DNA from: Deltaproteobacteria bacterium
GTDB taxonomy: Bacteria > Desulfobacterota > Desulfarculia > Adiutricales > Adiutricaceae
Direction of reading: 5' to 3'
Assembly: GCA_031273455.1 (NCBI GenBank)
Contig: JAISRZ010000017.1
Span: 1 to 64,000 of the forward strand
Length of the DNA stretch: 64,000 nt
In this document: positions 1-64,000 of the stretch, in pieces
How positions within the stretch are numbered: position 1 is the first letter of the stretch
Layout of the letters: each line of letters starts with the position of its first letter
Program-made: the position numbers and the translations under genes
Notes under the pieces: model-generated
The model's input: the letters and a program-made list of their open reading frames with translations, nothing else
The model's database searches: none
Told to the model about the DNA's origin: nothing

Positions 1-207
1 AAAACGCTCGCGGCGACCGGAGAACAGCTCTTTAAAAACGCTTAAAAGAAGGGTTTTGCCGAAACGCCGGGGCCGGGACAAAAAATAACATCCCTTGGAA
101 CTTTTAAGCGTCTCGCGGACAAATCTAGTTTTATCAGCGTATAAAAGGTTATTGTCTATTATTTGCGGGAAAGACCTAAGGCCTAATGGTAATCTTTTTA
201 GGGTCAT
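1..207 (-). CDS. AAA-ATPase-like / PD-(D/E)XK nuclease family protein, N-terminal part only
   Basis: The first 69 residues of a protein that runs off the left edge of the window. Translation from the ATG at 207 begins MTLKRLPLG, continues with an LLYADKT segment, and reaches a P-loop-like SRPRRFGKTLLLSV motif and then ELFSGRRERF. It aligns residue for residue with the start of the full-length relative at 47661-49667, which supports both the identity and the start codon. Members of this family (AAA_ATPase-like plus DUF1703) combine a degenerate P-loop domain with a C-terminal PD-(D/E)XK nuclease and occur as mobile, multi-copy genes. Function is unproven; whether the gene is intact cannot be judged here. 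Confidence 0.8.
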   Translation of the reverse strand, partial: MTLKRLPLGLRSFPQIIDNNLLYADKTRFVRETLKSSKGCYFLSRPRRFGKTLLLSVFKELFSGRRERF

Positions 208-996
208 CTTTACTTCACTATTAAGCCATAGGACCTTGGTAAATCCCCCTTAAGATCTACGAATGGACGAAAAAGGGGGGTAAAGCTTTTAGTTTAAGAA
301 AAAAGCCAAAAAACTTAGTTCGATCTCTTTTGGTTAACTAGGCCATACTATTGGTATTTTGACAACTTATATCGAGTAAAGGCCAAAAAGGGCCAGGCAA
401 GTTTCGCGCCCTTTTAGCCTAAGATCATTGGCTACGTTTTTAAGGGTCCGAGCGTAAGGCCCTTTCCTTGTCGCGTCTTTACGGCGCGTTCCAAAGTCAA
501 AAGCGTTTAGGCCTTACGAAATCCGTGAACGGATATAAAGCTCTAGGTAAACGGCTCAATGGTCAAAAAGCGGTTTTAGCGCTAGGCCAGAAAGGAATTA
601 GGCGGTAGCCTTAACCAAGCCATAAAAAATTATTAACGAAAATTATTAAATGGTTATATAAATTTAAAGACAGCGAAAATATTTATTTAAACTAAATAAA
701 AGATATTTTTCGCAATCTAAAAAGATAAAAGATATTAAAATAACCAATAAGCTCCTAGAGCCTATCTTGACAGGAAACGCCGAAAAAATCAAGGATAGTC
801 GGGGAAAAACGAATCTTAAAAATTTAATGTGGAAGTTATATGGCTGGGAAAGATAAAAAATAAAGATTTAGACAAATAAATAACGAATAAATTAATTAAA
901 ATTAAACAATATAGTTTTTCGGGCCAGTTAAAAAATCAAGAAAGGCGATTTTAAACCTAAAAAGGGTCGGCTTAGCCAATTGGACGCGGCTAAAAT
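208..996. other. A+T-rich spacer without a recognisable gene
   Basis: About 790 bases between two leftward genes. It is strongly A+T-rich from about 620 to 960. I see no protein with recognisable composition and no RNA gene. It probably carries the promoter of the partial gene to its left. Confidence 0.5.
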
Positions 997-1023
997 CCCC
1001 CTTGGCCCTAAAGGCCAAGGGGG
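997..1023 (-). terminator. Rho-independent terminator of the chemoreceptor gene
   Basis: An 11-bp perfect stem (CCCCCTTGGCC / GGCCAAGGGGG) with a 5-base loop. On the minus strand it is followed by GATTTTA, a modest T tract. It lies about 30 bases beyond the stop of the leftward chemoreceptor gene. Confidence 0.75.
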
Positions 1024-1053
1024 TAGGAGCTGAAATAGCTAGTAGGTTAGGGT

Positions 1054-2982
1054 TTAAAAATCATCGTCATCCATGGGCAGAGCCTGGGGGGCTTTAGCGG
1101 GCCCTTTTTTGGGCATGGGGCTCGGGGCCTTCGGGTGGTTATCCCTTTTATTGGTCCGGTTTTTTAAATGGACCGCGCCTTTCGGCCCATAAACGGCCTC
1201 GGACATCTGAGCCACCGCGTCCATGAGAGCGCTGGCTTCCTCAGATAGTTTACTGGCGGCCCCGGCCGATTCCTCGGCGCTGGCGGCGTTGGTTTGGGTG
1301 ACTTTATCCATCTGATTCATGGCGGTCGCGATCTGGGTAATGCCTAAGGACTGCTCCTTGGAGGCCTCGGCCACCTCGGAGACTAACTGGGCCACTTTAG
1401 CCGCGTGGGCGCTCACCGTCTGAAAGGTCTCGGAGGTGGAGTTGACCATCTCGGAGCCCGAGGTGATATTGGAAATGGTGGCCGCGATCAGATCCGCCGT
1501 ATTCTTGGCCGCGTCGGCGCTCCGGATGGCTAAGTTCCGCACCTCATCGGCCACGACCGCGAACCCGGCCCCGGCTTCCCCGGCCCGAGCGGCCTCCACG
1601 GCGGCGTTTAGGGCTAAAAGGTTAGTTTGGAAAGCGATCTCGTCGATGGTCTTAATAATCTTGCCGATTTCGTTCCCGGAAGTGGCGATATGGCCCATGG
1701 CGCTAATGACCCCGGTCATGGAGTGCTCGGCTTTGGCCACGGCCTCGGTGGCTTGGCTCATCAGAGCGTTGGCCTCCATGGCGTTATCCGAGTTTCTTTT
1801 GGTCATGGAGGTTAGCTGCTCCAAAGCGGCGCTCGTTTCCTCTAGGGAGGCGGCGTTTTCCGTGGCCCCTTCGGCTAAAGAGCCGGAGGAGGAGGACAAT
1901 TCCTCGGCGGTCCGGTCCACTTCCAAGGCCTCAGCCGAAAGCGAGTCAATGACCGCGTTAATGGGCCCGGTGATGCTCCGCGTTAAAAAGAAGCCCAAAA
2001 TAGCGCTGAGGATAATGGCCGTAAGACCCCCGGCGATCATGAGGATCCGCAAGGATCTAATGGAGGATTTAGTGGCCTGGGTAAAGTCGTTCGTGACCTC
2101 GGTTAAGGACCCGGACAAGGCGGTGGCGATATCCAAGGTCTGATCCCGGACTTTAAAGCGCTGATCGCGATCGGCTAAGAACTCCTCCATAATGGATTTT
2201 AAGTTGGCGCAAGCTTCGTGCGAGGCTTTGGCTTGGGTGCTGATTTCCCCCAGCATTTCCCGGTTGGATTGGGCCGTGGACTGGGCCAAAAGAGCGTCCG
2301 TCTCCTTTTGGATGACCAGGATAATTTCCATGGCTTTCACAAAGTAATCGGGCTGTTGGTAATAAAGGCCCCTTAAGATCTCAATGTAAAAGGTCGCGGA
2401 TTTATCCATTAAGCTCATGCCCGACCTTAAACGCACAAACCGTTTCTGAATCTGGTCAATGTCCGAGTTGCCATGGATGAGGCTATCCAGATCGGCGAAC
2501 TGGGTCTCCCGGTATGCGGTGATTTTCTCGGATAAGATGGTGAAAGATTTTAGGGCCGCGGTCCGGTTGTCCAATAAACTTTTGACGGTTTGCGGCAGAG
2601 AGTTGGATTCATCGCGGTAAGCCTGGTACTGCCGAGTGGCGTTGGCTAAAAGCTCTAAGACCGCGGGCCGGTTGGTGGCTAAACCATGTTGGGTCATGTC
2701 TTTTAAGCTATCCAAGGATTTTAAGATGGAGGCGTCATAGGTCTGATACCGCTTAAAGGAGTTATCCGAGTTGGAATAGCTATAATCCAGGATGTTAATG
2801 TCGGCCCGGGCCACCAAGGCCATGACGTTGGCGGCCTCATCGTTGCCAGGCTGGATGAGGTTTTGGAGGTCACTGGACTCTTCATCCACGCCCTGGAGAG
2901 AATAGATGACAACACTAATTATTATGACAAAGATTACGCAGATTAGCGCGAAACCTAAGACTATTTTCGCTCCTAGTTTCAT
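1054..2982 (-). CDS. Methyl-accepting chemotaxis protein
   Basis: A 642-residue transmembrane chemoreceptor that would signal to CheA through CheW. Residues about 7-28 form the first membrane helix. Residues about 30-312 are a helical periplasmic sensor region of four-helix-bundle type, and about 313-335 form the second membrane helix. The rest is a long cytoplasmic signalling hairpin. The conserved tip is clear: [20 protein letters not shown] followed by [13 protein letters not shown]. The C-terminus is Lys/Pro-rich and ends in an acidic DDDDF; there is no NWETF-type methyltransferase tether. The ligand cannot be told. It is a single gene with its own terminator, about 3.8 kb from the CheA cluster. 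Confidence 0.95.
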
Positions 2983-3764
2983 ATTGATATCCTTCGGTCA
3001 AAAGAGCTCATAACCGCGCCGGACGATCCTAAAATGGGCGGGTCAGAGCGAAAGGGTCTAGCGGCAAGGGCCTTTAGCCTAATCGCTAGGGGTGATAGGT
3101 TAAACCGCTAAAAAATAAGCGGTTTTTAATCTTAGGAGCTCTTCTTTTAAGCCAAGATAGGCTAATTTTAAGAGTCTAGTAACCTTCTAATTAGATTTAT
3201 ATCTAATAAGCCGAAAGGCGCTTAGATTAAAAATCGATATTTTAAAACTAAAACGGAAGAAAAAATTCTAAACAACGTTTTAGAACTAAAATTACGCCAT
3301 AAGCGCAATATTTTAGCGCATTAGTGGCCTATGGAAACTGGATAATAGGTCTAAATTAGACCTTTAAGGTAGGATCCCCAAAATAGCCTCTAAGGTTTCG
3401 CGGCGGGCCGCGCGACTAACGGCTTAAACTAAAGGGAGCCCAGATGAAATAGGGCGAGGTAAGCTAAAAACTAGCGCAATTCTTTAACCCAAAAAGGCGA
3501 GAAACCTAAAGGATCCAGAAGAACGGTTAAAAAAAGGCGATTTGGTCAGTAAAAAGAACGAATGATAATTCATAAAGAACCAATCCTAACCAAAAAGAAG
3601 AGGCCAAACTTTAAGTATAATTTAAGCGAAATTATCCCGAATATAATAGGATCGCCCGAGCGTTCCCTGGAAGCATTTTGGCAGAAAAGCCTTAATATGT
3701 CAAGATATCCGGGTTGAGAAAGGAATTTGGGGAAAAGGCGAAAGAGGCCCCTCGAGATCGGCGC
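2983..3764. other. Spacer with one weak hairpin
   Basis: About 780 bases with no recognisable gene. The only structure I noticed is an 8-bp inverted repeat (AAACCGCT / AGCGGTTT) at 3102-3125 followed by a short T run, a weak plus-strand terminator-like hairpin without an obvious gene to serve. Confidence 0.4.
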
Positions 3765-4355
3765 TTAAAGGTCATCGGTTAAGCGGTTTAACGTTTCTAA
3801 ACTATCTAACGATAGTCTGTTTTCCGCGAAAAGCTCCAGCAATTTGGGAAGGCCAATTAAGTTCCGGCCCGCCAAAAGCTCTTTGGTTTGGGCGTGGACC
3901 AATATTTCCTCTTTGACTTTCAGATGGGGGGCCAAGCTCACTAGCTCCAAAAAGCGGATAAACCGGGCCACATGGATATACTCGTGGGTTAAAACGTAGG
4001 TTAGAAGGGTCAGTAAGGGCAGATCTTCCCGGAAGGACGCGGCTAAGATAAAGGGATCGTATAAGCAAACCCGATAAAAATCAGGTTTTTGGCTGGATAA
4101 GACTCCGGGTTTCCGGTAACAAAGGACCTGGGCCAAGACCCCGGTCATAAGCTCCGAAGGGGCTAAATCCACCCAGCGCCGGGTGTCCACGGGCCATTGC
4201 TTAAAGTTGGCCAGATCGAGGTTAAAGGCCTCGGACACCAGATCTTGGGCCAAATGGACGGCCTGGTCCAACTGGGGCAAATGCTCCGGCCCAAAAACTT
4301 GGGGCGGGTTCGATCCGCCCAACGGGTTCCCGGGGTTAGAAGCCCAGCTCTTCAT
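3765..4355 (-). CDS. Conserved hypothetical protein with HExxH metalloprotease-like motif
   Basis: A 196-residue soluble protein that I do not recognise by family name. Its central part has a HEYIH sequence in a hydrophobic helix (LTYVLTHEYIHVARF), the pattern of a zinc-binding metallopeptidase helix; a third ligand is not obvious. The ATG at 4355 is preferred over an upstream TTG at 4403 because it overlaps the end of the LUD gene by only 20 bases, suggesting translational coupling; no clear Shine-Dalgarno is visible. It is the last gene of the leftward run that includes the LUD protein and glutamine cyclotransferase. The HExxH may be fortuitous, so peptidase activity is a guess. Confidence 0.65.
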   Translation of the reverse strand: MKSWASNPGNPLGGSNPPQVFGPEHLPQLDQAVHLAQDLVSEAFNLDLANFKQWPVDTRRWVDLAPSELMTGVLAQVLCYRKPGVLSSQKPDFYRVCLYDPFILAASFREDLPLLTLLTYVLTHEYIHVARFIRFLELVSLAPHLKVKEEILVHAQTKELLAGRNLIGLPKLLELFAENRLSLDSLETLNRLTDDL

Positions 4356-4986
4356 TGACCAGGATAATGTGGATCCGGCCTTGGGGAAAGGATCTTTCCA
4401 CAATGGACCAGACTCCGCAAATCCGGGACGGTCCTTGACAATCCTGGCAATGGCCGGTTTGGGCGCAGGGGGTGGGGATCTCCAAGCGCATGGCGTTCAT
4501 GGGGGCGGCCTGGTTTTTCACCCGGGATTTGGCGGCCTCTAAGTTCCGGACGATCTTATTGCGGCCAATTATTAAGGCCACCTTTAAGGGCCCAAAGGTG
4601 ATGGCCGCCACCCGGTTGCCGAACTTATCCAGGTTAACCACTTCCCCGTCCAAGGTTAAGGCGTTGGCCGAGGCGATAAAGAGATCCACGAGTAAGGATT
4701 TTCGGCTAAGTTCGCTCCGCTCGCTCGGGCTTAAGCTCGGGTCGTTCCGGTCAATGACGTTTAGCCCGTCCACGCTCTTTAAGCGGGCTAAAAGGTCGGA
4801 GCCGCCCACCGAGGCTGAGCCGCCAAAACCCACGCTTTTCACTTCCGGGGTGACGAGCTCCTCTAGGATAAAGTCCACGGCCTCGGCGAGAGTTGGGCGC
4901 CTGGTGACCGCGAAATAGCGCTTTTCCAGGACCTTTTGGACCGAGCTTAAAAGAATATCATCGTACTTTTGCTTATAAATTGACAT
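4336..4986 (-). CDS. LUD-domain protein (LutC/YkgG family)
   Basis: A 216-residue cytoplasmic protein of the LUD (lactate utilisation, DUF162) family. Visible family features are the glycine-rich VGFGGSASVGGSDLL segment (about 50-66), the LDGEVVNLDKFGNRVAA region and the VALIIGRNKIV strand. A C-terminal Cys cluster (C-x5-C-x2-C, then SRICG) is typical of the stand-alone subfamily and might bind metal. LutC proteins take part in lactate oxidation with the iron-sulfur proteins LutA and LutB, but neither is nearby here, so the substrate is open. The reading frame ends in the next gene's start. It sits 3 bases downstream of the glutamine cyclotransferase gene and is probably co-transcribed with it. 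Confidence 0.88.
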   Translation of the reverse strand: MSIYKQKYDDILLSSVQKVLEKRYFAVTRRPTLAEAVDFILEELVTPEVKSVGFGGSASVGGSDLLARLKSVDGLNVIDRNDPSLSPSERSELSRKSLLVDLFIASANALTLDGEVVNLDKFGNRVAAITFGPLKVALIIGRNKIVRNLEAAKSRVKNQAAPMNAMRLEIPTPCAQTGHCQDCQGPSRICGVWSIVERSFPQGRIHIILVNEELGF

Positions 4987-4989
4987 AAA

Positions 4990-5769
4990 TCACTCATTCC
5001 AATCAACCACAAAAGTTTTTGGCCACAGTTTACCGGTTAAGTGGAGTCGCCCTTTAGAGTCCAAGGCTAGGCCGTTTAAAACGGCTTCCGGGTTTTTGAC
5101 GTTGGCCTTTTGTTTAAGGAGCCGGCAGTCTAAGTAAAACTTAACTTCCCCGGTTACGGGATCAATAAAAGCCACCAACGGTTGGCCCCAGATATTGGCC
5201 AAAATGAGCCCGGATTGGGGGTCCATTTCCAGCTCATTAAGTAACCTCACGGGTAAACCATTATCGGTCACCACTAAGGCTGGGCCAGCTGGCTCCAAAA
5301 ACGGGGTCAGCGGAGACAACCGAGCCGAGCCATCCGAGCGCCAAAGTTTAGACCCATCAAAGGTTAAACCCCAGCCTTCTTTGGGGAGAAATCGGGTCTC
5401 TTTAATGGCTAAGGTTTGGGGGTCTAAATAAAAGACCAGCCCTTCCCGCCAGGTTAAGACTATGATGGAGCCGTTAGCGAAAACCGCCCCTTCCGCGAAG
5501 ACATTGTCCTTAAATTTAAGCTCGGCTTTAATCTGGCCTCCCGGCTCATAGCGGCGGACTAAAGAGTGGCCGTAAAGCCCGGCGGACTCCACTAAATCGC
5601 CTTCCAGAAAAAAAAGCCCTTGGGTGAAGAGGGTGGGGTCGTGGGCGTATTCCTCGAGGATCTGGGCCTTATAAACTGGGGTTTTGGCCCCCGCCGCCTT
5701 GGGGGCCAAGAGCCCCCATAAAATCAAAACTAAGGCCCAAAAACCCCACATCGAGGCCTTAAAGATCAC
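4990..5769 (-). CDS. Glutaminyl-peptide cyclotransferase (plant/bacterial type), exported
   Basis: A 259-residue predicted periplasmic enzyme that forms N-terminal pyroglutamate from glutamine. An N-terminal signal peptide is clear (hydrophobic WGFWALVLILWGLLAP then AAGA). The mature part has the five-bladed-propeller family features: FTQGLFF, GLYGHSLVRRYE, FAEGAVFANGSIIVLTWREG, GWGLTFDGSKLWRSDGS and a C-terminal NGLALDSKGRLHLTGKLWP. Its GTG start at 5769 overlaps the stop of the upstream CheD-receiver gene by 4 bases, so it is translationally coupled to a chemotaxis operon, an odd partner. A second possible start is the ATG seven codons in. Confidence 0.87.
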   Translation of the reverse strand: MIFKASMWGFWALVLILWGLLAPKAAGAKTPVYKAQILEEYAHDPTLFTQGLFFLEGDLVESAGLYGHSLVRRYEPGGQIKAELKFKDNVFAEGAVFANGSIIVLTWREGLVFYLDPQTLAIKETRFLPKEGWGLTFDGSKLWRSDGSARLSPLTPFLEPAGPALVVTDNGLPVRLLNELEMDPQSGLILANIWGQPLVAFIDPVTGEVKFYLDCRLLKQKANVKNPEAVLNGLALDSKGRLHLTGKLWPKTFVVDWNE

Positions 5770-6794
5770 AAACCCGCGACCTCTTCTTTGGATTTTTTGC
5801 TCACCGTGGTCTTGGCCGCGGCCCGGATTTTGGGGATAAGAATCTTTTTAACCGTGTCCAGACCGTGGTAAAGGTTTAAGCTTTCTTTGTCAATGACGTC
5901 CACGGCCCCGATTTTATCGCTCCGAAGCTCGGCTTGGCTACCGGCTTTAGCGATGGTCGAGCAAATAATGACCGGCACCGGAAAATAGACCATCAGTTTT
6001 TTTAAAAAGGTCACCCCATCCATCTTGGGCATGACAATGTCCAAGGTCACCACATCTGGCCCTAGCTCCAGGAGCATTTCCCGGGCCTCGTAAGCGTCCT
6101 TGGCCGCCCCGACCACGGCGATGTCCGGCTCATCGGCCATGGCCTTAATTAGTAAGTTCCGGACAATGGCCGAGTCATCCACCACCAACACTTTGATGCG
6201 CCCGCTATGGGCTTTGGGCCCTGGGCTGGGAGCCGGGGCGGGCGCGGGCTTGGCGGTGGAAGCTCCTAAGGAGCTGGGGGTGAAGGGCCGATTCCGCTCC
6301 TCGCGGTTGATTAAAGAGCCGCTCATGACGGATTTATCCATTTCCTCAATGACCAGGTGGTTATCCCAGTTTTGGTAATGGAGCTTTAAGCCGACCACCC
6401 CGCCAACGTTTTCCTTGATGATGGGAACGCCTTTTTTCCGTAAGATCTCCCGGGCGATCTCAATATTCCTTTGGCCAATCTGGGGCCCGCTGGAAATGGA
6501 GTCAATAACCTTAGCCCCGCCGCTAATGATAGCCTGGAGGCCATTTAAGTTACCTAAAGTCCGCTCCATAAATTGCAACAAAACCGCGATGGCGTAATCG
6601 CCGTATTTCCCTGACCTTTCCTTATTGGGCGAAGTTGGGAGCATGTAATGGTTCATGCCGCCAAACTTATGGGCCGGGTGGAAAAGACAGACGGCCACGC
6701 AAGAGCCTAAAAGAGTGGAGATTAAAGTGGGCTGCTTGGAGATAAAGTACTCGCCGGGCAGGATAAAGACGCGATTTATATCAGAGGAAGCCAT
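5766..6794 (-). CDS. CheD fused to a CheB-type receiver domain
   Basis: A 342-residue fusion. Residues 1-165 are CheD, the receptor glutamine deamidase: LLGSCVAVCLF with catalytic Cys32, and GGMNHYMLP with His49. Residues about 165-198 are a Pro/Ala-rich linker. Residues 199-342 are a receiver domain with acidic pair DD206-207 and phosphoryl-acceptor Asp252 in TLDIVMPKMDG. The receiver resembles the N-terminal domain of CheB (VPVIICSTIA, GAVDVIDKES), but the CheB methylesterase domain is absent. The gene follows cheA by 10 bases. Phosphorylation by CheA could therefore regulate receptor deamidation directly (inference). Separate CheD and CheB are the usual arrangement. Confidence 0.9.
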   Translation of the reverse strand: MASSDINRVFILPGEYFISKQPTLISTLLGSCVAVCLFHPAHKFGGMNHYMLPTSPNKERSGKYGDYAIAVLLQFMERTLGNLNGLQAIISGGAKVIDSISSGPQIGQRNIEIAREILRKKGVPIIKENVGGVVGLKLHYQNWDNHLVIEEMDKSVMSGSLINREERNRPFTPSSLGASTAKPAPAPAPSPGPKAHSGRIKVLVVDDSAIVRNLLIKAMADEPDIAVVGAAKDAYEAREMLLELGPDVVTLDIVMPKMDGVTFLKKLMVYFPVPVIICSTIAKAGSQAELRSDKIGAVDVIDKESLNLYHGLDTVKKILIPKIRAAAKTTVSKKSKEEVAGL

Positions 6795-6804
6795 TATATA
6801 TTCC

Positions 6805-8985
6805 TTAGTCTAGACCAAAAGCCAGTCTGGCGATGCCATCGGCGGCTAAGACCAGACCTAAGCCTCCGTCGCCTAATAGGGCGCTGCCAGCTAAAAAGTT
6901 GAGCCTTTTAAACTGCTCGCCCAGTTCTTTGACCACCACTTGTTGTTGACCCATGACCTCGTCCACTAAAAGGGCGTAACGACCGGAAGAGGTCTCAACC
7001 ATGACTAATAGCCCATCAGCGGGATCTTGGTGCTCGGGTTCTAAGTTAAAGATCTCGTACAGTTTGATAAGGGGGGTGATCTGACCCCGCCGGTTTAAGA
7101 TTAAACCTCGGCCCTCCACGGTGGACAATTCCCCGGGGCTGGGCCGGAGCGACTCCAAGATTTCCTCTAAGGAAATAATAAAGTTGGAATGCCCCACCCT
7201 AACGTGTAAGGCCTTAATCACCTGGAGGGTCACGGAGAGGGGGATTTTTAAAGTGATGGTGGTCCCGTGGCCCACTTTGGAGTCCACGTTAATGGAGCCA
7301 TTTAAGGCGTTAATATTGGTCCGGACCACGTCCATGCCCACGCCCCGACCGCTAACGTCGGTAATTTGCTTAGCCGTGGAAAAACCCGCCCCAAAGATGA
7401 GCCCAATGGCCTCTTTATCGGATAAGGCCAAAGCTTGGCTTTCACTCATCAGGGCCTTATTGATGGCCACCTGGCGCATTTTTTCCGGGTCAATGCCCCG
7501 GCCATCGTCCTCGGCGATGAGATAAAAAAACTCCTTATCCGAAGAGGCCGTGACCTTTAATAACCCTTCCGCCGATTTCCCGGCGTTGGTCCGCTCCTCG
7601 GGGGGCTCTAAACCGTGGTCCATGGAGTTTCTGACCACGTGGACCAAGGGGCCCTCTAAACTTTCGGCGATGCTTTTATCCAGTTGGACGTCCTCGCCGA
7701 TGAGCTGGACCTTGACCTTTTTCCCCAACTGGTGGGAAAGCTCCCGGGCCATCATGTTGACCTTTTGGAGGATCCCCTTAATGGGCACCCGCCGGATCTC
7801 CATTAAGCTCTCTTGCAACTCGTCGGACAGCTCCCGGAAGGCCTGGTTGGCGTTTTTAAAGGCCCGAATGGTGTTGGGGTTGACCTTTTCTTGCTCAATG
7901 GTCTTTTGGAGGTAGTTAAAGGTCTCGGCCGTGACGATGAGCTCGCCCACGTAGCTCATAAAACCATCGACCTTCTCCTCGGAGATGCGCATGGTTTTCC
8001 GCTCTTGTTTGGCCACCGGCTCTTTATCGTCTTTTTCCGGTTTATCGGCGGGGCCCTTACGCTCATCCGGGGTAGCGGCCGCGGGCTCGGGGGGGTCCGA
8101 GGCGTGGGTCACTTCTAGGCTAGCTAAAAAGTCTAAAATTTTGCCCCGGATCAAACCAACCAAGATGGGGTCAAAGTCCAAGCCGCTTTCAAAGATGGCC
8201 GTAAAATCCTCTAAGGCCACCTGGAAGGTCGGCTCTAAATCCGTCCAATTATGTTCCTTAATGAGAGCGGCCACCTTTTGGAGCTCTTGGTTAAAGGCTT
8301 TGGGGTCAAAGGTGGGGCCTTGGATATTGTCTAAGGCCGCGATCATGGGCTCAGTGAGATCCACGCCTTGGTAGGCCACGGTCTGGGGCCTTTCGTAGGG
8401 TTTTTCCTCTTTTTGGGGCTCGGCTAAGGGTAAAGCGTTAATCAGATCGGAGACCGACTGGATCAACCGGTCCGGATCGGTCCCTTCCTCCAAGGCTTCG
8501 GCCAAAAGAGTCTTTATTTTGTGGCAAGCCCCCTCAAAATCCGGTTGCCCCGAGCCACTAGAGGTTTCGCCGCCGCTCCCCACCGGATGGCCCATCCATT
8601 CCACCAGCTCGGTTTGAAAAGCCTCTTCCTCGGGTAAAAGGACGGTTTTGGTGTCCCCCTCGGATAAGCGGTCAAACATGGCTTTTAAGTGGTTACCGGC
8701 TAAAAAGAGGTACTCAATGGCTTTTTGATCCGCGGCTCGGGTCCCGTGGCGGATCTCGTCCAAGAGGTTTTCCAGTTTGTGGGCGAAGTCTTTGATGTGG
8801 TTTAAGCCGAAAAAGGCGCTGGAGCCTTTTAAAGTGTGGGCGGCCCGGAAGACCGGGTTAATGGTGTCCAGATTCTTGGGGTCAGCCTCAAAGGCGGACA
8901 TGGAGGAAGTGTAATCCTCCAGGAGTTCCTTGGATTCCGTGATGAAATCCTGAAGCAGATTGGCGTCAAGCTCCATGTCCGACAT
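6805..8985 (-). CDS. cheA: Chemotaxis histidine kinase CheA
   Basis: A 726-residue CheA. It autophosphorylates on an HPt histidine and passes phosphate to receivers in response to chemoreceptors. Residues 1-105 are the HPt domain with His50 in AAHTLKGSSAFFG. A second, less conserved helical region lies at about 200-300, followed by an acidic/Lys/Pro linker. The dimerisation domain starts near 335 (RISEEKVDGFMSYVGELIV). The ATPase domain carries the N box (VVRNSMDHGLE), EDDGRGID and GRGVGMDVV. The C-terminal CheW-like domain fills about 590-726. The downstream neighbour is the CheD-receiver fusion and the upstream one a response regulator, so the three form one operon. No cheW, cheR or full cheB lies in this window. 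Confidence 0.95.
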   Translation of the reverse strand: MSDMELDANLLQDFITESKELLEDYTSSMSAFEADPKNLDTINPVFRAAHTLKGSSAFFGLNHIKDFAHKLENLLDEIRHGTRAADQKAIEYLFLAGNHLKAMFDRLSEGDTKTVLLPEEEAFQTELVEWMGHPVGSGGETSSGSGQPDFEGACHKIKTLLAEALEEGTDPDRLIQSVSDLINALPLAEPQKEEKPYERPQTVAYQGVDLTEPMIAALDNIQGPTFDPKAFNQELQKVAALIKEHNWTDLEPTFQVALEDFTAIFESGLDFDPILVGLIRGKILDFLASLEVTHASDPPEPAAATPDERKGPADKPEKDDKEPVAKQERKTMRISEEKVDGFMSYVGELIVTAETFNYLQKTIEQEKVNPNTIRAFKNANQAFRELSDELQESLMEIRRVPIKGILQKVNMMARELSHQLGKKVKVQLIGEDVQLDKSIAESLEGPLVHVVRNSMDHGLEPPEERTNAGKSAEGLLKVTASSDKEFFYLIAEDDGRGIDPEKMRQVAINKALMSESQALALSDKEAIGLIFGAGFSTAKQITDVSGRGVGMDVVRTNINALNGSINVDSKVGHGTTITLKIPLSVTLQVIKALHVRVGHSNFIISLEEILESLRPSPGELSTVEGRGLILNRRGQITPLIKLYEIFNLEPEHQDPADGLLVMVETSSGRYALLVDEVMGQQQVVVKELGEQFKRLNFLAGSALLGDGGLGLVLAADGIARLAFGLD

Positions 8986-9006
8986 AAGCGTTCGCTTCCA
9001 AGTTGA

Positions 9007-9729
9007 TTAACTGGGAGGCCATCCGGAAAGATCTTTAAGATGGTCAGCCAGGTCGCGGATCTCGCCAAGGTTGTCGCGCAGATCCGAAAGGGTCAGGGGA
9101 AAGCCCAGGTCCTGGGACTGGGCCCGAAAGTTTTTCTCCAAATCTGGCCACTTGCGGATCAAAATTTCCAGTTTGTCCCGGGCGTCGTTGATCTTGGCCA
9201 AGAGCTGGGTTAAGGACTCATCGGGCGGCGGATCCGGCTCCAAGGAGGGCTCGCCGCTATTGTTGGTCAAAAGGGCCAAAGCTTCCATGGCCACTTGGGT
9301 TAAGCGGTCATTGTAGTAAGCCAGGCTTTTTTCGCGCCTTCGAGCGTTAACGTAAGAATCGACCCGGTTCAATAACTCTTGGCGCTCAAAGGGTTTTTCC
9401 AAGTAATCCACGGCCCCTAAGTCTTTCGCGTGGGTTTTCCCCTCTTGATGGACTTGGCCGGTTAAGAAGATGACCGGGATAGCCGAGGTGGAGGGGCTGG
9501 CCTTCAGGTACTTCATGACCTCAAAGCCATTTAACCCGGGCATCATGATGTCCAAGATAATGAGATGGGGTTTATGAGCCCGGGCGAGTTCCAAGCCCTC
9601 CTCCCCGCGGTAAGCGGAGACGCACTTATACCCGCCTTTTTTTAAAACCGCCTCTAAGACCCGGTGCGTTAAAGCGTCATCGTCAATCACCAGAACTTTA
9701 GGCTGAGTTGGCTCTTGGGGCCCGGACAT
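9007..9729 (-). CDS. Response regulator with helical C-terminal extension
   Basis: A 240-residue protein. Residues 10-130 are a complete receiver domain: acidic DDD at 16-18, phosphoryl-acceptor Asp60 (LIILDIMMPGLNG), Thr in FLTGQ and Lys in YLEKPF. The last ~110 residues are polar and probably helical, with no DNA-binding or enzymatic motif that I recognise. It starts the chemotaxis operon, 21 bases before cheA, so CheA is the likely phosphodonor. The output may be protein-protein interaction; its specific role is unknown. Confidence 0.9.
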   Translation of the reverse strand: MSGPQEPTQPKVLVIDDDALTHRVLEAVLKKGGYKCVSAYRGEEGLELARAHKPHLIILDIMMPGLNGFEVMKYLKASPSTSAIPVIFLTGQVHQEGKTHAKDLGAVDYLEKPFERQELLNRVDSYVNARRREKSLAYYNDRLTQVAMEALALLTNNSGEPSLEPDPPPDESLTQLLAKINDARDKLEILIRKWPDLEKNFRAQSQDLGFPLTLSDLRDNLGEIRDLADHLKDLSGWPPS

Positions 9730-10101
9730 GGGCGATACTCCCGAACAATAAGGGCTGATTTTCGGCTTTAGGGCCTATGAGGTCAGATTGAGCCAAGGCC
9801 ACCTTAGCCCATAAGACCGCGAGCGAAAAACCGGCTTAAGACCAATAATCCCGTAAGGGATAATCCAGTCAAAGCCTTATTTGATTTTATAACAAATCTA
9901 ATCATATCACAATATTAGGAAAAACTAGAACCGCCCGCAAGGGGCGTCTGGCCATAGCCGGGACGGGAAAAAGCCTTTGGGTCGGGTGATGATCCTAAAA
10001 TATTAATATAACCAAAAAAGTTTAAAAAAGGAAGTGAAATAATTGGAAAAAGAGCTAAAAATTGGATTTGGCCCCGCCGGAGCCAGGGTCAAATTGGAGC
10101 C
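9730..10101. other. Spacer between chemotaxis operon and pal
   Basis: About 370 bases without a recognisable gene. Around 9880-9930 it is A+T-rich and may hold the promoter of the leftward chemotaxis operon; I could not place -35 and -10 boxes with confidence. Confidence 0.4.
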
Positions 10102-10136
10102 AAAAAAAGCCGGGGTCCCTAAATAGGGATCCCGGC
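10102..10136 (-). terminator. Rho-independent terminator of pal
   Basis: A 13-bp stem (GCCGGGGTCCCTA paired with TAGGGATCCCGGC, one G-T wobble) with a 2-base loop. On the minus strand it is followed by seven T residues. It lies just beyond the pal stop codon. Confidence 0.9.
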
Positions 10137-10157
10137 GTAATCATAAGGCCAGTAAGA

Positions 10158-10613
10158 TTAACGGCCTAGTAAAACGAACTGAGCCCGACGGTTGAGAGCC
10201 CAAGAGGCTTCATCGTCACCCGGGGACAAAGGACGATCCTTACCATAGGAAATGGTGGTTAAACGACCGCCCGAGATGCCTTGGCCCACCACGTAGTTGT
10301 AAGCGGCCTTAGCCCGGCGATCGCCTAAGGCCAAGTTGTAAGCCTCAGTGCCCCGCTCGTCGCAGTGGCCTTGGATTTCCGCCTGAGCCGAAGAATTCTG
10401 GTTCAGGTAGGAGACCTTAGCTTGCAAAGTGGGGATCTGATCGGACCGAATGTTGTACCGATCAAAGTCAAAATAAACATGATCATTAAGAAATTGACGG
10501 TCAGCCTCAGTTAAGCCACCGGTGTCCCCACCGCCCTGGGGGGGTTTTTGGCAGCCCAGACTGAGCGGGGCCAGTATCATGGCTAGGACCGCCAGAAAAA
10601 ACAGTTTCCTCAT
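10158..10613 (-). CDS. pal: Peptidoglycan-associated lipoprotein Pal
   Basis: A 151-residue outer-membrane lipoprotein that ties the outer membrane to peptidoglycan within the Tol-Pal system. The start at 10613 is chosen because GGAGG lies 8 bases upstream and because it begins a clean lipoprotein signal (MRKLFFLAVLAMILAPLSLGC). The lipobox Cys is in LSLGC. Residues about 45-150 are an OmpA-like domain: VYFDFDRYNI, the peptidoglycan-binding segment IQGHCDERGTEAYNLALGDRRA, and SYGKDRP. Tol genes are not adjacent; the gene has its own promoter and terminator, so it is transcribed alone. A longer start at 10637 would spoil the signal peptide. Confidence 0.93.
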   Translation of the reverse strand: MRKLFFLAVLAMILAPLSLGCQKPPQGGGDTGGLTEADRQFLNDHVYFDFDRYNIRSDQIPTLQAKVSYLNQNSSAQAEIQGHCDERGTEAYNLALGDRRAKAAYNYVVGQGISGGRLTTISYGKDRPLSPGDDEASWALNRRAQFVLLGR

Positions 10614-11142
10614 CTTCCAATCCTCCGTATAAATCAAAAAAACCTATTTGGCCCGCGAAATTTCGAGCCAGAGCTATCCCAGCCCATTAGCGCCAGCCGG
10701 TATATTTTTCTAAAAGCGACCCTGAGTCTCTCAGGCGTCTATACTTAAGCATACTTAAAATAGAAAAAAAAATCCAAAAAAGAAAAAAAAACCCCCGCCA
10801 CTTGAGGCCTGGAACGGTCAAAAGGCAAGGTCGGAAAATTCCATTAAGTATAATGCCCTTAAAAAACCCTGTCAACAGCGTATTTAAGCTAATAAACCGC
10901 GCGAAAGGCCCCTCTGACCAAAATAAAGAACTGGGAAACCCGAAAATAGGTCTTTTAGGAACCTATTTTTAGGGAACCTTGGCGATAATAGAAAATAAAA
11001 AATGTTATATTAGTAATAAAAAATGATTAATATTTTTTAAATATTAATGAAAAATAGCGGAAAAACTAAGGGTCGAATTTTTTGTTCAAAAATTAACCGT
11101 GATTAAGGGCGGGCCAGGACTAAGGTAAAAAAAGCGTAAAAA
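10614..11142. other. Spacer upstream of pal
   Basis: About 530 bases between the epimerase gene and pal. It carries the predicted pal promoter and a ~225-base leader. Beyond 10880 it is A+T-rich and shows nothing I can name. A 62-codon reading frame at 10687-10875 is low-complexity and lies on top of the promoter, so I do not call it a gene. Confidence 0.4.
10847..10875 (-). promoter_or_regulatory. Predicted sigma-70-type promoter of pal
   Basis: On the minus strand a perfect TTGACA (-35, complement of 10870-10875) is followed by a 17-base spacer and TATACT (-10, complement of 10847-10852). It faces pal. Transcription would begin near 10840, giving a leader of about 225 bases. Confidence 0.65.
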
Positions 11143-12090
11143 TTATTTATTTTCTTGACCTGGGCTGGCTAAAAGGTAGGCTAGACCCTCTCTTAAGTCA
11201 ATATGGGCGGTGAATTTTAAGAAACGACTGGCTTTGGCGACGCTAGCCATGGACTGGAGGACATCGCCTAAACGGGCTGGCTGGTGGACTGGGGGGGGGA
11301 AACTGGGTTTCAGCTCCTTCAGTAAGCGGTACAAAAAGTTAATGGACACCCCTTGGCCGGTGCCCACGTTAAAGACCCCGCCGCTGGTTAAAGGGGCTTG
11401 GCCAGCTAAGACCATGGCCCGCACCACGTCCCGAACCTCAATAAAGTCCCGGGTCTGCTCGCCGTCGCCATAGATAATGGGGCTTTGCCCTTGACTGGCG
11501 GCTTTTAAAAAAAGCCCAATGACCGGGGCCTCCCCTAAGCTAGAGCTTAAGCGGGGCCCATAAACGTTAAAGAGCCTTAAGGAGATGACCTCCAAGTCTC
11601 TGGACCTTTGGAAATAAAGGCCCAAGTTTTCGCTTAAAAGCTTGGCCGCGGCGTAGGGCGAGTCCACGGACAAGGTTTGGGTCTCAATCTGGGGGGAGGG
11701 GCCTTCCCCATAGACCGCCGAGCTGGAGGCGATGATGACCCTTTTGGCCTTAATCTTGGCCGCGCCCTCTAAAACGTTTAAGGTCCCTAAACCATCGACT
11801 TCCAAGTACAAAGCCGGTTTGGCCAAACTTTCCAAAACGCTGGTTAAAGCCGCCAGATGATAGACTATTTGAACGCCTTTTAAAGCCTTATTTAGAGCCT
11901 TAGGCTCTAAGATATCGCCCTTAACGAACTCAATCCGGTTCCAGACCCGGATGAGGTTTTCCTTCCGACCCGTGGCCAGGTTGTCAAAGATGCGGACCTT
12001 TTGGCCTAAGCCCACCAAGGCCTCGGCCAAATGGGAGCCAATAAAACCAGCCCCCCCGGTGATTAAAACTGGGTGGCTATTGGTTGGCAT
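11143..12090 (-). CDS. NAD-dependent nucleotide-sugar epimerase/dehydratase
   Basis: A 315-residue extended short-chain dehydrogenase of the GalE-like family, probably acting on a UDP- or dTDP-sugar for surface polysaccharide. The Rossmann motif TGGAGFIGSH is at 11-20 and the cofactor strand ends in FDNLATGRKENL. Ser residues near 122-124 (ASSSAVYG) together with Tyr146 and Lys150 (YAAAK) form the catalytic set. The segments LRLFNVYGPR and IIYGDGEQTRDFIEVRDVVRA are typical of UDP-glucose 4-epimerase-like members. It stands alone, without neighbouring glycan genes, so the exact substrate cannot be assigned. Confidence 0.9.
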   Translation of the reverse strand: MPTNSHPVLITGGAGFIGSHLAEALVGLGQKVRIFDNLATGRKENLIRVWNRIEFVKGDILEPKALNKALKGVQIVYHLAALTSVLESLAKPALYLEVDGLGTLNVLEGAAKIKAKRVIIASSSAVYGEGPSPQIETQTLSVDSPYAAAKLLSENLGLYFQRSRDLEVISLRLFNVYGPRLSSSLGEAPVIGLFLKAASQGQSPIIYGDGEQTRDFIEVRDVVRAMVLAGQAPLTSGGVFNVGTGQGVSINFLYRLLKELKPSFPPPVHQPARLGDVLQSMASVAKASRFLKFTAHIDLREGLAYLLASPGQENK

Positions 12091-12334
12091 GGGGGCCAGG
12101 GCTTAATAGGGCGCGCCAAGGGTAATAGTGGTCTATCATGAAAACTTATATAGGTCGATAAACCCTAGCCTAAAAGAGCGAAAACTAGTTTTAGGGAATA
12201 TGGACGGTTAGAAAAGGCCCTTTTACGAGCTTAAGGTTAAAAAAGGGGCCTAATCGCGATAAATAACGAAAAAAAACCGGATAATTGGGGCCGCGATAAG
12301 CCCGAAAGATTATGGCAAAAGAAACGGTTTATTG

Positions 12335-14971
12335 TCAACGGCTATAGCCAAACCAAGCGGCTTTGAGCCAGGGTTCCTCGCGATAGGCCCGAAAGGCGGG
12401 ATCGCTTATGGCTTCCCGAAAACTGGGCCAAGTGAAGTTATCCTCTAAAGCCGGCGGGTGGGCTAAGGATTTTTTCATTTCCGCTAAATCCCCCCGCCAG
12501 GCGGCCCAGCGGGCCCGGGCGTAGTGGCTGGAGCCTGGGGCCAGCTTTTCGGCCTGGTCCCAGAGGCTTAAGGCCTCTTTTAAAAGGGCCGGATCCGGGG
12601 TGGGGTTTAGAAGGTTCAGCTCGGCTAAAACCAAGCCCTCCTCGGCCAAAATAAGGCCTAAATCCAGCCCCGCCGGCTCTTTGGACTCGGCTTGGCGTAG
12701 AAGATCCAAGGCCAGGCGCCAGTAAGCCATCTGCTCCTCTTCGGGTGGGTAACCCGTGGCCGCGGCTAACCGCAAAAAGGAGGCCAGCTTTAGTTGATAC
12801 CAAGGGGGTAAGGTCTGGGGCTGGGCCATGGCCAACAACCGACTGACCGGGCGATTTAAGGCCGAGGCCAAACGCTCTTGGAAGGTGGCTAAAGGGGCGT
12901 AGACCCAAGCTTGGCCCACTTCCGGGGCTAAAAAGCGTAAAGGCTCATAAGCTTGCCCCGTCCCGGCGGGTGGGGCTAAGTCCATGGAGGGGCGCCATAA
13001 GGATAAACCCTCCAAGCCTTCCAGAAAGGAGCTTAAGACCTCATTAAAAGCCCTTTTAGCCGCCAGATCCGAAGTCACCGCTGGATCGTCGGGCCAGGCC
13101 GGGCGGTTGGCCAGCTCGGCGTAAACGGTTAAACCCAACGCGAAGCCATAACCAGGCTCTAAAGGGGCTAACCGCTTTAACCGGCGACAGATATCGGTGA
13201 TTAAGCTTAAGGCTTGGTCTTGACCCGCTGGGTATTGGGCCGCGATGGCCCAAATCCCATCGGCGATCTCAATCAGCTCCGGGATAGCCAAGGATCCAGC
13301 GCTTAAAAAGTGGTTGTACGAAGCGAAGATCTCGGCCACCACCCGCTCAGTGTATTCTAAGGGCAAAGAGCGCTTGGTGAAGGCTAAGCAGACCTCGGTC
13401 CAAGCCAACCACGCCCGGGCTGGGTTTTCCGCCGAGCGGACGGCTAAATGGCTAAAGTTGACGGCTTTTTGGAAGAGGGCTAAAAACTCCGGGAAAGTTT
13501 TAGCCTCAAAGGCCAAAAGGGCGGTCACCCGGGCTAAGCTTTGGAGATCGTCGATATTTTGGCCAAGGTCCCAGGCCTTTTGGTATTGCTCTTGGGCTTG
13601 GGTTAAAGATTGGCTATAACGAGCCGCCCGATCGCCGAGCTCGACGGCCCCAGGCCCCGGGGCCAAAAGACGGGCTTTAGCCTCTAAAACTTGGCCCCAG
13701 TGGCGGTGGGCGCGATCCTTTTGGGGGCTAAACTCCAGAAATTTCTGGAACTTTTTCGCGGCCTCGGTCCGGTTAACGGCCCACAAGCGGTCATCGGCCT
13801 GGACCTCGGCCCGACCGTAGTAATCCTCGCCCAAAGCGGCCCAGAGGGCAGGGTCCCGGCCTTGGGTCTTTAAGCGAAAGTTAAAAAGCTGATCCCGTAA
13901 GGCCCATAAAGCCTCCCGTAACCCCGGGTCCGGGGCCAAATACTCGGCCCTTTTTAGGCTAGTTAATAACCTTTCTTGATCCCTGGGGTCCAAAGGCAAA
14001 CTAAAGGCCCGCCCGTAAAGAGCCAAGGCCTCCCGAAAGTAGTGGGCCGGGGTCATTAAGGGTGGGGGGTTATCAACGTCTTTGGGGTTCTGGGTCTTAA
14101 CGTTGGCCCCCCCGGGATTAGGCGCGGGGGCGGTCGGCGCGGACGCGGTCGTGGACGCTTGGGGCGCGGGAGCGCTTGGATCGTTCGGATCGCTCGCCCC
14201 GATCGGGCTCGGGGTGGCCACCGGGGGGTTGGCCCCAGGCTCGGCTAGGGCTAAAACCGTTTCCGTATAGGCCAATAGGACATCGATTTTTCTTAAGGTG
14301 GGGGGATCGGGCCGGGGGTTGGGTACTAAAGTTGGCATGGCGCCCCAAACTTGGTCAAACTCTTTTTGAAAAAGACTAAACTCTTGGGACCTGGCTAGGG
14401 GATCTTTAATGGCTAAAAGGATATACCGCCGGTTAGCCCATAACTCGGGTTGAAAAAGGGGGTTTAAATCATTAAAGGCGTAACGTCGGGTTAATTCGGC
14501 GGAGTCAATCTCGCCCCGGCGTAAGCGGCCAGCCCAGATAAGCTCGGCCACAAAGGGATCGGCTGGGTCGTTAAGCGGCGGGGTAACCGGGGGTGGGCTG
14601 GCGTGGGCTTGGTCGTAACCTAAGCGGGCGGCCCGTAAAAAGTGGGCCCGCGCTTCCTCCAAGAGATCCTCTTGGCTCTGGGGATCCTCAGCCCACAGAC
14701 TGCGGATCTCGGCTAAGCGGCCCAATCTTAGCCAAACTAAAGGGGAATCGGGCTGGAACTGGCTGGCCTGATAACACAGAACCACCGCTTTTTCCAACTG
14801 GAACCGATAACTATGGCTTAAATCCGTGGAATTGGCCGATAAAAGAACCGAGCGAGCCTCGGCCAACCGGGCCTCAAGCTCCACGGAAAAATTGGGGTCG
14901 CTGGCGGCCATTAACGGGGCCACCCACCATAAAAGGGCCAAAAGGCCAAGCGAAAGTCGCGAAAAGACCAT
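12335..14971 (-). CDS. Large exported protein with TPR-like helical repeats
   Basis: An 878-residue protein that I do not recognise as a named family. The start at 14971 has GGAGG 5-9 bases upstream and begins a signal peptide (MVFSRLSLGLLALLWWVAPLMAA). The mature part is rich in Ala, Leu, Trp and Pro. Many helix pairs look like tetratricopeptide repeats: FQPDSPLVWLRLGRLAEI, KFQKFLEFSPQKDRAHRHWG, YQKAWDLGQNI and the C-terminal LWDQAEKLAPGSSHYARARW. An Ala/Pro-rich low-complexity linker lies near residues 245-300. The periplasm or outer membrane is the likely site, with a protein-binding role. It appears monocistronic. Confidence 0.8.
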   Translation of the reverse strand: MVFSRLSLGLLALLWWVAPLMAASDPNFSVELEARLAEARSVLLSANSTDLSHSYRFQLEKAVVLCYQASQFQPDSPLVWLRLGRLAEIRSLWAEDPQSQEDLLEEARAHFLRAARLGYDQAHASPPPVTPPLNDPADPFVAELIWAGRLRRGEIDSAELTRRYAFNDLNPLFQPELWANRRYILLAIKDPLARSQEFSLFQKEFDQVWGAMPTLVPNPRPDPPTLRKIDVLLAYTETVLALAEPGANPPVATPSPIGASDPNDPSAPAPQASTTASAPTAPAPNPGGANVKTQNPKDVDNPPPLMTPAHYFREALALYGRAFSLPLDPRDQERLLTSLKRAEYLAPDPGLREALWALRDQLFNFRLKTQGRDPALWAALGEDYYGRAEVQADDRLWAVNRTEAAKKFQKFLEFSPQKDRAHRHWGQVLEAKARLLAPGPGAVELGDRAARYSQSLTQAQEQYQKAWDLGQNIDDLQSLARVTALLAFEAKTFPEFLALFQKAVNFSHLAVRSAENPARAWLAWTEVCLAFTKRSLPLEYTERVVAEIFASYNHFLSAGSLAIPELIEIADGIWAIAAQYPAGQDQALSLITDICRRLKRLAPLEPGYGFALGLTVYAELANRPAWPDDPAVTSDLAAKRAFNEVLSSFLEGLEGLSLWRPSMDLAPPAGTGQAYEPLRFLAPEVGQAWVYAPLATFQERLASALNRPVSRLLAMAQPQTLPPWYQLKLASFLRLAAATGYPPEEEQMAYWRLALDLLRQAESKEPAGLDLGLILAEEGLVLAELNLLNPTPDPALLKEALSLWDQAEKLAPGSSHYARARWAAWRGDLAEMKKSLAHPPALEDNFTWPSFREAISDPAFRAYREEPWLKAAWFGYSR

Positions 14972-15990
14972 AGACCCCTCCAAAAGAAAATCAAGACCCC
15001 TAAAGTATAGCGCCTTAAGGAAGAATTTAGCTAATAGATATTATAGCGGAAAAACGGCGGGTTAAGGAGAGAAAAAGAGAATAAATTTTAAGGCGCTCTA
15101 AGGTTTAGCCGTCAATTTTAAGGTTTAGACAAGCTGATCTAGACTGGTTAGGCTGAGCCGATTTAAAGAGGTATATATAACGTGGTTAAAAAATTATTTA
15201 CATTATAAAAAAAGATATGAAAAAGTATAAATAGATTATATATCCATAATTATCGATTATTTACGCGATTTACCAGTCGAATCGCGGGGCTAATTATTAA
15301 GAAGTTGGCCCCAAAAATTTCTCAATTAATTAGGAGGATTTTGGCCCGGGGGCGTTAGGTTGGCTCTTTCGCTGTGGCTCTTTCGTAGCATGGCGCTTGG
15401 GCCGCGTTGGTGGCCTCGACTCTAAGCGTCTAAGAGCTATGGTGGTTGACCGCCACCTAAGTTTAAAGGTTAAGTCTTTCCTTGGAAGCCAATTTAAAGT
15501 ATAATCTATAGGAGTATAAACGTTGGAGTCAAAACTAGCGGCCTAGCTTTAAAACCCAAAAGGGGGGCTGGCTTAGCCTTGGTTTGACTTAAGGTCTCTG
15601 GTGGCGGCGATTCGACCGTCAGAAAGATTGTCTGGCTAAAAGGTCTTCCATTAATGGAAATAGCCTGAGCCAGTCAGTCCGAAGCGGGCGCTTTAATCGT
15701 CTCAAAGCTTTTGCGCTTTTTTGAACAGCTAGGCGCTTGGTTGAGACTACTTGCTTCGCCAACCAAATTAATATATACTATACTTGTGACGCGCGAGGAC
15801 AATTTTTTGGCTTAGCCTAACGCCTCGCCTACTTCCTTTAAGGGGCTGACCCTAATGGACTTAGCAGACTCAATAGGGCGCGTCAATAACGAACAGCGTT
15901 GGGTATGGGAAAGACGACAGTCCGGCTGGATGGGTTTTCCAGGCGGAGCTTCAAGTTGAGGGAATGATTAAATCCATAAGGGAGACTCAA
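14972..15990. other. Long spacer at the edge of a decayed mobile island
   Basis: About 1 kb without a recognisable intact gene. Bases 15000-15300 are A+T-rich; beyond that the composition is mixed and reading frames are short and broken. It probably contains old insertion-sequence debris, but I cannot match any part to a family. Confidence 0.4.
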
Positions 15991-16281
15991 ATGGAAAATA
16001 CTGACCTGGCCGCGGCCCTGGCCCGTTTAAGTGGCGACATCAAAAGCCTTAGCGCTAAGATTGACTCGGTTAAATCTGAGCTGAAGGGTGAGATCGACAC
16101 GGTTAAATATGGGCTGAATGGTGAGATCGACAAGGTTAAATATGGGCTGAAGGGTGAGATCGACACGGTTAAATATGAGGTAAAAAATAAAATTGAAAAT
16201 GGAGATTTAATTCAATACACAATATATATATTACTTATATTTATGGTAACTATGGCGATCGGGTTAATATTTAGACATTAA
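15991..16281 (+). CDS. Small coiled-coil, C-terminally membrane-anchored protein (Bdr-like)
   Basis: A 96-residue protein. The ATG at 15991 is chosen because AAGGGAG lies about 7 bases upstream. Residues 1-68 form a charged coiled coil with three near-identical 11-residue units of the type GEIDTVKYGLK. Residues about 73-92 form one membrane helix (YTIYILLIFMVTMAIGLIF). This architecture, an N-terminal repeated coiled coil and a C-terminal membrane anchor, is that of Borrelia Bdr proteins and related CCDC90/DUF1640-like proteins. No function is established for this copy. It lies between spacers and decayed nuclease/transposase genes and may be a mobile-element cargo gene. Confidence 0.7.
   Translation: MENTDLAAALARLSGDIKSLSAKIDSVKSELKGEIDTVKYGLNGEIDKVKYGLKGEIDTVKYEVKNKIENGDLIQYTIYILLIFMVTMAIGLIFRH
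16069..16200 (+). repeat. In-frame 33-bp tandem repeats in the coiled-coil gene
   Basis: Units at 16069-16101, 16102-16134 and 16135-16167 differ at only a few bases, followed by a diverged fourth unit. Each begins GTTAAATMTGRGCTGAA. The near identity at the DNA level indicates recent duplication or slippage. Confidence 0.9.
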
Positions 16282-16340
16282 GCTACCTTAAAGTCTAAGT
16301 CATTATCATTAACAAGATGTGTCCTCCGGGGACCTTTCTT

Positions 16341-17073
16341 GATTAACTGGGCTCATTCGGCCACGTCTTCGTGACCGGAGTGAGCCGGTTTACCCAGACC
16401 TCTATTTTTTCCGAGCCGAACAATCTCAACGATATCACTTTTGATAGCGCCTACGCCGCCATTTGTGGTCTGGCCGCGGCGGATCTAGAGGCTCTCCTTA
16501 GCGATCGCGAAGGCGCGATTCTCGCGGATCTTATTGAGAAAGGCATCTTGTTCCCAGGGAGCGGTGGCCACGATTTAAGGAACTTGATTGGCGTCTGGCG
16601 CGATGGCTACTCCTGGGACGGCGAGACTAGGGTCTACAACCCTTGGGCGATCCTTAATTTCTTTGTAGAGGCCAAAGTCTTTAGTCACTGGATCGAGTCG
16701 GGTTCGCCTTCTTTTTGGCGCGATCTAGGCGACAGATGGCTTAGTTAATTTCAACTTAGAACTCCCAAAATCTCCGCCAAAATTCGACCTAAGGCGGATG
16801 GTTATCCACGATATCGCCCACTTGGATCCAGCCGTTTCGCTGTTCCAAACCGGTTACCCGATGGTTAAGGAAATTCAACATAACCCCGACAAAGGAGTTG
16901 AGGAATATATCCTCGGTTACCCTAACCTTGAGGTCAGTTCCCTCTTGGCCCCTTTAGCTCTTTCGCTCAAACCGCTGGAAAAGAAGTTGTTGTCTTACAA
17001 GTTGGCCGTAAGATCCCGGGGGACTCTTGGCTCTCCCTGGACCAAGGAGGTCCCAGACGGACTTAAAAAATGA
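16341..17073 (+). pseudogene. Remnant of an AAA-ATPase-like / PD-(D/E)XK family gene
   Basis: Two broken reading frames align with the middle of the full-length relative at 47661-49667. The first (to 16748) has FVTGVSRF, YAAICGL and YSWDGETRVYNPWAILNFF, matching LVTGITRYG, YAGICGF and YNWRGETKVLNPYSIIHFF. The second (16798-17073) has FQTGYPMVKEI and YPNLEVSSLL, matching FHSGYLTVDKV and IPNLEVSSFY. The N-terminal P-loop part and the C-terminal nuclease part are missing and stops separate the pieces. It is a dead copy of a multi-copy mobile gene. Confidence 0.85.
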
Positions 17074-17138
17074 GAAGATAGTGGCTTTTATAGATCAGCT
17101 CAGACTTTAGATCTAAGCTCTTCATCGGACAATAGGAA

Positions 17139-17790
17139 TATATAGTTATACAAGTTTATACAGGGCTATGTCGTGGCTTAGTAAAGTATAGGCCCTATAT
17201 TTAGACTATAGCTAGTTAGCCCAAAATTCTCTTGTGTATGTAGGTCAAGCGGACCGCGATTAGTTGTGGTGTATAGTTATACAAGTTTATAATGAGCTAT
17301 GATGTGGTTGGCGCAAGATTAGACCCCATATTTAGACCAAAGTCGTTTGGCCCTTAATTTCTCTGGGGTTTAAGGGGAAAGCGGACCGCGATTTATAGTG
17401 GTATATACTTATATAAGGTTATACAGGGCTATGTTGTGGGTTATTAAAGTTTAAGTCCTATATTTAGACGACAGTTGGTAAGCCCTAATTTTTCCGCTGG
17501 GGTAGAAGGTCCAGCGGATCGCGGTAAGTTAGATTATATAGTTATATAAGTTTATATAGGGCTATGATGTGGCCGTTAAAAAATTAGGCCCTATATTTAG
17601 ATCCAAGTCGTTTGGCCAAAAATTCTTCTGGGGTTTAAGGGGAAAGCGGACCACGATATATTGGGGTGTATAGTTAAGGAAGTTTATAGCGCTCTAAGTT
17701 GTGGGCGCATATTGTTTACGCCCTATATTTAGAGAACAGTTGCGCGGCCCTTAGGGGGTCGTTTTTTTTGGTCTTCTTCTGGCCCAATTT
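17139..17790. repeat. Five degenerate tandem repeats of about 132 bp
   Basis: Five direct units whose TATAGTTAT-like starts lie at 17141, 17272, 17404, 17537 and 17669, spaced 131, 132, 133 and 132 bases. Each unit has the same order of landmarks: TATAGTTATACAAGTTTATA, then GGGCTATG, then CCCTATATTTAGA. The perfect palindrome GCGGACCGC follows within units 1 and 2, and degenerate forms of it occur in units 3 to 5. No long open frame runs through it. The array lies between a dead nuclease gene and a dead transposase gene. Confidence 0.9.
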
Positions 17791-17837
17791 CCAATCGAGC
17801 GGTTTTAGCGGTCCGTAATTAATCTATCTGTGAATGG

Positions 17838-18310
17838 GTGTGTATCGGGCGGTTAGACCCGGTCACGGAAACGTTCATCCCCAACGATAACTATAGAAAA
17901 TACTACGATGACCGCAATGAGGAGATCAATCCAGCGACCGGCTCCTACTACTGGATTGGGGCCACCTTTCTGATTGGGTCGATCTTAGACTATTTGGGGG
18001 TTACGGACACGCTGAGCCAAACCTTAGGGCCAGAAGGGAGCGCGAATTAAGACCGTAGTCGCTTTCTTGGTCTCCAAGGGCGACGCTAAATAACCTTGTG
18101 GCTTTTGGTCGAGATCACACCTTAGATACGACTCCTTTAACCGAACAATCGGCTAAGAAGCGCTTCGCCTCGATTGCCGCCGCTAAGCGGACCGCCTTCT
18201 TTAAAAAGTGGGTCCAGCGGTCAGAGCCTGGCCCGTATAACGCCTATGACCTCAACTTCGAGGGGGCCACTAAAAGCCTAAGGTCTGGGGCGACCAATTG
18301 CGCAGGTTGA
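17838..18310 (+). pseudogene. Transposase remnant, IS1634/IS4-like
   Basis: Two frames, 17838-18050 and 18098-18310, resemble successive parts of the N-terminal third of the transposase at 20141-21775. The first has IGRLDPVTETFIPN and GATFLIGSILDYLG, matching IGHYTDKGKFV and GATHLLDTIARKIG. The second has FFKKWVQRSEPGPYNAYDLN, matching FFSRQAARHSSPDYLAYDIN, which includes the first catalytic Asp region. The catalytic core beyond that is gone. It is an inactive fragment. Confidence 0.75.
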
Positions 18311-18349
18311 AATATTTTTTGTAAAAAACATGACTCCGGTCAGCCACTG

Positions 18350-18425
18350 GATGCCCACTGCGCCAGAAAACCTTATAATTATGGCAACTTAAGTGTGTGT
18401 ATCTAGAATAACTTGTAAACCCCCG
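18350..18425. repeat. Copy 1 of a ~70-bp repeat, probable insertion-sequence end
   Basis: The stretch containing GCCAGAAAACC, then ACTTAAGT, then ATAACTTGTAAA and CCCCCGCTAG recurs at 33467-33537 with about 80% identity. Here it lies just downstream of a transposase remnant, as the terminal region of that element would. Confidence 0.7.
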
Positions 18426-18463
18426 CTAGAGCCTTTTGGCGTCTTTAACGTTCAGGGGAGAGC

Positions 18464-19393
18464 TCAATTTTGATTTAAGCTCTTTTTAAAATTAGATAAC
18501 CATTTTTTGGTGGTTCCCATAATTTCTATAATTTCCGCGTCAGGATATCCCTTGGTGATGAGTCTAGACGCTAATTCCTTCCGTCCTTTCTCCAGTCCTT
18601 TCTCCAGTCCTTCCTTCCGTCCTTTCTCCAGTCCTTTCTCCAGTCCTTTCTCCAGTCCTTCCTTCAGTCCTTCCTTCAGTCCTTTCAGTCTTCCATTCAG
18701 TTCCGCATCGGAAAGCATGGGGATAATGCCCCTTCGTATGCCCTCGATTAATTCAACGCTGGCTCTGGTCTCGTTATCAGCGTTTAGGTCTTTGACAACC
18801 TTACAGGCCAATTCCAGCGAGGGACTTAATTTAGCCACTTTCATCAAATCCACCATATTCCTTATGTTAAAAAAAAGCGTCCAGTTTCCCCTTTGAGTTC
18901 CATCGGGAACTCTTGTTTTCGAAAACTCTATGGTATGTATTTCAAGCAACCTAGGAGGAAAAACATCATTTACATTATCATAATGATGAAAATTATGGTG
19001 ATAATGGTTGTTTGTTTTTATTATTGGATAACGCATCACTAAAATACTAGTTACAGGTTTAAGGTTATCATATTTATCGCCTTTTGTTAATTGTTGAGAA
19101 TACATTTTAGACTGATAGTAATACAATCTTTTCCAAATAGATTTTTGCGATTTGACTTGAACTTCAAAGTCAATAAGTTCCTTTGATTTCAATTGAATTT
19201 TGAGATCCAATCTACCATGTTTATCATTTGAAAAATCTGGCAATAATTCTGGGTTCAAAATTTTCAGACCCTGGAAATCCGTAGCGGGCCTACCCAGTAT
19301 CGCTTGAAGGAAATCAGCTAAAAGCTCTGGATGAATAATAAACAATTTTTTGAACAAAAAATCGGTGGTTGGCGGAAGAAAATCTTTACCCAT
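18464..19393 (-). CDS. Rpn-family PD-(D/E)XK nuclease / putative transposase
   Basis: A 309-residue protein of the Rpn/PDDEXK_2 family, whose members are DNA nucleases that promote RecA-independent recombination. The N-terminus has the family opening PTTDFLFKKLF and LLADFLQAILG. The nuclease core is HGRLDLKIQLKSKELIDFEVQV (catalytic Asp, then Glu-x-Gln) and YYYQSKMYSQQL. The C-terminus has a run of EGLEKG units followed by a helical tail, as in many family members. The start has GAGGA 7 bases upstream. It appears intact and is the only clearly intact gene between the dead elements on either side of it. Confidence 0.9.
   Translation of the reverse strand: MGKDFLPPTTDFLFKKLFIIHPELLADFLQAILGRPATDFQGLKILNPELLPDFSNDKHGRLDLKIQLKSKELIDFEVQVKSQKSIWKRLYYYQSKMYSQQLTKGDKYDNLKPVTSILVMRYPIIKTNNHYHHNFHHYDNVNDVFPPRLLEIHTIEFSKTRVPDGTQRGNWTLFFNIRNMVDLMKVAKLSPSLELACKVVKDLNADNETRASVELIEGIRRGIIPMLSDAELNGRLKGLKEGLKEGLEKGLEKGLEKGRKEGLEKGLEKGRKELASRLITKGYPDAEIIEIMGTTKKWLSNFKKSLNQN
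18577..18690 (-). repeat. 12-bp in-frame tandem repeats encoding GLEKGLKEG
   Basis: Repeats of CCAGTCCTTTCT and close variants (plus-strand reading) encode alternating EGLEKG/EGLKEG units near the nuclease C-terminus. Such tracts are prone to slippage and would keep the frame because the unit is 12 bases. Confidence 0.85.
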
Positions 19394-19429
19394 CTACGAA
19401 TCCTCTATAAAAAACAATAGCGCTATTAA

Positions 19430-19887
19430 AACTAATAATCAAGACTTGGCGACTTGGGCCAAGATGAGGCTGAAAAGCCAGATGGAAAAAGATCCGCTGG
19501 CGGTCAATAACCCGGTTGACCTAGCTTGGGCTCAGCGAGTCCCCCAAGGTTACGTCCGAGGGCTAGTTATTTGGCGTCTTTCTGGCCCTCAGCGTTCGAG
19601 CGGAAATAGACCAGCGCGTAGGTAAGGTCTTTTGGTGGAAGCGGAACTGGGTCAAGGAGCGGATCATCAATGAGTTGGAAAAGATAGGCGCCTTCGTTTA
19701 TCCGACCAATCTGGGCCACTACGCCCCCTTGCCCAAGGACCAGACAGCGATTTTCGAGTTTTTTGGACTGACCGCCACGGACTTTAGAAACTACCTTATC
19801 TTAGCGATAAGCGCCCCGGTAAACCGCCCGAAAAGCGAGGGCGACTCGGTCGAAAAATGGCCTCGTTCGGCCCCGGCGAAGGGATAG
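19430..19887 (+). pseudogene. Degraded coding remnant, family not recognised
   Basis: A gene-like amino-acid sequence is split over two frames. The first has LATWAKMRLKSQMEKDPLAV and DLAWAQRVPQGYVRG. After a shift near 19580 the second has VRAEIDQRVGKVFWWKRNWV, ELEKIGAFVYPTNLGHYAPL and IFEFFGLTATDFRNYL. Composition looks like real protein rather than a shadow frame, but I cannot name it. The shift and lack of a clean start mark it as a broken gene. Confidence 0.45.
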
Positions 19888-20140
19888 AAGGGGCTTTCGC
19901 GGCTGAAAGCCCCGGAAGGGCCCCGAGGACCGGATATCGGGCTAGAGAAAGCGGAAATTTAGCGTTAAGCCCGAAAAAGGCTCTAAAGGGGCGGGCAAAG
20001 GCCAGGCCTAGCCTAAAACATAGGGGAATAAAAAAGGGAAACGCATAGAAGGCCCTAAGGGAATAAGACCTTAGGACTAGCGAATAAGCGGGTAGCTATT
20101 AAAATAGATATTTAGAGCGCTAAAAACCAAAAGATAAGTC

Positions 20141-21775
20141 TTAAGAGCCTTTAGTTTCGCTTTCAATATCAATATCAAACAAAGAAAACAGATCGTGTTG
20201 AGATTTGGTAATCTCATTGTAACGATATTTTGACGGTTCATATTCAAACCGTTCTATGGAATCCAATTCATCTAACAACTCATCTATTGACAAATCGTTA
20301 TGAATTTTGTTCTCCCACATCACGTTTTGAACGTAAAAAGTCAAAATAAAGGCGATATACTGGATAAACAGGGCCCCGTCTAATTTACCCTCAGCCCTTT
20401 CGCTGGACAGCCCTAGGTTAAACCTGGTCAATAAGTTAGAAAAAGACTTTTCTATTAAATACTTATTCTTGTAAATGGTGATGGCCTCAACTGGATCCGA
20501 GATGTAGTTGGACAGTAAGGCGAAAGTCCCATTGGCCGAGGACACGGAGTCAATAAAGCCACTATCCAAAACCACGCCGTTCATATTGATGGTGGGTAAG
20601 GACGTGGAATAGCCGCTAAGGCGGTGGGGAACCCGCATGGGGCCTAGTTTCCCCTTTTTGTAATTGGCCGCGCCAATCTTCCCTTTAGCCGGGGCGTCGC
20701 TGGCGTCCCAATTGGGGTCGGAAAAAACGTGTAAGAAACAATCAACCTTATTGGCCCCGCGAGTGCGGGAACCCTTGCCCTTCAGCGGCAAAGTCAACTC
20801 AACCTCAGAGGACGAATTATATAGATTAAAGTCTTCTAAATAATTAGGCCAGTCGCTGGGGTCAGCCGAGAGGTTGACGAGATTACGCGGATAAAACGGG
20901 GAGTCCTCATAAACTTCCGCGATAAAATTAAATTTGTTGACGAACAAAGACTGTAAATGTTGAAAATCTTGGTTCTTTTGTTTGGTGACAAAAACAAAAC
21001 GAGGGGACAACAAGGGGGTTGAATCTAAAACTTGATCCAAAAAGACAGTTATGTCGTCTGTTTTCGTGGTTAAAAGGTCGTAATACACCGGAGAAAGGGA
21101 TTTTTCACCCAATACAAACGATATATTCAAGTTAGAAAACGAATTATCGTCTAAGAAAAGACCCAACTTGACCTGCGAGATTAACTCCGGGTAAGAAGGG
21201 ACGCAGTTAATGTCATAAGCCAAATAGTCGGGCGAGGAATGCCGGGCCGCCTGACGGCTAAAGAACTTGCTCTTTTTTTCCGGGGACAAGTTAAAGAGCA
21301 AATCATTGATCTGGGCCGAGGTGAAGGCCTTGGTCAGGGGGGTGTAATGAAACTTTTCCCACTTTTTGAAGCGGGCGATGGTGTCTTCGCTCTCCAAGAC
21401 GAAATAGAAAGCTAAAGACAGGATTAACCCATACTCCGAAGGAAAGGCCTTCTTTAAATCCTCAAAAAGGCCAATTTTCCGGGCGATGGTGTCCAAGAGA
21501 TGGGTCGCGCCGAAAAATTTATGGTTACTGATAAGGCTTTTGGCCTCAGCCTTGTTCTTTTCAGCCAAAAGGAAGCTTTTGGACTTTACGAACTTGCCTT
21601 TATCAGTGTAATGTCCGATATATATACGTTTTTGGACCGTTTGCTTCTTGGATTTGTCCCAATAAGAAAGGTCTTCGTAAACATAGCGGACGCCATTGAT
21701 AACTTGATCCCGTATCTTGGGGGACTTAGGGATCTCGCTAGACGGGGTATCGGGGGTGTTGGGTGGTTGTTTCAT
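20141..21775 (-). CDS. IS1634/IS4-like transposase
   Basis: A 544-residue DDE-type transposase (DDE_Tnp_1 fold). The N-terminal part has RIYIGHYTDKGKFV. The catalytic domain begins at LAYDINCVPSYPEL, which supplies the first Asp. The C-terminal Y-(2)-K-(2)-IE-like element is IYKNKYLIEKSFSNLLTRF with the final Glu. Where relatives have a VxDRGF-type second Asp, this protein reads FVFVTKQKNQDF, so that Asp appears replaced. No strong Shine-Dalgarno precedes the ATG. I could not define terminal inverted repeats. The element may be immobile despite its open frame. Confidence 0.8.
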   Translation of the reverse strand: MKQPPNTPDTPSSEIPKSPKIRDQVINGVRYVYEDLSYWDKSKKQTVQKRIYIGHYTDKGKFVKSKSFLLAEKNKAEAKSLISNHKFFGATHLLDTIARKIGLFEDLKKAFPSEYGLILSLAFYFVLESEDTIARFKKWEKFHYTPLTKAFTSAQINDLLFNLSPEKKSKFFSRQAARHSSPDYLAYDINCVPSYPELISQVKLGLFLDDNSFSNLNISFVLGEKSLSPVYYDLLTTKTDDITVFLDQVLDSTPLLSPRFVFVTKQKNQDFQHLQSLFVNKFNFIAEVYEDSPFYPRNLVNLSADPSDWPNYLEDFNLYNSSSEVELTLPLKGKGSRTRGANKVDCFLHVFSDPNWDASDAPAKGKIGAANYKKGKLGPMRVPHRLSGYSTSLPTINMNGVVLDSGFIDSVSSANGTFALLSNYISDPVEAITIYKNKYLIEKSFSNLLTRFNLGLSSERAEGKLDGALFIQYIAFILTFYVQNVMWENKIHNDLSIDELLDELDSIERFEYEPSKYRYNEITKSQHDLFSLFDIDIESETKGS

Positions 21776-21929
21776 ATCAATAAGTATAACTGGTTGTTTT
21801 GTTTGTTGTCAACCCATTTTGTTGGTGTTTTTTTAAACTATTTCTAGAGAAGGTTCCGTTTTCGGCCGCCTAACCCGAGCCCAAAGGGGGCCTAAACCTC
21901 ATAAAGTCTATATTCTATAAGGGTTCTAG

Positions 21930-22790
21930 CTATTCCGGGCGCTGGGCTAAAACCAAACGATTGGTCCGATTAAAATCGGCGATGGGCCGAATAAAATTTA
22001 ACCCAGAGGCCCTAATTATCTGTTCCAAGGCCTCTAAAGTGGGCGGATGGATCTCCATTAGAAGATATCCTTGGGGTTTTAAGACGTTTTTGACCTGACT
22101 TAAGAGCCGTTGGTAGACCGCTAGGCCGTCCGGCCCGCCGTCCAAAGCCAACCGGGGCTCAAAACGGGTCACCCCGGGGTCCAAGCTTGGAAAATCCCCG
22201 GTCGGGACATAGGGCAGGTTAGCGCAAACTAAAGAAAAGGCCCGTCCGTTAAGGGGTTCAGTGAGATCGCCCAATAAAAACTCCACCCGCTCTAAGCCCA
22301 AATTACGGGCGTTTTCCTGGGCCACGGCCAAAGCCTCGGCGGAAATGTCCGTGGCCACTATTTGAGCCTGGGGGAGGTTTTTGGCTAAAGCTAAGGCGAT
22401 GGCCCCGGATCCGCAACCAATGTCCACAATCAAGGGATCCGCGAGCCCTTTAACCAAGCTTAAGGCCTCGTCCACTAATAGCTCGGTCTCGGGCCGGGGG
22501 ATCAAAGTCTGAGGGGTCACCTTTAGGTTTAGTAAGTAAAATTCTTTTCGACCTAAGATATAAGCCGCTGGCTCATGGGCGATCCGCCGTCTAATTAAGA
22601 CCCGATAGGCCTCCAGCTCAGCGGGGCTTAAGATCCGCTCGTAATTAACGTACAGTTGGACCCTAGTTAACCCTAAAACCGCGGATAAAAGGAGTTCCGC
22701 CTCCAGCCTAGGGGAGGATAAACCTTTTTCCCCCAAAAAATTAGCCGTGGTGGTTAAAAGGTCAGCCGCGTTCCATTCTTTTTCAGTCAT
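21930..22790 (-). CDS. prmC: Release-factor glutamine methyltransferase PrmC
   Basis: An enzyme that N5-methylates the GGQ glutamine of peptide release factors using S-adenosylmethionine. The N-terminal helical domain contains [17 protein letters not shown]. The methyltransferase domain has [15 protein letters not shown], the AdoMet motif [15 protein letters not shown], and the catalytic N-L-P-Y in [10 protein letters not shown] (usually NPPY; Leu is a known variant). The start at 22790 gives 286 residues and overlaps the prfA stop by 8 bases. A longer start within prfA would add 17 unrelated residues. The prfA-prmC pairing is common and reflects enzyme and substrate. Confidence 0.93.
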
Positions 22791-23862
22791 TGTCCCAGCT
22801 AGCCAACCGTTTAGCCTCGAAAAAGGAGCCCACCGCCCCAATGACCTCAGCTAAATCCCCGTTAATGATTTCCGGCAGTTTATAAAGGGTTAACCCCACC
22901 CGATGGTCGGTTAAGCGGCCTTGGGGGAAGTTATAGGTGCGGATGCGCTCGCTCCGGTCCCCAGAGCCCACTTGCTCCCGCCGCTCAGAGCTAATCTTTT
23001 GGTCCCGCTCGGCGATTTGGCGGTCTAGTAAGCGAGCCCGAAGGACGGTTAAAGCTTTTTGTTTGTTTTTAATCTGAGATTTCTCATCCTGACAAGTGAC
23101 CACTAAACCCGTGGGCAGGTGAGTGACCCGGACCGCAGAGTCGGTGGTGTTGACGGATTGGCCCCCCGGCCCGGAAGAGCGGTAAACGTCCACTTTAATG
23201 TCCTCGGCCCGGATGTCCACCTCGACTTCCTCGGCCTCGGGCAAAACAGCCACGGTGACCGTGGAGGTGTGGATGCGGCCTTGGGTCTCAGTGGCCGGCA
23301 CCCTTTGGACCCGATGGACCCCGCTTTCGTGCTTTAAGTGACTGTAAACCCCATCGCCTTCCACTAAAAAGATGACTTCCTTAAATCCGCCAGCGTCCGA
23401 GGGGCTTAAGGACAAAAGGTCGGCTTTCCAGCCGCGACCCTCGGCGTACCTTAGGTACATACGGTAGAGATCGTTGGCGAACAAAGCCGCCTCGTCGCCG
23501 CCAGCCCCGGCCCGGATTTCCACCACCGTGTTCTTGGCGTCATTGGGGTCTTTGGGCAAAAGAAGGAGTTTAAGCTCGGCGTCCAAGTCCTTTTTGAGGC
23601 GCTCCAGCTCGGGCAACTCCATTTCGGCCAGCTCCCGGATACCCGGGTTGGAGTCCTCCAAAAGAAGTCTCGTTCCCTCGATATCCTCGCTGGCTTTTAA
23701 AAACTTGCGCCAAACCCCCACTAGGCGGGTCAACTCGCTATGGCGGCGAGCGGTGGCCGTGTAGAGTTTTTGGTCCTTGAAAAGGGCTGGGTTTTTCAGC
23801 TCCTCTTCTAAGGTCAGGCGGGCCTTTTCCAGGTCAGCCAGGTCGTGGTCATTGTAAAGCAT
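22783..23862 (-). CDS. prfA: Peptide chain release factor 1
   Basis: A factor that ends translation at UAA and UAG. The RF1 identity is shown by the anticodon-like PAT tripeptide in [14 protein letters not shown], and by the GGQ loop in [20 protein letters not shown], which triggers peptide release. The start at 23862 gives 359 residues, the normal size; an upstream ATG at 23901 would add 13 unlikely residues. No strong Shine-Dalgarno is visible. It lies between rpmE and prmC, a widespread gene order, and overlaps prmC by 8 bases. Confidence 0.95.
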
Positions 23863-23966
23863 GGTCGGCTGGGCTCGGCGGGAATAGGGAAAGAGCCCCA
23901 TAATAGGGGCCGACCCAAGGTGGCGCGATCTTGGCTATGATTATTATCGCTACTATCGCTCGGGAG

Positions 23967-24203
23967 CTATTTAACTTCTTTCTTTTTCTTGGCCGTGGGC
24001 TGGGGGGCTTTGGCGTATTTACGCTGGAACCTTTCCACCCGCCCGGCGGTGTCCACCAGTTTCTGTTTACCAGTGAAGAAAGGGTGGCAAGCCGAGCAGA
24101 TCTCCACCCGAATGGAGTCTAAAGTCGAGCCAGTCTGAAACTCCTGACCGCAAGCGCAGGAGGCGGTGATGATCTTGTAGGCCGGATGAATATCTTTTTT
24201 CAT
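23967..24203 (-). CDS. rpmE: 50S ribosomal protein L31
   Basis: A 78-residue L31 of the zinc-binding (C+) type: Cys residues in SCACG and ICSACHPFF are present. The opening [16 protein letters not shown] and [17 protein letters not shown] are diagnostic. The C-terminus is Lys-rich. It starts the leftward rpmE-prfA-prmC run. Confidence 0.97.
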
Positions 24204-24267
24204 GATAAATACCAGAAATAAAAAATAGCTAAGCCCCCGTTAAACGGGATAAATGGGAACTTTAGCC

Positions 24268-24302
24268 TAAAAAACCCCCATTTGTCAAGAGCCAAATGGG
24301 GG
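24268..24302 (-). terminator. Rho-independent terminator of fchA
   Basis: A 10-bp perfect stem (CCCCCATTTG / CAAATGGGGG) with an 8-base loop, followed on the minus strand by six to seven T residues. It lies directly after the fchA stop and ahead of rpmE. Confidence 0.92.
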
Positions 24303-24330
24303 CTAAAAATAAGAGGGGAAAGTTTTTTTT

Positions 24331-24969
24331 CTACCAGCGAGCCCGCATATGGTGGAGGATATCGATTTTGAGCTCCTCCGCCTCGACAAAGATGGAGGCC
24401 CTTTCGTTTTTGACCTTCTCCACAAAGGCGGCGTCTTTAAGCCCGGGGAGGTTAATGTCCACCGAGAGCATGGCCGCCCGGATGGCCGCCTCTAAAACGA
24501 TGGCCGCCACCCCACAGTCGCTAATGGCCCCTTTGTTCCCTTTAGGGGCTAACTGGGCCGCGACCTTTAAAAGCTTCAAACAAGTCCGACAGACGTTTAA
24601 GGGGGCTAAAGTGGCTTTTTGGCCCGCGGCTTGGATGGCCTTGGCCCGGGCGGCTTTTTGCTCTTCCGTGTCCTTAGGTAGCCGAAAGACCTCCATGTAC
24701 TCGTCAAAGGCTTGGATATCGCCCAAAGTTTCGGCTTTTAGCTCCTCAATGCCATCCAAGAAAGCCTTTAAGATACCATCGTTTTCGGCCTGAAAATCCT
24801 CGTAGCCCTTTTTGCCCTTGGTTAAAGAGGCCACCATGGCCCCCATGGAGGCCCCTAAAGTGGCCACCACCGCCGAGACGTTGCCGCCGCCCGGGACATG
24901 GGAGTTGGACCCGGCCACTTTTAAAAATTCGCCAATGGTCATGTCATAGACCGGCAGTTGGCTGGACAT
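24331..24969 (-). CDS. fchA: Methenyltetrahydrofolate cyclohydrolase / formiminotransferase-cyclodeaminase family (FchA)
   Basis: A 212-residue stand-alone cyclodeaminase-fold protein. It interconverts 5,10-methenyl- and 10-formyltetrahydrofolate, or deaminates 5-formimino-THF. Family marks are the N-terminal MTIGEFLKVAGSNSHVPGGGNVSAVVATLGASMGAMV, with the conserved PGGG turn, and the NKGAISDCGVAAIVLEAAIRAA segment. The SD is AAGGAG about 4 bases upstream of the ATG. It is adjacent to folD, which also has cyclohydrolase activity. Stand-alone FchA beside FolD is frequent in organisms with high one-carbon flux, such as those with the Wood-Ljungdahl pathway or amino-acid fermentation. Confidence 0.88.
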   Translation of the reverse strand: MSSQLPVYDMTIGEFLKVAGSNSHVPGGGNVSAVVATLGASMGAMVASLTKGKKGYEDFQAENDGILKAFLDGIEELKAETLGDIQAFDEYMEVFRLPKDTEEQKAARAKAIQAAGQKATLAPLNVCRTCLKLLKVAAQLAPKGNKGAISDCGVAAIVLEAAIRAAMLSVDINLPGLKDAAFVEKVKNERASIFVEAEELKIDILHHMRARW

Positions 24970-25006
24970 GCTTTCTCCTTAAACTAGAAACCAGCTTAAG
25001 GCTAAT

Positions 25007-25040
25007 AAAAAGGCGGCCCCCCAAAATGGCGAGGGCCGCC
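25007..25040 (-). terminator. Rho-independent terminator of folD
   Basis: An 8-bp stem (GGCGGCCC / GGGCCGCC) followed on the minus strand by five T residues, between folD and fchA. The two genes are therefore probably separate transcripts, or read-through is partial. Confidence 0.85.
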
Positions 25041-25067
25041 CTAAATCAGCCGGCTAAGTTAGGAAAA

Positions 25068-25922
25068 TCAAAGACCCTGCAGCCTAATGGCGTCCAGGAG
25101 GTTGTCCATGATAATGGTGGTGGTTAAAGAGCCCACGCCGCCGGGCACTGGGGTGACGAAAGCCACGATGTCCACGGCCTTAGGATCCACATCGCCCGTG
25201 ATGCCGCCATCCGGGAGAGCGTTGATGCCCACGTCAATGATGACCTGCTTGGCGGTCAGCCACTCGGGCTTGACATAACCGGCCTTGCCAATGGCGGCCA
25301 CAACGATGTCGGAGTTCTTGATGATGGCGTCGATGTTTTTGGTCTTGGAGTGGCAAACCGTAACCGTGGCCCCCCGGTTGATCAAAAGGCTGGTTAAAGG
25401 CCGACCCACGGTGTCGCCGCGGCCTAAAACGGCCACGTTGGCTCCCTCAATGGTCACGCCCGTGCTCTTAATGAGCTCTAAGCAGGACTTGGGGGTGGCC
25501 GGAACGAGGGCCAGGTCTTCCTGGCCGCCCAAAAGGTAGCCGCGGTTGAACGGATGAACCCCGTCCACGTCTTTTTTGGGATCCAGGCGATTCATGACCT
25601 GCTCTTTGGAAATGCCTTTGGGTAAGGGCAGCTCCACGAGGATGCCATGGACCTTGGGGTCAGCGTTCAGCTGATCAATAAGAGCGGTCAGCTCATCGGT
25701 GGAGACATTGTCCGGCTTAATGTGGAGCTCGAACTGAATGCCTAAGGGCTCAGCCACTTTTTGCTTGGACTGGGCGTAAACTTTGGAAGCCTCGCTGGAG
25801 CCAGCCAGGATAACGGCCAGTTTGGGGGTCACGCCTTTGGCCACGAGAGCTTTAACCTTTCCGGCTAGCTCTTCGCGTTTGGGTTTGGCCACTTCGAGGC
25901 CTTTGACAACTTTAGCTGCCAT
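25068..25922 (-). CDS. folD: Bifunctional methylenetetrahydrofolate dehydrogenase/cyclohydrolase FolD
   Basis: A 284-residue cytoplasmic enzyme that converts methylene-THF to methenyl-THF and on to 10-formyl-THF. Visible motifs are SSEASKVYAQSKQKVAEPLG, where K of the SKQK segment is in the YxxxK catalytic position, VHGILVELPLPKG, DPKKDVDGVHPFN, the cofactor loop LGRGDTVGRPLTSLL and the C-terminal TPVPGGVGSLTTTIIMDN. The ATG at 25922 is used; AAGGAG lies about 11 bases upstream, a little far. The longer frame to 25988 has no family support. Confidence 0.95.
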   Translation of the reverse strand: MAAKVVKGLEVAKPKREELAGKVKALVAKGVTPKLAVILAGSSEASKVYAQSKQKVAEPLGIQFELHIKPDNVSTDELTALIDQLNADPKVHGILVELPLPKGISKEQVMNRLDPKKDVDGVHPFNRGYLLGGQEDLALVPATPKSCLELIKSTGVTIEGANVAVLGRGDTVGRPLTSLLINRGATVTVCHSKTKNIDAIIKNSDIVVAAIGKAGYVKPEWLTAKQVIIDVGINALPDGGITGDVDPKAVDIVAFVTPVPGGVGSLTTTIIMDNLLDAIRLQGL

Positions 25923-26189
25923 TGTGGGATCGTCTCCTTTTAAATGGGTAATCGGCCGCGAATGTCCGTCTCTGGTCGAATGAGCCAACCAGTAAGGCCC
26001 CGGGCCTAAAAAAAATATGCTAGAATTTAAGTGAGCCGGGTTAAAACGCCTTCCCTAGCCATATAGGTCAAAAAACCTGAAGCGTAAGGAACCATCGAGC
26101 CGAATTCCCGTTAAAACGGCTATAATAATGGGGTAAAAATAATTTTCCAGAACCTTATCACGAATAAGGGCTTTTGCCAAATATTTTCT

Positions 26190-27386
26190 TTGGCCTTTCT
26201 AATCTTCAGCCCAGCCTGGGTTTTGGGGGCCCCAGACCCGAAAGATTCGGTCAGCTCTTCTAAGACGGGTCAACCAATCGAGTCGGTTCTAAGCCAAAAA
26301 GAGGCCAATGAGCTTAATCAGCTCGTTTGGTCCTTAGGGGCCTATTTTCTTCGCGGCCCGGACGAGGCCAAGAGCCTTAGCCTAAAGTTAGGCCAAACCG
26401 CCTTAACCTTCGAGTTTACGGATGGCTCGGGCTGGCCAGCCCGGTTAACCCTGGATTCGACCCAAAATGAGCCGGGTTCGACTAAGGTTACTTTGGGCCC
26501 CTTTCCCTTAGGGGAAAAAGGGGCCGTTAGGGACATAAGTTACCTCAAGTTATCCCAAAAACTAGCGACCTTTTGGGCCGAGCTAGCGGCTCGGCCCAAA
26601 AGCGACCAACCGCGGTTTATAACCATAAGGTCCGGTCTGGATGGGGCCCGGGTTAAAGTCAACTACGGGGTCCGGTTAGGGGAATCGGTCTTCCTGATTT
26701 ATCGGTATGACCCGAAGGTTTGGGCTTTACGGCCTTACTATGAGGCGGAGGAGCCTTATAAGGCTAAGCCGGCCGTGGACATTAGAGGTTGGGTTAAAAG
26801 GTTGCCCCAAGCGGTCTTGGTTTTAAACGGGGCGCAACATTACCCGGACCGGAAACCCATGGGCCTTTTAAAGCGCTTAGGGTTAAACTTAGAGACTAAA
26901 GCCCATCCGAGTTACCAGGGCTTTTTGGCCCAGGATGGGCCTAACCCGGGGATCTATGACTCCGCGGATTTAGATTCATCGGATTTAAATTCATCGGGGC
27001 TAGGGGAAACAACCTTGGGGGCTTATGGGACTGTCTTACAGTCCTTTATGATCTTAGATCGGGCTAAGAAGATTCGGGCTCGCCAAAGTTATCGCTTAGC
27101 TAGCCGGGCGTTTTTAGGGGAAGACTCTAAGGGCTTTATGTGGGTGGTCTTGGTTCCCGGGGCCATCACCTTAGCCGATCTCGCGGTTTTAGCCCAAACT
27201 TTAGGTTTAAAGGCCGCTTTGGGTTTAGATGGCGGTTTATGGACCCAAGTGGCTTTATCGGGGGAAGAGCCAGTTTTTGGCCAGTACTCCCACGCGTCCT
27301 GGGGCAATTATCGGGCCCAGGACTTACGGCCCACCTTACCGGTGGTTTTAGCCTTGGAAGAGATCCGGGGCCCTTTGGCCCCTTAG
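26190..27386 (+). CDS. Phosphodiester glycosidase (NAGPA)-like exported protein
   Basis: A protein of up to 398 residues starting at a TTG; the N-terminus (FLIFSPAWVLGA) is a short signal peptide. The family is recognised from the C-terminal half: AVLVLNGAQHYPD in the position of the NGGFF-like strand, a late SRAFLGED segment, and LKAALGLDGGLWTQVAL, the diagnostic LDGG motif. Members cleave GlcNAc-phosphodiesters or act on spore and wall glycans; the substrate here is unknown. The start codon is uncertain because no ATG or Shine-Dalgarno is in frame nearby. It begins a rightward run with the nucleosidase gene, 22 bases downstream. Confidence 0.72.
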   Translation: MAFLIFSPAWVLGAPDPKDSVSSSKTGQPIESVLSQKEANELNQLVWSLGAYFLRGPDEAKSLSLKLGQTALTFEFTDGSGWPARLTLDSTQNEPGSTKVTLGPFPLGEKGAVRDISYLKLSQKLATFWAELAARPKSDQPRFITIRSGLDGARVKVNYGVRLGESVFLIYRYDPKVWALRPYYEAEEPYKAKPAVDIRGWVKRLPQAVLVLNGAQHYPDRKPMGLLKRLGLNLETKAHPSYQGFLAQDGPNPGIYDSADLDSSDLNSSGLGETTLGAYGTVLQSFMILDRAKKIRARQSYRLASRAFLGEDSKGFMWVVLVPGAITLADLAVLAQTLGLKAALGLDGGLWTQVALSGEEPVFGQYSHASWGNYRAQDLRPTLPVVLALEEIRGPLAP

Positions 27387-27408
27387 AATTAGTCAATAAA
27401 GGCCAATT

Positions 27409-28140
27409 ATGTCTTATGTCCTCATTGTCACGGCCACCCCTGGGGAGTTTCGGGGGTTAAAGTCCAAGTTAAGCGAGTTTAGATCGCGCAATTTCACCCT
27501 CCGTTTGGAAGAGTCGGGGATGGGCAAGATCAACGCGGCCCTGTGGTTAGCCCAAATACTGTCCACTGGCCCTAAACCGGACATTGTTATTGGGGCTGGC
27601 ACCACGGGTTGTTTGGATTTAACGCTAAAAACCGGCGATGTTTTGGCCACCAACGAGGTTATAATCGCGGATTGGCTCCAAGCGGGCGATGATTTTGTCC
27701 ATTACGCCCCTTATGGGGCTATTGATTATGGGGAGCCAACGGCTAAGGTCAGCCAAATGGTCTTATCCTGCTCTAGCCCTTTGGTCTTAAAACTCCTGGA
27801 GACCTTGGGGGACTCGTTTCAAAAGGGCCGGATTCTTTCCTCCGACACCTTCATCTGTGACCGGAAAAAGAAGCTGGATATGGGCGCGACTTTTGGCTGC
27901 CGGGTCTGCGAGATGGAGGCGGGGGCCGTGGCTATGACCGCCAAACGGTTAGGGAACATACCGTGGGCCCAAGTTAAGGTCGTGGCTGAAGGCTTGGACG
28001 AGGGGTTCACAGATTACGTCAAGATGGAAAAAGATATTGTCCAGATCCTGGCCAATAAGACCTTTGAGGCCTTAACCGTCTTAGACCATATCTGGCTGGA
28101 AATGAAAGCCAAAGAGCCCAAAAAAAGCGGTAAAGTTTAG
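27409..28140 (+). CDS. Nucleosidase of the PNP/UDP family (MTA/SAH nucleosidase-like)
   Basis: A 243-residue cytoplasmic protein of the phosphorylase/nucleosidase superfamily, likely hydrolysing a purine nucleoside such as methylthioadenosine, S-adenosylhomocysteine or futalosine. Evidence is the N-terminal strand YVLIVTATPGEFRGL, the GMGKINAAL segment, the VIGAGTTGCLD strand, GRILSSDTFICD and the nucleoside-binding CEMEAGAVAMTAKRL. In the place of the catalytic Asp of MTA nucleosidases (SDxAD) the sequence reads VVAEGLDEGF, so substrate preference may differ. The function therefore cannot be narrowed. Confidence 0.8.
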   Translation: MSYVLIVTATPGEFRGLKSKLSEFRSRNFTLRLEESGMGKINAALWLAQILSTGPKPDIVIGAGTTGCLDLTLKTGDVLATNEVIIADWLQAGDDFVHYAPYGAIDYGEPTAKVSQMVLSCSSPLVLKLLETLGDSFQKGRILSSDTFICDRKKKLDMGATFGCRVCEMEAGAVAMTAKRLGNIPWAQVKVVAEGLDEGFTDYVKMEKDIVQILANKTFEALTVLDHIWLEMKAKEPKKSGKV

Positions 28141-28264
28141 TTTTTAGCGTATTTTCGCGCTTTAAACCAACCTATTCGCGTTACCTTAAGGCTTTAAGAT
28201 GGGCTTTAATCCGCCCGTCTAGCCTCTTTTCCGCTCTAGACTAGGGCTAGGGGCCGAAACTTTT

Positions 28265-28286
28265 AGGGGGGCCATTTTGGCCCCCT
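28265..28286. terminator. GC-rich hairpin after the nucleosidase gene
   Basis: A strong inverted repeat (AGGGG-GCCA / TGGCCCCCT) with a 3-4-base loop, about 125 bases beyond the nucleosidase stop. There is no T tract on either strand, so it is at best a weak intrinsic terminator. Confidence 0.4.
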
Positions 28287-28455
28287 ATGGAACCCCAATC
28301 GATAAACCGCCAAAAATCGCCCAAGCCTAATCGCTCCTTACCCGTAATCTTAGATTGTCGATCTTATAGGCTGATTTAAAGTTAAGAGCCTCTATTAATA
28401 AAAATAACGTTAATGAAATTAAGAATAATTATTTAAAAATAAAATAAAGACGCGA

Positions 28456-28597
28456 ATATTTTATAATTCAGCCATAATGAGGCCCCTAACCGGTTAGGCT
28501 AGTTACGGCTGGGGGGTAAACGGGCGAAGCCCCAAGGCTAAAATAGCCGATGACCTCAACACCCTTGGGGAGTTAGGGCTATTGAAGGAGAAGCTCC
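28456..28597 (+). promoter_or_regulatory. Structured leader upstream of alanine dehydrogenase
   Basis: A TATAAT sits near 28461, then about 125 bases of leader before the ald ATG. The leader can fold an 8-bp stem CCCCAAGG / CCTTGGGG (28530-28537 with 28563-28570) that encloses a smaller GGCTA/TAGCC hairpin, and an alternative GGGC/GCCC hairpin at 28522-28532. Mutually exclusive folds just ahead of the Shine-Dalgarno (AAGGAG) suggest control of expression. It matches no riboswitch I can name. Confidence 0.35.
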
Positions 28598-29713
28598 ATG
28601 ATAGTTGGGGCGCCGAAAGAAATTAAAGACCATGAAAGGCGAGTGGGTTTGACCCCAGAAGCGGTCAAAGCCTACGTGGCCGCGGGTCATAGGACGCTCG
28701 TGGAACGCGGGGCTGGCCTAGGCTCGGGCTTTAGCGACGCGGAGTATCTGGCCGCTGGGGCCACCATAGTGGCCCAAGCGGCTGACATCTGGGCCGAGGC
28801 GGACCTGATCGTGAAGGTCAAAGAGCCGCTTATCCCGGAATACCAGTTGGCTAACCCCGGGCAAATCGTTTTCACCTACTTTCACCTGGCGGCGAGCGAA
28901 GAATTGACCTTAGCCGCTTTAGAAAGCCAGATCACGGCGGTGGCCTATGAGACGGTCGAGGAAAACGGAGCTTTACCGCTCTTAAAACCCATGAGCGCCG
29001 TGGCCGGGCGGATGGCCATTCTAGTGGGGGCTTATCATTTAGCTAGCCCCTACGGCGGCTCCGGGGTGTTACCCACCGGCGTGGAAGGCGTCGCCCCGGC
29101 GGAAGCTTTGATCTTGGGCGGCGGGGTGGTTGGTCAGAACGCGGCCCTCGTGGCCGTGGGTTTGGGGCTAAAAGTGACTATTTTGGACATTTACCCGGAC
29201 AAGTTGAAGTATCTCCAAGGGATCTTGCCGCCAGAAATTGACTATGGCTTAAGCCAGATTGACCTCCTAGAAAAAAAACTCACCACCGCCGACCTCATCG
29301 TGGGGGCGGTTCTAATCCCCGGGGCTCGGACCCCGAGGCTAGTTAGCCGAGCCCAGTTAAAGCTCATTAAACCAGGAAGCGTCATAGTGGACGTGGCCAT
29401 TGATCAGGGCGGTTGCTTTGAGAGCTCCAAAATGACCAGCCACAGTCACCCGGTCTACACCGAGGAGGGAGTTTGCCACTATTGCGTGGGCAACATGCCC
29501 GGGGCTTACGCCCGGACCTCGGTCTTGGCCTTAAATAAAGTCACCTTGCCCTATGGTTTAGAGTTGGCCAATAAGGGTTTGGCAAAGGCCTTAGCCGAAA
29601 GCCCGCCCTTAGCCCGGGGGCTAAACGCTTACGGAGGGTATCTAACCTATCGGCCCGTGGCCGAGGCCCTAGATCTTCTGGCCAAATATAAGGAAAACCC
29701 GCTGGGCCTCTAA
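28598..29713 (+). CDS. ald: Alanine dehydrogenase
   Basis: A 371-residue NAD-dependent enzyme that interconverts L-alanine with pyruvate and ammonia. Diagnostic segments are the opening MIVGAPKEIKDHERRVGLTP, the catalytic-Lys region LIVKVKEPL, the His of FTYFHLAA, the Rossmann motif LILGGGVVGQNAALVAVGLG, VGAVLIPGARTP, VDVAIDQGGCFE and the C-terminal MPGAYARTSVLALNKVTLPY. The length is exactly normal. AAGGAG lies 7 bases before the ATG. The gene stands alone ahead of the large repeat region. Confidence 0.96.
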   Translation: MIVGAPKEIKDHERRVGLTPEAVKAYVAAGHRTLVERGAGLGSGFSDAEYLAAGATIVAQAADIWAEADLIVKVKEPLIPEYQLANPGQIVFTYFHLAASEELTLAALESQITAVAYETVEENGALPLLKPMSAVAGRMAILVGAYHLASPYGGSGVLPTGVEGVAPAEALILGGGVVGQNAALVAVGLGLKVTILDIYPDKLKYLQGILPPEIDYGLSQIDLLEKKLTTADLIVGAVLIPGARTPRLVSRAQLKLIKPGSVIVDVAIDQGGCFESSKMTSHSHPVYTEEGVCHYCVGNMPGAYARTSVLALNKVTLPYGLELANKGLAKALAESPPLARGLNAYGGYLTYRPVAEALDLLAKYKENPLGL

Positions 29714-30779
29714 GCTCACGAAAAGAGCGGTGGTAGTTAAAGGGCAGCCAATTAGCCTTAGGCGGGTTTTTCCTAGCCAAGGGACTTTCCAACCTTCTTG
29801 TTAGAGTAGCCGGGTTTATGGAGTCAGACGGCGGCCTAGCGAGCGGGTCAACCCCGATCTTAAGATCGTGGGGGCTAGGTTTAGCTTAGCTACGCGGCTG
29901 GCGACAACTGAAGAACCTTAAAGACGAAACTGTCACCAAAATTATCTAGATTAAGGCGCGACCAATGGGGTTCTTAAGCGGAATAATCATAAAAATCAGG
30001 TAGTTAAGGAAAATGGGTTTTTAGGGGAATGGCCGGAAGTTTAGGGGCTTAGAAGCGTCAATCCACTAGGTTAAGGGGTTTGACTGGCTAAAAGCCCTAT
30101 ATTAAGACGCGCTTGACCTTGGCTAACATCGCTAAGAAAAAGACCCGATAAAGCCCCGACTAGTTTAAAAAGAATAGATAAATTAGATGGTTAGGTTTTT
30201 ACGGCCTTAAGGGCCTGGCGTTTTAAGCCTTTAGAGGGCTGGGGCGATTGGCCCCGGACCGTAAGGACTAGGCGGCTAGCCACTTAGAGCCGTGGGGTCA
30301 GATCGGTTTTGAACAATCGATGGTCGAAAACTAGCGAAAAAAAACCTTCTTCAAGGGGTGGTTAAAAAAATGAGAAAGCCCAAAATCGCGGTAACTACCC
30401 CAAAAATCAGACTATCGCCCCCGTTTTTAAGAGAATAAAGGGCTATTTTTGAAACATCGCGGGCTTTTTGGAGTTTTGAACAAGTTATCGACTAAAACTA
30501 AACATTTTTGAACATAGGTCCAAGGGTTAGGGGTTTGGGGACGACCTGCCTTGGGGCGCGTCTTGGGGCGTTTTAGACGCTTAGGGGCTGTTTTTTGAAC
30601 AATGGCCAGAGTGAGGGAGCCGAAAAAGGCGAGATCCTAAGACCAAGAAAAAATTAAGAAGGCCCAAAATCGTGGTAAATACCCCCAAAAACCGAGTATG
30701 AACCCCCGTTTTTCAGGAATAAATGGCCGTTTTAGGAATATCTTGGATTTTTTGGAGTTCTGAACGCGTTTTGAACATT

Positions 30780-30788
30780 TTATCCACA
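30780..30788 (+). promoter_or_regulatory. DnaA box TTATCCACA
   Basis: A perfect match to the bacterial DnaA box consensus, directly after GTTTTGAACATT at the end of a ~140-bp unit. Its counterpart in copy 2 is conserved at 34486-34494. Confidence 0.5.
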
Positions 30789-30919
30789 TTTTTTGGGAAA
30801 TCCCAGGCGGACCAAAGGACAAATCCGCAATCAGTATTTTGAAACTATGAGCTAGGGGGTTTTGTTCAAAACTAGCGAGCCAGGGGGTATCAGCCGCTTA
30901 AGCGAAGGTGTGGACCACA

Positions 30920-30985
30920 GTTTCCCTGGGGAAACTTTATTGAACAATAAACCAGGGGGAAGGGTAGTTGTTTACCCGGGGAAAC
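30920..30985. repeat. Two GTTTCCC-type 16-bp palindromes
   Basis: GTTTCCCTGGGGAAAC at 30920-30935 and GTTTACCCGGGGAAAC at 30970-30985, 50 bases apart, with TTGAACAATAA between them. They are members of the ten-copy palindrome family. Confidence 0.9.
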
Positions 30986-31023
30986 TTACTCGGTGGACTG
31001 GGCGACCCTAAAGTTTAGAACTC

Positions 31024-31284
31024 ATGATTGAGAACATTAACCGGATAGTTAGGGGATCGTTCAACTACTTCCAGAACGCTAAGGATGGAGTAATCCATTC
31101 ATTAGATTGTATTTTCCTTTCAGTGTCGACGCTTGGCCTAAAGCGGCTCTCCGATTACTGTGGTCTTAATATAGGCCCATTAGTGAAGAAAATCTCATGG
31201 TTGGGCGGCGACATGTTGGGCTACGACCCGGCGGAAGAAACTTTACATAATTTTAATATGACGCTTCGCTTGATTATCCTGTAA
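31024..31284 (+). pseudogene. Possible group II intron maturase remnant
   Basis: An 86-codon frame begins with INRIVRGSFNYFQNAKDGVIHSLD. This resembles the maturase (X) domain of group II intron reverse transcriptases, where a LNxIIRGWFNYFKHS...F..LD pattern is usual. The catalytic YADD part and the rest are absent, so this is a fragment at most. The resemblance is short, so alternatives remain. Confidence 0.4.
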
Positions 31285-31292
31285 GCGTTCAC
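31281..31292 (+). repeat. GTAAGCGTTCAC, IS66-like terminal motif
   Basis: GTAAGCGTTCACTGAAAACG reads inward to the right. IS66-family elements end in 5'-GTAAGCG. Inverted partners occur at 35601-35612 and 35679-35690. No IS66 gene survives between them. Confidence 0.4.
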
Positions 31293-31420
31293 TGAAAACG
31301 TTTATGAGTCATAACTCGCCCGCGTGTGAATGAAGTATTAAGGATTTTCATAGTTATTTCAGATAGTTAAGTCTTACTGTTTTATTGTGAATGTCCCATG
31401 ATAACCGAGTCTCTGACAAC

Positions 31421-33142
31421 TTAAAAGTATTTTTGGGGGAGCTGATACAACGATAACGCTTGTTGAGCGAACTCGCTACCCAGGGTGTATGTTTGTACTT
31501 TTTTCGGATTATCAGGGTCACCGAAAAAAGTTTCGATTTTTTTCACTTCGGACATTTTTTCGATCAGTTCGTTTATACTGATTGGGAGCCCCTGTTCGGT
31601 CAGCTCTTTTACCAAAAGACAACCCATCCGGTAGGCTAAGACACACGTAAAAAGATGTATTTTTACCATTTGATCGGTCCAATGAAACATTGGTCCGGTA
31701 GTTAGGCGCTTTGTATCTTTCATCTGTCTGAAGGCCCGTTCGATAGGCCGCGCGCTCCGGTAGACGCCAATAATTTCCTCATTGGAGAAATCGGCTCGGT
31801 CGGTGAAAAAAACTGTTTTCCCTAAAATATCGTGACGTATCCGCTCTAACGCGGAGTCGGAAGCGCAAAAATTCAGATAGATATTATTGTCTTTTTCAAA
31901 AATATCGCATTCAAAGATATCTTTCATGTATTTTATCTTCAAGATATCATCGACAGATTTATTAAGGCTATCAATTGTAGGTTTTTTACCTTTGACGGTT
32001 TCGCCTCTGGCGCGTTTCATCAATCTTTCATGTAGTTCCGTAAGTTTTATTCTTGTTTTATTAATATTATGTCGTATGCCTTGTAATTGCCCCGCCTCCA
32101 ATTTAGGGTTGTGGACTATTAGGCCAGTCGCGCGATGACCAAAAACCTCAATCATAAGGCGATAAGCGCTCTGGCCAGCGAAACCAGCGCCTTGAAGCGG
32201 AAGGTAATCTTCTTTGGGGATCGCCCACAACTCTGGGGCTTGACCTTTCTTGAGCCCTCCGACATAGTGGAAGGGATTATCGCCCGATATGAGTGTCTTT
32301 ATGTTTTCCTCAGAGTCGCTTCCAGGGTCAAATACCATAGTGACGCTGGTATCCTTGCCACCCGTTAGCGCCTTAAAGCGATATTTGAGCCTTTCCACCA
32401 TATAAACGAATCCCTTCGCGTCATTCATATTTCCTGGGTAGTTTTCATGGATAAGCGGTATCGAATAATCCGGGCTGACCATGAGGGATAACCCATCAAG
32501 GCGAAGATCGTTTCGTTTTGACTTGTAAGGGCCGCGCTTCGTAAGGTCGCTTTCTGGTTTGGGGTCAATATAGGTAAAAAGGTTGGTAGCGTCATAAATT
32601 ATGTTAGAAACATCAATATTATTATAAAATCTAAGAATTTTGGAGGTGATCTCGTCCTCGATGGCCTCTAAGGTTTCCTCATCAATTTTTTTGGCCTTGT
32701 TCCAAAAGTTTTGCGCGGTAAAATCGGTGGCTTTAAGGTCGGTCAGACATGGAAGATACGTTTTCTGACACCAATCCTCGAGTTCACTGGTCGAGGTTGG
32801 CGCGACTACCATGTTGATGGCCGCGGTAAGTATATACGTTCCAACGGACGCGCCTTGGCGACGTTGAGGGACAAAGGAATCAATGAGGCCAACCAAATTG
32901 AGCCTTTTGGCCAAATCATGGAGAAGAGTGACCATTCCATAATCATATTCGACCGAGTAAAGAGCGAGGTTTTGCAAAGAATTATTAGGGCCATTAGCCC
33001 TTTTATTAGCCTTTTCAAGTATTTTGGCGGCCGTACCAAGATATGTCTGATTGACATTTCTTGGCTTTCCATTAATACTTTTAGATTCAACATAATAGTA
33101 ATAAGTAGAACCATCTATTTTTTTACTGATTATATGACCCAT
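31421..33142 (-). CDS. IS1634-family transposase
   Basis: A 573-residue DDE transposase. The N-terminal MGHIISKKIDGSTYYYYVES and NQTYLGTA match the family. The three catalytic acids look intact: IIYDATNLFTYI (Asp), VTMVFDPGSDSEENI (Asp) and YRSARPIERAFRQMKD (Glu). The C-terminal FHWTDQMVKIHLFTCVLAYRM helix is typical. The frame is full-length, so this copy may be active. It is only distantly like the transposase at 20141-21775. It sits between the two 1.16-kb direct repeats; exact element ends are not resolved. Confidence 0.9.
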   Translation of the reverse strand: MGHIISKKIDGSTYYYYVESKSINGKPRNVNQTYLGTAAKILEKANKRANGPNNSLQNLALYSVEYDYGMVTLLHDLAKRLNLVGLIDSFVPQRRQGASVGTYILTAAINMVVAPTSTSELEDWCQKTYLPCLTDLKATDFTAQNFWNKAKKIDEETLEAIEDEITSKILRFYNNIDVSNIIYDATNLFTYIDPKPESDLTKRGPYKSKRNDLRLDGLSLMVSPDYSIPLIHENYPGNMNDAKGFVYMVERLKYRFKALTGGKDTSVTMVFDPGSDSEENIKTLISGDNPFHYVGGLKKGQAPELWAIPKEDYLPLQGAGFAGQSAYRLMIEVFGHRATGLIVHNPKLEAGQLQGIRHNINKTRIKLTELHERLMKRARGETVKGKKPTIDSLNKSVDDILKIKYMKDIFECDIFEKDNNIYLNFCASDSALERIRHDILGKTVFFTDRADFSNEEIIGVYRSARPIERAFRQMKDTKRLTTGPMFHWTDQMVKIHLFTCVLAYRMGCLLVKELTEQGLPISINELIEKMSEVKKIETFFGDPDNPKKVQTYTLGSEFAQQALSLYQLPQKYF

Positions 33143-33466
33143 TAAACACCATGTATAAGGCTAATATTACTATTTAGAAAGAAAGACTCCAACATTGGTT
33201 TCATTGGAAGCGCGCCGCTAATTAAACTGGGGAAATCGTTACAATCCAACCTTCCATCCATCAGCGACTCGCTGAAAGGATTTTAAGTTCCCACCCTGGC
33301 GCTTTTGGCTTTTCCTGACTTTTCTATTCTAACAATAATTCCAGAGAAGGGAATTGTCAAGCCAAAAAAAGTTCTGGTTATTTTTTCTCTCTTTTTGGGC
33401 GAGAAGGTGTAAAAAGTCGAGTTAAAAACGCGCTCGCTTTCAATTTGTTAGGCGCTACGATAAAAC

Positions 33467-33537
33467 GCCAGAAAACCCTTTAATTAAGGCGACTTAAGTA
33501 TGTTTATCTATAATAACTTGTAAAACCCCCGCTAGTG
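33467..33537. repeat. Copy 2 of the ~70-bp insertion-sequence-end repeat
   Basis: Pairs with 18350-18425. The CCCCCGCTAG end lies immediately before the second 1.16-kb repeat begins, so it marks an insertion or recombination boundary. Confidence 0.7.
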
Positions 33538-34694
33538 GGCCGCGAACGGGTTAACCACGATATTAAGATTGTTGGGGCCAAGTTTGGCCTAGCGACGCGG
33601 CGGCGACAACTGAAGAACCTTAAAGACGAAACTGTAACCAAAATTGTCTAGATTAAGGCGCGACCAATGGGATTCTTAAGCGTAATAATCATAAAAATCA
33701 GGTATTTAAGGAAAAATGGGTTTTTAGGGGAATGGCCGGAAGATTTGGGGCTTAGAAGCGCCAATCCACTAGGTTAAGGGTTTTGACTGGCTAAAGACCC
33801 TATATTAAGACGCGTTTGACCTTGGCTAACATCGCTAAGAAAAAGACCCGGATAAAGCCCCCCTCGTAGTTTAAAAAGATTAGATAAATTAGATGGTTAA
33901 GTTTTTACGGCCCTAGCGCTCAGGCGTTTAGGGCTCTTAGGGAGCTGGGGCGATTGGCCCCGGACTAAAGGTCCTAGACGGCCAGCCATCTAAGAGCCGT
34001 GGGGTAAGATCGGTTTTGAACAATCGATGGTCGAAAACTAGCGAAAAAAAACTTTTTATAGAGGTGGCGCAAAAATCGAGAAGGCTTAAAATCGCGGTAA
34101 CTACCCCAAAAATCAGAGTATCGCCCCCGTTTTTAAGAGAATAAAGGGCTGTTTTTGAAACATCGCGGGCTTTTTGGAGTTTTGAACAAGTTATCAACTA
34201 AAAGTAAACATCTTTGAACATAGGTCCAAGAGTTAAGGGTTTGGGGACGACCAGCCTTGGGGCGCGTCTTGGGGCGTTTTAGACGCTTAGGGGCTGTTTT
34301 TTGAACAATGGCCAGAGTGAGCGAGCCGAAAAAGGCGAGATCCTAAGACCAAGAAAAAATTATGAAGGCCCAAAATCGCGGTAAATACCCCCAAAAACGG
34401 AGTATGAACCCTCGTTTTTCAGGAATGAATGGCCGTTTTGAGAACATCGTGGATTTTTTGGAGTTCTGAGCGCGTTTTGAACATTTTATCCACATTTTTT
34501 GGGAAATCCCAGGCGGACCCAAAGGACAAATCCGCAATCAGTATTTTGAAACTATGAGCTTAAGGGGTTTTGTTCAAAACTAGCGAGCCGGGGGTTATCA
34601 GCCGCTTAAGCGAAGTTGTGGACCACAGTTTCCCTGGGGAAACTTCATTGACAGACCAGGGGAAAGAGTAGTTGTTTCCCTGGGGAAACTTTTC
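33537..34694. repeat. Direct repeat of ~1.16 kb, copy 2
   Basis: Second copy of 29833-30990, same orientation, differing by scattered substitutions and small indels. It holds ~140-bp units at 34081-34219 and 34364-34494. The matching units in copy 1 start 284 bases apart and these start 283 apart, so the internal structure is conserved. Confidence 0.92.
34486..34494 (+). promoter_or_regulatory. DnaA box TTATCCACA
   Basis: A perfect DnaA box in copy 2 of the long repeat, again following GTTTTGAACATT. Confidence 0.5.
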
Positions 34695-34777
34695 TTGACG
34701 GACAAAGAATGGGTACTGTTTCCCCGGGGAAACTATATTGAGATCAGGGGGAAGGGTAACTGTTTCCCCAAGGAAAC
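34628..34777. repeat. Four GTTTCCC-type palindromes in a cluster
   Basis: Sites at 34628-34643 and 34674-34689 (both GTTTCCCTGGGGAAAC), 34718-34733 (GTTTCCCCGGGGAAAC) and 34762-34777 (GTTTCCCCAAGGAAAC). Start-to-start spacing is 46, 44 and 44 bases, near four helical turns, so bound proteins would line up on nearly the same face. Confidence 0.92.
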
Positions 34778-35136
34778 TTTTTGGGTCATGACTGGTTCAG
34801 AGGTTATTAATGAGTTCAAAGTTGTCTGGGTTGGTGGGGGACTTAGGAGTATTATCGCAAAAAAAACGACACACTGAAGGACGGGGGGGCGGAGTGACCG
34901 TAACCTCGAAGGGCAGACATCAATTGGTGGGGATAGATAAATTATATTTTATTTCAATCATATATCAAGATTTTTCGGAAAGTCGCGGCCCAGGCTTAAA
35001 AAACGGCTTTTGGCGACACTTCTACTGGCGCCCAAAATCTAGGTCGACTAAAATCAGAGTAATGGACATCCTTCTGAACAATGATAGCCGGGAAAAAGCC
35101 TAAAATAGAGGGTTATAGAGCGGTTGGAAAAATCAT

Positions 35137-35279
35137 AGAAGGCCAAAATCGCGGTAAATAGCCCCATAATCAGAGTATGACACCCCGTTTTTAAGGAATA
35201 AAGGGCTGTTTTTGAAACATCGCGGGCTTTTTGGAGTTTTGAACAAGTTATCGACTAAAACTAAACATTTTTGAGCATC
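35137..35279. repeat. ~140-bp repeat unit, fifth copy
   Basis: Shares AAAATCGCGGTAAATA, the GTTTTTAAGGAATAAAGG core and the final GTTTTGAACAAGTTATCG with the units inside the long repeats. The DnaA-like TTATCGACT is at 35248-35256. A TCTGAACAATG motif precedes it, as in the other units. Confidence 0.88.
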
Positions 35280-35600
35280 GGCTGAATGATTAGGGTTTTT
35301 GGTTGACCAACCTTGGGGCGGATCTTGGGAGTTTCAGGCGTATATGGACTATTTTCTGAACAATAGCCTCGGCCAGCGACCCGAAAACAGTAAAAGGCCG
35401 GGTAGGAAAATAATCTATTTTTCGGCCAAGAACGCGAAGCTCCTCTAAAGAGGGGACGGCTACGCTTACTCCATAAGAGTCCCCTCTGATAGTGACTAAA
35501 AAGGACTTATAAAGACCCCGACAAGCCATCGAGGCCAAGGAAGGAAGGCCATCTGGCCTCAAACCTTGAGACCTAGAGATGTCCGCCCATATTACGTTGG

Positions 35601-35690
35601 GTGAACGCTTACCATGGCTTCAACACAATTTCACCTAGACTCCAGTTTGTCTCGTAGCTGGTCTTGGCTATAATGCGTGTGAACGCTTAC
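35601..35690 (-). repeat. Two IS66-like ends GTAAGCGTTCAC
   Basis: GTGAACGCTTAC at 35601-35612 and 35679-35690 are exact inverted counterparts of the motif at 31281-31292. Two copies 78 bases apart could be the ends of two nested or successive element insertions. They could also be paired operator sites, because a TATAAT lies just before the second. Confidence 0.35.
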
Positions 35691-35884
35691 ATTTTAACAA
35701 CGCGGAAATTGTGATATTATTTGAGAACGGCTATTTAACCACAGGGTTTTTTTGACTCTCTGTTAATCCTTATTATTGTATTAATTTTTTGTGTTTATTT
35801 AAATAATTTTTAAGAAAATTAATTATTGCATAAACTATTATTCAAATTATTATTAAGTTTTTTAATATTGATAGGAATATAAAA

Positions 35885-36175
35885 ATGATCAACCTTAGTA
35901 TAGTAAAAAAGGTGGTTTCTCAATTGGCAGAGGAATATCCGATTAAAAATTTAACCTGTTTTGGTTCGTATGCTGATGGTGTTCAGACGGAAAACAGCGA
36001 TATAGATTTTTTAGTTGAATTTTTGACTCCAAGTGTTTCTTTAATTATGCTTTCCGGGTTAAAACAAAGATTAGAAGAACAATTATTTTTGAGCGTCGAT
36101 CTTATTCACGCGCCAATACCTACCGAATCACTCATCACAATAAATAATAAAGTCTTGATTTATGAACGTGCGTGA
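35885..36175 (+). CDS. mntA: MntA-type nucleotidyltransferase antitoxin
   Basis: A 96-residue minimal nucleotidyltransferase of the MNT-HEPN toxin-antitoxin class. The signature is CFGSYADGVQTENSDIDFLVEF: the GS motif followed by D-x-D, which coordinates metal and NTP. In known HepT-MntA systems this protein AMPylates and so neutralises the HEPN RNase toxin. A possible Shine-Dalgarno is weak (AGGAATATAAAA). The next gene starts at 36162 within this one, the usual coupling, but that toxin gene is truncated. Base composition is much more A+T-rich than the housekeeping genes, a sign of transfer. Confidence 0.88.
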   Translation: MINLSIVKKVVSQLAEEYPIKNLTCFGSYADGVQTENSDIDFLVEFLTPSVSLIMLSGLKQRLEEQLFLSVDLIHAPIPTESLITINNKVLIYERA

Positions 36176-36230
36176 CAAATCAGTTTTGATTCATGTCAGA
36201 AATGAAATGTCCATTATCGCTGGATGTTAG
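36162..36230 (+). pseudogene. HepT-type HEPN toxin remnant
   Basis: An open frame of 22 codons overlaps the mntA end by 14 bases and reads MNVRDKSVLIHVRNEMSIIAG before a stop. HEPN (DUF86) toxins open with this kind of sequence (MNVRDKSILxHILNEI). The catalytic R-x4-6-H and the rest are gone, leaving the antitoxin without its toxin. The fragment is short, but its position and coupling strongly support the call. Confidence 0.65.
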
Positions 36231-36484
36231 TTAGGAAAATGTTCCCGATGGCTTGAATGACCTGAGTGATGTGGCGGATAGCGATTTTTGACCTCGATTT
36301 GATAATCAGGCTGTCCAGATGAAGCGTTTCAGGTGAGGAAAGCGATACTTCTGAAGAAGACTAGTAGGGAAAAAAGGACCAGGCTGGTCAGGGTCCGGGC
36401 CGAGTACGTTAAGATGACCTGGACGACACCTCTCTGGACAAAGGTCCTGTAGATCATGGACAAAATCTTTCTAAATCAGAAAAA

Positions 36485-36925
36485 CTATCCATAAGAGTAA
36501 TATTCTTTTGCCCATTCTTTTATTTTTTCAAAATTATCAGTATACTGTGGATCTATTTTTAGCTCATCAAAGCTCTTACCATGGGAGAAATAGTAGTCTG
36601 AAAGTCCTTCAATTAGCGATTGTTCGTCTATGTCATCGAAATGGCGGAATAAATCGTTGAAAGTCTGATTGACCGAAGTACAGCGCAAACCTCCGATTTC
36701 AACAATTTCAAGGCTGTCGAAATCATCAACCACAAAGCAGTTAACGTTCTCGAAAGGTAAAAGCGCCTTAGAGTAAACATCAATTTCATCTTCGTGAACG
36801 TAGCCATTGAATAAATCCAATAATTCAAGCGCGGAAGTAAGGCAAAGAACAACGTCCAAGCCTTTAAGGACGCTTGTAAACCATTTTCTATGTGATGTAT
36901 AATTACAACAACAGTCTAAACGCAT
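36485..36925 (-). CDS. Hypothetical protein, distantly AbiEi-like
   Basis: A 146-residue acidic protein with low G+C. The start at 36925 is chosen because AGGGAG lies 4 bases upstream of ATG; a longer frame to 36943 lacks one. The middle part (IVEIGGLRCTSVNQTFNDLFRHFDDIDEQSLIEGLSDYYF) resembles the region of AbiEi-type antitoxins that follows their helix-turn-helix, where a VTxxxRTLxDL pattern occurs. The helix-turn-helix itself is not evident. I cannot assign a function. It lies beside the MntA antitoxin, in a patch of toxin-antitoxin debris. Confidence 0.5.
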   Translation of the reverse strand: MRLDCCCNYTSHRKWFTSVLKGLDVVLCLTSALELLDLFNGYVHEDEIDVYSKALLPFENVNCFVVDDFDSLEIVEIGGLRCTSVNQTFNDLFRHFDDIDEQSLIEGLSDYYFSHGKSFDELKIDPQYTDNFEKIKEWAKEYYSYG

Positions 36926-37721
36926 TTTTCTCCCTATATTCATCAGATAAATGATTCTTTTATATTATAAAGTTATTATATATCACTTGTCTAGATGATC
37001 ACCAAGCCATTTCATGACCCTATAAAAGTGATATGGCTGTATGTATATCCTCACTAGCAAATTGGATTGATTCCAGCCATCTAATTCCAGCCCTATCGCT
37101 GTCTGGCTTGACTAACCGTTGAAGATCGGCGGCGAGCGACACACGCTCCATCGAAAAAACAAATTATTTCCACCGCAGAGAGGTGGAATTAATCATTTTA
37201 AACCTAAATTTATCTATATCTTGTCAAAAACAAATGAAGTTGAGATCGTTTTGTTCAGCTCTTGATAGATCTTTTTGGCTCGCTTCTGATCGAGTGACCA
37301 ATTTATCAATGAGTCGTTCTCCCGAGAATAATAATCTCACTAGAAGGCCTGATTCCACAGCCTTATCTAAACGACCGAGGCTGGCTACTTGTCTAGGCTT
37401 TTGAGCGCTGGCCATTTTCTCTATACGACTCGACTAGAGAAATATAGTATACACCGCCAATCTTGGAAATTCACCTTCAGGCCCCTTCTGAACTCGGCCT
37501 CACCATGCTCCTCATGTGGCCTTTGTGGCCTGAACTTCGTCTCGCTTATGGACTGGACCACAAGGCTAAATCGTCCCGCCAATTATGGCCATTATTTCCG
37601 TTTAGAGGTATAACGGGATTATCGTAATAGATTTTTAATCCTACGAAATCTTTAAAATTCGATCCTAAACGATTATGTTAGGGGCCTGGATAAAAAGTTG
37701 TGGGCTAGTTGGGACTCTCGC
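36926..37721. other. Decayed segment, no gene recognised
   Basis: About 800 bases with only short broken frames. One minus-strand piece near 37224-37415 (ASLGRLDKAVESGLL, KLVTRSEASQ) has gene-like composition but cannot be named. Confidence 0.35.
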
Positions 37722-37970
37722 TCATAAATTTTGTGAAAATCTCCAGGCCAAGCACATGGCTATCGTTTCGCCCACGCCCGTTTTAACGCCCATGCGGAGC
37801 CAGTTCTCATCGAACATGTCTTCCAACGCGAGCCCAGAGCTATCGAACCGCGTCAAATCGAACTTGTTTGAGGCCTTGATTACGTCATAGAGGAAATTTA
37901 CAGTCTCAAAAGCTTCCCTCTGAGCGAAAAAGCGCTTAAATTCCTGTAAAACGCCTCCAGGGCCGTTCAC
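37722..37970 (-). pseudogene. Fragment of a restriction-type DEAD-box helicase
   Basis: An 82-residue frame includes QREAFETVNFLYDVI, FDENWLRMGVKTGVGETIAMCLAW and RFSQNL. The second part matches the first helicase motif region of type III restriction-like ATPases, where KMATGSGKTxVMAxLIAW is usual. The Lys of Walker A is replaced (TGVGETIA), so ATP binding would be lost. No downstream helicase or nuclease part remains. Confidence 0.5.
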
Positions 37971-37994
37971 TAAATGTTTTTATTAATGATAACT

Positions 37995-38069
37995 GTTTCC
38001 TCAGGGGAAACTTCATGGACAGACCAGGTTGACAGACCAGGTGGACCTGAAAAGTTTCCCCGGGGAAAC
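37995..38069. repeat. Two GTTTCCC-type palindromes
   Basis: A 17-base variant, GTTTCCTCAGGGGAAAC, at 37995-38011 and a perfect GTTTCCCCGGGGAAAC at 38054-38069. Between them GACAGACCAGG occurs twice; the first palindrome pairs at 34628 are followed by the same word. Confidence 0.88.
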
Positions 38070-38265
38070 TCGCGAAAGGTCTAGCCTCTTCTAGCTTTTG
38101 GCTGGAACGTCACCGCCCGAGCTTAAAGAACTAGTTAGTGGATCTACCGTTCTAAGAACGCAAGATCTAGAGCGACTAAAATATAAGTTTTAGACATTAT
38201 TCTGAACAATGGTAGGCGCGAAACCGCTAAAAAAAGAGGGTTCCAGGGCAAAACAAAAAATTAAG

Positions 38266-38395
38266 TAAGCCCAAAAACGGAGTGAATACCCCCAAAATAA
38301 GAGTATGGCCCCCCTATTTTACAGAATGGAGGCCTGTTTTTAGAACATCGAAGGTTACTAAGAGTTATGAACATGTTTTAAACAATTTATCGACA
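38266..38395. repeat. ~140-bp repeat unit, sixth copy (diverged)
   Basis: Follows TTCTGAACAATGG and shares AAGCCCAAAA, TACCCCCAAAA and the final TTATCGACA (38387-38395), a DnaA-box variant. It is more diverged than the units in the long repeats. Confidence 0.8.
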
Positions 38396-38630
38396 ACCGC
38401 CAGCGGATCGTGGCCGCTCGCCAAGGGAAGCGGTTTAAAATGGGGTCATAACGCAATAAGCCGCCAGTTTGTTCAAATATGAATTCGCGCCAGCGACCAA
38501 TAAAGCCGATACCTATTAAGATGGCCCCGGCGCCTTAGGGCGCTTAAAGGCTACCCTTTAACCTACGGTCAAAGTGGCCTATCTTCCTTAGACCAATGAA
38601 CCTTAGCGAAAAGGCTCAAAGATTCCCCGG

Positions 38631-38688
38631 GGAAACGTTTTAACCCACCAGATGGACTCCTAGTTTCCCTGGGGAAACTGGTAACCAA
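38631..38688. repeat. Two GTTTCCC-type palindromes
   Basis: GATTCCCCGGGGAAAC at 38631-38646 and GTTTCCCTGGGGAAAC at 38673-38688, 42 bases apart start to start. Confidence 0.88.
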
Positions 38689-38822
38689 GCTTATCTTGGC
38701 TCTAGCCTCGGGTTGGATCTTAATTAAAGCGCCATGTATGGGGGCGATTAAACCGGACTTTTGCGCAAAGAGGGTCGCGATTGACCCTAAAAAACGAAGG
38801 TGGAGGGGTGGGGAAAAAAGTA

Positions 38823-38960
38823 AGAAGCCCTAAAATCGCGGTAACTACCCCCCAAATCTGAGTATGACCCCTTGTTTTTAAATAATGATGAGCCATTTTT
38901 CGAACATCAAGGCGTTTTTCAAGTTATGAACGAGTTTTGAACAATTTTTAAACGTTTTTT
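38823..38960. repeat. ~140-bp repeat unit, seventh copy (diverged)
   Basis: Shares AAAATCGCGGTAACTACCCC, GAGTATGACCCC and GTTATGAACGAGTTTTGAACA with the other units. It is the last unit before cstA. Confidence 0.82.
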
Positions 38961-39304
38961 CGGGGATCGCCTCTATTAGCCAAGGTATACGGCGATAAAT
39001 CCAGGAATTGTCAGTTTTGTTCATAACCAGATAATGACTATCCCGCTGGCGGCGATCGATTTCGTTCCCCAGGCGGCCAGGTTGACTATACTATAAGTAT
39101 GGTTGGGATGCTGGAAAAAGCCCCTGGATCGGACAGTAGGGGTTTTAAGTGGCTAGGGAAAAATAGGCTTAGAAAGTCAGAAAGTCGCTTTTTTTGGTCC
39201 CCCAAGGCGGCTTTTTGTCCACGGCGGTTCCATAAGCTTCGGGTCAAAAATAATCGTTTAAGAGGTTTTTTGTATATTTGACGCTAGTCAAATGGCTGGC
39301 CTAA

Positions 39305-39340
39305 GTTAGGTCAGACTGTTAGGTCAGACTGTTAGGTCAG
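39305..39340. repeat. 13-bp tandem repeat
   Basis: GTTAGGTCAGACT repeated twice and then a partial third copy (GTTAGGTCAG). Short head-to-tail array in a non-coding spacer. Confidence 0.9.
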
Positions 39341-39950
39341 GCCAAAAAATAAGGCAAGGATCGTCTTTTCAGGAAAATTTCTTATTAGCCAAAGCGTGAC
39401 GCCAAGATGATGATTTAACTATATAACGCGGTTCGTTTTTTTACAAATTAAATTTTAAAAAAGCGTTACTTTTAAAATTAAAGTGTTATATAATATTTAA
39501 ATGATAATAAATAGTTTTTTGTTGAATAATAAAGTATTTATATAGTTTTTCGGAAGTTTTAAATAGTTTTTGAATAATTTTACGGTAAACTTTTTGGATA
39601 GACTAAATTATCCCATAGGACCGCTCATTTTTCGCTAACTATAAGTGGATCTGTTAGGGGCTTAAAGGACTTCATAAGGCGCTAAAACTTGGGTCTATTT
39701 CCCGCTTTTGGAACTCATGTCGTTGGTTAGGTTTACCAATAAATTAGGCCAAAAGCTCCAAAACCAAGGAAGACCAAGCCCCAAAGGCCAATAATCATCA
39801 ATTCTCCGCTTTTATTTTCAAAGAGGATCGCCTAAAATAAATAGGCGCCGCCAAGGTTTCTTCATGAAGAAATAACGTTTATTGAAAGCGGTTGGACGTT
39901 TCTAATCCTTTACTGATTTCCGCGAAGACGCGTTATGGGAGGGGGATCGC
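39341..39950. other. Very A+T-rich spacer before cstA
   Basis: Bases about 39420-39600 are extremely A+T-rich, with several TTATATAA-like words. This is compatible with a DNA-unwinding element or simply a promoter region. GGAGGGGG precedes the cstA start. No gene is seen. Confidence 0.4.
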
Positions 39951-41759
39951 ATGAACGCTTTGACATTAGTTTTCACTTCCCTCTGCGTTTTCGCCATAGG
40001 GTACCGTTTTTACGGGCTGTGGATAGCCCGGCGGGTTTTGCGTTTGGACGCCGCCCGGGTCACTCCGGCCTGCTCGGTCAACGATGACCATGATTATGTC
40101 CCCACCGAGAAGATGTACCTCTTTGGTTTCCACTTCTCCAGCATCTCGGCGGCGGGGCCTTTAATCGGGCCAATCCTCGCGGCCCAGTGGGGTTACTTGC
40201 CCAGCGCTCTGTGGATTTTAATCGGTAGCGTCCTCGGCGGGGCGGTCCATGACATGGTGGTGCTCTTCGCCTCGGTTAGGCACAGGGGCAAAAGTTTAGC
40301 CAACATCGCGAGCCAAGAGGTGGGCCCAGTGGTGGGCAACGTCTGCTCAATAGCCGTCCTCTTTATCGTCCTTTTGACCTTGGCCGGGCTGTCCATCTCG
40401 GTCATTAACGCCATGTTTTTAAGCCCTTGGGGAACCTTCACGGTCTTAGTGACCATACCCATCGCCTTTCTTTTAGGGCTCTTTATCCGGTCCAAGCCGG
40501 ATCAAGTGGCCTTGGGCACCATGGGGGCTTTGTTTTTACTGTTTCTGGCTATTTTAGCTGGCCCTTTTGTGGCCACTAACCCCACCTTAAGCTCCATCTT
40601 CACTTTAGAAAGGCGCTCTTTAGCCTGGTCCGTCCCGATTTACGGCTTTGTGGCCTCGGTTTTGCCAGTTTGGCTCCTTTTAGGCCCTCGGGGTTACCTT
40701 TCCACCTACTTTAAGCTCGGGACCATCTTTGGGCTGGCCTTATCCATATTAATAGTTAGGCCGCCTTTACTTATGACCCCGTTCACCCAGTTTATTAACG
40801 GCGGCGGGCCCAACCTTTCCGGGCCCATGTTCCCGTTCCTCTTTATCACCATCGCCTGTGGGGCGGTTTCCGGGTTCCACGCGGTTATTGGCTCGGGCAC
40901 CACGCCGAAGATGGTTAAAAACGAAAAAGACGTCCTCTTTGTGGGTTATGGGGCCATGCTGACCGAGGGGTTCGTGGCCATTATGGCCTTGGTTTCCGCC
41001 TGCACCTTGATTCCCGCCGACTACTACGCTATCTCGGCCAGCCCCGAGGTTTTTCGGGCCATGGGCGTGGCCCCGGTGGACTTGGACGCCTTAGCCTTGG
41101 CCGTGCGCGAGAACATCCAGGGCCGACCGGGCGGGGCTGTGACCTTGGCCGTGGGCATGAGCAACATCTTCGCCTCGATCCCTTTTATGACCAGCTTGGT
41201 CTCTTACTGGTACCACTTCGCCATCATGTTCATGGCCGTCTTTATCTTATCGGCCATTGACAGTGGGACCAGGGTGGGGCGGTTCTTTTTGCAGGAGCTT
41301 TTAGGTCAGTTTATCCCCAAGTTCAATGACAAGCGGTGGTGGCCCGGCATTGTCATCACTAGCGCTCTTTTCACCTCCAGTTGGGGCTTTTTAGTGGTCA
41401 CCGGGGACATTAACTCCATTTGGCCGCTCTTTGGCATGAGTAATCAGCTTTTAGCCTCCTGCGCTCTGATTATCGTGACCTCCATGCTCATCCGTTTGGG
41501 GCGCCTCCGTTTCGCCTGGTGCACGGCCGTTCCGGGTCTATTTTTGGCGGTCATCACCATCTGGGCTGGCTATAAGCAGATCTTTGGCTCTTATATGGTT
41601 AAAGGGCAAGTGGCTCTGTCCGTTTTGGGTATCACTATTATGGGCCTTATGGGGTTTATTCTCATTAGGACGATTTTTCAATGGCTTTCGCTTATCTCCA
41701 TTAAGAAAACCACGACCGACGCCTTTGGGGACGAGGTCCTGGCCACAACCCGAGAATAA
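39951..41759 (+). CDS. cstA: Carbon starvation protein CstA (pyruvate/peptide transporter family)
   Basis: A 602-residue inner-membrane transporter with about 16 membrane helices. CstA-family proteins take up pyruvate or peptides when carbon is scarce. Diagnostic segments are the N-terminal YRFYGLWIARRVL, the conserved HFSSISAAGPLIGPILAAQWGYLPSALWILIGSVLGGAVHD region, IACGAVSGFHAVIGSGTTPKM and the helix with IDSGTRVGRFFLQE. GGAGGGGG lies about 5 bases ahead of the ATG. It ends 3 bases before a hybrid kinase gene and is clearly co-transcribed with it, so that kinase may sense the transporter's substrate. Confidence 0.95.
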   Translation: MNALTLVFTSLCVFAIGYRFYGLWIARRVLRLDAARVTPACSVNDDHDYVPTEKMYLFGFHFSSISAAGPLIGPILAAQWGYLPSALWILIGSVLGGAVHDMVVLFASVRHRGKSLANIASQEVGPVVGNVCSIAVLFIVLLTLAGLSISVINAMFLSPWGTFTVLVTIPIAFLLGLFIRSKPDQVALGTMGALFLLFLAILAGPFVATNPTLSSIFTLERRSLAWSVPIYGFVASVLPVWLLLGPRGYLSTYFKLGTIFGLALSILIVRPPLLMTPFTQFINGGGPNLSGPMFPFLFITIACGAVSGFHAVIGSGTTPKMVKNEKDVLFVGYGAMLTEGFVAIMALVSACTLIPADYYAISASPEVFRAMGVAPVDLDALALAVRENIQGRPGGAVTLAVGMSNIFASIPFMTSLVSYWYHFAIMFMAVFILSAIDSGTRVGRFFLQELLGQFIPKFNDKRWWPGIVITSALFTSSWGFLVVTGDINSIWPLFGMSNQLLASCALIIVTSMLIRLGRLRFAWCTAVPGLFLAVITIWAGYKQIFGSYMVKGQVALSVLGITIMGLMGFILIRTIFQWLSLISIKKTTTDAFGDEVLATTRE

Positions 41760-41762
41760 CTT

Positions 41763-44700
41763 GTGTCCTCTAACTGGATAATCGTCTTCTTTTTAGGGTT
41801 AGCCGGCGTTTTGGCCGTCTCTTTGTCCATGGTCTCCTGTGAGTCGGATTTTAACGGGAACGCGGAGAAAGAGCGGACCTTTATTCTGGACTACCGCCAG
41901 ATTCCCGGGATAACCCCCGAGGAGACCCAGGCCATTGAAAAGCTCCAAGCCGAGGGCCGGTTATTGACCTATGGCTCGGTGGTCTCCAAAGAGTCTTATT
42001 TAAGCGAAACGGGTGAGGAGCTAGGGTTTTTAATCAACTTCTCCCACTTTTTAGCTGAGCTTCTGAGTTTACCCGTGGCCCATCGCTTTTACGAGCCCGA
42101 GGAGTTAGCTCCCGCCTTAAAGAGCGGGGCCTTGGATCTAGCCAGCGAGATCTACCCCAGTTTAGAGGACCAGAATGTCGTCTTCCAGACTGACCCCATT
42201 TACCATCGGATCTTAAAAATTTATGAGCTAAGGGGAGCTGAGGAGCTAGCGGTCATCGCCACCAAAAGGCCGGTTAAGCTGGGCTTTATCGGCGAAGCGG
42301 CCTTATCGCCGCATGTGGTTAACTCCATTAACCTCCCCATGGAAAGAGCCTTTTTTAAAAGCTACGCCGAGGCGGCGGCGGCGGTTTTAAGCGGCGAGTT
42401 GGATGGTTTTTTTGGCGAGGCCCAGACCAAAGCCTTCATGGAGCGTTACCCCAACCTGACCATGGAGGATTTTTACCCCCCCATCAATTCCCCTTTGTAC
42501 TTAGGCACGGCTCGCGAGGAGCTAAAGCCGGTCATTAGCGTGGTCCAGAAGTTTTTGGACAACGGGGGGACCGAGTTTCTGTCCTACTTATACGACCAAA
42601 GCGAGCTGGACAAAAAGCGGACCGAGTTTATGGTCAGCTTAGACCCGGGGGCTCGGGATCTGGTTCGGGGTTACTTGGTTGAGAATAAAGAAATCTTAGT
42701 GGGGGCCGAGTCCGATGACTATCCGGTCAGCTTCCATAATAAAGCCTTAGGCCAGTTTCAAGGGATTGGCCACGACCTTTTGGCCGAGGTCTCGGCCATT
42801 ACGGGCTTAAAGTTTAAAGTGGTCAACGATCCCGGGGCCACCGCCGAGGATCTGGAGATAGACTTACGCGATGGCCGGCTTGATCTTCTTTTAAAGTTTA
42901 GCTACCAAAACCCCGGGGATAAGCGGTTTTTGTGGGCCGAGCGACCCTACTTCTTTGACCGCTACGCCTTAATAACCACCATCAACCAACCGGAAATCCA
43001 GTTTAACCAGATGTTTTACGGTCGGGTGGGTTTAGCCCGCGGGGATAAGCTCTCGGATATTTACGCCAAGTGGTTCCCGGATGACCGGGCCATTATCTAC
43101 TACCGGACCACGGATAAGGCTTTAGAGGCTTTGGAGCGCAATGACATTAACTTCATTATGGGCTCCATGAACCGCTTACTTAGCTTAACCAACTACCGGG
43201 AAAAACCGGGGTTTAAGGCCGCCTTGGTCTTTGAGCGGGACATCCCCTCGGGGCCGGCTTATAACCACCACCAGGCCCGCTTGCGGCAAATCATGGATAA
43301 GGCCATGGAAATGGTGGACATGCCCTCCATCAATGACCGTTGGCACCGGCGGATGTTCGATTACAACCGGAAGTTCTTAAACGACGCCATCCCTTACGTG
43401 GCGGTCTTTGGGCTCATCTTGCTCTTGGCCATCCTGGCCTTGGTCTCGGTTAACGCCAAAAACGGGCGCTTAAACCGGGAGCTGGAGACTTTGGTCGATG
43501 AGCGGACCAAAAAGCTGTTAGCCACCGAGGAGAACCTGGAGGAGGAGCGGCAACTCTTTAAGCGCATCTTAGAATCCTGCCCCTTAAGCTTCACCATCAC
43601 CCAAAATGGACGGTTGGTTTTTATGACCCCGTTCGCCGAAAAGTTCTTTGGGGTCAAACTCGGCGATCCGCGGGAAATGTGGTACGCCGACGCTGAGGAG
43701 CTGGCCCAGTGCGTTAAAGACATCGAGAACGGCCAGGTTATTAATTGGCGGCCCATGCGGGTTATTAGGTCCGATGGGGAGATCCGGGAGGTTTTAGTTA
43801 ACGCCTTCGCGAGCGACTATTATGGCAGCGATAGCGTCATGACCTGGTTTTCCGATGTGACGGAGCTCAGAAATAACGCCAGGGAGCTCTCTTTAGCTCG
43901 GGATATCGCCGAGGATAGCGCTCGGGCTAAAAGCGAGTTTCTGGCCAACATGAGTCACGAGATCCGCACCCCCATGAACGCCATCTTAGGTCTAACCCAG
44001 TTGGCCCTTCAGACCCAGTTAAACGAGATCCAGCGCGATTACTTGGAAAAGACCTCCGCCGCCGCGAGCTCGCTTTTGGGCATTATTAACGACATCTTAG
44101 ATTTCTCCAAGATCGAGGCTGGAAAGCTAACCATGGAGAAAATCGAGTTCCTCTTGGAGGAAGTGGTTAATAACGTTGTTAACGTTATCTTGGTCCGGGT
44201 GAACGAAAAGAACCTGGAGCTTCTGTTATCCATCGCCCCCAACACCCCGACCAGCTTAATTGGCGATCCTTTGCGCTTAGGCCAAGTTTTAAACAACCTT
44301 TTGACCAACGCCGTTAAGTTCACGGAAAAAGGCCAGGTCAATTTGGTGGTTCAGGTCATGCAAGAGACCCACAACCAGGTGACTTTACGCTTTGAGGTTA
44401 GGGACACGGGCATTGGTCTAACCGATGAGCAGATCTCCCGGCTCTTCACCGCCTTTAACCAGGCGGATAGCTCGACCACCCGGCGTTATGGGGGGACGGG
44501 CCTTGGGTTAGCCATTAGTAAAAGCTTAGTGGAGATGATGGGCGGCTCCATTTGGTGCCAAGGGTCCAGGGGTCAGGGGAGCTCCTTTTGCTTCACCGCC
44601 CGTTTTGGGGTGGGGGATCGGAGCGCCCGTTACGCTAGCCATCAGTCAGCCCTAAAGAACATTGTGGTCTTGGCCGTGGATGACTATGAGCCAGTTTTAA

Positions 44701-45542
44701 CGGTCTTAGTGGATAACTTAAAGTCCTTAGGGGTCCAGGCCATTGGCTGCGGGTCGGGTAAAGACGCTTTATCCATCTTAAAGGACCGGGAGGCTCGGGC
44801 CGACCGGACGGACGCGGTTATTTTAGACTGGAAAATGCCGGAAATGGATGGCTTGGAGACCGCTGACCAGATCCAGAAGCTCCTGCCCCAAGAAAAGATC
44901 CCCTCTTTAATTATGGTCACCGCCAATGACCGGGATGAGTTGGCTGACTTGGCCCGGGATCACGGCATTAAGGCCATTGTGCCGAAACCCATCTCGGCCT
45001 CCTCGGTTTTAAACGCCTTAACTAAGGTGTTAAATGTGGGCTTAGAACCCCAGAAACCTAAGAAAACCGATTCCGTTTTAAAAGCCGATCCCGCGCTAGT
45101 GGCTCACTTAAAGGGGTCGCGGATCTTACTGGCTGAGGACAATGAGGTTAACCAGTTGGTGGCCAGAAAGCTGTTAAAGAACGCGGGCTTTGTGGTCAAT
45201 ATCGCCAACAATGGCCTAGAAGCCGTCAACATGGTCCAAGCCTCGTCCTATGATCTGGTGTTAATGGATATCCAGATGCCGGAAATGGACGGGCTAACGG
45301 CCACCAAAACCATTAGATCCATCGCTGGTTACGAGAAAATCCCCATCGTGGCCATGACGGCCCACGCCATGAGCGGCGATCGGGAGCTAAGCTTGGCCGC
45401 GGGCATGAACGATCACATCACCAAACCCATTAACCTTTCTGAGCTGTTTACGGCCTTAAACCGCTGGATTAAACCCGAATCCGCGCCTAAAGACCCGACC
45501 CCCCAGTCGTCCGCCAATGGCGAGCCCGCTAACCCCAGCTGA
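41763..45542 (+). CDS. Hybrid sensor histidine kinase with two solute-binding sensor domains (BvgS-like)
   Basis: A 1259-residue inner-membrane kinase starting at GTG. Residues about 5-27 are a hydrophobic N-terminus with Cys27 in VSC. Two periplasmic SBP_bac_3-like domains follow, at about 35-290 and 300-535. The second opens with EILVGAESDDYPVSF and RLDLLLKFSY. A membrane helix lies at about 543-563. A short coiled coil and a PAS domain (about 600-705) precede HisKA with His732 in FLANMSHEIRTPMN. A HATPase domain follows (NNLLTNAVKFT, RYGGTGLGLAIS). Two receivers carry Asp1022 and Asp1169. The terminal HPt of BvgS/EvgS is missing. Its operon partner is cstA. Confidence 0.93.
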   Translation: MSSNWIIVFFLGLAGVLAVSLSMVSCESDFNGNAEKERTFILDYRQIPGITPEETQAIEKLQAEGRLLTYGSVVSKESYLSETGEELGFLINFSHFLAELLSLPVAHRFYEPEELAPALKSGALDLASEIYPSLEDQNVVFQTDPIYHRILKIYELRGAEELAVIATKRPVKLGFIGEAALSPHVVNSINLPMERAFFKSYAEAAAAVLSGELDGFFGEAQTKAFMERYPNLTMEDFYPPINSPLYLGTAREELKPVISVVQKFLDNGGTEFLSYLYDQSELDKKRTEFMVSLDPGARDLVRGYLVENKEILVGAESDDYPVSFHNKALGQFQGIGHDLLAEVSAITGLKFKVVNDPGATAEDLEIDLRDGRLDLLLKFSYQNPGDKRFLWAERPYFFDRYALITTINQPEIQFNQMFYGRVGLARGDKLSDIYAKWFPDDRAIIYYRTTDKALEALERNDINFIMGSMNRLLSLTNYREKPGFKAALVFERDIPSGPAYNHHQARLRQIMDKAMEMVDMPSINDRWHRRMFDYNRKFLNDAIPYVAVFGLILLLAILALVSVNAKNGRLNRELETLVDERTKKLLATEENLEEERQLFKRILESCPLSFTITQNGRLVFMTPFAEKFFGVKLGDPREMWYADAEELAQCVKDIENGQVINWRPMRVIRSDGEIREVLVNAFASDYYGSDSVMTWFSDVTELRNNARELSLARDIAEDSARAKSEFLANMSHEIRTPMNAILGLTQLALQTQLNEIQRDYLEKTSAAASSLLGIINDILDFSKIEAGKLTMEKIEFLLEEVVNNVVNVILVRVNEKNLELLLSIAPNTPTSLIGDPLRLGQVLNNLLTNAVKFTEKGQVNLVVQVMQETHNQVTLRFEVRDTGIGLTDEQISRLFTAFNQADSSTTRRYGGTGLGLAISKSLVEMMGGSIWCQGSRGQGSSFCFTARFGVGDRSARYASHQSALKNIVVLAVDDYEPVLTVLVDNLKSLGVQAIGCGSGKDALSILKDREARADRTDAVILDWKMPEMDGLETADQIQKLLPQEKIPSLIMVTANDRDELADLARDHGIKAIVPKPISASSVLNALTKVLNVGLEPQKPKKTDSVLKADPALVAHLKGSRILLAEDNEVNQLVARKLLKNAGFVVNIANNGLEAVNMVQASSYDLVLMDIQMPEMDGLTATKTIRSIAGYEKIPIVAMTAHAMSGDRELSLAAGMNDHITKPINLSELFTALNRWIKPESAPKDPTPQSSANGEPANPS

Positions 45543-46005
45543 TAGATACGGTCGCCGCTTCTAACCTGGTCAACTCCTAAGTTTTTTTGGCTCTAATGGC
45601 TTAACGTTAGAGCCAAGCGGATGGCTTAAAATGGCCCTTTAACCCCTTAACCCTCTTTAACCTCATGATACGGTCGCCAACGCTTTAGCTCCATAAACCG
45701 CTAACTATGGACCTAACTTAAAAAAAACCTTTCAGCCAGAGAAACCACTTTTAAAAGCGTCATAAGGATAAGGGCCCGAGAGACTGGCCGGTAACCGGCG
45801 ACATCAATTTATGTTGGTCACTAAGATTTTTTTGATTTGTTTAAGCCAAAACCCGCAAACATTAAGAGCGCCAAGAATATTTTCGCGGCTAATTTGTTAA
45901 AATTTAAAACAGATATTTATTATAAAGTAAAATCGCGAGCCAGGCTGGTGGAGTCGCCTTTGAGGAAAATCCGCCAAAACAAGGACGGGGATCCCCAATA
46001 TTTTT
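45543..46005. other. Spacer after the kinase gene
   Basis: About 460 bases without a gene. An 8-bp inverted repeat GGCTCTAA / TTAGAGCC at 45589-45614 lacks a following T tract and so is not a convincing terminator. The second half is A+T-rich. Confidence 0.4.
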
Positions 46006-46034
46006 TTGACAAATAGTGATTCTTTTGGTATAAT
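46006..46034 (+). promoter_or_regulatory. Consensus sigma-70-type promoter
   Basis: A perfect TTGACA (46006-46011), a 17-base spacer and a perfect TATAAT (46029-46034). It faces the Rpn-type nuclease gene that starts 125 bases downstream. This is the best promoter match I saw in the window. Confidence 0.75.
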
Positions 46035-46159
46035 TACCATAAATATAAAGTTCGAGTGGAAAAATAAATTTTTGAGTTTATTGGAAGATTTAGGTATAGT
46101 TTACTGTATTTTTGTCAATTTTGGTATTTAGTTTTTTTTACGTTCTATTAGGTTTGAGT

Positions 46160-47092
46160 ATGAGCGCGGATATTGAAAAAAGTATTGATGGTTTCGAAGA
46201 AGAGGGCAATAACAATTTATTTCGGTGTGTTTTTAACCGTCCAGACGCGGCCCGGGAATTATGCTCGGCCATCACTGGAGTTAATATTCCCCGGGACAAG
46301 ACCGTGGAAATTGTTAATCAAGGGAATGAGCCGGAGCAAATTTCCGTCCACCGGGGCAACGTTTCTTTTGTTTGCGGCGATAGATTGGTCATCTTGGAGC
46401 AACGACAATCGAAATCAAACCTCTTTTTGTTAATTCAGACGTTTAATTATTACTTTCGAATAATTAACGACAGCCCTTACAAAGCTGGTTTTCATCCAAA
46501 CGAACGGCTATCGCGGATCGCGCCTCAGTTCATCGTTTTATACAATGGACAGAAAGACTGTCCGCCGTTTGAGCGGCTTAAACTTTCTGATCATTTTCTC
46601 CCAACGCCCGTGAAGTTTGAGGAGTTTGCGAAGTTAGTGAAAGAGCCAACCGCAGAGTTTATAGTCGATTTATATAATATTAACTATGGTTTTAACCAAG
46701 CGATAATGGATAAATCGCCTCTTCTAAGTAATTACGCTTTTTTTATAGATCGCGCTAGAAACAATCCAACCAATCAACCGGATAATCTATCATCTATAAA
46801 AGAAGCTATCTCTTTTTGTATTGATAATGACATACTTAAAGAGTATCTTGAGGGGATATCTCCGAACAACGTGGTGGATCTGCTGTTCGAGACGCGGTCA
46901 TGCGCGGACTGGTTGAAGGCCAAGAGCCTTGAGTCGAAAGGCCTAAAGGGCCGAACGAAAAACCTAACGAAAGAAATAATCAAAGACGCCAATAACCGTC
47001 TAAAACATGGTTGGCCACCGGATGAAGTCGCCGAGGCGCTCAAACTAAGTCTGGCCGAAATGATCGAGATTACCTCGCGGCAAGCCTTTTAA
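46160..47092 (+). CDS. PD-(D/E)XK nuclease family protein (Rpn/transposase-like)
   Basis: A 310-residue protein of the Rpn-type recombination-promoting nuclease group. The N-terminal half has NLFRCVFNRPDAARELCSAI and the nuclease core NVSFVCGDRLVILEQRQSKSN (catalytic Asp region, then Glu-x-Arg-Gln-Ser in place of the usual EHQS), then LIQTFNYYFRI. FIVLYNGQKDCPP is the conserved strand found in this family. The ATG at 46160 is preferred to a TTG at 46112, which would add a spurious hydrophobic stretch. It has a strong promoter and differs from the copy at 18464 by lacking the EGLEKG tail. Whether it is functional is unknown. Confidence 0.85.
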   Translation: MSADIEKSIDGFEEEGNNNLFRCVFNRPDAARELCSAITGVNIPRDKTVEIVNQGNEPEQISVHRGNVSFVCGDRLVILEQRQSKSNLFLLIQTFNYYFRIINDSPYKAGFHPNERLSRIAPQFIVLYNGQKDCPPFERLKLSDHFLPTPVKFEEFAKLVKEPTAEFIVDLYNINYGFNQAIMDKSPLLSNYAFFIDRARNNPTNQPDNLSSIKEAISFCIDNDILKEYLEGISPNNVVDLLFETRSCADWLKAKSLESKGLKGRTKNLTKEIIKDANNRLKHGWPPDEVAEALKLSLAEMIEITSRQAF

Positions 47093-47121
47093 ACCTTCAA
47101 TTAGCCCGAGCGCGTCGCTCA

Positions 47122-47155
47122 AGTTGACCAACTGTTGACCAAATGTTGGTCAACT
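47122..47155. repeat. 11-bp inverted repeat AGTTGACCAAC / GTTGGTCAACT
   Basis: A perfect inverted repeat with a 12-base loop that itself contains TTGACC. It lies 30 bases after the nuclease stop and is followed by GGCTATAAT. It could be an operator over a promoter or a hairpin; a T-rich run comes only about 30 bases later. Confidence 0.6.
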
Positions 47156-47660
47156 AGGCTATAATTTGGCGACGCTGTTGGTTTTTTTTTATTTATAACT
47201 GTTCACGGGTTTTTCGGGATCTGATGTTTTTTTATCAATAAAATTGATTTTAAAGCCAAATAATTCATTAAAATACCATTAACATATGCCATAAATAATT
47301 AAAACATTAATATATATTTCTACAATAGTGATTATTGATTATTAAATTCGTGGCTTAAGGCGCGGCTAAAAGCGCGATAAACAGTTAAAATATCATATAT
47401 AATGGTTTGAATTAAAGGATTAATACGACTTCTATAAACCCATCAAAGTTACCGCGCCCCTTTAACAGCCTGTTGACCTCCAGGGCGAAAAGACCAAGTC
47501 CAGAATTTAAGCCTTGACCCTAAAAATAGTTGAAAATAAATTTTTATTATGGAATAATTATATTGAAGATTTGAGTAGGTATTTGGCCTTTTAAAGGCTT
47601 TTTGTCCGTCCCTTCGTCTAAATGGTATTGGCGGAGGTTATAGGGTTAATGGAGATGATA
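47156..47660. other. A+T-rich spacer upstream of the AAA-ATPase-like gene
   Basis: About 500 bases, very A+T-rich from 47190 to 47430. No gene or RNA recognised; it presumably contains the promoter for the gene at 47661. Confidence 0.4.
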
Positions 47661-49667
47661 ATGACCATAAAAGAATTACCTTTAGGCGGGCAGAATTTCC
47701 AAACAATAATAGATGGTAATTATTTATACGCGGACAAAACCACATATATATACGATCTGTTAAAAAATTCTAAACAAAACTATTTCCTCTCTCGCCCCCG
47801 GCGATTCGGTAAAACCCTTCTTATAAGCGTCTTGCGCGAACTGTTCTCTGGACAACGGGAACGTTTTCAAGGCCTTTGGATTGGCCAGTCCGATTACGCT
47901 TTTCCTAAGGTTCCGGTCATCCATCTTACCTTCAACTGGGACGCGTACTCTCCAGATATCGCGCGAGAAAACCTCATTTCTAATCTTAGTTCTATAGCCG
48001 AGCAAGAAGACCTCAAAATCGATGCGCCCTCGCCAGCTAAATATTTCGGCGCTCTCATTAAGGCTTTATACCTTAAGTACAACCAGACCCAGGTCGCTAT
48101 CCTCGTTGACGAGTATGACGCTCCAGTCACAAGGATGATGGGTAAAAATAAAGCGATAGCCCTAGAAAACGCCGCGATCTTACGCGATTTCTTCGCCGCT
48201 CCCAAAGATTCCCTCGACCTCAACTATATTCGTTTTATGTTGGTCACTGGTATCACCCGTTACGGCATGGCCTCTATGGACACAGGGCCCAACTACTTTA
48301 ATGACATCTCCCTTGATCCTAAATACGCCGGGATCTGCGGCTTTACCTTGGAGGAATTTGATTCCCTTTTCGCGAATCGGTTGGAAGAGACCCTTTTACG
48401 TCTTAAAAAAGCGAATAAAATGATGCCAGAGGCCACCATCGCGGATTTAAGAGCCAGAACGTTTCACTGGTATAATGGCTACAATTGGCGAGGGGAGACT
48501 AAGGTCCTTAATCCCTATTCCATCATCCATTTTTTTGACCAAAGTTCCTTTGGCAATTATTGGATCCAGAGTGGTTTCCCAGCCCATTTGACCGCTCTAA
48601 TCAAGGAACAGCCCCTGGATATTTTAACCCCCAATCTGGAATCTTATCTCTCGGAGACGATTAGAGATTCGGACATTAATAAGCTTTCGGCCCTTCCAGT
48701 CCTCTTCCACAGCGGCTACTTGACCGTGGACAAAGTCACCTCCTCGCCCGCGCGCGACCCTAAATCCAATAAAACGTCCAACGCGGACCACTATTTTTTC
48801 CGAATTCCCAATTTAGAAGTTTCCTCCTTTTACCGCCGGGAATTTTTCGTTAATATTATGGGCCTTACATCGAGACATGAACTGGAAACCAAAGGCGAGG
48901 ATCTTCGGACGGCTTTTTTGAGCCGTAACGCTATGGAAGCTCAAACTATCTTTAGCTCCTTTTTCCGGGCCATTACTTACCGCCAAAAGCTAGAAGAGAA
49001 AAACTTCCGCGCCTTAGTTCAAATGATTCTTTTTGCCCTGGATTTCGAAGTGGGATCCGAACTTAAGGGCCTAATAGGACGGCTCGACCTGGCCGTGAAA
49101 TTAGGGCCTCGGGTATATTGCGTTATTGAGTTAAAATACCGCCCAGATAAATCACAACTTAAACCCGAGGAAGAAGATAGACTTTTGGCCGCTATGGCCT
49201 GGAAAAGGTTAAGAGATGAGGTGAACGCGAACTTGGCCATCGCGGTCATGCAAAAGCTTGACCCAGCGGACACCATTCCAATTATCGCCGATTGCCCCTC
49301 TGATAAATTAACGGCGACCGAGACTGACCGACTCTTGGCCCAGGCCGCTCTAACTTCGCTAGATAAAAAGGAGATCAATCAAGTTTTGCTTAAAACGGCC
49401 CGGGATAAGTTTTCTGAGGAAGAAATCCAGGAAATCCTCCAAAACGCGGTCTCCCCTTTGGAAAGGACTTCTGAGGTAATTGACCATGAGTTGTCTAAAG
49501 TCGCCCAATTGGCTCTGGAGGCTGTCAAAGACAAGGGTTATCACGGGATTTTGGAACATAAGGCCGATGAGATTATCGACCTGGGTTTAGCGGTCTACGG
49601 TCGTGGCCACCCTATTAAGGTTGTTTTCGGCCCTAACCCAAGCGATAGAGAGCTAGCTAAAACTTAG
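47661..49667 (+). CDS. AAA-ATPase-like / PD-(D/E)XK nuclease family protein, full length
   Basis: A 668-residue protein. The start at 47661 (MTIKELPLG) is chosen by homology with the partial copy at 1-207 and by GGAG 6 bases upstream; longer starts at 47649 and 47622 exist. Residues about 5-280 are the AAA_ATPase-like domain with FLSRPRRFGKTLLISVL (P-loop-like), VAILVDEYDAPVTRMM (Walker-B-like) and LVTGITRYGMAS. The C-terminal DUF1703 nuclease has GLIGRLDLAVKLGPRVYCVIELKY, where Asp and Glu-x-Lys form the PD-(D/E)XK set. A helical tail follows. Such genes are abundant, multi-copy and of unproven function, perhaps mobile or defence-related. Confidence 0.88.
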   Translation: MTIKELPLGGQNFQTIIDGNYLYADKTTYIYDLLKNSKQNYFLSRPRRFGKTLLISVLRELFSGQRERFQGLWIGQSDYAFPKVPVIHLTFNWDAYSPDIARENLISNLSSIAEQEDLKIDAPSPAKYFGALIKALYLKYNQTQVAILVDEYDAPVTRMMGKNKAIALENAAILRDFFAAPKDSLDLNYIRFMLVTGITRYGMASMDTGPNYFNDISLDPKYAGICGFTLEEFDSLFANRLEETLLRLKKANKMMPEATIADLRARTFHWYNGYNWRGETKVLNPYSIIHFFDQSSFGNYWIQSGFPAHLTALIKEQPLDILTPNLESYLSETIRDSDINKLSALPVLFHSGYLTVDKVTSSPARDPKSNKTSNADHYFFRIPNLEVSSFYRREFFVNIMGLTSRHELETKGEDLRTAFLSRNAMEAQTIFSSFFRAITYRQKLEEKNFRALVQMILFALDFEVGSELKGLIGRLDLAVKLGPRVYCVIELKYRPDKSQLKPEEEDRLLAAMAWKRLRDEVNANLAIAVMQKLDPADTIPIIADCPSDKLTATETDRLLAQAALTSLDKKEINQVLLKTARDKFSEEEIQEILQNAVSPLERTSEVIDHELSKVAQLALEAVKDKGYHGILEHKADEIIDLGLAVYGRGHPIKVVFGPNPSDRELAKT

Positions 49668-50009
49668 GCGATAACCTTCCGCCCGTAAGGCCCTTGGCTA
49701 AACCTTGAGGTCCACATTCCTAAGACCTTAGTCAAACGCCACTTTTCGTCTGGGAAAATAACCTTGAGCGGATACCATTTTTCATTGTGGATAGAAAGCC
49801 CAAATAAGCTTAAAAGCGTCATAATAAATAAATAACCTTCTTTTTAGTGTCTTTAAAATACCTTTAAATTGTTAATTACCTTAAAAAAGAAGCTGTAAGG
49901 TTCCTTATTGACGGACCCCAAGCTTCGGCCCGCCTTTTGATAAATAAAATTTACATATATTTGACAATAGCCCCACAGTGAATTGACAGAGACCCTTTAC
50001 TCTCTCCTC
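49668..50009. other. Spacer upstream of the phosphate operon
   Basis: About 340 bases. A+T-rich stretches at 49820-49870 and 49935-49970 probably include the pst promoter. I looked for a Pho-box-like pair of CTGTCAT repeats and did not find one. Confidence 0.4.
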
Positions 50010-50921
50010 ATGACCCTACGCAAGTTATTCAATCGCTTATTTTACCTTTTGACCTTACTGGCCGCCGCGAGCCTGGTCTTTTTGACCGCTGGGGTCTTAG
50101 TGACCTTGGTGGTGGAGTCCAAGCCAGGTTTTGAGCGATTTGGGTTTATTAAGTTCCTCCTCTCCAGCGACTGGAATTACTCCAAGGAGATGTTTGGGGC
50201 CTTTCGGCCCTTAACCGGAACGGTCTTGGCCGCTTTGGGGGCGGTGGTCTTAGCCACCCCGGTGGCCTTAGGGGTGGCGGTCTTCTTAACCGAGCTTTGC
50301 CCGAGTAAGCTTAAAAGCCCCATCTCCTTAGCCATTGAGCTTTTAGCGGCCATTCCCAGCATTATTTACGGCTTGTGGGGACTATTCGTTCTCGCCCCCT
50401 TTTTGGAAAACTATTTCCAACCGCTAATGGGAAAAGTCTTTGGCGGGTTACCGGTCATTGGCGGCTATTTCGCCACTAAAGTCGCGGGCGGGCTCAACTT
50501 AGTGACCGCCTCCATGGTCCTGGCGGTCATGATTCTGCCTTTTATCGCCAGCTTAGCTCGGGAGGGGTTCGCTCAGGTGCCGGACGTCTTAAAGGAGTCA
50601 GCTTACGGCTTAGGGGCCACCACCTGGGAAACTATCGCCGCCGTGGTTTGGCCCTCGTCCCAAAGGGCGGTGGTTGGCGGAATTATCATGGCCGCGGGCC
50701 GAGCTTTAGGGGAAACCATGGCTGTGGCTTACGTCATCGGTAACCGCCATGGGGCTTTGGACTCAATCTTTTCCCCGTATGTCACCATCACGTCGGTTAT
50801 CGCCAATGAGTTTAATGAGGCCGGACCCACCCAGATGTCGGCTTTGTTTTATCTGACCCTGGCTCTGTTTTTGGCCAACTTGGTGGTCTTAAGCTTAGCT
50901 AGGCGGCTCATGAGGAAATAA
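50010..50921 (+). CDS. pstC: Phosphate ABC transporter permease PstC
   Basis: A 303-residue inner-membrane permease of the high-affinity phosphate importer PstSCAB. Six helices are visible. The first is at about 12-34. The EAA-type loop is VPDVLKESAYGLGATTWETIAAVVWPSS, and AAGRALGETMAVAYVIGN is a family hallmark. The ATG at 50010 is preferred over a TTG at 49983 (nine codons longer); neither has a good Shine-Dalgarno. Its TAA overlaps the pstA ATG by one base, so the two permeases are translated together. Confidence 0.94.
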   Translation: MTLRKLFNRLFYLLTLLAAASLVFLTAGVLVTLVVESKPGFERFGFIKFLLSSDWNYSKEMFGAFRPLTGTVLAALGAVVLATPVALGVAVFLTELCPSKLKSPISLAIELLAAIPSIIYGLWGLFVLAPFLENYFQPLMGKVFGGLPVIGGYFATKVAGGLNLVTASMVLAVMILPFIASLAREGFAQVPDVLKESAYGLGATTWETIAAVVWPSSQRAVVGGIIMAAGRALGETMAVAYVIGNRHGALDSIFSPYVTITSVIANEFNEAGPTQMSALFYLTLALFLANLVVLSLARRLMRK

Positions 50922-51754
50922 TGCGTTCCCACCGAGGCCGAGTCTGGACCAGCCGCGTGGCTTTGACCTTAGCCACCTTATGCGCCCTTTTTGGCTTGGG
51001 CTTATTGTTTTTAATCTTGTACGACATCGCGAGCCATGGGTTTAAATCGCTGTCTTTATCCTTATTAACCGAGGACCCGGCGGGGCCCATGGGCGGCGGC
51101 GGGTTAAAAGGGGCCTTTTTAGGGCAGGGCCTCTTAACCTTAGTGGCCACCTTAGTCGGGGCGCCTTTGGGCATCTTGGCGGGAACCTACTTAGCCGAGT
51201 ACGGTCGCGACAAAAGGTTCGCCAAGATGGTTTTAAATCTCTGCGATCTGGCCATGAGCTTACCGTCCATTGTGGTGGGCATCTTTGTCTACTCCATCTT
51301 GGTGAAACCCATGGGCGGGTTTAACGGTTGGGCCGGGGCCGCGGCCTTGGCCATAATCATGATCCCTTTAGTCACTAGGACCACCGAGAGCATGCTGGCC
51401 ATGGTCCCCTGGACCTTACGCGAGGCGGCTTTGGCTTTAGGGAGCCCTTATTACAAGGTCATTATCCAGATAGTTTACCGGAAGGCGGCTAGCGGTATCT
51501 TAACCGGCGTTTTATTGGCCATCGCCCGGATCGCCGGGGAAACGGCCCCTTTGATGTTCACGTCCTTTAACAACAACTATTTTGAGTTGAACATGAACCG
51601 CCCCGTGCCCTCAATCACGGTCAGCGTTTACCAGTACGCCGGCTCGCCCTACGAGGCCTGGATCTCCCAAGCCTGGGCCGCCGCCTTGGTGGTCACCGGC
51701 GTGGTCTTGTTTTTAAGCGTCCTGGGCCGCTTGGCGGTTAAATGGAGATCATAG
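50921..51754 (+). CDS. pstA: Phosphate ABC transporter permease PstA
   Basis: A 277-residue partner permease. Motifs are AGTYLAEYGRDKRFAKMV, SLPSIVVGIFVYSILV, the EAA loop VPWTLREAALALGSPYYKVIIQIVYRKAASGILTGVLLAIARIAGETAPLMFTSF, and a C-terminal helix VVTGVVLFLSVLGRLAV. Six membrane helices are likely. The pstB start follows the stop codon directly. Confidence 0.95.
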   Translation: MRSHRGRVWTSRVALTLATLCALFGLGLLFLILYDIASHGFKSLSLSLLTEDPAGPMGGGGLKGAFLGQGLLTLVATLVGAPLGILAGTYLAEYGRDKRFAKMVLNLCDLAMSLPSIVVGIFVYSILVKPMGGFNGWAGAAALAIIMIPLVTRTTESMLAMVPWTLREAALALGSPYYKVIIQIVYRKAASGILTGVLLAIARIAGETAPLMFTSFNNNYFELNMNRPVPSITVSVYQYAGSPYEAWISQAWAAALVVTGVVLFLSVLGRLAVKWRS

Positions 51755-52711
51755 ATGGATAAACTGGCGCGAGTGAGCGAGGTTAGCCAAACTGAGGTCA
51801 AAAGCGAGATTAATCCGCCCTTGGGGCAGGGGTTGGTTAAGGTGACGGAAACAATAGCCAAAACCACGGCCAGCGAGCCGCTGGAAACACCCGTCACGGT
51901 GGAGGTTAAGGAGAGCCCTAAGCCGGAGAAAGCCGCTTTAGAGGCTAAACCCCAGCCCCCCAAACTTTTGACCATTGAGAAGCTAAATTTTTACTTTGGC
52001 GACCATAAAGTTTTAAAAGACGTGGATTTACCCATTCTGGAAAATTCCATCACCTCCCTTATTGGGCCCAGCGGTTGCGGTAAGACCACTTTATTGCGGT
52101 GCTTTAACCGGATGCATGACCTTTACCCCAATAACCATTATGAGGGGAAAATCGTCATGGACGGGCGGAATATCCTGGATAAAGGCGAGGATCTTATCTG
52201 GCTAAGAAGCCGTTTGGGCATGGTCTTCCAAAAACCCACGCCTTTTCCCATGAGCGTCTATGATAATATAGCCTATGGCCTAAAGCTAAAAAAGATCACC
52301 AATAAGCCATTGGTGCGGGAATTAGTGGAAAAGTCATTAAAACAGGCTAACTTATGGGAAGAGGTGAAAGATCGTTTAAAAGAAAGCGCCTTAGGTTTAA
52401 GCGGGGGGCAGCAGCAGCGGCTGTCCATCGCCCGCTCCCTAGCCGTGAGCCCGGCGGTCTTACTCTTTGACGAGGCCACCAGCGCTTTGGACCCCATCTC
52501 CTCGGCCAAGATCGAGGAGATGATGGTGGAGCTGAAAAAAGAGGTCACCATGGTGGTGGTCACCCATAACATGCAACAAGCGGCCCGGATATCGGACTAC
52601 ACGGCCCTCATGTGGCTAGGGTCGTTAGTTGAGTATGGGGCGACCACCGACATCTTCACTCGACCGAAAATGAAAATGACCGAGCAGTACGTGGCCGGCA
52701 ATTTCGGCTGA
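51755..52711 (+). CDS. pstB: Phosphate ABC transporter ATP-binding protein PstB with N-terminal extension
   Basis: A 318-residue ATPase that energises phosphate import. Walker A is [11 protein letters not shown] (about residues 104-114), the signature [16 protein letters not shown] and Walker [13 protein letters not shown]. The final YVAGNFG is typical. The usual PstB is about 250 residues; here about 68 extra residues precede the first strand ([11 protein letters not shown]). They are Lys/Glu/Thr/Pro-rich and disordered-looking, with no motif. A downstream start at a GTG or TTG inside this tail is possible, but the ATG follows the pstA stop directly. It is the third gene of the operon. Confidence 0.94.
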
Positions 52712-52737
52712 AATCTGGTTAAAAAGGCGCGATATAT

Positions 52738-53394
52738 ATGGATATTATGGATCTGGACATTCAGAATATCAAAGAGAACTTCTCGGCCATGAGCGTATTG
52801 GTGGCCAATATGTACATGGACGCGTTAAGAAGCTTAGCCGTCCATGACGAGGAGTTGGCTCAAAAGGTCATAGCTCGGGATCTGGAGGCCGATCGGCTGG
52901 AGCTGGACTTGGATGAGCTGTGCTTAAGGTTTTTGGCTCGCTACTCGCCCAAGGCCGCGGAACTAAGGTTTGTGGTGGCCATCTTGCGTCTCATTGTGGA
53001 GCTGGAGCGGATCGGGGATCACTCTAAGGTTATGGCGAGGCAGGTCTCTCGGTTCCATTTGGCCCCCATGCTCAAAGCTTTGCCCGAGTTCCAGGAAATC
53101 TCCATTCTGCCCTACCAAATGCTGAATGAGGCCATTGACGCCTTTTTGTCCGGGGACGCGGAAAAGTACCCGGTTATTATAAGGACGGACGAAACGGTGG
53201 GGGCTTTACAAAAAAGCTTAAACGAAAGCTTGGTGGCCCTCATTAAAAAAGACACTTCCCGCGTTGGGCCGGCTATCTCAGTTATTAACATCATTCGGCG
53301 CTTGGAAAGAATCGCCGATCACGCTAAAAATATCGCGGAGATGGTCCCCTACGTCACCGTGGGGGAAGTGGTCAAGGGTAAGGCTCTTAAATGA
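52738..53394 (+). CDS. phoU: Phosphate signalling protein PhoU
   Basis: A 218-residue helical protein that links the Pst transporter to PhoR and lowers signalling when phosphate is plentiful. Its two three-helix bundles show the conserved motif twice: LRLIVELERIGDHSKVMAR and NIIRRLERIADHAKNIAEM (E-R-I-x-D-H metal site). The stop overlaps the start of phoB by four bases (ATGA). Confidence 0.95.
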   Translation: MDIMDLDIQNIKENFSAMSVLVANMYMDALRSLAVHDEELAQKVIARDLEADRLELDLDELCLRFLARYSPKAAELRFVVAILRLIVELERIGDHSKVMARQVSRFHLAPMLKALPEFQEISILPYQMLNEAIDAFLSGDAEKYPVIIRTDETVGALQKSLNESLVALIKKDTSRVGPAISVINIIRRLERIADHAKNIAEMVPYVTVGEVVKGKALK

Positions 53395-54053
53395 GAATTA
53401 TGACCATCGAGGACGAGGCGGCCTTAAGAGAGTTAATCGAGTACGATCTGACCCGGGCGGGCTTCCAGTGTCTGGGGTTAGAGAACGCCAATGACGCTTT
53501 AATGGTCGTGGAGGACTGGTTACCGGATCTGATCCTTTTAGACCTAATGCTCCCCGGGTTACAGGGGCTCCAGTTTTTAGAGATCATCCGCAAAAAACAT
53601 CGGACCCCGGTCATCGTCATCTCGGCCCGCAATAGCGAAAGCGACATCATCGCCGCTTTGGATCGGGGGGCGGACGATTACGTGACCAAACCCTTTACCT
53701 TTAGCTTTTTAGAGGCCAAAATCCGGGCCGTGACGCGGCGCGGTCAAGCGGGGGCGGCGGCGGTCATTGAGGCCGGGGGCATCCGATTGGATGTGACCTC
53801 GCATAAGGTTAAGGTCGAGAACCAGCAGTTAAGCTTAACCCAAAAAGAGTTTGAGCTTTTAAGTTTATTTATGCGCTCGCCGGGGCAAGTTTTTTCCCGC
53901 AATCAGCTTTTAAACGCTGTTTGGGGTTATGACAACGAGTTAATCAGCCGCACCGTGGACGCCCACGTGGCCACATTGCGCAAAAAGTTGGGCGGCCGGG
54001 GGCGTTTCATTCAGACTCTGCCCAAAATTGGTTACGCCTTTGAGGTTGAATAG
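53391..54053 (+). CDS. phoB: Phosphate response regulator, OmpR/PhoB type
   Basis: A 220-residue DNA-binding regulator. The receiver occupies 1-120, with acidic EDE at 7-9, phosphoryl-acceptor Asp51 (LILLDLMLPG) and Lys in YVTKPF. The winged helix spans about 130-218: LTQKEFELLSLFMRSPGQVFSRNQLLNAVWG and RTVDAHVATLRKKLG, ending in GYAFEV. The pairing with phoU and a kinase identifies it as the phosphate regulator. Its expression is coupled to phoU by the ATGA overlap. Confidence 0.9.
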   Translation: MRIMTIEDEAALRELIEYDLTRAGFQCLGLENANDALMVVEDWLPDLILLDLMLPGLQGLQFLEIIRKKHRTPVIVISARNSESDIIAALDRGADDYVTKPFTFSFLEAKIRAVTRRGQAGAAAVIEAGGIRLDVTSHKVKVENQQLSLTQKEFELLSLFMRSPGQVFSRNQLLNAVWGYDNELISRTVDAHVATLRKKLGGRGRFIQTLPKIGYAFEVE

Positions 54054-55718
54054 TTGATCCCCAAACGCCAGCTATTTTTGTTAATCTTTTTACCCTCGGT
54101 TCTGGTTCTTTTAGTGGGCCTAGCTCTGGTTCAGGACAAAAACCGCCGCCAGAGCGAGGGTCAGTTTGAGGACCTCTTAAAGACCAGTTGGTCTTTGGCC
54201 CTCCTCGTCTATGACCAAGGGTTAATGAATAGCCCAGAGACGCAAGAAAAAGCCCGGGCCATGACTAAAGATTTGGGCTTTCGCCTGACCTTAATCACCG
54301 ATGATGGCCAAGTGACCTTTGATTCCGAGGTCAATGGCTCTCTGGACTCCCATAAGGATCGACCGGAGTTTAAAGCGGCCTTACTGGGCGCCCCGATTTT
54401 TGTCACCCGTTTAAGCGAGACCACGGGCAAAAACTACATGTACTACGCCCAAAGGGCCGCTCCTAGGGTCATTTTGCGGGTTAGTGGGCCTTTAACCTAC
54501 TTTGATAATGAGGTTAGCGCCTTTTTTCGGCAAGCTTTCTTTGGGGTCTTGGGTTTATCGGCTTTAGTGGCCTTATTCTCCTTTTGGGTCTCCAGAGGCA
54601 TAGCTAAGGTTTACCAAGATTTAAGCTTAGCCGTGGCGGCGGCTAAAGGCGGGGAGGACCAGTTACCCACCTTTAAAAACCCCCAACTGGACGAGGCCCT
54701 CTACTCTTTAAGTTTGGCCACTCGCGAGCTTAAGGGGAATAAAGAGGAAATCGAAAGCTTAAACGCCCGGCTAGAGTACATTTTATCGCGTATTAACGAA
54801 GGGGTCATATTTTTGGATGGCCAGAAGATCCTTTATCGGAACCGCCGGGCCGAGGAGATCTTAAACTGCCCGATCCCGGATTCCACCGCCAAGATCGATA
54901 AAAAAGAAATCTTATCCGTTTTCGCCTCAGTCAAAAACCCCCAGTTTAATCATATCAAGATTGGCGAGCGGGTGGTCTTCTTTGACCATACCCGGGAGGA
55001 CGATCGGCTTTTAGTCATCTTTCACGATCAAACGGAAAAGGAAAAATACTCCACCTTTAAGTCGGATCTGGTCGGAAACATTTCCCATGAGCTAAAAACC
55101 CCTTTAGCCTTAGTCTTGGGGGCGGCGGAAGTTATTTTAAAAGATAAGGCCATGCCTCGGTCTTACTTGGAAAAGTTTTTAGGGACCTTGTACCGGAACG
55201 CCCAACGGTTAAATAGCTTATTAGACGATCTCATCTTACTCCATCAATTGGAGTCCCGGCCCGAGGCCTTAGCCGAGGAAAGCGATTTAGGCGAGATCTT
55301 AAAAGAGATTAAGGAGATGGTCGAGCCTGGGGATAAAGAGCTAACTTGGGAAGCGGACGAGGGCATCGTCTTTTTCCACAGCGCCCACATTATTAGCGTT
55401 TTAACCAACCTCGTTAATAACGCTCTTAAGTACTCCAAAGGCCCCAAGATCCAGGTGGAGGTCCGGCGGAAAGACCATTTTCTGGAAATCGCCGTGGCCG
55501 ATTCTGGGCCGGTTATCCCGGAAGGGGAACGGGAGCGGATCTTTGAGCGGTTTTATTCCTTATCCCGCTCGCGGTGCCGGGATCGGTCCGGATCGGGCTT
55601 GGGTTTAGCTATTGTCAAACACATCGCTCGGTTGTATCACGGCCAAGTGAAGATCTCGGACAATGATTTGGGCGGGAACACTTTTTGGGTCTTATTAACC
55701 TCGCCCACGGCCTTCTAG
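54054..55718 (+). CDS. phoR: Phosphate sensor histidine kinase PhoR
   Basis: A 554-residue membrane kinase starting at TTG directly after the phoB stop. Helix 1 is about 6-25 and helix 2 about 160-183, with a periplasmic domain between them (DGQVTFDSEVNGSLDSH, typical of PhoR-like sensors). A PAS-like region lies at about 240-330. HisKA has His345 in VGNISHELKTPLALVLG. The ATPase domain has LVNNALKYSK, ERFYSLSRSRCRDRSGSGLGLAIVKH. It should phosphorylate the PhoB encoded just upstream in response to phosphate limitation relayed by Pst and PhoU. Confidence 0.9.
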   Translation: MIPKRQLFLLIFLPSVLVLLVGLALVQDKNRRQSEGQFEDLLKTSWSLALLVYDQGLMNSPETQEKARAMTKDLGFRLTLITDDGQVTFDSEVNGSLDSHKDRPEFKAALLGAPIFVTRLSETTGKNYMYYAQRAAPRVILRVSGPLTYFDNEVSAFFRQAFFGVLGLSALVALFSFWVSRGIAKVYQDLSLAVAAAKGGEDQLPTFKNPQLDEALYSLSLATRELKGNKEEIESLNARLEYILSRINEGVIFLDGQKILYRNRRAEEILNCPIPDSTAKIDKKEILSVFASVKNPQFNHIKIGERVVFFDHTREDDRLLVIFHDQTEKEKYSTFKSDLVGNISHELKTPLALVLGAAEVILKDKAMPRSYLEKFLGTLYRNAQRLNSLLDDLILLHQLESRPEALAEESDLGEILKEIKEMVEPGDKELTWEADEGIVFFHSAHIISVLTNLVNNALKYSKGPKIQVEVRRKDHFLEIAVADSGPVIPEGERERIFERFYSLSRSRCRDRSGSGLGLAIVKHIARLYHGQVKISDNDLGGNTFWVLLTSPTAF

Positions 55719-55730
55719 GCTGTAAGTTTG

Positions 55731-55766
55731 GCCCTAGGCGCGATTATTATTTCGCCTAGGGCTTTT
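55731..55766 (+). terminator. Rho-independent terminator after phoR
   Basis: A 10-bp perfect stem, GCCCTAGGCG / CGCCTAGGGC, with a 12-base loop and TTTT. It closes the pstC-phoR operon before pstS. Confidence 0.85.
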
Positions 55767-56046
55767 GGCTAAAAATGTTAGTCGCGTCTAGCCTAATCCC
55801 ACTCCTAGCCGCCGCTTTAAACCTGACCAACCCCTTTTTTCTAAAACTAGTTGAGCCTTTAGACCATTCCTTTCTTACTTAACCAGCCGATCGCGCGAGT
55901 ATTTTTTTCGGTCAATAAAAATTTCACAATAATTTTACTTCCTTAAGGCAAAAAATTAACTTGAAGGGCCTAAATCTTTAACCAAGGCGTTAAGACATTT
56001 TTTCACCAGGAGAATTTTACCGCCCTTAACGCTAAAGGAATTGTTT
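55767..56046. other. pstS promoter region
   Basis: About 280 bases between a terminator and pstS, so pstS must have its own promoter here. It is A+T-rich around 55900-55960. I could not assign promoter boxes or a Pho box. Confidence 0.4.
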
Positions 56047-57054
56047 ATGGCAAAATTTATGTGGTTATCTGTCGCGCTGGCCTTTTTAGTCGCGCCAGCT
56101 ATGGCCAAGGCCGAGGAAGTCACTGGGGCTGGGGCCTCTTTTCCGTATCCTGTTTACTCTTCTTGGGCTATGTCTTACCAAAAGGCCACCCAAAATCGCG
56201 TTAACTACCAGTCCATCGGCTCGGGTGGGGGTATTAAGCAAGTTAAGGAAGGCACGGTCGATTTTGGGGCCTCTGACGATCCTTTGACCAGTAAGGACCT
56301 AGAGGAAGCTAACCTCATCCAGTTTCCGGCGGTGGTCGGGGGCGTGGTGGCCGTGGTCAACCTAAAAGGCGTGGCCGCCGATCAGTTGATCTTAAATGGC
56401 GAGGTTTTAGCCGACATTTTTCGGGGAGCCATTAAAACTTGGGACGACCAAGCCATTAAGGCTTTAAACCCCAATCTGACTCTCCCCGCGGCTAACATTA
56501 GCGTTATCTATCGGTCGGATAGCTCGGGCACTTCGGCCATTTTCACCAATTATTTGGCGGCCCTTTCCAAAAAGTGGGGCGAGGAAGTGGGGGCCGGGAA
56601 ATCGGTCAACTGGCCCACGGGCCTTGGGGCCAAGGGGAATGACGGGGTCGCGGCCAATGTCAAAAGGATTGAGAACAGCGTGGGCTACACCGAGTTCGCT
56701 TACGCCATTCAGAGCTCTTTAGCCACCGTGGCCATGCTGAATAGCGAAGGCCAAGTGATTAAACCCTCTTTAGCCACCTTCGCGGCGGCGGCGGCCAAGG
56801 CCGATTGGGACCAAGCTAAAGGCTATTATCTGTGGCTGGTTAACACCCCGGGGGCCGACTCTTGGCCCATCGCCGCGGCCACTTATATCCTCATTAAAAA
56901 AGATAACCCCGGGGCTTTAACGCGGGTGACCAACTTTTTTAAGTGGAGTTTCGCCAATGGCGATACGGAAGCCGAAAAGCTCCATTACGTTCCCTTACCG
57001 GAAAGCCTGAAAAAAGACATCGCGAGCTATTGGGCTAAAGTCGGCGTCAAATAG
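56047..57054 (+). CDS. pstS: Phosphate-binding periplasmic protein PstS
   Basis: A 335-residue periplasmic protein that captures phosphate for PstCAB. The ATG at 56047 has AAGGA 7 bases upstream and begins the signal peptide MAKFMWLSVALAFLVAPAMA. The mature protein opens with VTGAGASFPYPVYSSW, and has the phosphate-binding IGSGGGIKQVKEGTVDFGASDDPL and YRSDSSGTSAIFTNYL segments. It is transcribed separately from the other pst genes, which lets cells make far more binding protein than permease. Confidence 0.96.
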   Translation: MAKFMWLSVALAFLVAPAMAKAEEVTGAGASFPYPVYSSWAMSYQKATQNRVNYQSIGSGGGIKQVKEGTVDFGASDDPLTSKDLEEANLIQFPAVVGGVVAVVNLKGVAADQLILNGEVLADIFRGAIKTWDDQAIKALNPNLTLPAANISVIYRSDSSGTSAIFTNYLAALSKKWGEEVGAGKSVNWPTGLGAKGNDGVAANVKRIENSVGYTEFAYAIQSSLATVAMLNSEGQVIKPSLATFAAAAAKADWDQAKGYYLWLVNTPGADSWPIAAATYILIKKDNPGALTRVTNFFKWSFANGDTEAEKLHYVPLPESLKKDIASYWAKVGVK

Positions 57055-57063
57055 TCTTTAACT

Positions 57064-57091
57064 AAAAAGGGTGGCCTAGGCCACCCTTTTT
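57064..57091. terminator. Bidirectional terminator between pstS and purD
   Basis: A perfect palindrome, AAAAAGGGTGGCC-TA-GGCCACCCTTTTT, with T tracts on both strands, placed between the convergent pstS and purD genes. Confidence 0.93.
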
Positions 57092-57097
57092 AAGATC

Positions 57098-58393
57098 TTA
57101 ATCATCGTCGCAATTGTACAAAAGGCTTTGGTGCAAAGCTTTCCCGCCAATGTCCTTGCGGTAGTGGGCCCCCGGCCAACTAATGTCCCCCACGGCCTCG
57201 TAAGCTCGATTGACCGCGTCCTGTAAGTCCGCGCCTAAAGCCGTGACCGCCAAAACCCGGCCGCCTTTGGTGTGATAAGTGGGGGTGGCCCCTTCTTGGC
57301 GTTTTAAGACCCCCGACTCAAAAACTAGGGTGTCCGGCCTTTTTCTCGCCTCGTCTAAGCCGGTAATCAGATCGTCCTCGCGATAGGGCCCGGGGTACCC
57401 TTCGGCGCTCATGACCACCGTGGCCGCGCTTTTGTTTTCCCATTCCAGGTTAACGTCTTTTAGCCGAGACTCGGCCACGGCCAGTAAGGTCTCGGCTAAA
57501 TCGGTTTTTAAAAGGGGTAAAAGGGCTTGGGTCTCGGGGTCGCCAAAACGGGCGTTAAACTCCAAAACTTTCGGCCCGCTTAAGGTCACCATGAGGCCCG
57601 CGTACAAAAGCCCGGAGTAAGGGCAACCCTCGGTGGCCAGACCGGAGACCACGGGTTGGATAATGGTCTCTAAGATCATCTCCTCTAACCGCTTATTAAC
57701 CAGAGGGGCCGGCGAATAGGCCCCCATGCCGCCCGTATTGGGGCCGCAGTCGTTATCGTAGATGGTCTTATGGTCTTGGGCCGATAAAAGGGGTTTAATG
57801 GCCTTACCGTCGGTTAAAGCGAAAAAAGAGACCTCTTCCCCGGCTAAGTACTCCTCAACCAAGATCCGTTGGCCCTTACCCAAGCGGGCGATGTCGTGGA
57901 TACCCTTTAAAGCGGCTTCCAGTTTGCCGCAGATGACCACCCCTTTGCCTTGGGCCAAGCCATCGGCCTTTAAGACCAGAGGGTAGCTGGCCGCCTCTAG
58001 GTACTGCTGGGCCTCCTCTAGGTCGTAGAAGACGGCGTAACTGGCGGTCGGGAGGTTATGGCGGACCATAAAGTCCTTGGCGAAGACCTTGGACCCCTCG
58101 ATTTGGGCCGCCCGAGCCGAGGGCCCAAAGACCGCGAGCCCCAAGGACCTTAACTGGTCAGCTAAACCCATGACCAAAGGCAGTTCCGGGCCAATGACCG
58201 TTAAATCCGGTTGGACGCGATTGGCCAAAGAGACCAGGGCGCTGATATTGTCCACCGCCACGGGCTCAACCTCGCCCAAAGAAGCCAAGGCGGAGCTACC
58301 TGGGGCGGAGATGAGTTTGACCCGGGGGTTTTGTTTCAGTCGCCAGGCCAGGGCGTGTTCCCGCCCCCCTTGGCCAATCAAAAGGATTTTCAT
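57098..58393 (-). CDS. purD: Phosphoribosylamine-glycine ligase (GAR synthetase)
   Basis: A 431-residue ATP-grasp enzyme that joins glycine to phosphoribosylamine, the second step of purine synthesis. Features are KILLIGQGGREHALAWRL at the N-terminus, the ATP-binding YPLVLKADGLAQGKGVVIC, EEYLAGEEVSFFALTDG, DHKTIYDNDCGPNTGGMGAYSP and VLEFNARFGDPETQALLPLL. GAGG lies 6 bases before the ATG. The length is normal. The gene is single and convergent to pstS. Confidence 0.96.
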   Translation of the reverse strand: MKILLIGQGGREHALAWRLKQNPRVKLISAPGSSALASLGEVEPVAVDNISALVSLANRVQPDLTVIGPELPLVMGLADQLRSLGLAVFGPSARAAQIEGSKVFAKDFMVRHNLPTASYAVFYDLEEAQQYLEAASYPLVLKADGLAQGKGVVICGKLEAALKGIHDIARLGKGQRILVEEYLAGEEVSFFALTDGKAIKPLLSAQDHKTIYDNDCGPNTGGMGAYSPAPLVNKRLEEMILETIIQPVVSGLATEGCPYSGLLYAGLMVTLSGPKVLEFNARFGDPETQALLPLLKTDLAETLLAVAESRLKDVNLEWENKSAATVVMSAEGYPGPYREDDLITGLDEARKRPDTLVFESGVLKRQEGATPTYHTKGGRVLAVTALGADLQDAVNRAYEAVGDISWPGAHYRKDIGGKALHQSLLYNCDDD

Positions 58394-58658
58394 AAAGAAC
58401 CTCGCCGCCCGGCGGCTCCTGGAACTTTGAGCGCGACCCTTCCTTAAGTGGTCTTAGGGAAGAGATACTAATAAAGATGGTATTTCTAAAAAATTAGAAA
58501 GGTTTTTAAAAATTTATGGAGCTGGCCCCTAGCGGGGTTAACTCATAAATTACCATTTTTCCCCATATATTGGCAAAAATTTGTTTTCCCCCAATCTTTT
58601 AGCCCCCAGACTCAACCTAAGGCCCCTAAGGCCCTTTAAGGGCCTTAAGAAGGCCTTA

Positions 58659-61331
58659 TTAGCTTTTAGCCAAGGTCAAAAGAGTTTGGCGAAAGGCCGC
58701 TAAAGCTTTGGGCGTGTCCTTAGCGTTGGGCCCCCCGGCTTGGGCTAAAAGGGGTTTACCGCCCCCGCGACCGCCCACGGCCTCGGCCATGGGCCCGATT
58801 AAGCGACCCGCCGGGAATTTAGCGGCTAAATCTGGGCTAACGGCCACTAAAAGTAAAGCTTTATCCCCGCTTTTGGCGGCTAAGGCCACTAAGCTTTTGG
58901 GGCCTAGCTGATCTTTTAAGGCGTCGGCTAGCTCGCGTAAATCCTTGGGCTCAGCCACATTGACCTCTTGAGCCAAATAAGAGATATCGCCTAAGGTTTC
59001 GGCCTTTTTAAGTAAGGCCTTAGGGTCTAAGCCGACTGGGGCGCTGGGTTTACCGGGTTTCGACAGCTCTTGGATCCGCTCTAACAGTCTTAAGACCCGG
59101 CTACTTAGCTCCTCGGGCCGGGCCTTTAACAAAGACCCAAGTTCCTTTAGCTTAGCCCTTTGCCCCTGGACCTCCGCGAAAGCTCCGCCCCCGGTTAAGC
59201 ACTCCAGCCGCCGGACCCCAGCGGCCACCGAGCTTTCCGAGACAATCAGAAAGACCCCTAAATCCCCGGTTCTTTGGGCGTGGGTGCCGCCGCAGAGCTC
59301 GCGGGAGTCGCCCATGTTAACCACGCGAACTTTATCCCCGTACCGCTCCTCAAACAGAGCCACGGCCCCGGACCGGACGGCCTCATCGTAATTTAAGACC
59401 GTGGTTTCCACCGGGAAGTTTTGGCGGATATCTTGGTTGACCGCGGCCTCAATTAAGCTTAGCTCCTCGTCCGTGACCTGGGCTTGGTGGGTGAAGTCAA
59501 AGCGAAAACGGGTGTCGGTGACTAAGGACCCGGCTTGGCGAACGTGGTCGCCTAAGGTCCGGCGTAAAGCCAAGTGGAGTAAATGGGTGGCCGTGTGGTT
59601 AGCGGCGGTGGCCCGTCTTTTAGCCGCGTCCACTTCTAAGGTGGCGGGCTCCAGGTTAATGGTCCCCTTAAGGACTTGGCCCCGATGGATAACCACCCCG
59701 CCTGGGGCTTTAATAGTCTCTTGGACCGCCACTTCCCCAGCCGGGAAATGGATCGTCCCGGTGTCCCCTATTTGACCGCCACTGGCCGCGTAAAAGGGGG
59801 TCCGGGGGAAAACCAGGTTAATGGCCTGACCAACGGAAGCGGTGGTAACCTCATGCCCCTGGCAGACCAAAAGGGCCGGGGTCTCGGCAGTGGCCGTTAA
59901 AGTGTCGTAACCTAAAAAGTCGGTGGTAAAGCCGGTCCGGGTGAGCTCGCTCACTAAAGCGTTAGCCTCGTCCGCTTCCGGTCGCCCCGCTTTCCAGGCG
60001 GCCCGGCCTTTGGCCTTTTGGTCGCTCATGGCCGCGTCAAAACCCGTTTGATCCACGGTTAAAGCGTTTTCCCGAGCCACGTCGCCGGTTAGATCCAAAG
60101 GAAAGCCGTAAGTGTCGTAGAGCTTAAAGGCCACTTGCCCGGCTAAAACCGTTTTCCCGGTGGCTTTGAGCTCGTTAATGGCCTCGTTCAAGATGGTGAG
60201 CCCGGCGCCCAAAGTCTCGCCAAAGCGCTCTTCCTCAGCCCGCACCAAGCTGGTTAGGTAACTGGCCTGGTCGGCGATCTCCGGGTAAGGCTCTTTTAAG
60301 GTCTTAATGACCTCTTGGCACATTTCCGAGAGAAAGGGTTTAGTCAAACCCAGTTTCCGGCCATGGCGGACAGCCCGGCGCAAAACGCGGCGTAAAACGT
60401 AACCCCGGCCCAAGTTCTCCGGGCGGACCCCATCGCTAATGAGAAAGGTGATGGCCCGGCTATGGTCAGCGATGACCCTTAAAGACACGTTGGTCTGAAA
60501 GCTGGGGTCATTGGGGGTTAAATTGGCCCCATAAACGTAGGGGACCCCGGACAAATGGGAGACTTTAGCTAAAAGGGGTTGAAAGAGGTCAGTCTCAAAA
60601 TTGGAGGGGACGTTTTGGACCACCGCCGCTAAGCGCTCTAAACCCATGCCCGTGTCAATGGACGGTCGCGGCAAAGGCGAGATCGACCCATCAACGGCCT
60701 TGGAAAACTGCATGAAAACCAGGTTCCAGATCTCTAAATACCGGTCGCAGTCGCAACCCGGCCCGCAGTCGGGTTTACCACAACCTAAAGAAGGGCCTTG
60801 GTCATAGAGGATCTCGCTGCAAGGCCCGCACGGGCCAGTGTCGCCCATGGCCCAGAAGTTGTCTTTTTCCCCTAAGCGGACTAAACGCGACTCGGGGATG
60901 TCGGTTAGACGAGGCCATAAAGAAGCCGCCTCATCATCGTCCTCAAAGACCGTGGCGTACAGTTTGTCCGCGGCTAGGCCAAAGACCGTGGTTAAAAGCT
61001 CGTAAGCGAAGACAATGGCCTCGGCCTTAAAGTAATTCCCAAAAGAAAAATTGCCCAGCATCTCAAAAAAAGTGTGGTGCCGAGCCGTATAGCCGACGTT
61101 TTCCAGATCGTTATGCTTGCCCCCGGCCCGGACGCACTTTTGGGAGGTCACGGCCCGGTGATAATCCCTTTTCTCCTCGCCAGTGAAAAGTCTTTTAAAT
61201 TGGACCATGCCCGCGTTGGTGAAAAGGAGGGTGGGATCGTCCCGGGGGACTAGGGAGCTGGAGCCGACCCGGCGGTGGTCCCGCTTGGCGAAATATTCCA
61301 GAAACGCTCGCCTCAAATCCGAGGATATCAT
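58659..61331 (-). CDS. alaS: Alanyl-tRNA synthetase
   Basis: An 890-residue class II synthetase that charges tRNA-Ala. The catalytic domain has FFAKRDHRRVGSSSLVP-like motif 1, FTNAGMVQFK, TARHHTFFEMLGNFSFGNYFKAEAI and DTGMGLERLA. The editing domain has the zinc-site HTATHLLHLALR and CGGTHAQRTGDLG. The C-terminal domain is Gly-rich (VGGRGGGKPLLAQAGG). GGAG lies 5 bases before the ATG. It follows recA, an order common in deltaproteobacteria. Confidence 0.97.
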   Translation of the reverse strand: MISSDLRRAFLEYFAKRDHRRVGSSSLVPRDDPTLLFTNAGMVQFKRLFTGEEKRDYHRAVTSQKCVRAGGKHNDLENVGYTARHHTFFEMLGNFSFGNYFKAEAIVFAYELLTTVFGLAADKLYATVFEDDDEAASLWPRLTDIPESRLVRLGEKDNFWAMGDTGPCGPCSEILYDQGPSLGCGKPDCGPGCDCDRYLEIWNLVFMQFSKAVDGSISPLPRPSIDTGMGLERLAAVVQNVPSNFETDLFQPLLAKVSHLSGVPYVYGANLTPNDPSFQTNVSLRVIADHSRAITFLISDGVRPENLGRGYVLRRVLRRAVRHGRKLGLTKPFLSEMCQEVIKTLKEPYPEIADQASYLTSLVRAEEERFGETLGAGLTILNEAINELKATGKTVLAGQVAFKLYDTYGFPLDLTGDVARENALTVDQTGFDAAMSDQKAKGRAAWKAGRPEADEANALVSELTRTGFTTDFLGYDTLTATAETPALLVCQGHEVTTASVGQAINLVFPRTPFYAASGGQIGDTGTIHFPAGEVAVQETIKAPGGVVIHRGQVLKGTINLEPATLEVDAAKRRATAANHTATHLLHLALRRTLGDHVRQAGSLVTDTRFRFDFTHQAQVTDEELSLIEAAVNQDIRQNFPVETTVLNYDEAVRSGAVALFEERYGDKVRVVNMGDSRELCGGTHAQRTGDLGVFLIVSESSVAAGVRRLECLTGGGAFAEVQGQRAKLKELGSLLKARPEELSSRVLRLLERIQELSKPGKPSAPVGLDPKALLKKAETLGDISYLAQEVNVAEPKDLRELADALKDQLGPKSLVALAAKSGDKALLLVAVSPDLAAKFPAGRLIGPMAEAVGGRGGGKPLLAQAGGPNAKDTPKALAAFRQTLLTLAKS

Positions 61332-61364
61332 ATTAACTCCGCCCGGGATTGAGGGCTGATGATG

Positions 61365-61394
61365 AGCCCTAGCCGCGGGTCCGCGGCTAGGGCT
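61365..61394. terminator. Strong hairpin between recA and alaS
   Basis: A 14-bp perfect stem, AGCCCTAGCCGCGG / CCGCGGCTAGGGCT, with a 2-base loop. No T tract follows on either strand, so it may slow or attenuate transcription from recA into alaS, or protect an mRNA end, more than act as a classic terminator. Confidence 0.6.
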
Positions 61395-61439
61395 AGGGTT
61401 ATAAGCCGTTTTGGCCTTAGGGGGCCAAAAATAGTTAGG

Positions 61440-62630
61440 TTAAGGGAGCTCAGGGGCGCCGTCCAGACCGAGGGGCTCTAACCCTGGCGGCAACTCATCG
61501 TCCTCGCCCAAGGGCTCTAAGGGCTCCAAAGGATGCTCGGACATGGCCTCGGTGACTTTTTCGGCTAAAAGGCCATAGGCCTCACGCAGTTTGTCCTCAA
61601 TGCTCTTGGCCACTTCCGGGTTATCAAGTAAAAACCGCCGGGCGTTTTCCTTGCCATTGCCCAAGCGCTCGCCGGCGTAAGAGAACCAGGCCCCGCTTTT
61701 ATCGACAATGTCCATGACCACCCCGAGATCGATGAGTTCGCTTTCCCGGGAGATCCCCAGACCATAGAGGATCTCAAAGGTGGCTTCCTTAAAGGGTGGG
61801 GCGATTTTGTTCTTGACCACCTTCACCCGGGTGACGTTGCCAATGCGGGCGTCCTCTTGGCCTTTGACGTAGTTGGTCCGCCGGATGTCCAAACGCATGG
61901 TGGCGTAGAACTTTAGAGCGTAGCCCCCGGTGGTGGTCTCCGGGTTGCCGTAGGCTAAAGAGCCGATTTTTAAGCGGACCTGGTTAATAAAGATAACCGA
62001 GGCGTTGGAGCGGTAAATGGCCCCCGTGAGCTTCCGCATGGCTTGGCTCATGAGGCGGGCGATGGAGCCGGGCAAGACGCTACCCATTTCCCCGTTGATC
62101 TCGGCCTCGGGGACCAAGGCGGCCACCGAGTCAATGACGATAATGTCCACCGCGCCGCTCCTAACGAGGATCTCGGCGATGTTTAAGGCTTGCTCCCCGT
62201 TATCGGGTTGGCTGATTAAAAGCTCGTCCGTGTTGACCCCTAAGCGCCGGGCGTAGCTGACGTCTAGAGCGTGCTCCGCGTCAATAAAGGCGGCCACGCC
62301 GTTTTGGCCTTGGGCGTTCTTGATCTTCTGGGCCTCCGCCACCACATGGAGAGCCAAAGTGGTTTTACCGCTGGACTCGGGTCCGAAGATCTCAATGATG
62401 CGACCCCGGGGAATGCCCCCGACCCCTAAGGCCGCGTCTAAACTAATGGAACCCGTGGAAATGACGGGAATGGCTTCCTGACGCTCGCCGCCGAGCTTCA
62501 TAATGGAGCCCTTGCCAAAACTCTTCTCGATCTGATCGAGGGCCGAGTTTAAGGCTTTGGTCCGCGGGTCAGCGTTGTCCTGGGATTTATCCGTTTTTTT
62601 TGATTTATCTTTATCCGTGGCTCTGGCCAT
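61440..62630 (-). CDS. recA: Recombinase RecA
   Basis: A 396-residue strand-exchange and SOS-control ATPase. The ATG at 62630 ([15 protein letters not shown]) is preceded by GAGG and is chosen over the frame at 62654. Walker A is [13 protein letters not shown], the Walker B region [12 protein letters not shown], and the L2 loop region begins at [23 protein letters not shown]. The tail is long and acidic ([17 protein letters not shown]) and the N-terminus has a Lys/Asp-rich extension. I saw no clear LexA site upstream; a possible -10 TATACT is the complement of 62814-62819. Confidence 0.97.
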
Positions 62631-63060
62631 GAATACCTCAGAAGTTACCCTCAAAAGTGAGGCGATTGGTCAAAGGAAGGCCAACCGCGAGGGTTAGGGA
62701 TTAATCTTCCCGAAAAGGAAAGGGAATCTTCGATAGAAAGACGCTGGCGTGAACGAATAAAGAGGAAAATCCAGGCGTTGGAAAGTTCTGTGTTTTGGCC
62801 AAGCGCTATTACAAGTATACCCAGCCAATATATCATTTTTAATGGTCTAAAGACAATAAAAAATCCGGTTGGCTCTAGGCTGGGGAGCCTAGCTGGCCAG
62901 GAAAATGGGGTTGGCTGAAAGGGGTATTTAAGGTTTAAATAAAGAATAAATAGGTAGTTTAAGGATTAAAAAACAATATTAAAGAAAAATAACGCGCAAA
63001 GGTTAAGCTCTTGGAGCGCGGAGCCCGCGCTCTAAGAGCTTATAATAATGATAAAGGGGG
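62631..63060. other. Spacer upstream of recA with a strong hairpin
   Basis: About 430 bases. A 16-bp stem (AAGCTCTTGGAGCGCG / CGCGCTCTAAGAGCTT, one wobble) at 63005-63041 follows the cheD stop and probably ends that transcript, though the T tract is poor. The rest is A+T-rich and should contain the recA promoter. No gene. Confidence 0.5.
63005..63041 (-). terminator. Hairpin after the second cheD
   Basis: The 16-bp stem with a 5-base loop lies 20 bases past the cheD stop. Only AACCTTTG follows on the minus strand, so intrinsic termination would be weak. Confidence 0.55.
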
Positions 63061-63573
63061 CTAGTTGAGCCGTTCCCGGTAGGGGTAGTAATCGCCCCTT
63101 CTAATGCGGTGGGTTTTCATGACCAGGGACTCGTTGGTTCCCGTATGGAAGATGACCCGGCGCCCTTTGCGCCCGCCCACGTCTTCCGAGACAATGGCGA
63201 TGCCGTTCTTCTTTAAGATCTTCCGGGCGATTTTGACGTTCTTTTCGCCCGTGGCCCCCCGGCTAAAGTCCGTGTCCCCACCGCCAAAAATCTGGGCCTC
63301 CAGGTCTTGGACCCGGCTACCTAGGCGGCGGAGCTTATCGATTAAGGCCGGGATGGCCACATCCCCGTAGTCATTGGAAATGGAGCCGAAAAAACCGCTT
63401 TTCGGGTAAAGGAAGTGGTTCATGCCGCCTATTTTTAAGCGGCGGTCATGGAGGCAGACGGCCACGCAGGTCCCCAGGACAGCGGAGATCATAGCCTCGC
63501 GCCCACAAGTGAGCATTTGGCCTGGGGTCAGATGGTAGCGATAAATTTCGACAGCGTTATTGGTAGTCGTCAT
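63061..63573 (-). CDS. cheD: Stand-alone CheD chemoreceptor glutamine deamidase
   Basis: A 170-residue CheD. The ATG at 63573 is chosen because GGAGAGAG lies about 4 bases upstream; the frame continues 40 codons further without support. Cys36 in AVLGTCVAVCLHD and His53 in KIGGMNHFLYP are the catalytic pair, and Thr-rich VIFHTGTNES ends the domain. CheD deamidates glutamines in receptor methylation regions and can be controlled by CheC. It is a second CheD in addition to the receiver fusion at 5766-6794 and differs by lacking the receiver. It is not beside other chemotaxis genes. Confidence 0.92.
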   Translation of the reverse strand: MTTTNNAVEIYRYHLTPGQMLTCGREAMISAVLGTCVAVCLHDRRLKIGGMNHFLYPKSGFFGSISNDYGDVAIPALIDKLRRLGSRVQDLEAQIFGGGDTDFSRGATGEKNVKIARKILKKNGIAIVSEDVGGRKGRRVIFHTGTNESLVMKTHRIRRGDYYPYRERLN

Positions 63574-64000
63574 TGGTCTCTCTCCAGGAATTTTACTCGC
63601 CTGAGACCATATAACACATTCTGAGATGTAATACAAGATCAATTCAGGTTTTAGAGACGGTTTTCGGATAATTAATTCTCTTAAGGCTGGCATGCTTAAA
63701 ATTAAAAATTATAGGGGGACAATCGCCCACAGTAATTATTGGCCAGTTTAAAAAGAAATGACTGAAAACGTTTCCGCTGTTTATCTCTCACTTTTCGTCA
63801 AACTAGCGAGGACTTATTAAGAACCAGTTTGGCTCAAAAAGTCCTGAGCCGGAAAACCGGGCCGGTCAAAGGCCCGGGATCATAACCTTTATTATAACCT
63901 ACTTTAAAGGTTAGGGCGACCATCATAAATTAAAAAAATTACTGACTAATTAAATAATTATAAATTAATAAGTTAAAAATTGATATAGAATTATAAATAA
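63574..64000. other. A+T-rich right edge of the window
   Basis: About 430 bases upstream of cheD. It holds two GC-rich short inverted pieces around 63850-63880 and a very A+T-rich end. No gene is recognised; the next gene may begin beyond the window. Confidence 0.35.

Follow-up and report, generated by a model that had tools for sequence, protein, structure and literature searches.

The 64,000-nt stretch analysed here (hereafter the window) carries, between prmC and a gene encoding a TPR protein, a tandem array of units of about 132 bp (positions 17138 to ~17830; Table 1). The two bordering genes are near-neighbours in congeners, being separated by 0.2–0.95 kb in G003, G005 and G006 versus 6.9 kb in the window, so that the array sits in a lineage-specific insertion of ~7 kb made of decayed mobile genes. 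Besides the array, this island contains a coiled-coil ORF, an AAA-ATPase/nuclease-like remnant, an unassigned remnant, an intact Rpn-family gene and an IS1634-type transposase gene. A previous sequence-only reading had recognized a dead nuclease gene upstream of the array, which is borne out by the tblastn match of the two ORFs to a 681-aa AAA-ATPase/nuclease-like protein. The dead transposase that it placed downstream (17838–18310) is transposase-like by eye but unproven, with neither a family match nor a tblastn match to the two IS1634-type transposases of the window. In the Rpn-family gene, a 12-bp tandem repeat (18583–18686) encodes EGLEKGLEKGRK towards the C terminus of the protein. We also considered the array as part of an insertion sequence and rejected this, since the DNA of the array occurs nowhere else in the genome, whereas pieces of the DNA just downstream do recur.

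Table 1. Coordinates of the array units and of associated features in the window.
Feature	Position	Strand	Remarks
AAA-ATPase/nuclease-like gene remnant	16371–17073	+	two ORFs, frame-shifted; tblastn E 9e-22 to the 681-aa protein encoded at 47622–49667
Unit 1	17138–17268	+	131 bp
Imperfect dyad (unit 1 example)	17158–17207		conserved; TATAcAGGGCTATG ... TATAGGCCCTATATTTAGA on either side of 12 variable bp
Unit 2	17269–17400	+	132 bp
Unit 3	17401–17533	+	133 bp; best partner in 5′ half is unit 1 (84%)
Unit 4	17534–17665	+	132 bp; 3′ half pairs with unit 2 (84%)
Unit 5	17666–17830	+	~165 bp; the most divergent unit; ~30-bp insertion; clear alignment over the first 88 bp, weak thereafter
Intrinsic-terminator-like hairpin and T run	17744–17770	+	in unit 5, GCGGCCCTTAGGGGGTCGT TTTTTTT; pattern match only
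Rpn-family PD-(D/E)XK putative transposase	18464–19393	−	309 aa, intact; TIGR01784, E 5.8e-37

The five degenerate head-to-tail units described earlier were recovered both by TRF, which reported 17132–17688 with a score of 446 at period 132 and of 664 at period 265, and by a seed-based repeat search, which found five in-register copies at spacings of 131, 132, 133 and 132 bp. Pairwise identity between units ranges from 61 to 84%. The array had been placed at 17139–17790, an end that falls short, unit 5 being alignable to ~17830 once its insertion is allowed for, including AGCGGTCCG in place of AGCGGACCG. The seed-based search also detected a repeat spanning two units, 245 nt long and spaced by 265 bp, which corresponds to a two-unit higher-order period in units 1–4. 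Together with the likeness of unit 1 to unit 3 and of unit 2 to unit 4, this repeat points to derivation of the array from a dimer that was duplicated once, presumably with subsequent drift and patchy homogenisation.

The exact palindrome GCGGACCGC is indeed confined to units 1 and 2 within the array (GCGGATCGC in unit 3, GCGGACCAC in unit 4); the same 9-mer recurs alone at 18187, outside the array, and is therefore not diagnostic of it. Among the landmark words proposed for the units, CC[T/C]ATATTTAGA is common to all five, but GGGCTATG is present in units 1, 3 and 4 only, being GAGCTATG in unit 2 and lost from unit 5. The GC content of the array (0.39) is lower than that of most other arrays of the genome.

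The array is a single locus in the 4.24-Mb genome (157 contigs), the one genome of the species covered by the analysis. Searches for the unit in related genomes, by blastn or with a profile, returned no homologue. The best blastn hits outside the genome, among 98 relatives, were AT-rich matches of 20–30 nt, and a profile search of 36 family members (six congeners and 30 others) gave none that was convincing, the weak matches (up to 18.6 bits) being single, AT-rich and non-tandem. The relatives are deltaproteobacterial MAGs (isolate names Nc350, Im510 and Pcl387) which, from their names and genes, we take to be termite-gut MAGs of a lineage presumably close to Candidatus Adiutrix. The array was also absent from plasmids and phages by blastn, and strict motif patterns, of a kind that would miss diverged homologues, matched nothing in GTDB genomes and IMG/VR. 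An orthologous array at the same site was rejected after a search of seven congener loci at full sensitivity: the best match (15 bits, upstream of the TPR gene of G004) is single, AT-rich and not tandem, and we take it as chance. Finally, a dispersed repeat built of short words of the unit was rejected, these words being hardly or not at all more frequent than controls elsewhere than in the array, save for GCCCTATATTWAGAC on the same contig.

Other tandem arrays were sampled from the starts of 100 contigs, amounting to 1.49 Mb of the 4.24-Mb genome. This sample contains noncoding arrays of 91 bp (11 copies), ~190 bp (5), 203–213 bp (5–6), 82 bp (3), 53 bp (4) and 71 bp (4), comparable in anatomy but unrelated in sequence, so that the 132-bp array is one instance of a phenomenon common in this genome. 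Several lack an open frame, and where in addition the period is not divisible by three, the array is unlikely to encode a repeat protein. One array of the sample, L173 (contig C69, 1223–2333), consists of 5–6 units of 203–213 bp between ORFs which by eye encode a Lon-like protease and a biotin-carboxylase-like protein. Its units fold far better than shuffled sequences (z from −3.2 to −5.9), their invariant core is a 15-pair hairpin, and 5 of 43 consensus pairs have changes on both sides; L173 had no Rfam match and no homologue among 39 relatives. As a candidate structured array, L173 ranks above the 132-bp one. The 91-bp array L159 (contig C55, 12509–13520), with 11 copies of 84% mean identity, uniform variation and unremarkable folding, has the appearance of a simple neutral satellite.

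Three readings of the 132-bp array had been offered: structured RNA, protein-binding sites and satellite. The last is the best supported, and we consider it probable that the array is a neutral, species-specific noncoding minisatellite, most likely of no use to the cell. It is built of head-to-tail units with a period well above the ~10 bp that delimits minisatellites, and neither strand has a reading frame open across it, as previously stated. In the scenario that we favour, an intergenic stretch of ~132 bp with an imperfect inverted repeat, which possibly seeded the minisatellite, would have been duplicated in tandem by slippage or unequal exchange within the lineage-specific island, among decayed genes of mobile elements; a dimer would probably have formed first and then been duplicated as a whole. 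The copies would later have drifted and been partly homogenised. Two observations run against neutrality: variation is non-uniform along the unit, and folding of the units is slightly more favourable than that of noncoding DNA elsewhere in the window.

The first of these bears on the binding-site reading, which remains a candidate, although a rather unlikely one: the units would be tandem operator- or centromere-like sites, each with one imperfect dyad (TATAnAGGGCTATG ... TTAGGCCCTATATTTAGA) for a putative regulator or partition protein. Invariant columns are clumped along the unit (p = 0.001 with five units, 0.006 with four), with conservation highest in the dyad arms and variation highest between them, a pattern that could reflect protein binding. 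However, two of seven further noncoding arrays in the genome, L173 and L178, which are unrelated in sequence, clump comparably or more strongly, so that clumping is no specific evidence of selection; it may come from patchy homogenisation. The array is moreover conserved in no relative. Among the ORFs listed around it, with a family scan of the adjoining ones, no replication, partition or regulator gene was recognized, which weakens this reading, and with it that of an iteron- or parS-type array, for which an adjoining replication or partition gene is expected.

Further support for binding sites comes from GCCCTATATTWAGAC: with one mismatch allowed, its occurrences in the 4.24-Mb genome are all on this contig, two in the array and three in noncoding repeats at 30–34 kb, with no control hits. 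This word was, however, spotted at 30–34 kb before being tested, two of its three copies there are mutual duplicates, and profile scores in this region are insignificant (E 0.3–0.4). The sequences at 30093–30108, 31163–31178 (minus strand) and 33796–33811 are GCCCTATATTAAGAC or near it and resemble GGCCCTATATTTAGAC of the array; the combined pattern, with at most one mismatch, has whole-genome matches on this contig only. The window also has a long noncoding region (29900–31000, 33600–34790, 35101–35400 and 38161–38960) with a ~1.1-kb repeat in two copies plus partial copies; the two copies are 80–95% identical by segment and lie one on each side of an IS1634 transposase gene. This region also contains two DnaA-box-like sites (TTATCCACA) and nine palindromes like AGTTTCCCYGGGGAAACT, some of them 44–50 bp apart. 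A more elaborate version, in which the array would be a species-specific set of dyad sites for a putative protein, sharing GCCCTATATTWAGAC with the repeat-rich noncoding DNA 13–17 kb away, in a genome with several unrelated arrays of which at least one other has an inverted-repeat core, appears to us more doubtful still.

The structured-RNA reading, in which rightward transcription of the array would stop at the terminator-like hairpin of unit 5 (from 17744), is disfavoured, and we give it very little credence. Folding z-scores on the plus strand are −0.7 to −2.6 for the units (mean −1.8, versus −0.63 for noncoding DNA elsewhere in the window), and the array taken as a whole has −3.1, but the minus strand is equally unusual (z −4.1), hence there is no strand preference; modestly low folding energies on both strands are expected of DNA with inverted repeats. 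The minimum-energy fold differs from unit to unit, mutations in units 2 and 5 break the one consensus stem, and Rfam gave no match to the array. Covariation, which had been proposed as a check, speaks against an RNA as well: the RNAalifold covariation term is unfavourable (+1.2), both sides have changed in only 1 of 13 consensus pairs, and the dyad stem shared by the units has no compensatory pair among 11, with 65.5% of cells paired versus 64.4% in shuffles. Promoter-like sites number 0, against 2.2 in shuffles.

Coding readings fare worse. The period near 132 (44 codons), in a genome with coding arrays of periods divisible by three, could recall decayed repeats of a broken tandem-repeat gene, which we judge highly improbable given the spacings of 131, 132 and 133 bp, the missing open frame, a stop at the same place in units 1–4, the low GC content and a variable fraction by codon phase (0.47, 0.50, 0.55) without third-position excess. 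Least credible of all are mini-genes of the form ATG-xxx-TGG-(4 variable codons)-TAG/TAA (MSWLSKV, MMWLAQD, MLWVIKV and MMWPLKN in units 1–4): start, Trp and stop are co-located in four units although the intervening codons are the most variable part, but these frames have seven codons only, lack a well-spaced ribosome site, are without start and stop in unit 5, and the conserved blocks reach far beyond them.

As a probable minisatellite, the array resembles bacterial intergenic minisatellites and VNTR loci in its noncoding units, arranged head to tail and tens to hundreds of base pairs long, in being unique to one lineage and in the absence of sequence conserved between loci. It differs from them in the strong divergence of its copies (61–84%), which suggests that it is old and probably no longer changing in length. 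The arrays of contigs C69 (203–213 bp) and C55 (91 bp and ~190 bp) have a similar anatomy and are likewise noncoding and unique or unmatched; likeness to the 132-bp array was noticed only in short words (GGCCCTTAGGGGG), and their GC content is higher. That of C69 shares with it clumped conservation around an inverted repeat, but its stems are real and show some covariation. REP/BIME-type palindromic intergenic repeats also have an inverted repeat in the unit, but these, like MITEs, are interspersed genome-wide, whereas the 132-bp array occupies one locus. A CRISPR array was rejected, since similarity spans the whole 131–133-bp unit instead of short repeats with unique spacers.

Taken alone, the array adds one locus to the bacterial minisatellites and is of little significance. 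Considered together, the unrelated noncoding arrays of this presumed termite-gut genome could serve the study of how satellite-like DNA originates in bacteria with large decaying intergenic regions.
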